DNA of 39,408 nt from the NCBI GenBank assembly GCA_031264185.1, contig JAISEL010000058.1, forward strand, positions 1 through 39,408. The letters run 5' to 3'. How positions within the stretch are numbered: the first letter of the stretch is position 1; every line of letters begins with the position of its first letter. This document shows positions 1 through 39,408 of the stretch, in pieces. The translations under genes were made by a program, and so were the position numbers. This stretch comes from Deltaproteobacteria bacterium. Lineage in GTDB: Bacteria > Desulfobacterota > Desulfarculia > Adiutricales > Adiutricaceae. The notes under the pieces were generated by a model. The model made no database searches and had not been told where the DNA came from. It was given only the letters and a program-made list of their open reading frames with translations.

Positions 1-1
1 T

Positions 2-1573
2 CCAACGGAAAAGGGTGTTCATGTAAAATCAGCGGGTGCTAAGGGCGATAAATACGTCTATCAGTATACGAAGTTTTTTCGAAATGCCGAAGGAAATCCA
101 CGAAACAAGTCAAAGTCCACTGGCAAGGTTGACGCTGAAAGCGGTAAGATGATTCCCAATTCCAATTACTACGCTATGTTCAGCGTCACTCCTGAGATGC
201 CGGACATCAGCGTCTGGAGTTACGGGCACACCTATTTAGCGCAAAAGAGCTGCAGAGGTATGGGATTATGGGACTGCCTCCAAGAGACATTCGGGTCTCA
301 GACAGACGAAATTGTTGCGGTCGCTCTATTTATGATCCGCAAAGGAAATGCCGTTGATGGCATTGATGACTGGCAGGCGCAAAACCTGATTCCAGGGCTT
401 CGAAAATCGCTGACATCACAGAGCTGCAGCAAACTCTTTGAGTCATTTAACCCTCAGGAATTACATTGTTTCTTCAAAAAATGGGTGAAAAAGGCTTTGA
501 CAGATGATTCAATCTGCTGCGATGTAACTTCAGTGTCATCGCACTCCAAAGCACTCACTGACGTTGAGTACGGCTGCAACCGGGATGGTGAGGATCTGCC
601 GCAATTCAACATTGGCATGTTCTGCGGTGAAAATAACAAATTGCCAATTTACTATAATCGATACAATGGAAGTCTTACGGACAAAACAAATCTTTCTCAT
701 GTTCTGGCGAATGCAAAGTCTGTTGGAATTAATGGCGTTAAACTCGTGGTTGACGGTGGTTTTATCAGTCCTGGATGTTTTAAAAGTTTGAAAAATTTCT
801 GTAAATGTCTCACGACAGGCATTCCTGCTTATCTTGAAATTTCTCAGAAAATGATTAATGCTCATACTTATTGACATAGACAGATATCATAATAAACTTC
901 CTGAACAAGAAATTTTTTGTGTTAAGCAGCCGATTTCAATTCATGGAGTCAATGGAAAACTGACGCTATATTTCGATCCGCACAGCCATGCGCAATTGTG
1001 CGGTGAACTGTCAGACCGTATTGAACAGCTTTCAGCGGAACTATCCAGGCTAAAACGCTGCCCAAAAAGCAACCGGCAGCGTTATTCAAAGTATTTCACG
1101 CTAAAAAAGCATGATAATAGCGGTGAGTTTGATTTTCATGTTAACAATGATGAAGTTGATAAATTAAGGCGAGGTAAAGGTTGTTTTCGTCAGATATGTC
1201 AGCATAACCAGAAGACTCACTGTCTTATTACAGAGACAAAGATGCTGATGAGAAGCTTTTCAGCCGAATTAAAGTGTATATGGGAGGAGGCCGTGTCCGC
1301 ACTCACAACGTACGCACTACTGATGGTAAAATATTCGTTACTTTCATAGCGCTGGCAATAAGATCATACATGCTTGGCAAACTCAAAAAATACATCAATT
1401 TGAATTCAACATCACTAAAAAAGTCACTCAACAAGTTGGAAAACATCATTGTCGTTCACACCGGTGGAAGGTGTAGATTCACGAAAACTTTAACCAAGCA
1501 ACAGAAAGATATTCTTGCACACTTCAACGCCGTTGCGGATATTGCCGCGTCGCTGGATTCTTGTCTGCGTTAA
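2..1573 (+). pseudogene. IS4/IS1634-type DDE transposase, frameshifted, 5' end outside window
   Basis: The reading frame is open from base 2, so the true start lies upstream. Frame 2 runs to a stop at 872-874 and includes the segments CDVTSVSSHS and KLVVDGGF, which fit the first two catalytic aspartates of an IS4/IS1634-type DDE transposase. The protein then continues in frame 3 from about 860 (IDIDRYHNKLPEQEI), appears to pass through frame 1 around 1183-1235 (FVRYVSITRRLTVLL), and returns to frame 2 from about 1235 (DADEKLFSRIKVYMGGG, then FVTFIALAIRSYM), ending at 1573. The last block matches the typical C-terminal region of the family. At least two and probably three small frameshifts make it inactive unless they are assembly errors. 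The family call is from remembered motifs, not a search. Confidence 0.75.
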
Positions 1574-1650
1574 TTTGGATGGTAATTTAGGTCATATTAT
1601 ATTTTCCACCTAAAAAAGGTCTACCTATTCATAATTTAAACCAAAATTTT

Positions 1651-2196
1651 ATGCCAGTTGAATTGTTTTTAGCTGATTTAGATGGAATAAAAACACTTGA
1701 CGAAATATACAAAAAACATCTTGAGGCGGTTAAATTAATCAGCTGCGATTATTTGACCTTAAGTCTTCTTTTCACTTTAGCAGATCAATTTGATTCACAT
1801 GAATATTTTAATGATCTTTTCGCAAAAACGGTTGGCATTCTCAGTAAGATAACTGACAGAAAATTATGTGAAGATTTTTCTCAAAGTATATATTTCATGT
1901 CTGCGCCGTATTTCAATTCTTATCTCCTAAACAGTCTTGACAGAGGAGGCAAAATGGGGCGCTTAACTTTTGACCTGCATCAAATGTTCAACCAATCGAA
2001 GATGGAAGTTGAAGCCAGGGCTAATAAGGCTGAAGCTGAGGCTAACAAGACTGAAGCTAGAGAGCGAGCGAAAGCGTTTGAAGCAAAATACAAAGAGCTT
2101 GTTCAGCAAGATAAGGCGCTTCTTAAGCTCCTCTTTCTTGAAGTCCCGGCATCAGACAAGCCAGGACTGAAAAACAAGGCCGGACAGGTCTGCTGA
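1651..2196 (+). CDS. Hypothetical protein with C-terminal coiled coil, possible truncated gene
   Basis: This 181-residue frame is open upstream of the ATG back to a stop at 1588-1590, so it may be the 3' part of a longer gene cut by the adjacent insertion sequence. It starts MPVELFLADLDG. The middle is mainly helical, and residues of about 115-150 are rich in Ala, Glu and Lys with repeated AEA/KAE units (ANKAEAEANKTEARERA), which suggests a coiled coil. The layout is somewhat like the tail of Rpn/PD-(D/E)XK family proteins that often sit near mobile elements, but no nuclease motif remains. No function is assigned. There is no strong ribosome binding site before the ATG, and base composition is AT-rich like the preceding relic. 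Confidence 0.45.
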   Translation: MPVELFLADLDGIKTLDEIYKKHLEAVKLISCDYLTLSLLFTLADQFDSHEYFNDLFAKTVGILSKITDRKLCEDFSQSIYFMSAPYFNSYLLNSLDRGGKMGRLTFDLHQMFNQSKMEVEARANKAEAEANKTEARERAKAFEAKYKELVQQDKALLKLLFLEVPASDKPGLKNKAGQVC

Positions 2197-2837
2197 AAAA
2201 GGCAGATCTCTGCCCCAAAAACATCATAATAATTAATCCGCCTGAATCACTTAAGTAAAACAGTTAATCGTTAATTAATATTACATCAAAAGATACTATA
2301 AATATCTAAATAGACATATATAATTGTATATATCTAGTAAAGTACTATATTTTACCAATTTTCATTTAAATTTAATCCCCAATCTCCAGGCTTAAGGGCA
2401 CCCGCCGACAATTCTCTTCTTAAATCAGCCGGGAGAGAAAAGTAGCCGTGTCCGGCTGCTAAAAGGCCCGGAATCGGCTCACCAACTCATCAAAACAGAA
2501 TCCATAAGATGTCCGGCATAAGGCCTTTCTGCTAACCAATTGCCCTTTGGGCGGCCGATCGGTTGTAGCGCCTCTCATGGCCCAAAAATCCATATTATAT
2601 CTTAATATTTATTAAAATAAAATTTACTATATTTTTAAGGTATAAAAAGGACTGTTTTTTAAATTGTCTCGGATTACGAAAAAAGTCTGATATAGCCAAC
2701 TTTTGCTAAAAATATATTTATAAAAAATATATTTATCGCTATTGTTGTCATTTCAGAAGAGCATGGCTCAAAAACTAGACCCCAGAGCCGGATTCATCCG
2801 GCCGGATAAAATAAAACATAAAAAATAAAAAATAATC
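2197..2837. other. AT-rich intergenic region, no gene seen
   Basis: No convincing coding frame or RNA fold was recognised here. The stretch 2260-2360 and 2590-2760 is strongly AT-rich, while 2380-2580 is more balanced and contains several short GGCCG and CCGGC words typical of the flanking chromosome. Confidence 0.5.
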
Positions 2838-2866
2838 TTGACACCGGCAAAGTGATCCTCTACAAT
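2838..2866 (+). promoter_or_regulatory. Sigma-70-type promoter for tRNA-Asp
   Basis: TTGACA at 2838-2843 and TACAAT at 2861-2866 are separated by 17 bases, which is a near-consensus housekeeping promoter. Transcription would begin near 2873, about 70 bases before the tRNA, leaving a short leader to be removed by processing. Confidence 0.75.
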
Positions 2867-2943
2867 TCCTGTTTCGGGTTCAATGGCTTTAAAACATGAC
2901 CTGAGAGCCCAAGCCCTAAATAATATTAAATATCCGGCCTTAC

Positions 2944-3020
2944 GGGGACGTAGTGAAGCGGTTTAACACGTCTGCCTGTCACGCAGAAGATCGCGGGTTC
3001 AAATCCCGTCGTCCCCGCCA
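2944..3020 (+). tRNA. tRNA-Asp (anticodon GTC)
   Basis: The acceptor stem GGGGACG (2944-2950) pairs with CGTCCCC (3010-3016), followed by discriminator G and an encoded CCA (3018-3020). The anticodon arm is TCTGC-CTGTCAC-GCAGA with anticodon GTC. The T arm contains GGTTCAAATCC. All arms are intact, with a consensus promoter upstream and a terminator downstream, so this is a single-gene tRNA transcript. Confidence 0.97.
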
Positions 3021-3031
3021 TCAGAATAATC

Positions 3032-3079
3032 GCGAACCTTCCTGCTTGATAACCGCCGGAAAGAAGTTCGCTTTTTTTT
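3032..3079 (+). terminator. Intrinsic terminator after tRNA-Asp
   Basis: GCGAAC at 3032-3037 pairs with GTTCGC at 3066-3071, and the second arm is followed directly by eight T residues (3072-3079). The loop is long but may fold further. It sits 12 bases after the tRNA. Confidence 0.65.
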
Positions 3080-3181
3080 ACCTCTGCCTTCAGGCGGTGG
3101 CCGGGGCCCGATAAATTACGACATTGTCCAAAGCCTGAGGTCTGTGCGGGGTAAGATTATAAGAAAGAAAGAGGGCTCCGG

Positions 3182-4018
3182 GTGAAAAAGAACAGACTGC
3201 TTGCCCCTGTGCTGAAATGGGTTGGCGGTAAGCGCCAGCTGCTTGATGTTCTTACCCCGCTTCTTCCTGAAAGAGTTGCCGCCTACTGCGAACCGTTTCT
3301 TGGCGGAGGGGCATTGCTTTTTAACCTGCAGCCTGAAACAGCCTACGTAAATGATATTAACGATGAGCTAATCCGCGTTTATAATATGATAAGGCACGAT
3401 GTTGAAGCCCTCATTGCCGCTTTACAGGACTTCAAAAATGAAGCGGATTACTATTATTCTGTCCGGAATTGGGATAGGGATAAGACTAAGTATTCTTCAT
3501 TGTCAGACCTCAAAAAAGCCGCCCGCATACTGTACTTGAACAAGACCTGCTATAACGGCCTGTTCAGAGTAAATAATGCGGGTGAATTTAACTCTCCCTT
3601 CGGAAACTACCGCAACCCAAATTTTGTTAATGCTCCGGCTCTGCGGGCCGTCAGCTCTTATCTGAACGCTGCAGCGGTTAATTTGACTTCACGTGATTAT
3701 GCGGAGGTTTTACGGACTTTGCCAAAAAAAACTTTTGTTTATCTTGACCCGCCCTATGACCCTGTTTCTGATACTTCCAGCTTTACCGGTTACGCAAAGA
3801 GAGGATTTTCCCGTGATGAGCAAATCAGGCTTCGTGAAAATTGCGACGAACTTAACAGACGCGGCTTGAAGTTTATGCTTTCTAATTCCGCAACGGATTT
3901 TATAAAAAAGCAGTACGCCTCATATCACATTACTGTAGTCCAGGCAAAACGGGCGGTTAACTCTGATGCGGCTAAACGCGGAAAAGTTGACGAATTAGTG
4001 GTAAGAAACTATAAATAA
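3182..4018 (+). CDS. D12-class DNA adenine N6-methyltransferase (Dam family)
   Basis: The 278-residue protein transfers a methyl group from S-adenosylmethionine to adenine N6 in DNA. It has the family order of motifs: KWVGGKRQLL near residue 12, the SAM-binding FLGGGAL near residue 40, NDINDELI near 57, and the catalytic DPPY at 189-192. The length matches Dam/DpnM-type enzymes, whose usual target is GATC, although specificity cannot be read from the sequence. The GTG start is supported by a purine-rich stretch (AAGAAAGAAAGAGGG) about 8 bases upstream. No restriction endonuclease or mismatch-repair endonuclease gene is adjacent, so it appears solitary. Its position beside a tRNA gene and an IS relic is compatible with acquisition with a mobile element. 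Confidence 0.9.
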   Translation: MKKNRLLAPVLKWVGGKRQLLDVLTPLLPERVAAYCEPFLGGGALLFNLQPETAYVNDINDELIRVYNMIRHDVEALIAALQDFKNEADYYYSVRNWDRDKTKYSSLSDLKKAARILYLNKTCYNGLFRVNNAGEFNSPFGNYRNPNFVNAPALRAVSSYLNAAAVNLTSRDYAEVLRTLPKKTFVYLDPPYDPVSDTSSFTGYAKRGFSRDEQIRLRENCDELNRRGLKFMLSNSATDFIKKQYASYHITVVQAKRAVNSDAAKRGKVDELVVRNYK

Positions 4019-4329
4019 CCATCAAAAAAAGATTTAACAATGCTGCTTGGAAATAATTACTTTAAAAGCACAACATTATCAGCCGCCTCTGAACGCAGGA
4101 ACTGCTTCAAATTCCGGCGGTCCAAATAAAAGAATTAAGGGAACATCCTCATCTGTGAACCCCGCTTGAGAAGGCAGATTCTGCGGAAACCGGTTCTGAG
4201 GCGCTTCGGTGACCGAAAGATTCATTGCTTCGGCGGTTCTGCAATCGGCGGAGCAGGGCATATCGGCGTCAGAACAATAAGGCGGCAGCTTTTTGGCACA
4301 CGCTCTAAAAAAATTCCGAATACTATTTT
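4019..4329. other. Intergenic region, no gene seen
   Basis: This stretch lies between the converging methyltransferase and PfpI-like genes. Short open frames occur on both strands, but none has a ribosome binding site or a recognisable product. Confidence 0.5.
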
Positions 4330-4917
4330 CTATAAAACCGCGAAAGGGTCACTGTCCTTATCGGCCGACCAGCTGTATTCCATGACCCTAGCCAGATCTT
4401 TTGCTCTCGTCTCTCCAAAACGGTCGCTTATAAACCCCAAAGCCATATCAATTCCGGCCGAAATTCCCGAGGAGGTGTAATATTTTCCGTCCGCCACCCA
4501 CCTGGCCCGCTTCTGCCACCGGACTTCCCGGCCCGTACTTTTAACCCACTCAAAGGCAATTTTATTGCCCGTAGCCGCCATTCCGTCCAAAAGTCCGGTT
4601 TTGGCCAGCAGCCCCGAGCCGGTGCAGACTGTCAGAACCCAACTGGCTTTGCCGGCAACTGTCTTCAGTTTCCCGATAAAACCGGCCTCATCTGCCAGCT
4701 GTCTTGTCCCCTGGCCGCCGGGGATGACCACAATTCCGCCTTCTTCAATCTCATCTGAGGGCCGGGTCATAATTTCGGCGGCCTGGGCGCTTTTTATCAA
4801 GCCGCCCGAAAGTGAATTGAACCTCAGGCTATACTCCGGCATCCTCCCCAGAACCTCGGCCGGTCCAAAGAGATCCAGGGTCTCAAAATTATCAAAAAGT
4901 ATAAAATTGACGTTCAT
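4330..4917 (-). CDS. DJ-1/PfpI family protein (isonitrile hydratase-like)
   Basis: The 195-residue protein has the flavodoxin-like DJ-1/PfpI fold pattern. It opens with NVNFILFDNFETLDLFGPAE, has VVIPGGQGTR near residue 65, and carries the nucleophile elbow VCTGSGLLA with Cys98. The later YYTSSGISAGIDMAL segment is typical of the isonitrile hydratase/ThiJ-like branch. Members include glutamine-amidotransferase-like hydrolases, so the exact substrate is open. I chose the ATG at 4917 because a GGGAAA stretch lies 6-9 bases upstream. A TTG at 4935 in the same frame is an alternative. It stands alone, and a 16-bp palindrome lies about 50 bases upstream of the start. Confidence 0.85.
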   Translation of the reverse strand: MNVNFILFDNFETLDLFGPAEVLGRMPEYSLRFNSLSGGLIKSAQAAEIMTRPSDEIEEGGIVVIPGGQGTRQLADEAGFIGKLKTVAGKASWVLTVCTGSGLLAKTGLLDGMAATGNKIAFEWVKSTGREVRWQKRARWVADGKYYTSSGISAGIDMALGFISDRFGETRAKDLARVMEYSWSADKDSDPFAVL

Positions 4918-4965
4918 AAGTATTTTCCCGGCCAAAATTCCAAAGCCCCGGAAAGCTCACGAAGG

Positions 4966-4981
4966 ACCTGACCGGTCAGGT
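4966..4981. promoter_or_regulatory. Perfect 16-bp palindrome upstream of PfpI-like gene
   Basis: ACCTGACCGGTCAGGT is its own reverse complement. It lies 49 bases upstream of the ATG at 4917, a position suitable for an operator. CCGG-containing words are frequent in this genome, so a chance origin is possible. Confidence 0.35.
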
Positions 4982-5449
4982 GATATCAGCGGGGTTCACA
5001 GGACTTTTGGCCCTAAAGACGCGAAGAGTTAAGGCTCTCTCAGCTCAATCCTCTTCGGGGGCCGGGCAGCGGCGCCTGAAGAGTATCCGGGCCAGGAGCC
5101 GGCAAAGCCGAACTGACTTCAAAGCTGGGATGATAATCCAATGTGTAAAAGCCGTCTTCCTTTTTCCGCAAAGTCAGAAAACCGGCCTGATAAAGAAACC
5201 CGGCCGAAGACGGTTCCCGGATTTCTCCGGGAGAATGGACAGAGTCAGAGCCGGCCGGACAGCCGGAGAACTTTATCCCTTCGAGTTTGCGGCATTGGTG
5301 TAATTTCCGGATAAAGACGCCGAAATCCGGCAGCGACCAATATGTTTTAAACTCACCCGGCCTAAAAAGCTCTGGATTGAAAACGGATTACAGACCAGGG
5401 TCCGGCCGTCAGCTGACAGAACTTTAAAAGCCGCTCAGGGGAATGATTG
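4982..5449. other. GC-rich intergenic region, no gene seen
   Basis: A plus-strand frame of about 107 codons exists at 4980-5303, but it lacks a ribosome binding site and its composition (many Arg and Ser, no domain pattern) looks like non-coding DNA. A small CCCGGA/TCCGGG hairpin occurs near 5215-5232. Confidence 0.45.
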
Positions 5450-6397
5450 TTAATGGCGTTTGGGGATTTTGGATATTTCATTTATCCTGCCTGACCCGGA
5501 TTTTTTCTGAGCTAAAAATATCTGGGTCCAGTGGAGACGTCCGTCGGATCCGACTAAAAGGCCGACGCCCAGCCGGTTAAAGCGGCTGTGTAAAATATTG
5601 TCTCTGTGGCCGGGGGAATTAAGCCAGCTGGCCATAACCCTCTGGGGATCTCTTTGGCCGCCGGCAATATTTTCGCCGTAAACCGTGGCCCGGATATTGG
5701 ACTGTTTAAGGACCGTGGACCAGTTCTCGCCGCCGGGTCTGGTGTGGGTGGGGCTTAAGAGGATTTCCCGGGCCCTTTTCTGAGCCGCCAGAGCCGCTTC
5801 CTCGCTCCACTCCACCTTCTGCACCCCGGCTTTAATCCGGACGTCATTGACCATATTAAAGACATCAAGCCGGAATTTGTCTGTATCTATAAGCCCGGTG
5901 CCCAGGATAATGACGGCTACCTTCTCTTCTCCGGGCAGTTCCCGGACCCTGAGCCCCAGATGAGTGTAATCCCGGTAAAAAATCTCGTCGGTTAAAGTCT
6001 TGGAATCCAGGATAGCCCCGGCCATTTCCCGGTAATCCAAATTGGAGTACACCCTGACCTCGCCTATGACCCGGCCGGCGACTCCGGCTTGTTTCAAAGG
6101 ATAGTCAAGAGATATTTCCCGGCTTAAATTAACTTTTTTCGAACCAGACCCGAAGACGGTCAGGTAACCGGCGGCGTAGTCGGCCACCTCGACCAGGCCC
6201 GGATCCGGTTCTAAAGGCCGGAGGCCGGAATCTGACCTCAGGCGGTTAATCTCTCCGGCCAGTTTCTCGGCGCAGACAGCTTCAGTATGGCTGCCGGGCA
6301 TCCTTAAACCGTGTAAATACTGAGCGTATCCGTCCCCGTAACCAAGGGTCAGGATCAGACAAACCGCCAGAAGAAACAGTACGGCTTTCCGCCTCAT
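5450..6397 (-). CDS. Exported CAP (SCP/PR-1) domain protein, copy 2
   Basis: The 315-residue protein begins with a Sec signal peptide (MRRKAVLFLLAVCLILTLGYG, likely cut after DGYA). The C-terminal half is a CAP/SCP-PR1 domain: WSEEAALAAQKRA, then THTRPGG, GENIAGG, and SWLNSPGHRDNIL, which hold the cavity His and Glu residues of the family. The N-terminal half is a separate region (LRPLEPDPGLVEVADYAA, then YTHLGLRVRELPG) that itself resembles a degenerate CAP repeat. Bacterial CAP proteins are secreted or envelope proteins of mostly unknown activity. It lies 85 bases downstream of a paralogue on the same strand and probably shares its transcript. An AAGGA motif lies about 11 bases before the ATG. 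Confidence 0.85.
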   Translation of the reverse strand: MRRKAVLFLLAVCLILTLGYGDGYAQYLHGLRMPGSHTEAVCAEKLAGEINRLRSDSGLRPLEPDPGLVEVADYAAGYLTVFGSGSKKVNLSREISLDYPLKQAGVAGRVIGEVRVYSNLDYREMAGAILDSKTLTDEIFYRDYTHLGLRVRELPGEEKVAVIILGTGLIDTDKFRLDVFNMVNDVRIKAGVQKVEWSEEAALAAQKRAREILLSPTHTRPGGENWSTVLKQSNIRATVYGENIAGGQRDPQRVMASWLNSPGHRDNILHSRFNRLGVGLLVGSDGRLHWTQIFLAQKKSGSGRINEISKIPKRH

Positions 6398-6482
6398 TCG
6401 TTTTATGCTTCCTTTTGCCTGAAGCTTTCAGGGATTTAACGATTTAACCGGGGCCGAACAGGCCGCCATAAAACCGGGGCCG

Positions 6483-7382
6483 CTATTCCAAAAAAAGCTG
6501 GGTCCAGAAAAGCCGTCCGTCCGGGGAAATAAAAAGTCCGACCCCCAGACGGTTAAAATCCCGCTTTAAGATATTGGTCCGGTGTTCCCGGGAACTCAGC
6601 CAGTCGTTCATGACTTTCCTGGGATCTCTCTGGCCGGCCGCGATGTTTTCTCCGCTGCCGGCGGCCGCTATTTTCTCGTCAGTGACGACCGTGGACCAGC
6701 TTCGGCCGGAAGGCCGGGTGTGGGACAGTTTTTGTTCTATTTCCCGGGCCCTGATCTGGGCCGCTCGGGCCGCCTCATCGCTCCAGGCCACCGGGTTTAA
6801 GCCGGCTTTTTGCCGGACTGCGTTGACTATCTCGCAGACCTGCTTTCTGAACCTGATAAGATCAATGGGGCCGGTGGAGAAGACAAAAACCATCAGCTTC
6901 TGCCCGCTGGGCATCTCCCGGACCCGGACCCCGATCCCGGTATATTTCTCATAGAACATCTCTTTGCTTTCCTCCAGATTAGAGGACATAGTCATAATCA
7001 GTTCACGGGGCTCCAAATTGCTGAAAACCCGCAGAACCCCCACCGCCTGTCCGCTGACCTGAAACTGGCGCAGGGGAACGGACAGGTTGATGGGTTTATT
7101 CAGATTGGGATGACGGGTGGCCTCGGGACTTAAATTTCTGGTCAGAATAGCGGCCTCATAATCGGCCACGTCGCACAGGGCCGAGTCCAGAGCCAGAAAC
7201 CTCAGACTGTCCTGCTGTCTTTCCTGGTTTAAAATCTTGACCAGTTCAACAGCCAGGGTGGCTTCCTGAACCGTGCCCGGTATCTGCCAGGCCCGGACTT
7301 CTGCCGGCCGGAACAATGCGGCGGCCAAAAACAACGGCATCCATACGGCCCAAAAAACCGGAGCGGAAAAGAATTTTCTCAT
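6483..7382 (-). CDS. Exported CAP (SCP/PR-1) domain protein, copy 1
   Basis: The 299-residue protein is a paralogue of the following gene, sharing the same two-part layout. A Sec signal peptide covers the first 30 or so residues (LFLAAALFRPAEVRA before the likely cut). The N-terminal part contains LDSALCDVADYEAAIL and YTGIGVRVREMPSGQK. The C-terminal CAP domain contains WSDEAARAAQIRA, LSHTRPSGRSWSTV, GENIAAGQRDP and WLSSREHRTNIL. The family GH in the last motif is EH here. The ATG at 7382 is chosen because an AGGG lies about 5 bases upstream and the signal peptide starts there. The frame extends 48 codons further upstream without a signal-like start. The pair looks like a tandem duplication that has since diverged. 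Confidence 0.85.
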   Translation of the reverse strand: MRKFFSAPVFWAVWMPLFLAAALFRPAEVRAWQIPGTVQEATLAVELVKILNQERQQDSLRFLALDSALCDVADYEAAILTRNLSPEATRHPNLNKPINLSVPLRQFQVSGQAVGVLRVFSNLEPRELIMTMSSNLEESKEMFYEKYTGIGVRVREMPSGQKLMVFVFSTGPIDLIRFRKQVCEIVNAVRQKAGLNPVAWSDEAARAAQIRAREIEQKLSHTRPSGRSWSTVVTDEKIAAAGSGENIAAGQRDPRKVMNDWLSSREHRTNILKRDFNRLGVGLFISPDGRLFWTQLFLE

Positions 7383-7746
7383 GAATACCCTGTATATAAA
7401 AAGGCCGAAGGACCTTAATTGAATTTTCTTAAATAAACCGAAACAAGGTCCGGCCGACAGGCCCGGATCCTTTAAACTCCTGACTGTAATCATACCCCAT
7501 ACAGTTCCGGTCTGCCAAATGGCCAAAAGGCGAGAAACAGACTCTCTCCGGCCGATTTAAGGCAGGTAGAGGCCAAAAATAAGAAGTACGGATTGTTTTA
7601 TGAAATACAATTCATTAATCGGGCATATTAAATATTTAAAAGGATAAGCAGGAAGGAAGCTGAAACGAACGGCCCAAAACCACAGACACAATCCGGGGCC
7701 GGACTTTATATGACGGGTAAATGAAAGCCAATAATTAGTCACCTGC

Positions 7747-7797
7747 TTTCAGCCGGAAATTTACCGGGCCCGGAGGCTTTTCAATTTCCGGCTGAAA
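7747..7797. terminator. Perfect 15-bp inverted repeat directly after cobN-like gene
   Basis: TTTCAGCCGGAAATT (7747-7761) is the exact reverse complement of the bases at 7783-7797, with a 21-base loop. It begins 3 bases past the stop of the minus-strand cobN-like gene. There is no long T run, so it may act as a transcript-end stabiliser or a weak terminator of the riboswitch operon. Confidence 0.55.
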
Positions 7798-7800
7798 ATT

Positions 7801-10800
7801 TCAGGCTCCGGCCGCTGCGGCCTGAGCTTTAAAAGCGTCCATTTTCTCTTTCCAGCTGGCCACCTCGGAAGCGGTTAGAATGTCCACCGCTCCGCCCTGA
7901 ATGTCGCCGCCGAACGTCTCGGTCCTTTCTTCCAGAAGCCCCTCTAAACTTAAATAGACGGACTTAAGCTTATCCAAAAGCTCCCCGTCCGGCTGCCACA
8001 GTTCCCGGCTGGCCGCTTCCAGAAGACGCCGTCCCATCTCCTCTAGAGCGTAGGGATTATGCTTTTCAAAAAAAGCCCGGTTTTCCTCATTCAAAAAGAA
8101 AGTTTCGGTAATGCCGTCGAAAATGCCTTCATCGACTGCTTTAGCCGTAGCCTGCCAGCCGTAGGCATTGCCGACCCGCCTGGCTATTTCCTGGGCCCCT
8201 TTGTAGCCGTGGTTTTTCTGACCGGCTATCCAGGCCGGGTTTAAGAGTCTGGTTGCGGCCGACCGGCTTATTTCCTCAGTTAAATCGCGGACTTTTAAGG
8301 CTTTGGCATTGCGGGCGTCGCCGCAGTAATTTTTTACCGGCCTGTTTTGAATGGCCTCGCAGGCTAAGGCCAAGCCTCCCTGGGTGCCGAAATAGCCCCC
8401 GCAGCCTAAAAAATCATCGGAATCGGAATTAAGCTTCAGGAAGTTGACGTCCACCCGGGACAAGGCGGCCTGAAAAGCCCTGGGGGCCAGTTCCCCGAAT
8501 ACCCCTTCCCCGTAGGCGTAAGAGCCGTGCTGAAGATAGATGTCCTTCAAATCCTCCTTGTCCCGCCAGGCTGAAGCCATGACAGCCAGATAGACGCCCG
8601 ACAGGCACGATCCCGGCGGGGAGGCGAATATGCGGTACGTCGCCCGCCGGAAGGCTTCCTGACTCCGGGGATCGGCTTTGGACGCAGCCAGGTTTTCCAG
8701 AGTGTGCTTGCGGACAAAATTTTTCTCAACCGGTTCGTCCAGACCGGCTGCTTTCAAAACAGCCCGGTCCAGCTGATCGACCGTGCCGGAAAAAGCGTCC
8801 CGCATAATTCCGGAAATGCGGACGGTCAGATCGATTCTGGGGCGGCCCAGCTCTTCCAAAGGAATGACTTCCGTGCCGATCAGGAGGCCCGAACCGGAGT
8901 ACCTGGGTTTTAAGCCCATCAAATAAAGCATCTGGGCCAGATCCTCTCCGTCGTTCTGGAGCAGATCCGAACTGATCCAGAAAAAAGCCACGCTCTCGGG
9001 ACAGCGGCCTTCTTCCTTTAAATGTTTGGCAACCGTTGCCTCGGCTAAGGAGCTCCCGACTTTTAAGGCCGCCTGAGTCGGCAGTCTTCGGGGATCCTGG
9101 GTGTAGAAATTGCGGCCGGTAGGCAGAACGTCGGCCCGGCCTCGCCATAAGGCGGCCGAAGGGCCAGGCGTAATATAGCCGCCGGCCTGGGCGTTCATAA
9201 GACTGTCCAGCTCCCGGCTGGCCCCGGCCCGCTCCAGGATGTCTTTGAGTCTGCCGGCCAGCTGGGTTATAAACTCCCCGTCCCCGGGTTTCCGGCCCAG
9301 ACTTTTCTCGGCAGCGGCGGCCAGGTCGCCGCTTATGTTACCGCTGTCCAGAACAGACGTGACTATCTTAATGACTTCCCCGTCAACTTTGGCCAGAATT
9401 TCAAAACCCGAAAGACCGGACCCGGAATCCGCCGCTCCCGGGTCATTTAAGATTTTCTCAAAATCAAAACCCATTTCCCCGGCCAGCCAGGACCTGAACG
9501 AGACCGCCTCGCCGCTTTCAAAGCGCAGAATAGTTGCGATCATCCTGGCCAGTTTCTCTTTTTCCGGAATTTCCCCCAGAATGTGGAGCCCATCTTCGGT
9601 CTGGCTTTGAGAGATCAAAGCCAGGTCCTGTCTTAAGGCGTAGGAAAGCTCCTCGAACTCCCCGTCAGCAGGCAGATTATCAAAGCCTAAAGTTCTGGCC
9701 TTTTGCCGGATAAAATCCTCCAGCTGCTCCCGTCTGCCCCGGTCCTGGGCTCTCGTCCTCTGGGTCAGCAGATCGCTGATTTCGGCCCAGGGACCGTAAA
9801 GCTCAGTGCCCTTAAGACCGGGCGGCATATGGTCAACTAAGGCGGCATAGGAGCGTCTTTTGGCCGTCAGGCCGTCTCCGGTCGCTCCGGCCGCGAAAAT
9901 ATAGAGATTGGGCAGTTCATGGATGGCCAGATCCGGCAGACATTCGGCCGACAAACCCGCCCCCTTGCCCGGCAGATACTCCAAAGAACCGTGGGTACCC
10001 ACATGGATAACGGCCTGAGCCCCGAACCCCAGAGGATCTTCCAGCCACCGGTAAACAGCCAGATACTGGTGGGGCGGCGGAATCAAGGGATCCTGGAGGA
10101 TCCGGCAGACCCGCCCGTCACAGCGGCTGCCGGCGCAGCCGCGTTTGGGCTGAACCGTAATGACGCAGTTGGGGCCCAAAGGAAGGCCGGAGACAATTAT
10201 CTTATCCCCGTAAACCATGGACGGCGGCACTTCGTCTATGGTCTCTCCGGGCGGCCGGCCCCAGGCGGCCTCCAGCTGATCCTTTATTTTTTCCGGAAAC
10301 GTCTCATACCACCGGGCGTAGCTGTCAAGAGGCAAAAGAGCCAGAGCCCCGCCTGATTCCACTATCTCCGGAGCCGAAGTCCACCTGAATTCGGAAATGG
10401 CTTTTTTGGCCATAATGGTTTCCATCAGCTTTTCGCCGCTCTCAGGCACCTCAAGGCGGTATCCGGCTTTTTTCATCTCCCGGCCTATCCGGACCACCGA
10501 TTCGGCTGCGTCCAGTCCCGAGGCCGTGCCTACTGTGGCTTCAACCGAAGCGCAGGGATTGCTGTGGAGGACAAAAGCTATTTTCCTGTCCCGGGGCGGC
10601 GTTCTTCTTAAATCAATCCACCTGGCAATTCTTCCGGCCAGACGGGCAATCCTTTCCGGATGAGCCTGGCGGCAGGAATCTTCGCTGTCATCGGCGCCTC
10701 TGACCGTCCCTCCCACAAAAAACGGCTCTATAACCCCTTCAAATTCGGTCAGGGTCATAGTCCAGGCCGCTTCGGCCCCCATGCCCCGGGGATTGTTTTC

Positions 10801-11688
10801 CCATTGCTCCGGACTCTGGCTCCAGCTGACCAAAGGCTGAAAAACAGGCGCGTTTAAGGCCTTAAAAAGCCGGACATTGGCTCGGGCCGGAGAATCGTCG
10901 CCGATAAAAGCCGGCTTAATGTCCTGGCCCTCATTGGAAAAATGGCTGACAAACTTGACCACAGCCTCAACTTTAGGGCCGCTCCGGCCGCCGTACTGCT
11001 CTAAAATCCAGGGACCGGCTTTAGGCTCTTCCCCGGGACCCTCTGACCAGCCGGCAAAGACCGGGAAGACCGACAGCTTCAAAGCCTCCAAAGCTTCAAT
11101 CATGGCCGCCTCCACTGTGGGTTTGGCAATGGCCCAGAAAAAGCGGTTGACAAGCAGGCCAGCCGCCGGGCCCAAACCTCTGGTTCGGGCGTAAGGTTCG
11201 TACCAGGCCAGATACTCCCGGATATTGGGGTAAGACAATTCCGGAGCCTCGGGGTGCCAAAGGCCCAGCCGGGGCAGCTCTGCGGGTCCGGGAGCCTCTT
11301 CCGGGGCGCCCAAAGCCAGCTGGATCAGATAGCGCCAGAGATTGGCTCCGTTAACCGGACCGCCCTGGGAAAGATACAGGCTGGCCTGAGCCAGTGCCTG
11401 AGGGCCGACATTGCCGCCCCAGTCGCTCATGTCATGGCCGAGTCTGATTATTTTGACCTCAGAGGGGAGGGCTTCCAAATCGCTTTTATACGTGTCATAG
11501 ATTTGCTCTCCGCTGTCCTGGATGAAGATAAGGCCGCTTTCGGAGATGGCCTTCCGGACATTCTCCTTCTGGGCTACAGCTTTCCGGCCCACAAAGACCG
11601 AGACCGGGACATCCGGATGAACCTCTTCCGGTCTGGCGTTAATCAGGTAGGAGGCGTAGACGGAGCCCAGCAGGGCGGTAATTTTCAT
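7801..11688 (-). CDS. cobN: CobN/BchH-family metal chelatase large subunit
   Basis: The 1295-residue protein belongs to the CobN/ChlH/BchH family, the large subunit that binds the tetrapyrrole during ATP-driven metal insertion. The hallmark block is PPPHQYLAVYRWLEDPLGFG, then VIHVGTHGSLEYLPGKGAGL and AKRRSYAALVDHMPP, as in aerobic cobaltochelatase CobN. The late segments NSDSDDFLGCGGYFG and PAWIAGQKNHGYKGAQEIA are also family-typical. Length matches CobN. The ATG at 11688 follows GGAGGAG at a good distance. It is the last gene of a cobalamin-riboswitch operon, 20 bases after the TonB receptor. No CobS/CobT or ChlI/ChlD-like AAA partner is in this window. CobN-like HmuS proteins that act on haem are an alternative role, but the riboswitch favours a corrinoid one. 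Confidence 0.88.
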   Translation of the reverse strand: MKITALLGSVYASYLINARPEEVHPDVPVSVFVGRKAVAQKENVRKAISESGLIFIQDSGEQIYDTYKSDLEALPSEVKIIRLGHDMSDWGGNVGPQALAQASLYLSQGGPVNGANLWRYLIQLALGAPEEAPGPAELPRLGLWHPEAPELSYPNIREYLAWYEPYARTRGLGPAAGLLVNRFFWAIAKPTVEAAMIEALEALKLSVFPVFAGWSEGPGEEPKAGPWILEQYGGRSGPKVEAVVKFVSHFSNEGQDIKPAFIGDDSPARANVRLFKALNAPVFQPLVSWSQSPEQWENNPRGMGAEAAWTMTLTEFEGVIEPFFVGGTVRGADDSEDSCRQAHPERIARLAGRIARWIDLRRTPPRDRKIAFVLHSNPCASVEATVGTASGLDAAESVVRIGREMKKAGYRLEVPESGEKLMETIMAKKAISEFRWTSAPEIVESGGALALLPLDSYARWYETFPEKIKDQLEAAWGRPPGETIDEVPPSMVYGDKIIVSGLPLGPNCVITVQPKRGCAGSRCDGRVCRILQDPLIPPPHQYLAVYRWLEDPLGFGAQAVIHVGTHGSLEYLPGKGAGLSAECLPDLAIHELPNLYIFAAGATGDGLTAKRRSYAALVDHMPPGLKGTELYGPWAEISDLLTQRTRAQDRGRREQLEDFIRQKARTLGFDNLPADGEFEELSYALRQDLALISQSQTEDGLHILGEIPEKEKLARMIATILRFESGEAVSFRSWLAGEMGFDFEKILNDPGAADSGSGLSGFEILAKVDGEVIKIVTSVLDSGNISGDLAAAAEKSLGRKPGDGEFITQLAGRLKDILERAGASRELDSLMNAQAGGYITPGPSAALWRGRADVLPTGRNFYTQDPRRLPTQAALKVGSSLAEATVAKHLKEEGRCPESVAFFWISSDLLQNDGEDLAQMLYLMGLKPRYSGSGLLIGTEVIPLEELGRPRIDLTVRISGIMRDAFSGTVDQLDRAVLKAAGLDEPVEKNFVRKHTLENLAASKADPRSQEAFRRATYRIFASPPGSCLSGVYLAVMASAWRDKEDLKDIYLQHGSYAYGEGVFGELAPRAFQAALSRVDVNFLKLNSDSDDFLGCGGYFGTQGGLALACEAIQNRPVKNYCGDARNAKALKVRDLTEEISRSAATRLLNPAWIAGQKNHGYKGAQEIARRVGNAYGWQATAKAVDEGIFDGITETFFLNEENRAFFEKHNPYALEEMGRRLLEAASRELWQPDGELLDKLKSVYLSLEGLLEERTETFGGDIQGGAVDILTASEVASWKEKMDAFKAQAAAAGA

Positions 11689-11708
11689 GATGTTTCTCCT
11701 CCAAGGCT

Positions 11709-13430
11709 CTAAAAGCGGCAGACAGCGCCCGCATAGAAGTTGCGCGGCGGGCCGTTCAGTCCGTCGGAGTAGAGCCAGGAACGGTTTAAAATATTTTCCA
11801 TATTGAAAAAAAGGCTGAAACGGCCCAAATCCCACTCGGCCCTCAGATGGTACAGAGCGTAGCCGGGAATGCGGTCGGTATTGAGCCGGTCCGACCAGGC
11901 AGGCGTCCGGTAATCCACAGTCAGAACGGCCGAAAATTCCGGCGCCGGTTTAAATATTATCTCCGTGCTGCCGGAAAGCCGGGAGCGGCCGGTCAGGTTT
12001 TTATTGATGTCTTTATCTTTAGCCCGCATATACGTCAGATTGGCCTTTACGGCCAGGAAATCGGCCGTCTTCCAGTCAAATCCCAAATCCCCGCCTTCGT
12101 ACGTGGCCACTCCCAGATTCCTGTACCGGCCGACTCCGGAATTGGCCGGCCGATCGTAGGTAATGCGGCCCTTTAAGCGGTTATAAAACCCGTTCAAATG
12201 CCAGCTCATCTTTTCGGTCGCCTGCCAGGCGAGCACCAGTCCGTAATTGTCGGCCGTCTCCAGATCCAGGGACGGGTTGGGGACAGTGGAGCTGGACCGG
12301 TTGTAACGCTGCTGGTATGAAGGCGTATTGGCGGCCCGGCTGTACTTTAAAGCCGCCCTGAAACCGCCCCGGCTGAAAGATAAAGCCGACTCGGGATTCC
12401 AGTTGTTTTTGAAATTGGAATTGTAGTTGTACCTGGCGCCCATGGCTAAAACCAAGCCCGGCATCGGCAGCTTAAGTTCCGTCCGGGCAAAAAAATGCCA
12501 GAATGTTTCGCTCTGGGGACTGAAATCCGAACTTTCGGCCCAGCTTTTTTTAAAACCAGTGCCTAAAAACAGACTGGCCCAGCCGGTCGGCTCCAAAGAC
12601 ATGGCTAAATTATCGGCCGCCTCGGAGACCATCAGATACTGGTCAATGGCCCGGCTGGGATCTGTATTGGCCACCCGGCCCCTTTGGTAGCTGAAATTAT
12701 TGGCAAGCCTGCCGACTTTCGTTTCCTGGCCGAGCATGAAAAGGCGGTTGCGCTTCCTGGCCTCAGGGGTGGGAAAACCGGGATAGCCGTACAGTCCCCT
12801 TTCATCGTCCAGTAAGGAGGCTGACAGGGAAATCAGGCCGTCGGTCAGGCGCCGGGAGACTTTCAGGCTGCCCCGGTAGATGAGCTTATCCTCGTTGGGC
12901 TCAAACCCGCCGTTCTCTTCCCGGCCGGCCATGGCCGAGATGCCCCATAACCCTTTAGTGGCCGTCACTTCGGCCTCGGACCTGAACAGCCCGTAATCCC
13001 CGCCGTAGACTTTGAGGCTGCCCTGAAATTTCTCGGCCGCTTTGCCGGTTATTAGGACCACCCCGGCCGAGGCGTCCTGACCGTAAATCAGGCCGCCGGA
13101 ATCCAGTATGACCTCAATTCTATCCACATTCTCCGGAGCCAGATGATCCCAGACAACCGCGTTATAGCCGGAAGACGGATCGGTTATAGGCGCCCCGTCC
13201 AGAAATACCTTAACTTTGTAGGAACCGTGAATGGAAACCGAGGATGTCGAGGCTGCAACTCCGGGCACCCGGTTTAAAATCTCGTATATTTTGGAGACTT
13301 TCATGGCCGAAATCTCATCGGCCGAAATAATGACCCGGCCGTTTTCGGGCCCTCCTGCCCACAGAGGTCTCCCTGACGCTATAATTAGGGCCGCAATAAG
13401 CCCCCAGACGGCTCCTTTGATCACAGACAT
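11709..13430 (-). CDS. TonB-dependent outer-membrane receptor, probable corrinoid transporter
   Basis: The 573-residue protein has a Sec signal peptide (about residues 1-25), a plug domain and a beta-barrel. The plug contains ISAMKVSKIYEILNRVPGV, VKVFLDGAPITDPSSG, and the typical VDRIEVILDSGGLIYGQDASAGVVLI. The barrel has alternating aromatic strands and ends in aromatic residues (FYAGAVCRF), as expected for outer-membrane insertion. An NPSLDLETADNYGL segment resembles the NPxL box of haem and cobalamin receptors. At 573 residues it is on the short side for the family. It starts 3 bases after the nitrilase-like gene and is followed 20 bases later by the cobN-like gene. Control by a cobalamin riboswitch makes a BtuB-type corrinoid receptor the best reading, with uptake energised by TonB encoded elsewhere. 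Confidence 0.88.
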   Translation of the reverse strand: MSVIKGAVWGLIAALIIASGRPLWAGGPENGRVIISADEISAMKVSKIYEILNRVPGVAASTSSVSIHGSYKVKVFLDGAPITDPSSGYNAVVWDHLAPENVDRIEVILDSGGLIYGQDASAGVVLITGKAAEKFQGSLKVYGGDYGLFRSEAEVTATKGLWGISAMAGREENGGFEPNEDKLIYRGSLKVSRRLTDGLISLSASLLDDERGLYGYPGFPTPEARKRNRLFMLGQETKVGRLANNFSYQRGRVANTDPSRAIDQYLMVSEAADNLAMSLEPTGWASLFLGTGFKKSWAESSDFSPQSETFWHFFARTELKLPMPGLVLAMGARYNYNSNFKNNWNPESALSFSRGGFRAALKYSRAANTPSYQQRYNRSSSTVPNPSLDLETADNYGLVLAWQATEKMSWHLNGFYNRLKGRITYDRPANSGVGRYRNLGVATYEGGDLGFDWKTADFLAVKANLTYMRAKDKDINKNLTGRSRLSGSTEIIFKPAPEFSAVLTVDYRTPAWSDRLNTDRIPGYALYHLRAEWDLGRFSLFFNMENILNRSWLYSDGLNGPPRNFYAGAVCRF

Positions 13431-13433
13431 TCC

Positions 13434-14921
13434 TTAAAGATCGCCCGGCTTGAATAAGGCTTCAAAATCCAGGCGGTCCTGAAAACGTTTCTCTCTTGTT
13501 TCGGCGGTATCCAAAGTCAGGCCCCCGGCTTGGCCGGGACTGACAGCAGCTCCCCGGCCGGTCTGGTGGCCCAGATACATAAGGCCCATGGCCGCCCCGT
13601 CGGGGGCCGTTAAGATAGCGGCCAGCTGATCTATCGGCCTCATGGCCGCCAGAAGCTTCATCTCCGGAGTCAGGGAAGAAACAAAAGCCACAGCGGCGTC
13701 CGCTCCGCTTTTGGCGGCCGCTACGGCCGCTTCGGGCTGAACTATCTCGTCTTCATCAGCCAGCCAGAACCGGCCCTTATGGATGTCAGCCAGACAGAGC
13801 CCCTCTGAAGGCAGGCTTATTCCCGGTCCGTCTCCGCCCAGAACCAGAAAGTCGGATCTTCGGGGGCCGAGACGGGAGACCAGAAACCGCCGGCCAAGCA
13901 TATTTTTCAGCCTCTCCAGAGAGGCGGAATCCAAAGGCGCCTGCGGCAGGACCAGAAGCGATTCCTCCGGCAGATCGCCGATTGCATTTTCGACAAAGTC
14001 AACCGGATTCCGGCCCGCTTCCGGCACCAGAGCCCTGATTTCCATGGGCCCGGGGGCCGGGAGCTTTAAAAACCCGGTCAGATCCTTCAGGCCCGAAAAA
14101 TTGCCGTACAGACGGTGATATTTCTGGGGCGTCCGGCGAGCCATGATCTCTTTTCGCCGGCTGGAGTCCAGGCGCCCTTCGGCGGTTAAGGGAATTTCCA
14201 GATAAAAGACCGTGCTGACCGGGCTTTGTCCTGAAAAAATCTCCCGGCCCTTGGGATCGTAAGCGCAGGAAACAGCCTCCGTGCAGTCAAATTTTTTCTC
14301 AATGCCCGTCCGGTTGCAGCCTACAAACCACAGTCCGTTTTCCAGAGCCCTGAACCGCCAGAGATCCTGGGGATTAATGCCCGAAGGCGGCCAGTTGGCC
14401 GGCAGAATGAGCATGTCAGCCCCTTTGACGGCCGTAACGCGGGTAATGAGACTGTTCCAGGAATCGGCGCAGATATGAATGCCCACCTGACCCCAGGGAG
14501 TTGACCAGATATTGTTCTGGAGCTGGCTGGCCGGACAGGCCCAGCGGGATTCGGCGTTAATTTTCCTGGCCCGGCCGGCAATCCGGCCCTGGGAACTGAC
14601 CAAAAAAGCTGAGTTGTAAAACATTCCCCCCGGCTCATCCCGTTCGGCCAGGCCTATGACCACATGGACCTCCAGCTCGGCGGCCAGTTCCTTAACGGCC
14701 TTTAAAACAGGCCCGTCTTCAGTCTGAGCAAAAGGGGCCATGCTTTCCCGGCTTTCGAAGCAGTAACCGGACATGGCCATCTCCGGGCCGACAATTAACT
14801 GAGCCCCGTTTCGGGCCGCCTCCCGGGCCAGTTTCAGAAAGTTTTCCAGATTGGCGGTCAGCTGTCCGCCCAGAACCTCCAGATGGACCAGAGCCACTTT
14901 TAAGACTGGTGATTTTGTCAT
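13434..14921 (-). CDS. Nitrilase-superfamily amidohydrolase with a degenerate second domain
   Basis: The first 270 residues are a carbon-nitrogen hydrolase: VALVHLEVLGGQL, the glutamate motif LIVGPEMAMSGY, the lysine segment ARKINAES and the cysteine motif IHICADSWNS, giving a complete Glu-Lys-Cys triad. Residues of about 310-495 look like a second, catalytically degraded copy of the same fold (ALVPEAGRNPVDFVENAI, then AVAAAKSGADAAVAF). Family members hydrolyse amides or nitriles or form amides. It is the first gene behind the cobalamin riboswitch and is coupled to a TonB receptor and a CobN-like gene, so a corrinoid side-chain amide is an attractive but unproven substrate. The ATG at 14921 is preferred over the TTG at 14999, which falls inside the leader terminator. 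Confidence 0.8.
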   Translation of the reverse strand: MTKSPVLKVALVHLEVLGGQLTANLENFLKLAREAARNGAQLIVGPEMAMSGYCFESRESMAPFAQTEDGPVLKAVKELAAELEVHVVIGLAERDEPGGMFYNSAFLVSSQGRIAGRARKINAESRWACPASQLQNNIWSTPWGQVGIHICADSWNSLITRVTAVKGADMLILPANWPPSGINPQDLWRFRALENGLWFVGCNRTGIEKKFDCTEAVSCAYDPKGREIFSGQSPVSTVFYLEIPLTAEGRLDSSRRKEIMARRTPQKYHRLYGNFSGLKDLTGFLKLPAPGPMEIRALVPEAGRNPVDFVENAIGDLPEESLLVLPQAPLDSASLERLKNMLGRRFLVSRLGPRRSDFLVLGGDGPGISLPSEGLCLADIHKGRFWLADEDEIVQPEAAVAAAKSGADAAVAFVSSLTPEMKLLAAMRPIDQLAAILTAPDGAAMGLMYLGHQTGRGAAVSPGQAGGLTLDTAETREKRFQDRLDFEALFKPGDL

Positions 14922-14972
14922 AGGCACCCTGAATTTTACGCCGGATATGAAGGACTGGGGGGAATTCCGGCC

Positions 14973-15005
14973 AAAAAAAAACCCCGGATTGTCTGCCAAT
15001 CCAGG
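14973..15005 (-). terminator. Leader terminator of cobalamin riboswitch
   Basis: On the minus strand CCTGGATT (15005-14998) pairs with AATCCGGG (14990-14983) with one T-G wobble and a 7-base loop, followed by GG? type closure and nine T residues at 14981-14973. It lies between the riboswitch and the first start codon, as expected for transcriptional control by ligand-dependent termination. Confidence 0.7.
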
Positions 15006-15114
15006 ATTTCCCGATTTAGACCCTGAAATTAAACGCCAGCGGACTTATTTTAAGGCAAAGCCGTCCGCCCGGCAGAACAGCCCCAATCCTCAAGAGCATC
15101 TTATCTGCCGTATT

Positions 15115-15267
15115 GGCAGGCAGGTCTTCTGGCTTTCGGATCAGTCCGGAAGAAACTCCTTCCCAGCATAAAAGCCAGTGGTGTCCTGTTTCCCCAGTCC
15201 CCGATTACAGCGGTGGGTCCGCCTCCGAATTGAACGGAGTTCCCTGTTAGGCCTCATGGCGCCTGTC
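15115..15267 (-). promoter_or_regulatory. Cobalamin (adenosylcobalamin-class) riboswitch
   Basis: Read on the minus strand, the region holds the conserved order of a B12 riboswitch: CAGGGAA, then a stem and GGCGGACCCACCGCTGTAAT, then GGGAAGG, and the 3' core AAAGCCAGAAGACCTGCC. The outer P1 helix can form between GACAGGC (15267-15261) and GCCTGCC (15121-15115). It is followed by a terminator hairpin and by the nitrilase-TonB receptor-cobN operon. The expected action is reduced expression when cobalamin is abundant. The class call rests on recognised core motifs. Confidence 0.93.
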
Positions 15268-15278
15268 AAGTAATTGTC

Positions 15279-15306
15279 AATATAGCAAGTTAAGGGGAAA
15301 TATCAA
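15279..15306 (-). promoter_or_regulatory. Promoter of the cobalamin-riboswitch operon
   Basis: On the minus strand TTGATA (15306-15301) and TATATT (15284-15279) are separated by 16 bases. Transcription would start a few bases before the riboswitch P1 helix, which fits well. Confidence 0.6.
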
Positions 15307-15634
15307 GTTTTGTCTCCAAGTCTTCGGTTTGAAGGAAAGTTTTTGCCTGTAAAATATATTTTTTTATATATTTTTATATGTTTATACATGTTTTTATGGC
15401 ATAATTAATTAAATTATTGTCTATTAAAACATTTTGACCGACTGCAGATGGACTATAAATTCGTAACTGCTCACAGGAGGCAAAGCCGCCGAAGGTATCC
15501 TCCCCCCGCCCCTCCCAATATTTGAAGGCCCCCAGTGCTGTAATATAATATTAAATTAAGTGGAACTGAACTGCATAATAAGCCTTTGAAGCATCAGCAA
15601 AATATTGTGAGGTCTTGGCTGAAAGGAGGCTCAG
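15307..15634. other. AT-rich divergent intergenic region
   Basis: This region separates the minus-strand cobalamin operon from the plus-strand ATPase-like gene. The stretch 15350-15420 is almost pure A and T with repeated TTTTTATAT words and could contain a promoter for the plus-strand gene, but no single site stands out. Confidence 0.45.
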
Positions 15635-17439
15635 ATGGACCATAAGCCGCCGGATTCGCCGGAACTGCCGGAACTGCCCGCTGGGATACAGACTTTTGAG
15701 GAAGTGCGGGACAGGCAGGCTGTATATGCGGACAAAACGAAATATTTTCCCCTGCTGCCGAAGGGGCGGAAAGTCGTCTTCTGCGCCAGGCCCCGGCGTT
15801 TCGGCAAATCCCTGACCGTCTCGGCTCCGGACGCCTTCTTCTCCGGGCGGCAGGAGCTTTTTCAGGGACTGGCGGCTGAGGAATTCATGAATTCACCAAA
15901 ATTCACCCCCAAACCGGTCATTCTCTGGACATGAGCGAAGCTAATGACTGTGAAAGTCCGGAAATTCTGGAAACTGCGGTAAAAAGGAATTGCCTGGAAG
16001 TCAATGCTGAAAGATATAAGATTGCCCTGGGAGGGGATGATGCGGCGACCGATTTTTCCGGTTTGCTGAAGGCTGTCAGTAAGGCCGCTTCCCAAAAGAT
16101 CGTCCTGCTGACTGACGAATACGACGCTCCCGTTGTCAGTCTGATCCAGCGGGAACTGACCTATGACCCTAAGCTGGCGGAACAAACCCGCAACTTCATG
16201 CGAAGATTTTACACTAAAATAAAATCCAATGACAGATATCTGGATTTCGTCTTCATCACCGGGATTTCCAAGTTTTCCCGGATGGGAGTCTTTTCCCCTC
16301 TTAATAACCTCACGGACATCCCTCTTGATTCCAGGTTCGCCGCCTTCATGGGCCTGACCCAGCAGGAACTGGAGGTGAATTTCGCCCCGCACATAAAGAG
16401 TGCGGCCGAACAGCTCCGTTTGAGCGAAAAGGAGCTTTTGGAGCAGATCCGGAACCATTATGACGGCTTTTCCTTCGACGGAAAGACCAGAGTCTACAAC
16501 CCCTTCAGCGCTCTGCTCTTCTTCGAAGACCGGGAATTCAACAGTTACTGGATGGAATCCGGCTCCAACGGCCTTATCCGGAAATTCCTCCGCGACAAAA
16601 AACTCACGGTGGAAGAATTTTCCGGCCTTCGGGTCAGCAAAAATTTCGCCAGAACGCCGGGAGAGATCGGCTCCACGCCGCCGGAAGGGTTTCTCTTTCA
16701 GGCCGGTTATCTGACCCTGCGGGAAGGCAGCGACGGTTCCTACACTCTGGACTATCCCAACTTTGAAGTCCGGACCGCGCTTTCGGCCCTGTTTATGGAG
16801 AATGTTTATTCGTCTGAAAGAATGGCTGCGGCGGCGGCCTTCGATTTGGAAAAATATCTGGCCAAAGGCGATGTCCCCAATATGGCCGTCATTTTCATGA
16901 GCCTGTACTCGGGCCTGTCTTCCAGGGATCATGCTGATGCGGTTTCCGTTAAAACGGACCAGGATGTTCTGACCGGGACGGCCCTGGAGCAGGCCGAAAA
17001 GCGGCGGGGCTTTTCCGAGCCGAACTCGGCCGGGAGTTTCCTGGAATCCTTGAGTCTGAAAAAGGGCGAAAATTTCTATAGGAGCGTCCTGCAGGCCTGC
17101 CTGTGGTCAGTCGGGGCCGACGTCCGCCCCGAAGCCGGTAAAAATCGTGGCCAGGCTGATTTGGAGACAACTTATAAGGATCAGCATTACATAATTGAGA
17201 TGAAAACTGCGGAAGACAGCCCGGCGGCTCTCAAGTCGGCCCAGGCCGGGCTGACCCGGATCCGGGGCCTTGACTGCGGCGGCGCCTCCAAAAACCCCAT
17301 CCTAATTTCTTTGGCCGTGGATCTGAAGGCCCGAAATATCGGAGCCTGCGTCTTTGAGAAAAACGGCCGGACCCATGTTCTGGACAGTCAGGATTTGCTG
17401 CGGCTCCGGGAGCAGCCGGCTGAAGAGACGGAGGAATAA
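15635..17439 (+). pseudogene. AAA-ATPase-like protein with PD-(D/E)XK nuclease tail (DUF1703 type), frameshifted
   Basis: The gene starts at an ATG with an excellent AAAGGAGG site. Frame 2 gives GIQTFEEVRDRQAVYADKT and the Walker A-like RPRRFGKSLTV typical of the AAA-ATPase-like/DUF1703 family, then stops at 15932-15934. The rest of the protein continues in frame 1 from about 15918 (SLDMSEAND) with Walker B-like IVLLTDEYDAPV, FVFITGISKFSRMGVFS, HYDGFSFDG and a C-terminal nuclease-like core (GQADLETTYKDQHYIIEMKTA). A one-base shift near 15917, just after KPVI, therefore splits an otherwise complete gene of about 600 codons. Families of this kind occur in many copies in gut anaerobes, and no role is established. 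It could be restored if the shift is a sequencing error. Confidence 0.85.
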
Positions 17440-18154
17440 AAGCAAGCCGTCCAAAAGAAAGCGGGGCAGACTGATAAAAAGCCATGATGTTTGGTGTCTT
17501 TTGTCAAAAATCTGCCGGGCGGCCCATTTCGTCAGACCGGTCAGACTCTGAGGCGGACACCTTAGAAATTTTTTGAGCATTGGGCAGGAACAATTCATGG
17601 AGCGGCTGCCTGAAGCAGCCGGAAAAATTTCAGACCGGCCCTGAGCGCTTCCCCAAGAAGCCTCCAAAGAAGGAGGAAACCCTGACAGGAGCCTGGGAAC
17701 ATTTTTAAGGCGGGCAGCCTGAGAAGCTCTGGGTCGCATTGGTCTGGGCCATACAGGTCTGTTTCATTCGGGCCCGGGCATTTGAAAAAAACAGACGCGC
17801 CAAAGCCTAAGACAGCCGCAATTCCGGCCGGCTCCGCAGGCAGCCGCATGAAGAGGCGGCTAAAATTAAACTGCAGAATGAAAACGGATCAGACGATGAA
17901 AAAAATCAGCAGATCTTCGGCTCCGCCAGCAGGCTCCCTAGGGAAGAATATTTAACCAAGGCGCTCGGGCCTGTTCAGTAATTCCGGCGTCCCTGGAGCG
18001 GTCACTTGAATGCAGAGGCTTAATCATAACCGGGAGGCTAAGAAATAAAAAAACCGAAACCGGCCTGGGTTGCCCCCTTTTAAATCTCTCCTGATTATTG
18101 GCCGTACGGGCCTTTTCCTTAAAAACCTCCGGGATCTCCGGTCAAATTCTGAAA
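17440..18154. other. GC-rich intergenic region, no gene seen
   Basis: Several overlapping minus-strand frames of 70-145 codons exist, but they are rich in Pro, Arg, Ser and Gly without domain patterns and lack ribosome binding sites. The palindromic GGCCGTACGGGCC near 18101-18113 is followed by TTTTCC and may be a weak terminator. Confidence 0.45.
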
Positions 18155-19152
18155 TTACTCCTCCAGAACGGCAATCCGGGACTCTATATTTTTAAAGACC
18201 TTCTCTGATGAGTCCGTTAAATCGCCGGATTCCGTCAATATGGATGTTTCCAGCAATGTTTTGATTAACAGAACTATTTTCAAAGTCAGAAGAGTCTGTT
18301 TTTTGGATTTGTCATTATACTGGCTGTAATCGTTCCCAATAAGATCGATGACAATTTCCAGCTTGGCCGCAGACAGGGTCAATTTTCCCTCAGCAGGCCC
18401 AGTACCCGGACGGCCGAATCGGTTACATCCTGAATTTCAGCCAATTTTTGGCAAAAGACAGCCACTTCGGCCTGGCAGACAATTGACTTGCCTTTAATCT
18501 CTCTGGCCAGTTCCAGTTTGTTTTCCGCTCCTGATTCATTGTAAAACCCGGCCAGAAGCTCTTTGATGGTCAAAGAGGACTCAGAGGCAGCCTTTTTGTC
18601 CGGATCTTTGGGGAAAGCGCTGTTTTTTTGGTCCAGCATGTCCGGGAAATAAAAGCCTTTGGCCGCCAGCCCGGAACTGGGCGAAACGGCCCGGTCCACT
18701 ACGGCCAAAGCCACTAACATCGGAATGCCGCAAATCCCGAAATCGGTCACGGCTTCCCTTGAATCCCGGCCGCCGAGCTTCCTTAAAGCCGCCGCAGCCG
18801 TCTGACTTTCTTTTCTGAGCGCGGCCAGGGCCCCTTCCAGAGAAGGGGGCGGATTTTCTGTCCAGCCTTCCTGGACCCCAAAATCAGCTGACTTAATCTG
18901 ACTGTAAATTTTAAAAAAATCCCGCAGCTGTTCCTCCAGGAGATTGGCTTTCAGCTGCCCAAAGGAAAATAAACTCAGATCAACTTCTGCCAGGCTGTTT
19001 TCCTGAGTTTTGGCGGCCTGGCAGAGCTTGAGCCTGGCCCCTTCGGCGATGCTAAAAGCCTCTTCGGAGATTTTATCCGCCCGGTCAATTTTTCTGGCCC
19101 CCAAAAAAGCTCCGACTGAGGCTAAAAATGTCATGATAATGGCAGGATGCAT
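18155..19152 (-). pseudogene. Hypothetical protein with membrane-like N-terminus, split by one-base frameshift
   Basis: Two frames overlap by four bases: 19152-18379 (257 residues, ending VRVLGLLREN) and 18382-18155 (75 residues). Compared with the upstream paralogue, the junction LLREN-stop/MTLSAAKLE should read LLREKLTLSAAKLE, matching LRERLKVATAKLE there. Adding one A to the four-A run in GGGAAAATTGACC restores the single frame, so this is one gene with a one-base deletion or sequencing error. The N-terminus is a short hydrophobic segment (MHPAIIMTFLASVGAFLGA), and the middle contains a second apolar stretch (FGICGIPMLVALAVV). No known family was recognised. It shares its C-terminal domain with the preceding gene. 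Confidence 0.75.
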
Positions 19153-19237
19153 AATGACGTCTCATGGATATCTGTCTCACTGACATCTGATGATTGAAGG
19201 CATGCCGGCGGCATTCAGACAGATTAACTGCAGTTAA

Positions 19238-19256
19238 AGCCGCAAAAACAGCGGCT
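19238..19256 (-). terminator. Possible terminator between the two paralogues
   Basis: On the minus strand AGCCGC (19256-19251) pairs with GCGGCT (19243-19238) around a T-rich loop, followed by TTAA. It is about 27 bases past the stop of the 204-residue gene. The stem is perfect but short. Confidence 0.4.
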
Positions 19257-19282
19257 GCGGCTCTAAGCAGGCCGGATTAAGG

Positions 19283-19897
19283 CTACAAATAAACGAGATC
19301 CGTTTCCGCCCTCAGAAAAATTGCCCTGGCCTGACCGTTCAAGTTGCCGGAATCAGTCAATACGGAGGTGCCGGCAACTGTCTTAACCAATTCCGCGTGC
19401 TTAAAGGCCAGTAAAGTATTTATTCTGGCCTGATCGCTGTACAGGGAAAAGTCCGGACCTGCAAGGCCAATGACGGCTTCCAGCTTGGCCGTGGCCACTT
19501 TCAGCCTCTCCCGCAAAGAAGCGAGAACCCGACTGGCTGAATTGGCATCTTCTTGAACCGTCAATAAGTTTTGGCACACGCCTTCAGCTATTTTTCTATA
19601 TTCCAAGGCTTGCGCCCGGCCGGCCCTGGCTTCAGCCAATTTATTCTCCGCCCTGGCCCGTAAGAGGCTGAAATAAAATAAAAAGCCAGGGGCCAGTAAG
19701 GCGCTAAAAAGAGCGGCTCCTTTAATCAGACCAAGCTTTGGACTGTTCCAATTGTTCCGTGGCCCTGTCAAAAAGCCTTTGGACTTTTTGACAACAGCTT
19801 CGGCCTCTTTGGAATCAATCACAGCCATGGCGGCTTTTCCGGCCCCGAAAATGCCGGCTGCTCCCAGCACGACAGGAATTATCAAGGGAAGAGGCAT
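19283..19897 (-). CDS. Hypothetical glycine-rich membrane-anchored protein, paralogue of next gene
   Basis: The 204-residue protein starts MPLPLIIPVVLGAAGIFGAG, a small-residue hydrophobic stretch like a glycine-zipper membrane segment, and has a second hydrophobic span (GAALFSALLAPGFLFYF) near residue 60. The rest is helical and charged (ARAENKLAEARAGRAQALEY). The C-terminal 75 residues (AKLEAVIGLAGPDFSLYSDQ, then SVLTDSGNL) match the 3' part of the frameshifted downstream gene, so the two form a paralogous pair. AAGGAG lies 7 bases before the ATG. No family was recognised, and a scaffold or envelope role is only a guess. Confidence 0.7.
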   Translation of the reverse strand: MPLPLIIPVVLGAAGIFGAGKAAMAVIDSKEAEAVVKKSKGFLTGPRNNWNSPKLGLIKGAALFSALLAPGFLFYFSLLRARAENKLAEARAGRAQALEYRKIAEGVCQNLLTVQEDANSASRVLASLRERLKVATAKLEAVIGLAGPDFSLYSDQARINTLLAFKHAELVKTVAGTSVLTDSGNLNGQARAIFLRAETDLVYL

Positions 19898-20455
19898 AAA
19901 TGTCTCCTTAAGTCAGAAAGGCATATTTTTTCAATTTAGGCTTAAAGACAGGAAAAGTAAATAAGGAAGGGCCAGCCAGGGCAAGTCTGACAGCCTGAGT
20001 TTTGGGGCATGTTTCTGGCAGTGTTTCTGAAGATATGCCTGATTGAGGCCGGATAGGGAGACTAAAGGGCTGATTTTCGCAGACTTGACGGAAAAATTGA
20101 AGAAGATTTTAAAAAAGAGGCCAGTCTCTAAAGACCGTAAAATTTCAGCCAAAGGCAAGAGGCCGTGTCCAGGTGCCGGAGCTTCAGGGAGGACATTTAG
20201 CCGGAACTGCGGGGCGCCGGGATGGACGGAGCCTTTTCGGCCGGAACCACGTTGGTTGGCAAAAGCCAGGTGCCTGTTTAAAAATACCGGCCTGTCAGGA
20301 CAAAAACTTTGCTTCCGGTTCCGACTTGCTAAAGGCTGCCCAGAGGCCTAAATCGGAGGCCAGACTGCCTTGCTTGATTCGGAAGGCAAGTTATTTAAAA
20401 AATCAGAGCACAGTCAGCCTTTGAGTCCTGCTTGAGCTTAAAAAAAGCACCCGTG
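19898..20455. other. Intergenic region, no gene seen
   Basis: A plus-strand frame at 20043-20351 lacks a good start site and domain pattern. I see no gene or structured RNA. The region marks the shift from GC-rich DNA to the AT-rich island. Confidence 0.45.
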
Positions 20456-20486
20456 TTCCGGCCGTAAGAGAACTTTCCGGCCGGAA
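20456..20486 (-). terminator. Hairpin after the last gene of the exported-protein cluster
   Basis: On the minus strand TTCCGGCC (20486-20479) pairs with GGCCGGAA (20463-20456), and a run of seven T occurs about 11 bases further on. It lies 36 bases past the stop of the secreted-protein gene and could end the cluster's transcript. Confidence 0.45.
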
Positions 20487-20521
20487 TATTGTCCGTAAAG
20501 GCTGATATAAGCTTGTTGATT

Positions 20522-20998
20522 TTAGTTAGCTGACTTTTTTATAACGCCAACTCTGGTCGCAACCGCTATTTTTAAAGGCTGAAAATCACGCACAGAAATA
20601 TTTTTAGTTAAATCAACCGCTTTTCCGTTTATTTGAGCAGTTACTTTCGTAATGGCGATACTATCGTCGACGGAATCACTTTCCAAAATGCCGGTGCCGT
20701 ATCTGGTCGCCTCTGATCCATTGAAAACACCGCCTTCCGGGTCTTTAAGAAACTCTATTCTCCCAAAATTAGTTTCTACGGTCAGGTTCGTCATTCCCTC
20801 AGTCCCTGACAGATTCATTCCCTGGGTATCAACAGTAAACTGATAGGCAAACATGCCCTGATTGACAAAGACAGAATTTGAATTCCAAATTTCCAGACTG
20901 CCTGGATCGCTTGATTGCTGACCTTGAACTGAGGCAGGGTAAAAATTGATTGAAAGCAGCATAATGACAAACAGAAACACCGGTAGTAATTTTTTCAT
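20522..20998 (-). CDS. Small secreted protein, unknown
   Basis: The 158-residue protein has a clear Sec signal peptide (MKKLLPVFLFVIMLLSINFY, likely cut after SVQG or nearby) and no lipobox cysteine. The mature part is rich in Thr, Asn, Val and Gly with alternating polar and apolar residues (MTNLTVETNFGRIEF, SIAITKVTAQINGKAV), suggesting a beta-sandwich. GGAGAG precedes the ATG by about 6 bases. It lies about 200 bases downstream of the polytopic membrane protein and shares the AT-rich composition of the island. No family was recognised. Confidence 0.7.
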   Translation of the reverse strand: MKKLLPVFLFVIMLLSINFYPASVQGQQSSDPGSLEIWNSNSVFVNQGMFAYQFTVDTQGMNLSGTEGMTNLTVETNFGRIEFLKDPEGGVFNGSEATRYGTGILESDSVDDSIAITKVTAQINGKAVDLTKNISVRDFQPLKIAVATRVGVIKKSAN

Positions 20999-21189
20999 AA
21001 ATCTCTCCGCTTAATTCATATTAGCTAAAATGTTAAAATTTTATTGGTAAAGTCGTAATCAATTGACCAAAACAGCAAGTTATCCTCGGGACATGTCCGG
21101 ATAAAAAAAATCTGTGAATCTGCGATTCCATTTTTAAAATGCGGCCAGTTGCACGGCTGCAATTAATAATCAAACATTACTATCGTATT

Positions 21190-21213
21190 TCAAATATTCA
21201 AATATTCAAATAT
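21190..21213. repeat. Three tandem 8-bp repeats at a gene end
   Basis: TCAAATAT occurs three times head to tail, and the minus-strand stop codon at 21200-21198 lies in the second unit. Because the unit is not a multiple of three, copy-number changes could alter the last residues of the membrane protein. Confidence 0.7.
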
Positions 21214-22040
21214 TTTGAAAGACTGATGCTATATGGTGAGCGTATATAGGCATCTGATAGCAATATTTTTGAGCCTTTCGAGCCATAAGATGTGTAATTT
21301 AAAACGGCCGAGGCAACAATCTCTTTCACGTTTTTTGAAGTGAAAACATTAAACTGTAAAATATTGGACTCAGAACTTGGCTTTTTATTCGTATCCTTTA
21401 AGGTAATCTCATCTAACAGATCAAATTGATAATTATTCAGCCTCTTAGCCAGTAAATCCAAATTAACTTTTCCGCCTAAAATTTTCCTGAAATGTTTGTA
21501 CTTCATCCATTGGCCGTCTTCTTCGGAATAAGGAATATTGAATAAATAGAGATTAAAAATAACTATGCTAAACAGAATAACTAAGTAATTAACAGCTATT
21601 TTCAGGCCAACGACCATTCCTATATCGGAGTCTGTAACTATAGGCGTGAAAATATAAATAAATCTGAAAACAGTCAGAAATAAATCCAAATCAAAAGACA
21701 GAATTTTATGGGCGGAATAATTGGAACCTAAAACGATAAAAAAGCAAATGAAAAAGTAAAACCCCAAAGTCATGCCAGTGGCCGACAGTAGCAAGGAAAT
21801 TTTTCTGTTCCGGCAGTGGGAAATTTTTATTGGCCATATGGTGCATAAGCAAAAAATAGCGCCAAACAGTAATGCTGCAACGAATCCTATGAAGGTTGGA
21901 ATATTGTTTTTTATATTAATTAACAAAAAAATGTAAGCTAAAGGATATGTAAGCATTGAAAAAACCAGAAATGTCACTGCCGGAATAACTATAAATGCTA
22001 TTTTCCTGGTCTTGCCGGAGAAGGAATATCTGACATACAT
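21198..22040 (-). CDS. Polytopic membrane protein with cytoplasmic-like C-terminal domain, unknown
   Basis: The 280-residue protein has about five or six hydrophobic spans in its first 170 residues (FIVIPAVTFLVFSML, FIGFVAALLFGAIFCLC, MTLGFYFFICFFIVLG, IFTPIV, IAVNYLVILFSIVIFNLYLF). A soluble C-terminal domain of about 110 residues follows and starts with WMKYKHFRKILGGKVN. It starts 8 bases after the Lgt-like gene and is probably translated from the same transcript. No family was recognised. The gene may encode a partner of the Lgt-like enzyme or the neighbouring lipoprotein candidate, which is inference from position. Confidence 0.7.
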   Translation of the reverse strand: MYVRYSFSGKTRKIAFIVIPAVTFLVFSMLTYPLAYIFLLINIKNNIPTFIGFVAALLFGAIFCLCTIWPIKISHCRNRKISLLLSATGMTLGFYFFICFFIVLGSNYSAHKILSFDLDLFLTVFRFIYIFTPIVTDSDIGMVVGLKIAVNYLVILFSIVIFNLYLFNIPYSEEDGQWMKYKHFRKILGGKVNLDLLAKRLNNYQFDLLDEITLKDTNKKPSSESNILQFNVFTSKNVKEIVASAVLNYTSYGSKGSKILLSDAYIRSPYSISLSKYLNI

Positions 22041-22048
22041 AGTTGAAT

Positions 22049-22840
22049 TTATTCCGCTGTTAATTCCATATTAATGGCCTTTTTTAATCTGACCAATACA
22101 ATTAATCCAAATATAAGCATAGACAAACTTATCAGGGTGGTGGGGTAATAGCCAAAAATATGACTGCCACGATTGTCGTTCCTGAAAGACTCCATTATAA
22201 ATCTCAAAAGCCCGGAGCAGAAGAGATAAAGGCCGGCAATCAGCCCTCCGTGGTTTTTGAAGTAATTTTTTTTCGAGGCCCTGACCAGCAAAAAACTTAA
22301 GGCCAAAAGGCAGACCGACTCCATCAGCTGAGCCGGCCAAAGGGGTACGCCAGAAGGGGCCTGAGAGCTGGCCGGAAAAACAACAGAAATCAGGGTATGG
22401 GGTGAGGTTTCCCTTCCGTAGCAGCACCCGGCGAAAAAGCAGCCTATCCGGCCCACTCCCTGACCCAGAGCTAGCGATGGGGCTATAATATCAGCTGCCG
22501 GCCAAAATTTTAATCCATATTTTTTCAATAAATACGGTGAGGCCAGCACAGCCACAATGGGCCCGCCCTGGAACATCAGACCGCCTCTCCAGAAAGCCAG
22601 CATCCTGGAAATCGGGAAACCTGAAAACAAATGCCAGTTAAAAATGACAAAAAAGATTCGGGAGCCCATTAAGCCGATTAAAACGACACAAATGCTAAAA
22701 TTTAATATATTTTTAGGATTAATATTTTTTGAAGGAGCTGATTTATATATCATAAATAAGGCCGAAGCGACGCCAAATGATACAAACAGCCCGTAAAAAT
22801 TTATGACCAGATGATTGAATAATATATAGTGCGGCAGCAT
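22049..22840 (-). CDS. lgt: Prolipoprotein diacylglyceryl transferase homologue (Lgt family)
   Basis: The 263-residue integral membrane protein belongs to the Lgt family, which transfers diacylglycerol from phosphatidylglycerol to the lipobox cysteine of prolipoproteins. Family marks are MFQGGP near residue 85, GQGVGRIGCFFAGCCYG near 127-143, and the PLWPAQLMES block, with about seven membrane spans. The GCCYG form is that of the divergent Lgt branch. Where E. coli Lgt has the essential histidine in the FHGG motif, this protein has FQGG. The ATG at 22840 starts 5 bases after the stop of the upstream gene, which suggests translational coupling. The upstream neighbour carries a lipobox, so this may be a dedicated accessory Lgt. 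The housekeeping copy is presumably elsewhere. Confidence 0.85.
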   Translation of the reverse strand: MLPHYILFNHLVINFYGLFVSFGVASALFMIYKSAPSKNINPKNILNFSICVVLIGLMGSRIFFVIFNWHLFSGFPISRMLAFWRGGLMFQGGPIVAVLASPYLLKKYGLKFWPAADIIAPSLALGQGVGRIGCFFAGCCYGRETSPHTLISVVFPASSQAPSGVPLWPAQLMESVCLLALSFLLVRASKKNYFKNHGGLIAGLYLFCSGLLRFIMESFRNDNRGSHIFGYYPTTLISLSMLIFGLIVLVRLKKAINMELTAE

Positions 22841-22844
22841 GGCA

Positions 22845-23615
22845 TCAGTTAAAGTATGAGTTTTCCAGCTCTCTGACAAACCATTCTTCAATCAGCTGCT
22901 CTTCTTTGCTTAATGAGTAGCCTTTTAAGGAACTGACGACCTTGTCCTTATCGGCCTGACTTAAAGCCCTCCATTTTTGAGTATATTCATTTTTCAGGTC
23001 CGCATCCTCGTCCCAGATGACATGGAGCCGCTCATGGGAAGATACGGTTTTCATTGATCTTTTCTTGCCAGGAGCCACCCCTAAAATATGGTTAACTTTC
23101 CCGGCCGAAATAAATTTACCGTCTTTTAAAACAATAATTCCATCAGCGATTAGATATAAAACTAGCTGCAGTTCATCGTAAGTAAAAATATCTATACTTT
23201 TGCTGTTTATCCAGGAACATATCTGGTCTATGCTGTAATGAAAACCCTGGATTCCTTTTTCAAACCTTTCCAGAGAAACTTCTTTAGTAATATCATTTGT
23301 AAAAATGGCAATGTTATAAATATGACGGGCTAATTTAACAGTATCGTTATAATATAATTCATAGGTGCGATTTTTATATTTCCAGGCCGAATTCACCAGA
23401 GCATCAATTTCATCGTTAGAATCATAAAAGATTCTATGAGGGTACTTAGGATCGTCCTGGTCTAATCTATCTGCATACTTATCCCAAAGCACACTGAATT
23501 TGTCCTGCAATGAGCCATTTGCATCAACGGCAATTCCGGCTCTGCCGGTAAAAGTATAAAGGCTGCAGGCAATTAAAACAAGAAAAAAAGAAGCAAATTT
23601 TAGAACATATTTCAT
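22845..23615 (-). CDS. Putative HExxH zinc metalloprotease-like lipoprotein
   Basis: The 256-residue protein starts with a hydrophobic leader (MKYVLKFASFFLVLIACS) that contains a lipobox-like LIAC with Cys17. The C-terminal part has HERLH at residues 194-198, an HExxH zinc-binding signature, followed 45 residues later by EEWF (Glu243 or Glu244) that could supply the third ligand as in gluzincins. The middle is mostly helical with many Tyr, Asp and Lys. No known peptidase family was recognised, and an HExxH match alone can be accidental. It is followed directly by the Lgt homologue, which supports lipidation. The start has only a weak AAGG sequence upstream. Confidence 0.65.
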   Translation of the reverse strand: MKYVLKFASFFLVLIACSLYTFTGRAGIAVDANGSLQDKFSVLWDKYADRLDQDDPKYPHRIFYDSNDEIDALVNSAWKYKNRTYELYYNDTVKLARHIYNIAIFTNDITKEVSLERFEKGIQGFHYSIDQICSWINSKSIDIFTYDELQLVLYLIADGIIVLKDGKFISAGKVNHILGVAPGKKRSMKTVSSHERLHVIWDEDADLKNEYTQKWRALSQADKDKVVSSLKGYSLSKEEQLIEEWFVRELENSYFN

Positions 23616-23781
23616 TACAATAAGCCTTATATAGTTTTTATATGCAGTATAAAATGGATAATTAAATTAATAAATTATGAATTACCAAAAATAAATATTC
23701 CTAAGGATCGCTTTATCGGCTGGCTGTTACCAAATAAACGATCCAAAGGAACATGGAGGACAATTCTGTCAGGCTTCTGTG

Positions 23782-24672
23782 TTATCGCAGCATCCCTATG
23801 TCGCTGACTAAATCAGAAGCGTTAGTGGCCAATCCTTGAGCTAATGACAAAAGATTGGTGACCGGGGAAAGAAGTTTCTGAGCAATATTTTCCGGTCCGC
23901 CTCCTGAGATGGCACCGGTGGCGCAGGAAGTTAATCCTGCCGGAGAGGCCATAGACTGAACTTGTGACCTAATTTGATCAAGAAGTCCGGTTACCTCTGT
24001 GACCAGACTGCCGGCTTCTCTGACCAGCTGATTTGCTCTCGGAACTATACTTCTCCGGAGGTCAGCCATGTCGGCATCTGAAAATTCACCGTTGTCAATA
24101 GCTTCTCTGATGTAAGCCCTTCTGGCATCATTCACCCGAGACTGGGCGCTTTTCAAATCAGAAATCTTATCGCCGTCGGCCCCGGAAATCATCAATTCAA
24201 CTGCAGCCATCTGAGAGTTTCCGGCCTCTAAAGCCAGCTTGGCTCTGGTAGTGCAGTTGCCCGCAGCCCAGATATCTGAATACTCCTGGCTGGTTTGCTG
24301 GTACCTCTGAGCAGCTGCCCTCAACTGATTGGCTAAACCGGAGGAAACAGACCCACTGGCAGCTGCCTCACTTTTACCTCTGTTAATCAGCTGCGTAAGC
24401 GACCTTTCCTGGGAAGTAAGACTGTTTTTCACCTGTCTTTCCCTGGCCCAGTTTACATTGGGAGCAGGTTTGGAAGCTGTTCGCTTCGGGGCTTTAATTG
24501 TGTCCAAGGAAGCCATAGACATGTCGGCGCTAACTCCACCAGCGTCAGAGGCGACCTTGTTTGATTGCGCCTCTAAGCCGTCCAAAGCCCAGCCAACTGC
24601 CGCAAGAACCATGAGAACAACGATAACCCATAAAAGGTTAACACTTTTGACTAAATTCTTGGCAAAATTCAT
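23782..24672 (-). CDS. Membrane-anchored helical protein, unknown
   Basis: The 296-residue protein has one N-terminal transmembrane segment (LLWVIVVLMVLAAVGWAL, residues of about 13-31) and then a long, mainly helical exported part. The latter is rich in Ala, Ser, Gln and Arg (ANQLRAAAQRYQQTSQEY, LVTEVTGLLDQIRSQVQ), with two isolated cysteines (NCTTRA, TSCATGA) that could form a disulfide. GAGG lies about 6 bases before the ATG. It begins 20 bases after the CHAT gene, so it is likely cotranscribed and could be a periplasmic-facing partner of the CHAT protein. It lacks the TRDLVF tag. No family was recognised. Confidence 0.7.
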   Translation of the reverse strand: MNFAKNLVKSVNLLWVIVVLMVLAAVGWALDGLEAQSNKVASDAGGVSADMSMASLDTIKAPKRTASKPAPNVNWARERQVKNSLTSQERSLTQLINRGKSEAAASGSVSSGLANQLRAAAQRYQQTSQEYSDIWAAGNCTTRAKLALEAGNSQMAAVELMISGADGDKISDLKSAQSRVNDARRAYIREAIDNGEFSDADMADLRRSIVPRANQLVREAGSLVTEVTGLLDQIRSQVQSMASPAGLTSCATGAISGGGPENIAQKLLSPVTNLLSLAQGLATNASDLVSDIGMLR

Positions 24673-24692
24673 ACTAACCTCGTTTCCTTATG

Positions 24693-27600
24693 TTAAAGAC
24701 CAAAAATATTCCCAGCAGCCCAATAAAAAGGATGCTTATGGACATAAAGTTTAAGAGTTTCTTGTGTTCCGTCTTGTGATGTCACTGTGAATGTATCACC
24801 AACATTATCCAAATAATCATTCTGAGCTTTTCTCAAAGCTTCAGCGGGATCTTTATTATCAGTCCCAGTATTTAAGTATTCCAGGAACTTTCCCATTATT
24901 ATACGAGTCGATTCGTCGCTAACAAACCATAATGTACCAAAAACATTTTTAAAATTTTTTCTCATAAAAGTGTCAACTAAACAGACTTGATCGAAACCAG
25001 GATTCCATTCTGCATCTTTTATTGCTTTCCGTTCTTCATCTGAAATATCAGAGGTCTGCTCAGAATCAATTTCATCATCAGTCAACACTTTGTCAGCGTC
25101 ATCTTTTCTTAGTTTTTTGTAGGCAGCGTGAAGTATCCGTGGATTTATACTGACTGCTGTATTACAAGCTGACAAAATAGCCAATGTAGCATTTTTAAAT
25201 ATTTCATCTTCTAATTCTGTAATTTCCCTTAATGTTAATGCACCATTGTCCAGAATTTTCTTGTACGCAATTGGAACAGTCTTTGGATTATCGTGATTAT
25301 ATGCCATATAAATAAAACTATTTAAATATGATGAATTTGGAAGAAACTCCTCAACATAAGGTATAGTGCTGGGACACCTATCATAGGTTTCCTTGAATTT
25401 CTTTAATCTTTCTAAATCTGTTGTTGGAGGCTTAATCCTCCCATCTAACATTTTTTTGCACCGAGTATAGTCCGCCTTAACTTCCGGAGCTGTAAGACCG
25501 TGAGTTGCGAAATACATAACATTATAAGGATGCTTAATTATTTCATCCAAAAATGCCTTCTTTGTTGCCTTTTCTCTAATCAAGACCTTACTTATTTTTC
25601 TGGCGTTATTGTAATAATTATAGACATTTTCTGCTTCAACTGCAGCATTCACCAAATCAGCCTGCCGCATAGCTATATTCTCTGGATTTCCTACAGAAAT
25701 AAGGCTATCATAAACATTACCCACATCTTTTTTCTCAAATGAAGCATTATTAAAAAATGAAAGCCTAGTAAAAATAAGTGTTTTTTCTGATACTAAAAAC
25801 ACAGGGTCATTTCCATCTTTGCTTCTTCCAATAACTAGAGCAGCAAAAGGAACCGACGAAATTATTTTAGTTGTCAATAAGTAAATTCTTTCTTTGCCTT
25901 CTACCAATGACCTTATTGGCGCATATAGGTATTCATTCAATTTTTCTAAAGCATCAATTGCAACAACGAAATAATCTTCAGTTTCTTGATTCGATGGTTT
26001 TTCAAGAGTACCAAAACCTCCGATATATTTCATTGTATAATCTTCATAGATAGCTTTAAAAAGTTGTTCATAACTAATATTTACATCGACAATATTTAAT
26101 TGATCATTTGTAATAACTAATATTTGTAATGAATTTTGCAAAGGAAAATATTGAACAATCGCTTCATTATTATTCAATTTTTTCTGTAAAGATGGAATAT
26201 CTATTGTTTCTGACGTTTCAAAGATAACTATGTCATTCGAGTAAGTTTCTTTCCAATTAGCTAAATCTTTTTTGAACTCTTCTGCAGTTTTTATTGCAAT
26301 TTTTGATGCTACTTTATAAGCATCAGAAGCCCTTTTATCATTTTTTTGACCATCTGATACAGCCTTTGCATTGGCTACTGCATTTTCTGCTTTTTTCAAT
26401 TCTGCCGCTTTTTGATAAATTTTTTCATAATTTTCTTGCTTTAAATTATCATTGAAATTTAAATTACTCATCTGTAAGTTGGCTTTTACGATCTCTTTCT
26501 TAAAAATTTCATCATATTCCATCTGCTTAATTAAATATTTTTGATCTTTAGTTTTCTTAAATAATAGAGAGCATACTTCAATCGCCTGTGAAAATAAATC
26601 TTCTTTATCATTCAAATATGTCAAAAGTAATTCTGGATTTTCTTCAAGTCCCCTGATAGACAACACTATATCAATCGCTTTAGTATATAATTCTTCAGAC
26701 TCTACTAAATCACCTCGCTCATTAGCCGCAAATGCTCGACCCTGGATGGCTTTCCAGAGTGATTGGGTAAGCGAGAACTTGACCGCTAAATCTTCGGCCT
26801 TTTTAAAATAATTCTCGCTTTCAACCAATGCTCTATCAGCCGATAAATCTATCTTTGTAATCCCTTTTGAACTACCTGAGTCAAAACCGATAGATGATCC
26901 GCTGGTAAGTTGATCTTTTTTGGTGTTATTTGGGATATTGGGGATATTGGAAATATTAGGGGCTGACGGAATTTCATCTTCTTCATCATCTTCAAAAACC
27001 AGATCCCTAGTCCTCCTTACAGGTTTTGCTGTATTTTGATATAAAAGACCTAATTGTATATAAACAAGAGCCGTCTGAGAGGCCAATTCCTGCCGTTCAA
27101 ATATCTCCTTAGCTTGAAGCAACTTCTGTAAAGCGGCCCCATAATTTTTGTTCAGTGAGTCTATAGCAGCCAAGCCCATTAAAGTTGATCCTACTCCCTC
27201 AAAAAACTTAACTTCCTGATAAATCGACAAGGCCTCAGTATAATCCTTTAAAGCTGCATCTTGATCGCCATTCAACCTTTCCAGCAGGGCACGGTTGCTG
27301 AGAGCGATAGCTTCATCTCTCCGATTACCAACCTCTTTCGCTATACCATAGGCACTATCAAAACTAGCTATAGCCTTAGGCCACTGGCCAGCTGTTTTAT
27401 AGACAGCTCCAATATTGTTAAAATCAATTCCCTCATTTCTTCTCATTTTGAATTCTCGTGCCTTCCCTTGTGCCAGATTCAAAGTATCCAATGCTTTAGG
27501 CAACTGACCCATTTCCCAATATATAATTCCGGTATTGCTTAATGATTCAACTATGGCAGTTTTATCGTTAACATTCTCCGCTTCTTTCGTTGCCTGTTCA

Positions 27601-28211
27601 AGATTTTTTAACGCTTCCTGATACTGACCCAGATTACCTTGGGCTAAACCTAGTGATGTTAATAGAGCAGGCATCTTTTCTTTAGGATAATTTTTATTTT
27701 TTAATGCTCTGCTGTATGATTCAACAGCTGATCCGTACAGTCCCATTGCTCTGTAGGCATCACCCTGAACTGCCAAATAATTTGCAATAACTTCAGGGCT
27801 CAACTTCACTTTAGCCCCAAACAATCTGTCAATAGAGTCAGCTTTGACCATGTGGTTTAACGCTTTATCAGCGGAAAAAACGATATTTTCTGTAAACTTT
27901 ATCAAAATCTCAGGAGATACTGTCCCCGGTAAATCCAAAGCTTCTTCGTAAAGCGAAATTGCCTCTTCAAATCTTTCTTGCTGTATTCTTATGACGGCTA
28001 CGTTACCAAGTATTTGCCTAGCTTCATTGTATTTTTTCATTTCTCTTAAAATACTAACTACTTCTAAAAACTCATCAGCTGCAGCATCTAGATTGCCTAC
28101 TTTGAAATATTCCTGAGCTTTTAGAAACGGAGTCTCATAGTCCTGAGCCTGAACATGACTTGTAATAATCGACGATATTACGCAAACAATTATGACATAT
28201 AAATATTTCAT
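24693..28211 (-). CDS. Exported TPR-CHAT protein (caspase-like cysteine protease homologue)
   Basis: The 1172-residue protein has an N-terminal Sec signal peptide (MKYLYVIIVCVISSIITSHV, cut after VQA or nearby). About ten TPR-like helical hairpins follow from residue 25 to 390 (for example NTGIIYWEMGQLPKALDTL). Residues 399-413 are the tag RRTRDLVFEDDEEDE, then a low-complexity NIPN linker and a second helical region. The CHAT domain spans about 690-1172, with His904 in YFATHG and Cys1016 in LSACNT forming the catalytic dyad and PFYWAAGNIFGL at the end. The 112-residue His-Cys spacing and a later acidic loop show insertions relative to compact CHAT domains. Known CHAT proteases are mostly cytoplasmic, so export is unusual. 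It is flanked by tag-bearing DUF4384 proteins. AAAGGTG precedes the ATG. Confidence 0.9.
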   Translation of the reverse strand: MKYLYVIIVCVISSIITSHVQAQDYETPFLKAQEYFKVGNLDAAADEFLEVVSILREMKKYNEARQILGNVAVIRIQQERFEEAISLYEEALDLPGTVSPEILIKFTENIVFSADKALNHMVKADSIDRLFGAKVKLSPEVIANYLAVQGDAYRAMGLYGSAVESYSRALKNKNYPKEKMPALLTSLGLAQGNLGQYQEALKNLEQATKEAENVNDKTAIVESLSNTGIIYWEMGQLPKALDTLNLAQGKAREFKMRRNEGIDFNNIGAVYKTAGQWPKAIASFDSAYGIAKEVGNRRDEAIALSNRALLERLNGDQDAALKDYTEALSIYQEVKFFEGVGSTLMGLAAIDSLNKNYGAALQKLLQAKEIFERQELASQTALVYIQLGLLYQNTAKPVRRTRDLVFEDDEEDEIPSAPNISNIPNIPNNTKKDQLTSGSSIGFDSGSSKGITKIDLSADRALVESENYFKKAEDLAVKFSLTQSLWKAIQGRAFAANERGDLVESEELYTKAIDIVLSIRGLEENPELLLTYLNDKEDLFSQAIEVCSLLFKKTKDQKYLIKQMEYDEIFKKEIVKANLQMSNLNFNDNLKQENYEKIYQKAAELKKAENAVANAKAVSDGQKNDKRASDAYKVASKIAIKTAEEFKKDLANWKETYSNDIVIFETSETIDIPSLQKKLNNNEAIVQYFPLQNSLQILVITNDQLNIVDVNISYEQLFKAIYEDYTMKYIGGFGTLEKPSNQETEDYFVVAIDALEKLNEYLYAPIRSLVEGKERIYLLTTKIISSVPFAALVIGRSKDGNDPVFLVSEKTLIFTRLSFFNNASFEKKDVGNVYDSLISVGNPENIAMRQADLVNAAVEAENVYNYYNNARKISKVLIREKATKKAFLDEIIKHPYNVMYFATHGLTAPEVKADYTRCKKMLDGRIKPPTTDLERLKKFKETYDRCPSTIPYVEEFLPNSSYLNSFIYMAYNHDNPKTVPIAYKKILDNGALTLREITELEDEIFKNATLAILSACNTAVSINPRILHAAYKKLRKDDADKVLTDDEIDSEQTSDISDEERKAIKDAEWNPGFDQVCLVDTFMRKNFKNVFGTLWFVSDESTRIIMGKFLEYLNTGTDNKDPAEALRKAQNDYLDNVGDTFTVTSQDGTQETLKLYVHKHPFYWAAGNIFGL
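26973..27017 (-). other. TRDLVF-acidic tag in the CHAT protein
   Basis: The bases encode RRTRDLVFEDDEEDE at residues 399-413, between the TPR block and the rest of the protein. It is one of five copies of the tag in this cluster. A flexible linker containing NISNIPNIPN follows about 10 residues later. Confidence 0.9.
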
Positions 28212-28228
28212 TTTTCACCTTTACAATT

Positions 28229-28267
28229 AAAAGTCGGGAAACTAGCTTTAAATATAATTCCCCGACT
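28229..28267 (-). terminator. Hairpin between DUF4384 gene B and the CHAT gene
   Basis: On the minus strand AGTCGGGGAA (28267-28258) pairs with TTTCCCGACT (28241-28232), ten pairs with one wobble, followed by TTT. It fills most of the 72-base gap before the CHAT start. It could lower CHAT expression relative to gene B, acting as a partial terminator or processing site. Confidence 0.6.
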
Positions 28268-28283
28268 CAAAAATCACTATTAA

Positions 28284-28991
28284 TTACTTATGTTTGAGTT
28301 CATAGAAGGCCACAAATGGCTCTCCGGCTTCTCCGGCCTGTGTTTTTGTATTTACTTCTTCTTCCTCCTCATCGTCAAAAACCAGATCTCTAGTTGTCCG
28401 CTTTGTAGTCGTTTCAGATTCAAGATTAGCTATCTCAGCCGAATTTTTCTCAACTTTCCCAGCTTCTGCTGCGGCCTCTGCCACAGCAGCATCAAGCTCT
28501 GGAATTTTATTGGTAGAAAAAACGACCATTATAGTCTCTGTACCCGGAGTATCGTCAAACCGGAAATACCCCTTAATGGGCACAGAATGGTTTTCATTTT
28601 TCTTGACAAAATTATCCATACCAGTCGCTGAACTTGGAAACAGAATTGAATACTGACCAGACGCCATTTTGGCTAACCAATAAGCATAACCATCAGCATT
28701 TGTCGTATACCTAAGCTTGATCTTGTCTCCAGAAACAAATTCATGCGACAAAGGCACTGAAGAAGTTTCACCATCTTTGGTCAAATCCAAAGTAGTCTTA
28801 AAAGAGATAACCTCTGGATTTTTGATTCCAGCTGACTCTGCTTCTTTGGCAACCTTGTCGGTTTCCTCTTCTTCGTCATCAAAAACCAGATCCCTCGTTG
28901 CTGCCGACACCCCTTGGAGAAAGATTCCACCTAAAGAGAGGCCGAACACTAGTAACAAAAGGGCCAGTAGCAGTTTAAACTTATTTTCCAT
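28284..28991 (-). CDS. Secreted DUF4384-like protein B with two TRDLVF tags
   Basis: The 235-residue protein has a signal peptide ending GVSA at residue 30. The predicted mature N-terminus is then A31-T-R-D-L-V-F followed by acidic residues, so the first tag (31-43) is exposed after export. Residues of about 55-165 fit a DUF4384 domain: SGDKIKLRYTTNADGYAYWL, YSILFPS, FRFDDTPGTETIMVVF. DUF4384 domains are often found with caspase-like proteins. The second tag is at 197-212 (KRTTRDLVFDDEEEEE), followed by the tail VNTKTQ and EPFVAFYELKHK, shared with protein A. The ATG at 28991 follows AAGGAG by 7 bases. An in-frame extension upstream has no signal-like start. The gene precedes the CHAT gene by 72 bases. 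Confidence 0.85.
   Translation of the reverse strand: MENKFKLLLALLLLVFGLSLGGIFLQGVSAATRDLVFDDEEEETDKVAKEAESAGIKNPEVISFKTTLDLTKDGETSSVPLSHEFVSGDKIKLRYTTNADGYAYWLAKMASGQYSILFPSSATGMDNFVKKNENHSVPIKGYFRFDDTPGTETIMVVFSTNKIPELDAAVAEAAAEAGKVEKNSAEIANLESETTTKRTTRDLVFDDEEEEEVNTKTQAGEAGEPFVAFYELKHK
28356..28403 (-). other. TRDLVF-acidic tag, C-terminal copy of protein B
   Basis: The bases encode KRTTRDLVFDDEEEEE at residues 197-212. The codons differ at several synonymous positions from the other four copies. Confidence 0.9.
28863..28901 (-). other. TRDLVF-acidic tag, N-terminal copy of protein B
   Basis: The bases encode ATRDLVFDDEEEE at residues 31-43, directly after the predicted signal peptidase site. 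This is the only copy without a second basic residue before T-R-D. Confidence 0.9.
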
Positions 28992-29511
28992 AGATTTACT
29001 CCTTAACGCTGCGCTAACAGCAATGGATTGTGAACTAATAAACTCAGAAGAAAAAGCCAGATTTATCCATTCTGACCTTAACCGACAATTCAAATCTACC
29101 CAAACTGCAAGACCAATTTCTTAAACCTGATTTCTGGCCTTGTCATCCTCATTCCACCAGATAATCAAATGGCCATATGATTGAACATAATTTTGCCTTA
29201 GCAAACTTTAATTTCGAGAGCCACATAACTCAAATACACAATGTGTTTTCCTACTCATACTACTGACCATTTGTCGATCTTTACCCGCGCCTAGTTTGTA
29301 CCTATAAAAACCAATCTTTGAAAAATTGGTTCATCTGCCTTAGTTATCGGTTTTTAAGACTCTTCGGCTTCAAAAAAACTAAAAATCATGACTCGTTGCA
29401 CCACCATGCTTTGAAATTTTGCCACCGCCATGATTTGATCAACACTTCAACTTTATCCATTGACTCTGTTTTATGGTGATTGTTTTAAAAGCAAGGTTAT
29501 CAATAAAGATA
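28992..29511. other. 520-bp gap inside the cluster, no gene seen
   Basis: The gap between the small secreted protein and protein B has no coding frame with a start site. It contains a possible terminator at 29306-29331 and presumably a promoter for gene B, but no clear -35/-10 pair stands out. Confidence 0.5.
29306..29331 (-). terminator. Weak intrinsic terminator downstream of small secreted protein
   Basis: On the minus strand AACCAAT (29331-29325) pairs with ATTGGTT (29315-29309) around a 9-base loop, followed by TTT. The stem is AT-rich. It would separate the first two genes of the cluster from the rest. Confidence 0.4.
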
Positions 29512-30006
29512 TTATTTTGCCAAGCTTTTAAATTTATCATACAGTAACTTTAAATTAGTTCCGGTGACTGTATTTTTTTCAGCCATTTCCGTGTCAACCT
29601 TTTTTTCCTTAATAGTCACTGTCCCTGAAGAGAATACCTTTCCCTCTTTACTCGACAGAACAAAAGAATACTTTCCTGTACTAGGTAATGGTATATCCTG
29701 TAAAATCAAAACATTCCAATCAGGATTTACTGCTACTTCCTCCCTGTGAAGCAACTCCTGTACGCCTTCGACTGAATCGTTGTAAATAGACACCACTGCT
29801 TCCAGGACCTTGAATGAATCTTCATTGCCGTTTACAAAGAGACAGGAAACCTGGTTAGTGTCAAATTCGGTAGCCGGTTCAATTGGATTATATTGATCAT
29901 CAATTTTAAGACAGAACTTGGTTTGGCCTCCCTCAGCCCCAAAAACAGGCAAGCACTGGAAAATCAAACCAAACACTATAGTTACTTGCCATAATGTCTT
30001 GCTCAT
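29512..30006 (-). CDS. Small secreted protein, probable beta-sandwich, unknown
   Basis: The 164-residue protein has a Sec signal peptide (MSKTLWQVTIVFGLIFQCLP, likely cut after VFGA). The mature part has two cysteines (FCLKIDD, SCLFVNG) about 30 residues apart that could form a disulfide, and an immunoglobulin-like strand pattern (WNVLILQDIPLPSTGKYSFV, GKVFSSGTVTI), ending in a charged helix. AAGGG lies about 10 bases upstream of the ATG. It follows protein A by 75 bases and is likely cotranscribed. It lacks the TRDLVF tag. No family was recognised, and a role as adaptor in the envelope complex is only a suggestion. Confidence 0.7.
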   Translation of the reverse strand: MSKTLWQVTIVFGLIFQCLPVFGAEGGQTKFCLKIDDQYNPIEPATEFDTNQVSCLFVNGNEDSFKVLEAVVSIYNDSVEGVQELLHREEVAVNPDWNVLILQDIPLPSTGKYSFVLSSKEGKVFSSGTVTIKEKKVDTEMAEKNTVTGTNLKLLYDKFKSLAK

Positions 30007-30081
30007 AATTATCTGCCCTTTCAGATATTTTGGTCATCAGAAAATTTAATTAATCCTGATACCGACAAGTGGGACAACTCT

Positions 30082-31320
30082 CTACTGATGCTCCAGCTCA
30101 TATGTAGCTACAAATGGATCACCTTCGGCTGTAACCTGGGTTTTTGTGTTGACGTCTTCTTCGTCTTCTTCTTCAAAAACAAGATCCCTGGTAGTCCTTC
30201 TTTTTTTCTCATGGCCGTCAACCAGTCTGGCAACCAATTTTGAAGATCCTGTCTTGTCACCTCTGTCGGCCAATTTAATTGCCTCATCTAGAGTTGAAAT
30301 TCTTTCAGGCCCCAGCATACAGACTATTGTTTCAGTCCCCTTATTGTCGTCAAAACGCCAGGCACCTTTAGCCGGGATTGTGTATTCTTTGTTTTTCTCA
30401 ACTGAATTATCCTGACCGGCCTTGGAATTAGGATATAAAACCTGATACTCCCCGCTTGTACCTTTACTGAGCCAATAAACATAACCTGGGCGACTTGCTG
30501 AAAAAATAAGCTTTACCCTGTCGCCACTTTTAAATAACTCATTAGGCAAAACTGTTTTTGTCTGACCTTCTCTATTCAGTTCTACCGTAGCCTTGACTGC
30601 AATCTTCTCTCCTGAGGCATTAGCCGCAGTCGTCCCTTCAACCACAGGACGTTGTGCGTCTTCTTCCTCGTCTTCATCATCAAAAACTAAGTCCCTGGTT
30701 GTCCTTTTAGTTGGTTGGTCATTTTGAGCATAATATTGATCTTCATTTTGTTGCTGATTTTTGTTCAGGTTCCCATCGTTATTTCTTTTCTGATTTTTGT
30801 TCTGCTGCAATAGCTGACTTTGAGGTCTTTGATAGTTGTTGTTGGCCAAATTGACTTTTTCTGGAATACCTACCGATACTTGAATTCCAGGATTGCCACC
30901 TCCAAACATGGTTGGAGGTGGTCCCTGGCCATAACGGGCATAAGCTCTCTCATAACCCTGCCTCATATGAACACCCGCATAGTTATCCCATACGACATAT
31001 GAATTGTACCTTGTTAACCTACATCTCATAAATGTATTCTTAAAACCGTTTGCCCAGACCACAGTGATGTTCCAAAGAGACTGATCGCCATAATAGTTTG
31101 GTCCTATGTAGACCATTGTCTGCTGGTCTAGAGTGGTGTTTTGGATCAAATTTTCACTAACATAGTCAGGATAATAAGACGGAGCGATATATACTTCTGT
31201 TATATCCCCGCTGGAGAGATTGGTTAACATAAAATTGAGTCTACCCTGAGCAATACCCAAATCAACGTTAATCAGCAGGAACAGCCAGATTATGACTAAA
31301 GAAACAAAGACTTTCCGCAT
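30082..31320 (-). CDS. Secreted DUF4384-like protein A with two TRDLVF tags
   Basis: The 412-residue protein begins with a signal peptide (MRKVFVSLVIIWLFLLINVD, cut near GIAQ). Residues 25-135 form an unrecognised beta-rich domain with many Tyr and Trp (ITEVYIAPSYYPDYV, WNITVVWANGFKNTF). A Gln/Asn-rich linker follows (LLQQNKNQKRNNDGN), leading to the first tag at 205-221 (KRTTRDLVFDDEDEEED). A DUF4384-like domain lies at about 235-350 (SGDRVKLIFSASRPGYVYWL, YQVLYPNS, WRFDDNKGTETIV). The second tag is at 374-389 (RRTTRDLVFEEEDEED), followed by the tail VNTKTQ and DPFVATYELEHQ, as in protein B. The ATG at 31320 follows AAGGAG by 7 bases. It is the first gene of the cluster. Confidence 0.85.
   Translation of the reverse strand: MRKVFVSLVIIWLFLLINVDLGIAQGRLNFMLTNLSSGDITEVYIAPSYYPDYVSENLIQNTTLDQQTMVYIGPNYYGDQSLWNITVVWANGFKNTFMRCRLTRYNSYVVWDNYAGVHMRQGYERAYARYGQGPPPTMFGGGNPGIQVSVGIPEKVNLANNNYQRPQSQLLQQNKNQKRNNDGNLNKNQQQNEDQYYAQNDQPTKRTTRDLVFDDEDEEEDAQRPVVEGTTAANASGEKIAVKATVELNREGQTKTVLPNELFKSGDRVKLIFSASRPGYVYWLSKGTSGEYQVLYPNSKAGQDNSVEKNKEYTIPAKGAWRFDDNKGTETIVCMLGPERISTLDEAIKLADRGDKTGSSKLVARLVDGHEKKRRTTRDLVFEEEDEEDVNTKTQVTAEGDPFVATYELEHQ
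30154..30201 (-). other. TRDLVF-acidic tag, C-terminal copy of protein A
   Basis: The bases encode RRTTRDLVFEEEDEED at residues 374-389. The Leu codon (CTT) and acidic residues differ from the other copies. Confidence 0.9.
30658..30708 (-). other. TRDLVF-acidic tag, internal copy of protein A
   Basis: The bases encode KRTTRDLVFDDEDEEED at residues 205-221, between the Asn/Gln linker and the DUF4384 domain. It uses GAC and TTA where most other copies use GAT and CTG. Confidence 0.9.
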
Positions 31321-31347
31321 AGTAAAACTCCTTACCAAAAATAATAA

Positions 31348-31375
31348 TTTATATGAATAGTTTTCTAAATTGCAA
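31348..31375 (-). promoter_or_regulatory. Possible promoter of the exported-protein cluster
   Basis: On the minus strand TTGCAA (31375-31370) and TATAAA (31353-31348) are 16 bases apart, about 28 bases before the ATG at 31320. In such AT-rich DNA similar pairs arise by chance. Confidence 0.35.
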
Positions 31376-32100
31376 TTTATTGATATAAATGCTATCTACT
31401 ACAAACTCAATTAAACTATCAACATTAAATAATTAATTATACTATATATTTAATAATATTTTTATATTCTATTTTATATATAACTATTTGATTTATAATT
31501 TTATTATTTAATCTTATAAATATATTAATTATTTTTTGAAATATTTTAATATTTATTAATAATACTATTTATTAATTTTATATTATATAATAGAAAATTA
31601 TTATTTATTTCTTATATTAATTACTAAACATTTTTAACAAATTTTTTTCCCACTAACAAAATATAAAATATGGGCTCCTGTTTTAATGATTCCCTTCAAG
31701 TTACAACTGAAATCCGATTTGTTAAGCCGACACCTCATCTTCCCTTTATCAGCGTATAATCCATGATTTGAATTCAGCATCCCCAGGTTTTTTTATGACC
31801 CCAATAAATAATTTACCCATTAAGGAAAATGTGTGGAAAATTTCCATATAATTTTTAATTTTATTGATGTTTCCTTACGTTTCCACACAAAAATTAGTAA
31901 TTATAATTTACTATATCTCTATTTTCTCAAAATGCAAAATATAATTTATCTATACTCATTTATTAATTTCTGAAGATATATTTTTTTAATATAATTATAC
32001 ATGAATAAATTAAAAAAATTATGGAGGAAAAAAGTTCAGCCTGACTACAGTCAGTAGAGTCAGCTGTATTGAGACTATATACTAAAGATTTAGAAGTTTG
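31376..32100. other. Extremely AT-rich spacer
   Basis: There is no gene here. The stretch 31430-31620 is nearly all A and T, with only scattered G or C. It lies upstream of the cluster's first gene and could serve as an upstream regulatory region or target of a nucleoid silencing protein, which is inference. Confidence 0.6.
31830..31889. repeat. 10-bp inverted repeat with 40-bp spacing
   Basis: TGTGTGGAAA (31830-31839) and TTTCCACACA (31880-31889) are exact reverse complements. AAGGAAA and TTTCCTT words occur beside each arm. It may be a binding site or a relic of an element end. Confidence 0.45.
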
Positions 32101-32108
32101 TAAGTGTC

Positions 32109-33130
<1,022 letters not shown>

Positions 33131-34232
33131 CTAGCCGCCACAATACGTAAAAGCGCATGCTGACTTTACTCCATAGTGGCGGTAACTTGCCTTAACCACA
33201 TCCCGTTCCCAAAGGCCGCTTTTATATTTAGCCATCAGCGATAACCCCAGCCACCTGCCCGTTGGCTGCATCCCACCTCATCCCAAGTAGTTTCAGGCGC
33301 TTTTGGAGTACGTATCTGTTAGCGCTTTCAACAGCTCCGCTGCCTATAAAATAGCCTCTTTTAATATAATCATCATAATCAATATTAATTTATGCTGCTA
33401 ATAATAGATTAAGAAATATTTAAATATTATTTATTTCTCTTTTTTACTTTTATTTTCTTAATAACAGCCAATACATACTTATGTTTACTTTTTTAAGCAA
33501 TTCACTCATTTCTTTAGCCTAAAGACTATAAATATTTTCAAATGATAAAAATCTAAATCTGCTGCGCATCTTAAAATAATTCTTCCTTCATGCTGCGAAT
33601 CCAAGTTGCGCCATCTCCTATAAGGACTGTTTCCATGTAATTTCCATAGCCGTTTCTGATGGTGGGAGAGAACATGAATCTTTTAAACTCTTCGCTGGGG
33701 CCTATATAGTTTACAAACTCCCGTTTATCAATCCTGTGCTGCTTTTCGCCGCGCTTATCTGCCCAAACCGTAAAATTATTGGTGGAAAACACCATACCAA
33801 GCTTATTCTCCCTCCAAATGGAACCTGCCTCGTCCTTTTCCTTGGCCGGCAGCATGGACTCGTCTGTCTCCATGTAAAAAACGTGGGGAAACTTTTTCTC
33901 AGGGAAAACTATTTGGGAATTTTGCAAAAGCTCCCAGTCCAAATTGGTTTGTTCAAGGTCATTTTTAAAAACCATTGCGCCCAGAGAGTTAGTCACTTTT
34001 CTGGGGGTATCGTCATTGACCTTTACATTTGTTAATTCACGGAGAATCTGTTCAGCTTCCTCATAGGAGCCGGCCCGTACAACAGCTTTAGCTGCCGTGT
34101 GCATGACTGGCAGGTCATATTGTATGGCAGCTTAGTGATTTCCAAGGCTTCATCCACAGGGTAAACAAACCCCTCGTGGCCCAGAGCTGAAAGTTTTTCC
34201 GCATCGGAGCTGGCGGAAGGCCGTAGAGCCAT
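33131..34232 (-). pseudogene. ISKra4-family transposase relic
   Basis: Three blocks on the minus strand match the order of an ISKra4-family transposase. The first (34232-34110, GHEGFVYPVDEALEI) and second (34104-33571, SYEEAEQILRELTNV, KLGMVFSTNN, EFVNYIGPSEEFKRF, TVLIGDGATWI) are in different frames. The last (about 33375-33131) reads DYIKRGYFIGSGAVESANRY, KLLGMRWDAANGQV, then in a shifted frame GLWERDVVKASY. About 130 codons between the second and last blocks are missing and replaced by 200 bases of AT-rich DNA. The element is therefore inactive. The family name is from remembered motifs. Confidence 0.75.
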
Positions 34233-34300
34233 CCTTTTATAGGAAATTCACTCCGTAAGAGTCATTACTGAGGACTCATAGAGATGGAATTTCTTAACTT

Positions 34301-34656
34301 TCACTCCTTTTTGGAGCTATTCACTCTTTTTTTTATTAGAGATGCCTCTCCCTTAAGATTAGCCGTCATTGTCAGAAGATTTCTGAAATCCACCTCCGAC
34401 AGACGGCTCCAGTACCCCAATACAACGACTCAATGTCAGCCAGGATGAAGAAGTTGTCAGGATCGGAAGTTCCACACTCAAAAATATCCCATAATTCTTA
34501 AAGGATGTCTATATGCTTCAAAACCAGAGCCGGGTCAATGGTCTTGTTGCTATGCCGTTGATGAATCTCAAGCAGTCCCTTCATAATCTCGTCTAGTTCA
34601 TCCTCTCCGGCTGGAATCAAGTGGCAGTTGAGGTCGGAATCAATTACTTCACTCAA
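34301..34656 (-). pseudogene. Decayed small gene upstream of the ISKra4 relic
   Basis: On the minus strand a frame starts at a TTG near 34656 (SEVIDSDLNCHLIPAGEDEL, then KTIDPALVLKHIDIL), meets a stop, continues (ELWDIFECGTSDPDNFFILA), and after a frameshift near 34420 reads SRLSEVDFRNLLTMTANLKG to a stop at 34301. Adding up these segments gives about 115 codons of plausible protein. The product was not recognised. It may be part of the mobile element or an unrelated broken gene. Confidence 0.5.
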
Positions 34657-34689
34657 TAGGAAGAGATTATATCAAATTTTTTAAAAAAG

Positions 34690-37440
34690 TAGCTAAAAAA
34701 TTTATACCCCTAAGGGAAAAGGGATACGCTTTCCTCCGGTGATCCAAATTCTGACCCCATTTATTGTCCTTTCCGAGAGGATCTCAGCTCTTTTTAAGGC
34801 ATTTGTTCTGGAGACCGACGCATAAAAGCCAACAGTTCATTCCCACCATCTTTGAGTAGCCTGTTGTTGGCCTAATACTCAAAAAGAGCTTTAATATTAT
34901 TATCTCTTACACTCTTACAGTTAAATTATTCTTCGGCTAGGCCGGGTCATTTTAAACCAAAAGTTTTCTATATCACCTTTTCCAAAACCTATTGCCTTCG
35001 GAACATTTTCAAGTCTAACAGGGTCTTATTCCAGAATACGGAATTTTACCAACAATTTTTCTCTCCGGGGATTTTTTTATTTTTGAGCCCTTCCTCACTA
35101 AAGATCCTTTTTGGAACTGGTTAACGACCGCTAAGGCAAAACCAATGACAGCTTCAGGTTCTTTTGCCCGCGAAACTCCCCTTTATTTAAGTCCAATCAC
35201 TAGGGATTTTCGCTCTTTTTGACTCTTTTTCCATTTTGTTGGTGGCCTATTTTCCTTGTCTTCTGGTTTTATGCCTTTCGGATCACTTAACCTTCGTCCG
35301 GCAGAAGACAGAATTCCGCCAGTTTAAGTCTTGGCCAATACCCCCTGTCAGAATCATTTTCCCCGTTTTTCTTTTTTCAGCCACTTCCGAGATAAAGGCC
35401 AGAGCTTGTTCATTTGCATTTTATTTCAGCATTATTAGCTAAATTATTATAATATTTAGTGTTAAATATTATAATAAATCAATGTATAATAGACCTATAG
35501 TTTTATTGTTAAATTTTTTAAAGTGATCTTTTAATAAGATAGAACTTTTATCATTTTACAAGCCTGTTATTTTTCCCGTCTGAAGTCTTTACTTTGTAAT
35601 TCCACCCAAAATAAGATTAATCTCTCTGTTGCCAAAATCTCTCTCCTTTTTTACACTTGTTCGGTGGCAATATGAGCTGCGCCACCTTTAAGTCAGACAA
35701 GTCGGCCAGCCTGGATACTGACTCCAGGTTATCTGAAAGCAATAGCCAACAAACAAATCGTATTTTTTATCGGATTTTACCGTCACTCATCATAAACTGA
35801 AGCAGGGGCATGTAAAATTCTGGATTAACCAGAAAAATCGGTAACCGGCCCGATGAGTTTAAGCAGATTTTGAACCGGCGCTAGGACGCTTCAAATGCTC
35901 CCCCTCGCAACCTTTAGTAAACCGATCAACTGCGGGTAAGTTCAAAACGGGTCGGAAACCTCCCGGCAGGGGAAACATTCCCGGAAATAATGGACTGACA
36001 GGATCATTCACTGACCCCCTAAAGGCATTTATCTAATGATTACACATAGTTCTGTTTTGATTAAGAATAAAACACCTCTTTTGCCTTGCCCAGAGAAATG
36101 GGCCTGACTTCCTTGAAAGCTAAAGAAGGCCAGGTCTCTCAATGTGTCCTTATTACTATATTATTCGGCTGGCAGACCATTTTGTTGACGATTCGGTCCT
36201 CCAGTCTCTGACCCCAAAATTCGATCCGAACAGGAAGACCATCGGTTCTGCCTATGACTGGGTCCAGCCATTCGGCCGGACAAAAATCCCGAGCCTACCG
36301 ACAGGGATGCCTCTCTTTTCGAGTTCAAAACCTACGCTGGCTACAGCCTAAGGCTATGAGCAACGGACTGATTACCGAGACCGCCGGAGGCCGGTCAATC
36401 TCAAGTCTGGACAATTGGACTCCGAACAGCCTTTTTTTCGAATTGCCGGAAGCCGTAAAGCTGGCTTCCGCTGTCACTTGAGCCCAGAAATCTGAAGTGC
36501 GGCCGCTTCACAGCCAAAACACTAAATCCGGCCTTGGCCTGAGTCCTGGAGGCCGAAATTGTCAGGCAGAGAATGTCAGAATTGACCCGCAAAAATAGGA
36601 TAGAGGGAGATTTCTGGGGCCATGTACAGGCAGAGGTCTCTCTGTGGCTGAGAGAGCCTGGACTACTGAACGGGAAAATGGGCCATGTCAAACGCTGACT
36701 GCGGCCGAGAAAAACGGGCCTCTCCTGGTTGAGCCCATTGTTCCAGGGCCTCCGTCCGATCTGAACGCCAAGCCTGCTGGTCTTGGTCCCCGACTAATGA
36801 TGGCAGCAGAAAGAAGGCAGACCAGGACCTCAAATTTAATTTAAAACGGAAGCCGGAAGATGATGGTGAAAAATCTTAAACAGAACCGTGCCTCTCTCAA
36901 GGCGAGAGGCTCAAGTCAAGGCAGCTGCCGGGGCTGGGTTCAATCTTCTGAATGATTCCGAGCAGCCGTTTTTCCAGGCTGTGACGGGTCGGCCATGATC
37001 AGCAGGTCAAGATTCGTTATCTCTAAGAGAGAGGCTGTGGGGGCGCCTGCTCGGGTCAGGCACCCGGCGCCTCCGTTCAAAAAAGTCAGTTTTAAGGCTC
37101 GCCAGCCATATACTCAGGAAACATAAGAGAACCCGGCTGGTAAGTTGCAGCTGGCCCATAGGTTGCCGACCAAGGACCAAAAGCCTATTTGGGTTCCGAA
37201 CCGATCCCATGGTCCTGGCTTATAGGCCCGAAAGGCCGGAACTCTCCTGACGGACAGATGTCCGGACTTCCGAATCATTTAACGGACTGGCGGAGCTTGG
37301 GCAGTCACCGCTAACAATTAATATTGTCGGCTGAGTCAGAGAGCAGACTGATGCCGGCAATTCGTTTAAAAATAACCTGAACTTAAGGAGGCGGCGGTTA
37401 CCCCCAGGCCTTTCGACCGGGAAAAAACGCCGAAGACCGG
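34690..37440. other. 2.7-kb region without recognisable genes
   Basis: Only short open frames (under 100 codons) without start signals or known motifs are present on either strand. Composition rises from AT-rich (34.7-35.6 kb) to GC-rich (36-37.4 kb). The pattern of many closely spaced stops looks like decayed coding DNA. An AAGGAGG at 37384-37390 is about 50 bases before the next gene and is not its ribosome binding site. Confidence 0.5.
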
Positions 37441-38481
37441 ATGAAAACAGGCCTTGTCATTGGTAAATTTGCCCCCTTCCATTTCGGCCACCAATATCTG
37501 TTCGACACCGCCTTAAGCGAAGTGGACAAGCTATGTGTTCTGGTCTATGACTACGATCTGACCGATTTTCCTCTCCAGCTCCGAGCGGGCTGGATCCGGG
37601 CTCTTTACCCGGAGGCCACGGTTATTGAGGGCTGGGGCAGTCCCAGAAGCTTAGGTCCCGGCCGAAAATCAGAACTGGCCAATGAAGAATTTGTTTTAAA
37701 TTTACTGATTGGCCACAGGATCACCCATTTTTATTCCAGCCGGCCTCATGGGGAGCACATGAGCCGGGCATTAGGTTCCGTTGACCGGCGGGTCGATGTG
37801 GAACGGAAGAATTTCCCCATAACCGGAGAAATGATCCGCCGGGACCCTTTTCACAGCCGGGAATACTTGGATCCTTCGGTTTATCTGGACCTGATCACCA
37901 AAGTCGTCTTTCTGGGGGCCGGGGCAACCGGCAAAACGACCCTGGCCGAGGCTCTGGCCAGGGAGTATAAAACCGTCTGGGTCCCGGAAAGCTGCAAAAA
38001 CTACCTGGAAACCATGCCTATAGGCCACAGACTGGGCAGCCGGGATTTTGACAGCCTGATTTTACAGCACCTGGATATGGAAGATGAATTCGCCCAGTCG
38101 GCCAACAGGTATCTTTTCGTGGATTCCTGCGCCATCATGACGTACATCTACTCTCTGGACAGTCTGGGCAGGGCCAGCGAACTGGTCACCAGCTCGGCCC
38201 GGGAAAGCGCCTGGCGCTACGATCTATTCTTTCTGTGCGATACTGAGTTTATGTCCGAGAACCTCGGCAGCCGGGCCGATTCAGACGAGAGAGAGGTTCT
38301 CCAGAAAAGGACCGTCACGGATCTTTCGTCCAGAAAAATACCGTTTGTGGTCTTAAAAGGGACCATAGAAGAAAGAATCGCGACCGTCAAAACTGTTTTG
38401 ACCGGTTTTCAAAAACACGGCAATTATTTCGGCCAAACAGTTCTTAAAATGACCGAAGTCATAGGAGCTGACCAATATTAG
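37441..38481 (+). CDS. nadR: NadR-like NMN adenylyltransferase / ribosylnicotinamide kinase
   Basis: The 346-residue protein has the two catalytic domains of NadR. The N-terminal nucleotidyltransferase domain has GKFAPFHFGH at residues 8-17 and ITGEMIRRDPF near 127, the pattern that binds ATP and forms NAD from NMN. The C-terminal kinase domain has the P-loop GAGATGKTTL near 158-167 and YLFVDSCAIMTYIYS as a Walker B-like strand, for phosphorylation of nicotinamide riboside. It lacks the N-terminal helix-turn-helix of enterobacterial NadR, so it is not expected to be a repressor. It belongs to NAD salvage in the cytoplasm. No strong ribosome binding site precedes the ATG. No nicotinamide riboside transporter is adjacent. 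Confidence 0.88.
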   Translation: MKTGLVIGKFAPFHFGHQYLFDTALSEVDKLCVLVYDYDLTDFPLQLRAGWIRALYPEATVIEGWGSPRSLGPGRKSELANEEFVLNLLIGHRITHFYSSRPHGEHMSRALGSVDRRVDVERKNFPITGEMIRRDPFHSREYLDPSVYLDLITKVVFLGAGATGKTTLAEALAREYKTVWVPESCKNYLETMPIGHRLGSRDFDSLILQHLDMEDEFAQSANRYLFVDSCAIMTYIYSLDSLGRASELVTSSARESAWRYDLFFLCDTEFMSENLGSRADSDEREVLQKRTVTDLSSRKIPFVVLKGTIEERIATVKTVLTGFQKHGNYFGQTVLKMTEVIGADQY

Positions 38482-39134
38482 CTGAAAAAGTCTAAAAATT
38501 CCTCATACAACATATCATTATTGACAATATATGAATCATGGGTATGGTCTTTAAGTATTTTCAGTTTCGAGTTTGGAATGGTTTCAGCCACTTTAAAAAA
38601 TATTTCCCGTTTAATGATGTCGCTTTCCCCGGCCAGGACATAAGTCGGCGCCGCGATATTTTCCAGCAAAGACAGCTCAATATTCGGCTCATCCAGCATC
38701 AGCTTAAACAAAGGATCCCTGGTGTCCCAATAAACCCTGTTGATGTAACCCAAGCTTTTGTCGGTAAAGTCGGCCGGTTTCAGGTTAACCCCCAAAAGAG
38801 CCATTTTATTAATCACCTCAGGGTGTTTCAAGCTCAGTAAAAGGGAAATGATGGCGCCGTCGCTGAAACCTATGACATGGATCTTTTTCAGATTAAGATC
38901 CTGGATAAAGAGATAGACATCTTCGGCCATCAGGTCGTAGGAAAAAACCTCCGCCCTTTGACTTTGGCCGTGACCGCGACTGTCGATGGCGTACAGGGTA
39001 AAGTGTCGGCCAAGTTTTTCGCCCAATTTGTTAAAAATCGTGTGATCTTCTCCGTTGCCGTGTAAAAGCAGCAGCGGAGGTCCAGAGCCGGATTTTTTGT
39101 AAAACAATTCGACTCCATTGATTTTAATCAGCAT
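38478..39134 (-). CDS. Alpha/beta hydrolase
   Basis: The 218-residue protein has the alpha/beta-hydrolase pattern: LLLLHGNGEDHTIF for the oxyanion region, YAIDSRGHGQS, the nucleophile elbow GFSDGA with its serine, TYVLAGESDII for the acid region and a late HTHDSYI for the histidine. It has no cap insertion of notable size and no signal peptide, so it is likely a small cytoplasmic esterase-like enzyme of unknown substrate. It is convergent with the NadR-like gene, and their stop codons overlap by four bases. GGAGGCAGAG lies directly upstream of the ATG. Confidence 0.88.
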   Translation of the reverse strand: MLIKINGVELFYKKSGSGPPLLLLHGNGEDHTIFNKLGEKLGRHFTLYAIDSRGHGQSQRAEVFSYDLMAEDVYLFIQDLNLKKIHVIGFSDGAIISLLLSLKHPEVINKMALLGVNLKPADFTDKSLGYINRVYWDTRDPLFKLMLDEPNIELSLLENIAAPTYVLAGESDIIKREIFFKVAETIPNSKLKILKDHTHDSYIVNNDMLYEEFLDFFS

Positions 39135-39408
39135 TTCTCTGCCTCCTGAAGACGACGGAATAACTAAAAAAGACCTCCACGTCTGGATTACGATATTACT
39201 CCGCCAAACTTAAACAGTCAAATATGCCTATTGTCATACGGTAGTTTTAAATAATCATCAATAGATTATTATCAGCATGATAGATATAATAATTAGTCGT
39301 CCCTGAAAAACTTTTTGGGCCGAGTCAAAAATTTTTCTCACCGAAGCATAATTCAATCATTTTTAGTATTAAATAGATATAAAATTGATTTTTAGCAATT
39401 TATGAGTA
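39135..39408. other. AT-rich intergenic end of window
   Basis: No gene is seen. AATAATC (39250-39256) and GATTATT (39264-39270) form a small inverted repeat that could be an operator for the alpha/beta hydrolase gene or a gene beyond the window. Confidence 0.4.

Follow-up and report, generated by a model that had tools for sequence, protein, structure and literature searches.

A peptide tag shared by an apparently exported TPR-CHAT protease and its DUF4384 partners, a candidate recognition and processing site

Why should a protease and the proteins encoded next to it carry the same short peptide? The question is raised by a locus on contig 103 of a 4.4 Mb genome, analyzed here as a window of 39,408 nucleotides, in which TRDLVF followed by at least five acidic residues occurs in five in-frame copies on the minus strand, one in a TPR-CHAT protein and two apiece in a pair of DUF4384 proteins (Table 1). 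In the named genome collection the locus has one relative, a contig of a Deltaproteobacteria MAG. The order of genes on the minus strand is large DUF4384 protein, 164-aa protein, small DUF4384 protein, TPR-CHAT protein, 296-aa protein, 256-aa protein and an Lgt paralogue. The signal peptides were called by eye, and the export of the proteins of the locus is a prediction. To our knowledge, few natural substrates of bacterial CHAT and caspase-like proteases have been identified, and no role has been assigned to DUF4384; the passages of the literature that deal with this domain state no function for it.

Table 1. Tags and genes of the locus (positions in the window).
Feature	Position	Strand	Description
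Tag 1, RRTRDLVFEDDEEDE	26973..27017	-	CHAT residues 399-413, loop between helical repeats
Tag 2, ATRDLVFDDEEEE	28863..28901	-	small DUF4384 protein, predicted mature N-terminus
Tag 3, KRTTRDLVFDDEEEEE	28356..28403	-	small DUF4384 protein, between DUF4384 core and C-terminal strands
Tag 4, KRTTRDLVFDDEDEEED	30658..30708	-	large DUF4384 protein, between N-terminal domain and DUF4384
Tag 5, RRTTRDLVFEEEDEED	30154..30201	-	large DUF4384 protein, between DUF4384 and C-terminal strand
TPR-CHAT protease, 1172 aa, putative signal peptide	24693..28211	-	Pfam TPR_12 2.7e-36, CHAT 6e-30
Small DUF4384 protein, 235 aa, predicted exported, ATG start	28284..28991	-	PF14326 1.2e-12
Large DUF4384 protein, 412 aa, predicted exported, extra N-terminal domain of unknown kind	30082..31320	-	PF14326 2.2e-13
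164-aa protein, predicted exported, untagged	29512..30006	-	no Pfam match; similar proteins in L007, L036
296-aa protein, predicted membrane-anchored or exported, untagged, adjoins CHAT	23782..24672	-	counterparts beside CHAT in L034, L036, L037, L039
256-aa protein with HERLHVIWDE motif, predicted exported, untagged	22845..23615	-	counterparts in L034, L036, L037

The CHAT match (PF12770) reaches 105 bits against a cut-off of 24, and the catalytic residues H904 (ATHG) and C1016 (SAC) are invariant in six aligned CHAT proteins. With this domain and His-Cys dyad the protein is predicted to be a proteolytically active CHAT peptidase. The two DUF4384 proteins score 48.2 and 50.5 bits with PF14326 (cut-off 27). 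The start of the small DUF4384 gene was placed at ATG 28991 rather than at the mechanical TTG 29093, and with this start tag 2 begins at most two residues from the signal-peptidase site predicted by eye. The 164-aa gene lies between two DUF4384 genes in a relative as well (L007/L034).

TRDLVF is the sole 6-mer that occurs five times in the three proteins. Among 2000 shuffles that kept the composition, none yielded a third copy of any 6-mer made up of more than three residue types. The sequence-only reading of this DNA had located the five copies correctly and had taken the peptide rather than the DNA to be conserved; the codons indeed differ between the copies (AGG/AGA, GAT/GAC, CTG/CTT/TTA). 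Its consensus [KR]-x-T-R-D-L-V-F was somewhat too strict: the core is present in all five copies but the [KR]-x-T part only in four, since the N-terminal tag of the small DUF4384 protein reads SAATRDLVF. The general form of the tag in this system is [TSN]-R-D-L-V-[FY]-acidic. A sixth match to the pattern in the genome, on contig 107, lies outside all listed open reading frames of at least 100 aa.

As had been proposed, the tags bracket the domain in both DUF4384 proteins. The tag of the CHAT protein was said to separate the TPRs from the protease half. It does follow the TPRs but it is not a simple divider: repeat-like helices resume at about residues 456-545 and the Pfam CHAT match begins at 754, so the tag lies inside the helical repeat region. 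In the AlphaFold model of the small DUF4384 protein (mean pLDDT 72) the tags are at or beside the stretches 16-30 and 196-204 with pLDDT below 50, outside the folded core, and the conserved terminal strands behind the C-terminal tag are ordered. Foldseek gave no match below E 0.001 for this model, so no fold was assigned, and no PDB relatives of the protein were found by sequence. The AlphaFold model of the CHAT protein was discarded (pLDDT 37).

The specificity of the tag was examined with a DNA pattern for R-D-L-V-[FY]-acidic, which assumes no homology. It matched 20 times in 63 genomes of the class, and 18 of these matches fall in genes for CHAT or DUF4384 at loci of this type; the remaining two lie on the strand opposite recA (G001) and opposite a nucleotidyltransferase-like gene (G021), and were read as coincidences. 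With the pattern reversed, the 63 genomes gave six matches. In 395 genomes of the phylum a longer pattern matched nine times, every time at the locus (reversed-pattern control 0). The outcome that the sequence-only reading had named as refuting its proposal, a tag common in unrelated proteins, is not what these scans show; the tag is tied to the CHAT/DUF4384 locus.

Five relatives have the system: G006 (also L007/L034), G015 (L036), G018 (L035), G055 (L037), which belongs to another family of the class, and G038 (L039), where the contig stops inside the CHAT gene and so shows no DUF4384 gene. The tag is conserved across three families of the class (f1, f3 and f5), and 20 tags were collected for comparison. 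Among the CHAT orthologues the mean pairwise identity is 0.86 in the tag, 0.24-0.33 in the adjoining loops and 0.30-0.46 in the CHAT regions. Among the DUF4384 proteins it is 0.95 in both tags, 0.53 in the core and 0.30-0.48 in the linkers; taken over both kinds of protein, the flanking linkers mostly show 0.24-0.38, and the value of 0.48 belongs to the acidic stretch behind the C-terminal DUF4384 tag. Wherever the DUF4384 neighbor is tagged, the CHAT protein is tagged too. This includes L037, in which the core reads RDLLF (SRDLLFED), and L035, where the CHAT protein is not orthologous. The large DUF4384 protein of L035 is orthologous and tagged. Its CHAT protein (968 aa) shows 21% aligned identity to that of the window, gives no hit with it at 1e-20 and carries TRDLVYEEDE right behind the signal peptide, at the mature N-terminus. 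Homologues of this second CHAT protein abound in seven further genomes of the family, none of which has a match to the pattern.

A search of the 395 phylum genomes with a profile of the tagged DUF4384 proteins led to a second system, found in G278 and G337. The DUF4384 proteins of these genomes (PF14326, 37.2 bits) carry the tags GSKDIV[LM]DD and GKKDI[VI]LE, and the next gene but one encodes a caspase (Peptidase_C14, PF00656, 5.8e-19; nearest PDB relatives metacaspase-1 and -4) with a single GAKDIVFED or GSKDIVLED. The system was found at 13 loci in three families of the phylum (f59, f112 and f98), all 13 tagged, and its operon also has a gene of a TPR protein. The tag has the form [GASKRT]-K-D-I-[VIT]-[LMFVT]-[DE], to which the N-terminal motif GAKA[IL]FDS is a looser match. 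All 15 matches of a G-x-K-D-I-V-hydrophobic-acidic pattern in 46 genomes of the order are at this locus type (control 0), and the only three caspases found in 297 phylum genomes at 1e-25 are all tagged. The domain tree puts the two tagged DUF4384 sets into different clades (support 0.96 and 0.998), neither the sister of the other. The second tag system is thus likely to have arisen independently of the first, although the deep nodes of the tree are weak.

The position of the caspase tag is of special interest. Metacaspases cut themselves between the p20 and p10 subunits after Lys or Arg. Alignment places the tag within an insert between the strand of the catalytic Cys and the start of p10, and this insert is absent from other DUF4384-linked caspases. 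DTC together with G[SA]KDIV in the insert is present in six of six aligned caspases of the system, and DTCYS in 13 of 13 proteins. Judged from their sequences, these caspases have the acidic residue before the Cys and the basic linker residue that metacaspase-like self-processing would need. According to the passages of PMC7206013 concerned, the plant type II metacaspase AtMC4 cleaves itself at Lys225 in the p20/p10 linker, and its Asp137, two residues before the catalytic Cys as in D-T-C here, lines the pocket. AtMC4 also processes a partner, Propep1; the passages do not note an identical word in enzyme linker and substrate, and the first system described here has a CHAT and not a C14 protease.

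What is the tag for? We consider the chances about even that it is where the operon's own clan CD protease recognizes and processes its targets. This would be the simplest account of a tag that occurs once in the protease and two or three times about the domain of its partner, in two protease families. The single copy of the protease, in a flexible linker, would be its own zymogen-processing or cis-inhibitory site, and the copies of the secreted DUF4384 partner flank a folded domain. Upon activation the protease would nick itself and trim DUF4384 at the mature N-terminus and ahead of the last strands. Few positions of the tag vary as little across both systems as the basic residue. Most likely the scissile bond would be directly behind this invariant R/K, a P1 assignment borrowed from C14 relatives and not from CHAT. 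It is consistent by analogy with the basic P1 of metacaspases and orthocaspases, the prokaryotic orthocaspases cutting behind basic residues according to the relevant passages of PMC6426788. The sequence-only reading had suggested a cleavage or docking site for the CHAT protease. That tag and protease belong together is strongly supported by the specificity of the pattern scans, the conservation in orthologues, the non-orthologous tagged CHAT and the mirrored C14 system; dependence on CHAT as such proved too narrow, since the second system uses Peptidase_C14.

Some features do not suit cleavage. The conservation of DLVF on the prime side and the long acidic tail go beyond what a P1-driven protease usually needs, and GAKA[IL]FDS of the second system fits the tag only loosely. 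A strict word at the scissile bond would also be unusual for CHAT, because Craspase, the best-studied TPR-CHAT protease, cuts non-conserved sites chosen by position and not by sequence (PMC11106740).

The main rival of processing is docking, to which we assign a smaller though appreciable probability: LVF-acidic peptides would sit uncut in the groove of the TPRs, supplied by DUF4384 in trans and by the protease's own loop in cis. The TPR block 256-335 just before the tag, with 0.56 identity against 0.30-0.46 over the CHAT regions, is the most conserved region of the CHAT protein after the tag itself. The TPRs of the window match structures of kinesin light chain TPRs, which bind short acidic motifs (PMC6214655), W-acidic or Y-acidic ones among them; this protein is eukaryotic and has no protease, and the likeness is mechanistic only. 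Electrostatic binding would fit the long acidic tails, and the TPR protein of the second operon would have its place. Nevertheless, the p20/p10 insert in which the second protease has its tag is the classical position of self-cleavage, the hydrophobic position in that system is variable (L/M/F/V/T) and its acidic tail is short, and the CHAT protein of L035 has other TPRs but the same tag. It is possible that cleavage and docking to the TPRs act together.

It is rather improbable that the tag is a structural or assembly strand which completes the DUF4384 fold or links subunits by strand exchange, with no recognition by a protease. Such a role would suit the place of the C-terminal tag just ahead of the terminal strands, which are conserved and have an ordered structure in the model, and many untagged DUF4384 proteins likewise end in such a strand. 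The tag itself lies in low-confidence segments of the model, its conservation is far above that of the DUF4384 core (0.95 vs 0.53), and it is missing from the other DUF4384 proteins examined yet present in two unrelated proteases. Segmental duplication or chance with no function behind the copies is very improbable: four of the five copies are in two paralogous DUF4384 proteins, but the CHAT copy and that of the non-orthologous CHAT are at non-homologous positions, the core survives in divergent genomes and across the three class families while the linkers change, and no repeats of this kind arise in the shuffles.

Operon-encoded substrates are already known for clan CD proteases, for example where a CHAT or caspase protease has a bacterial gasdermin as its partner. 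Pfam does not place DUF4384 among the gasdermins, and the present proteins look periplasmic. Craspase (TPR-CHAT, Csx29) with Csx30 is likewise a TPR-CHAT protease with a dedicated partner; in contrast, the present proteins are apparently exported, and no shared tag is described for Craspase, with its non-conserved cut sites (PMC11106740). A Pfam scan of 19 window proteins found neither Cas7-11/gRAMP nor another Cas protein, which speaks against assigning the locus to type III-E CRISPR/Craspase. DUF4384 and caspase relatives do associate, even in one chain, in orthocaspases with fused DUF4384 (PMC8283722, PMC6426788); the passages in question report no tag, and DUF4384 is here a separate protein with predicted export. 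Apart from a weak BovA match, the PADLOC hits were to generic TPR and caspase profiles, and no known anti-phage system was recognized.

A literature search for the tag strings found no published description. The word shared by enzyme and partner, and its recurrence in two protease families, appear to be undescribed within the searchable literature. The data suggest that the tag is a built-in label by which the protease may recognize, and probably cut, both itself and its partner. A broader proposal, which we hold with somewhat less than even confidence, is that exported CHAT and C14 proteases arrived, each by convergence, at a private word [RK]-D-[LI]-V that marks their own processing linker and the flanks of DUF4384, the whole forming a periplasmic caspase-type switch in which the protease is exchangeable and the word is kept. 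With a shared word of this kind the sequence by itself would tell which protein is the substrate, where it is probably cut and where the protease processes itself. The word also offers a general search rule, namely to look for words common to clan CD proteases and their operon neighbors. In other DUF4384-protease pairs a comparison of 8-residue words gave nothing comparable among the matches listed, the few high scores there being mostly homologous catalytic motifs or isolated matches; TRG-like resemblances from this comparison were dropped. A search of viral contigs with the tagged DUF4384 profile brought up no relatives. Plasmids gave only two weak tblastn matches to the domain, and the match on an annotated Deinococcus plasmid has no protease among its listed neighbors.

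Several minor observations were made. Five genomes from some genera of the same family (G030, G027, G024, G012 and G013) have many TPR-CHAT homologues each (7 to 13 scored), without the tag pattern. A CHAT protein without DUF4384 context (L166, 811-4041) has a lone ARDLLMEN at residue 612. A distant DUF4384 protein (L105, 166-984) has an N-terminal NAKALFYDSG, to be compared with GAKALFDSG of the second system, and its caspase partner is untagged. The HERLHVIWDE motif of the 256-aa protein resembles that of a zinc protease; metal binding is doubtful in the G055 homologue, where the first His is replaced by Gln (NQERWH). The genome has four Lgt matches; the paralogue in this gene cluster (window 22049-22891) keeps its place there in L034 and L036. 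The gene run also includes, downstream, a protein with an IrmA-like domain (window 20522-20998; PF18673, 2.1e-12). A perfect (AG)26 tract is found at 32111-32162 of the window, about 790 bp upstream of the start of the large DUF4384 gene. In L007 a (CT)23 tract (9248-9293) precedes the orthologous gene at a distance of about 720 bp. These tracts are possibly a phase-variation element of the operon.
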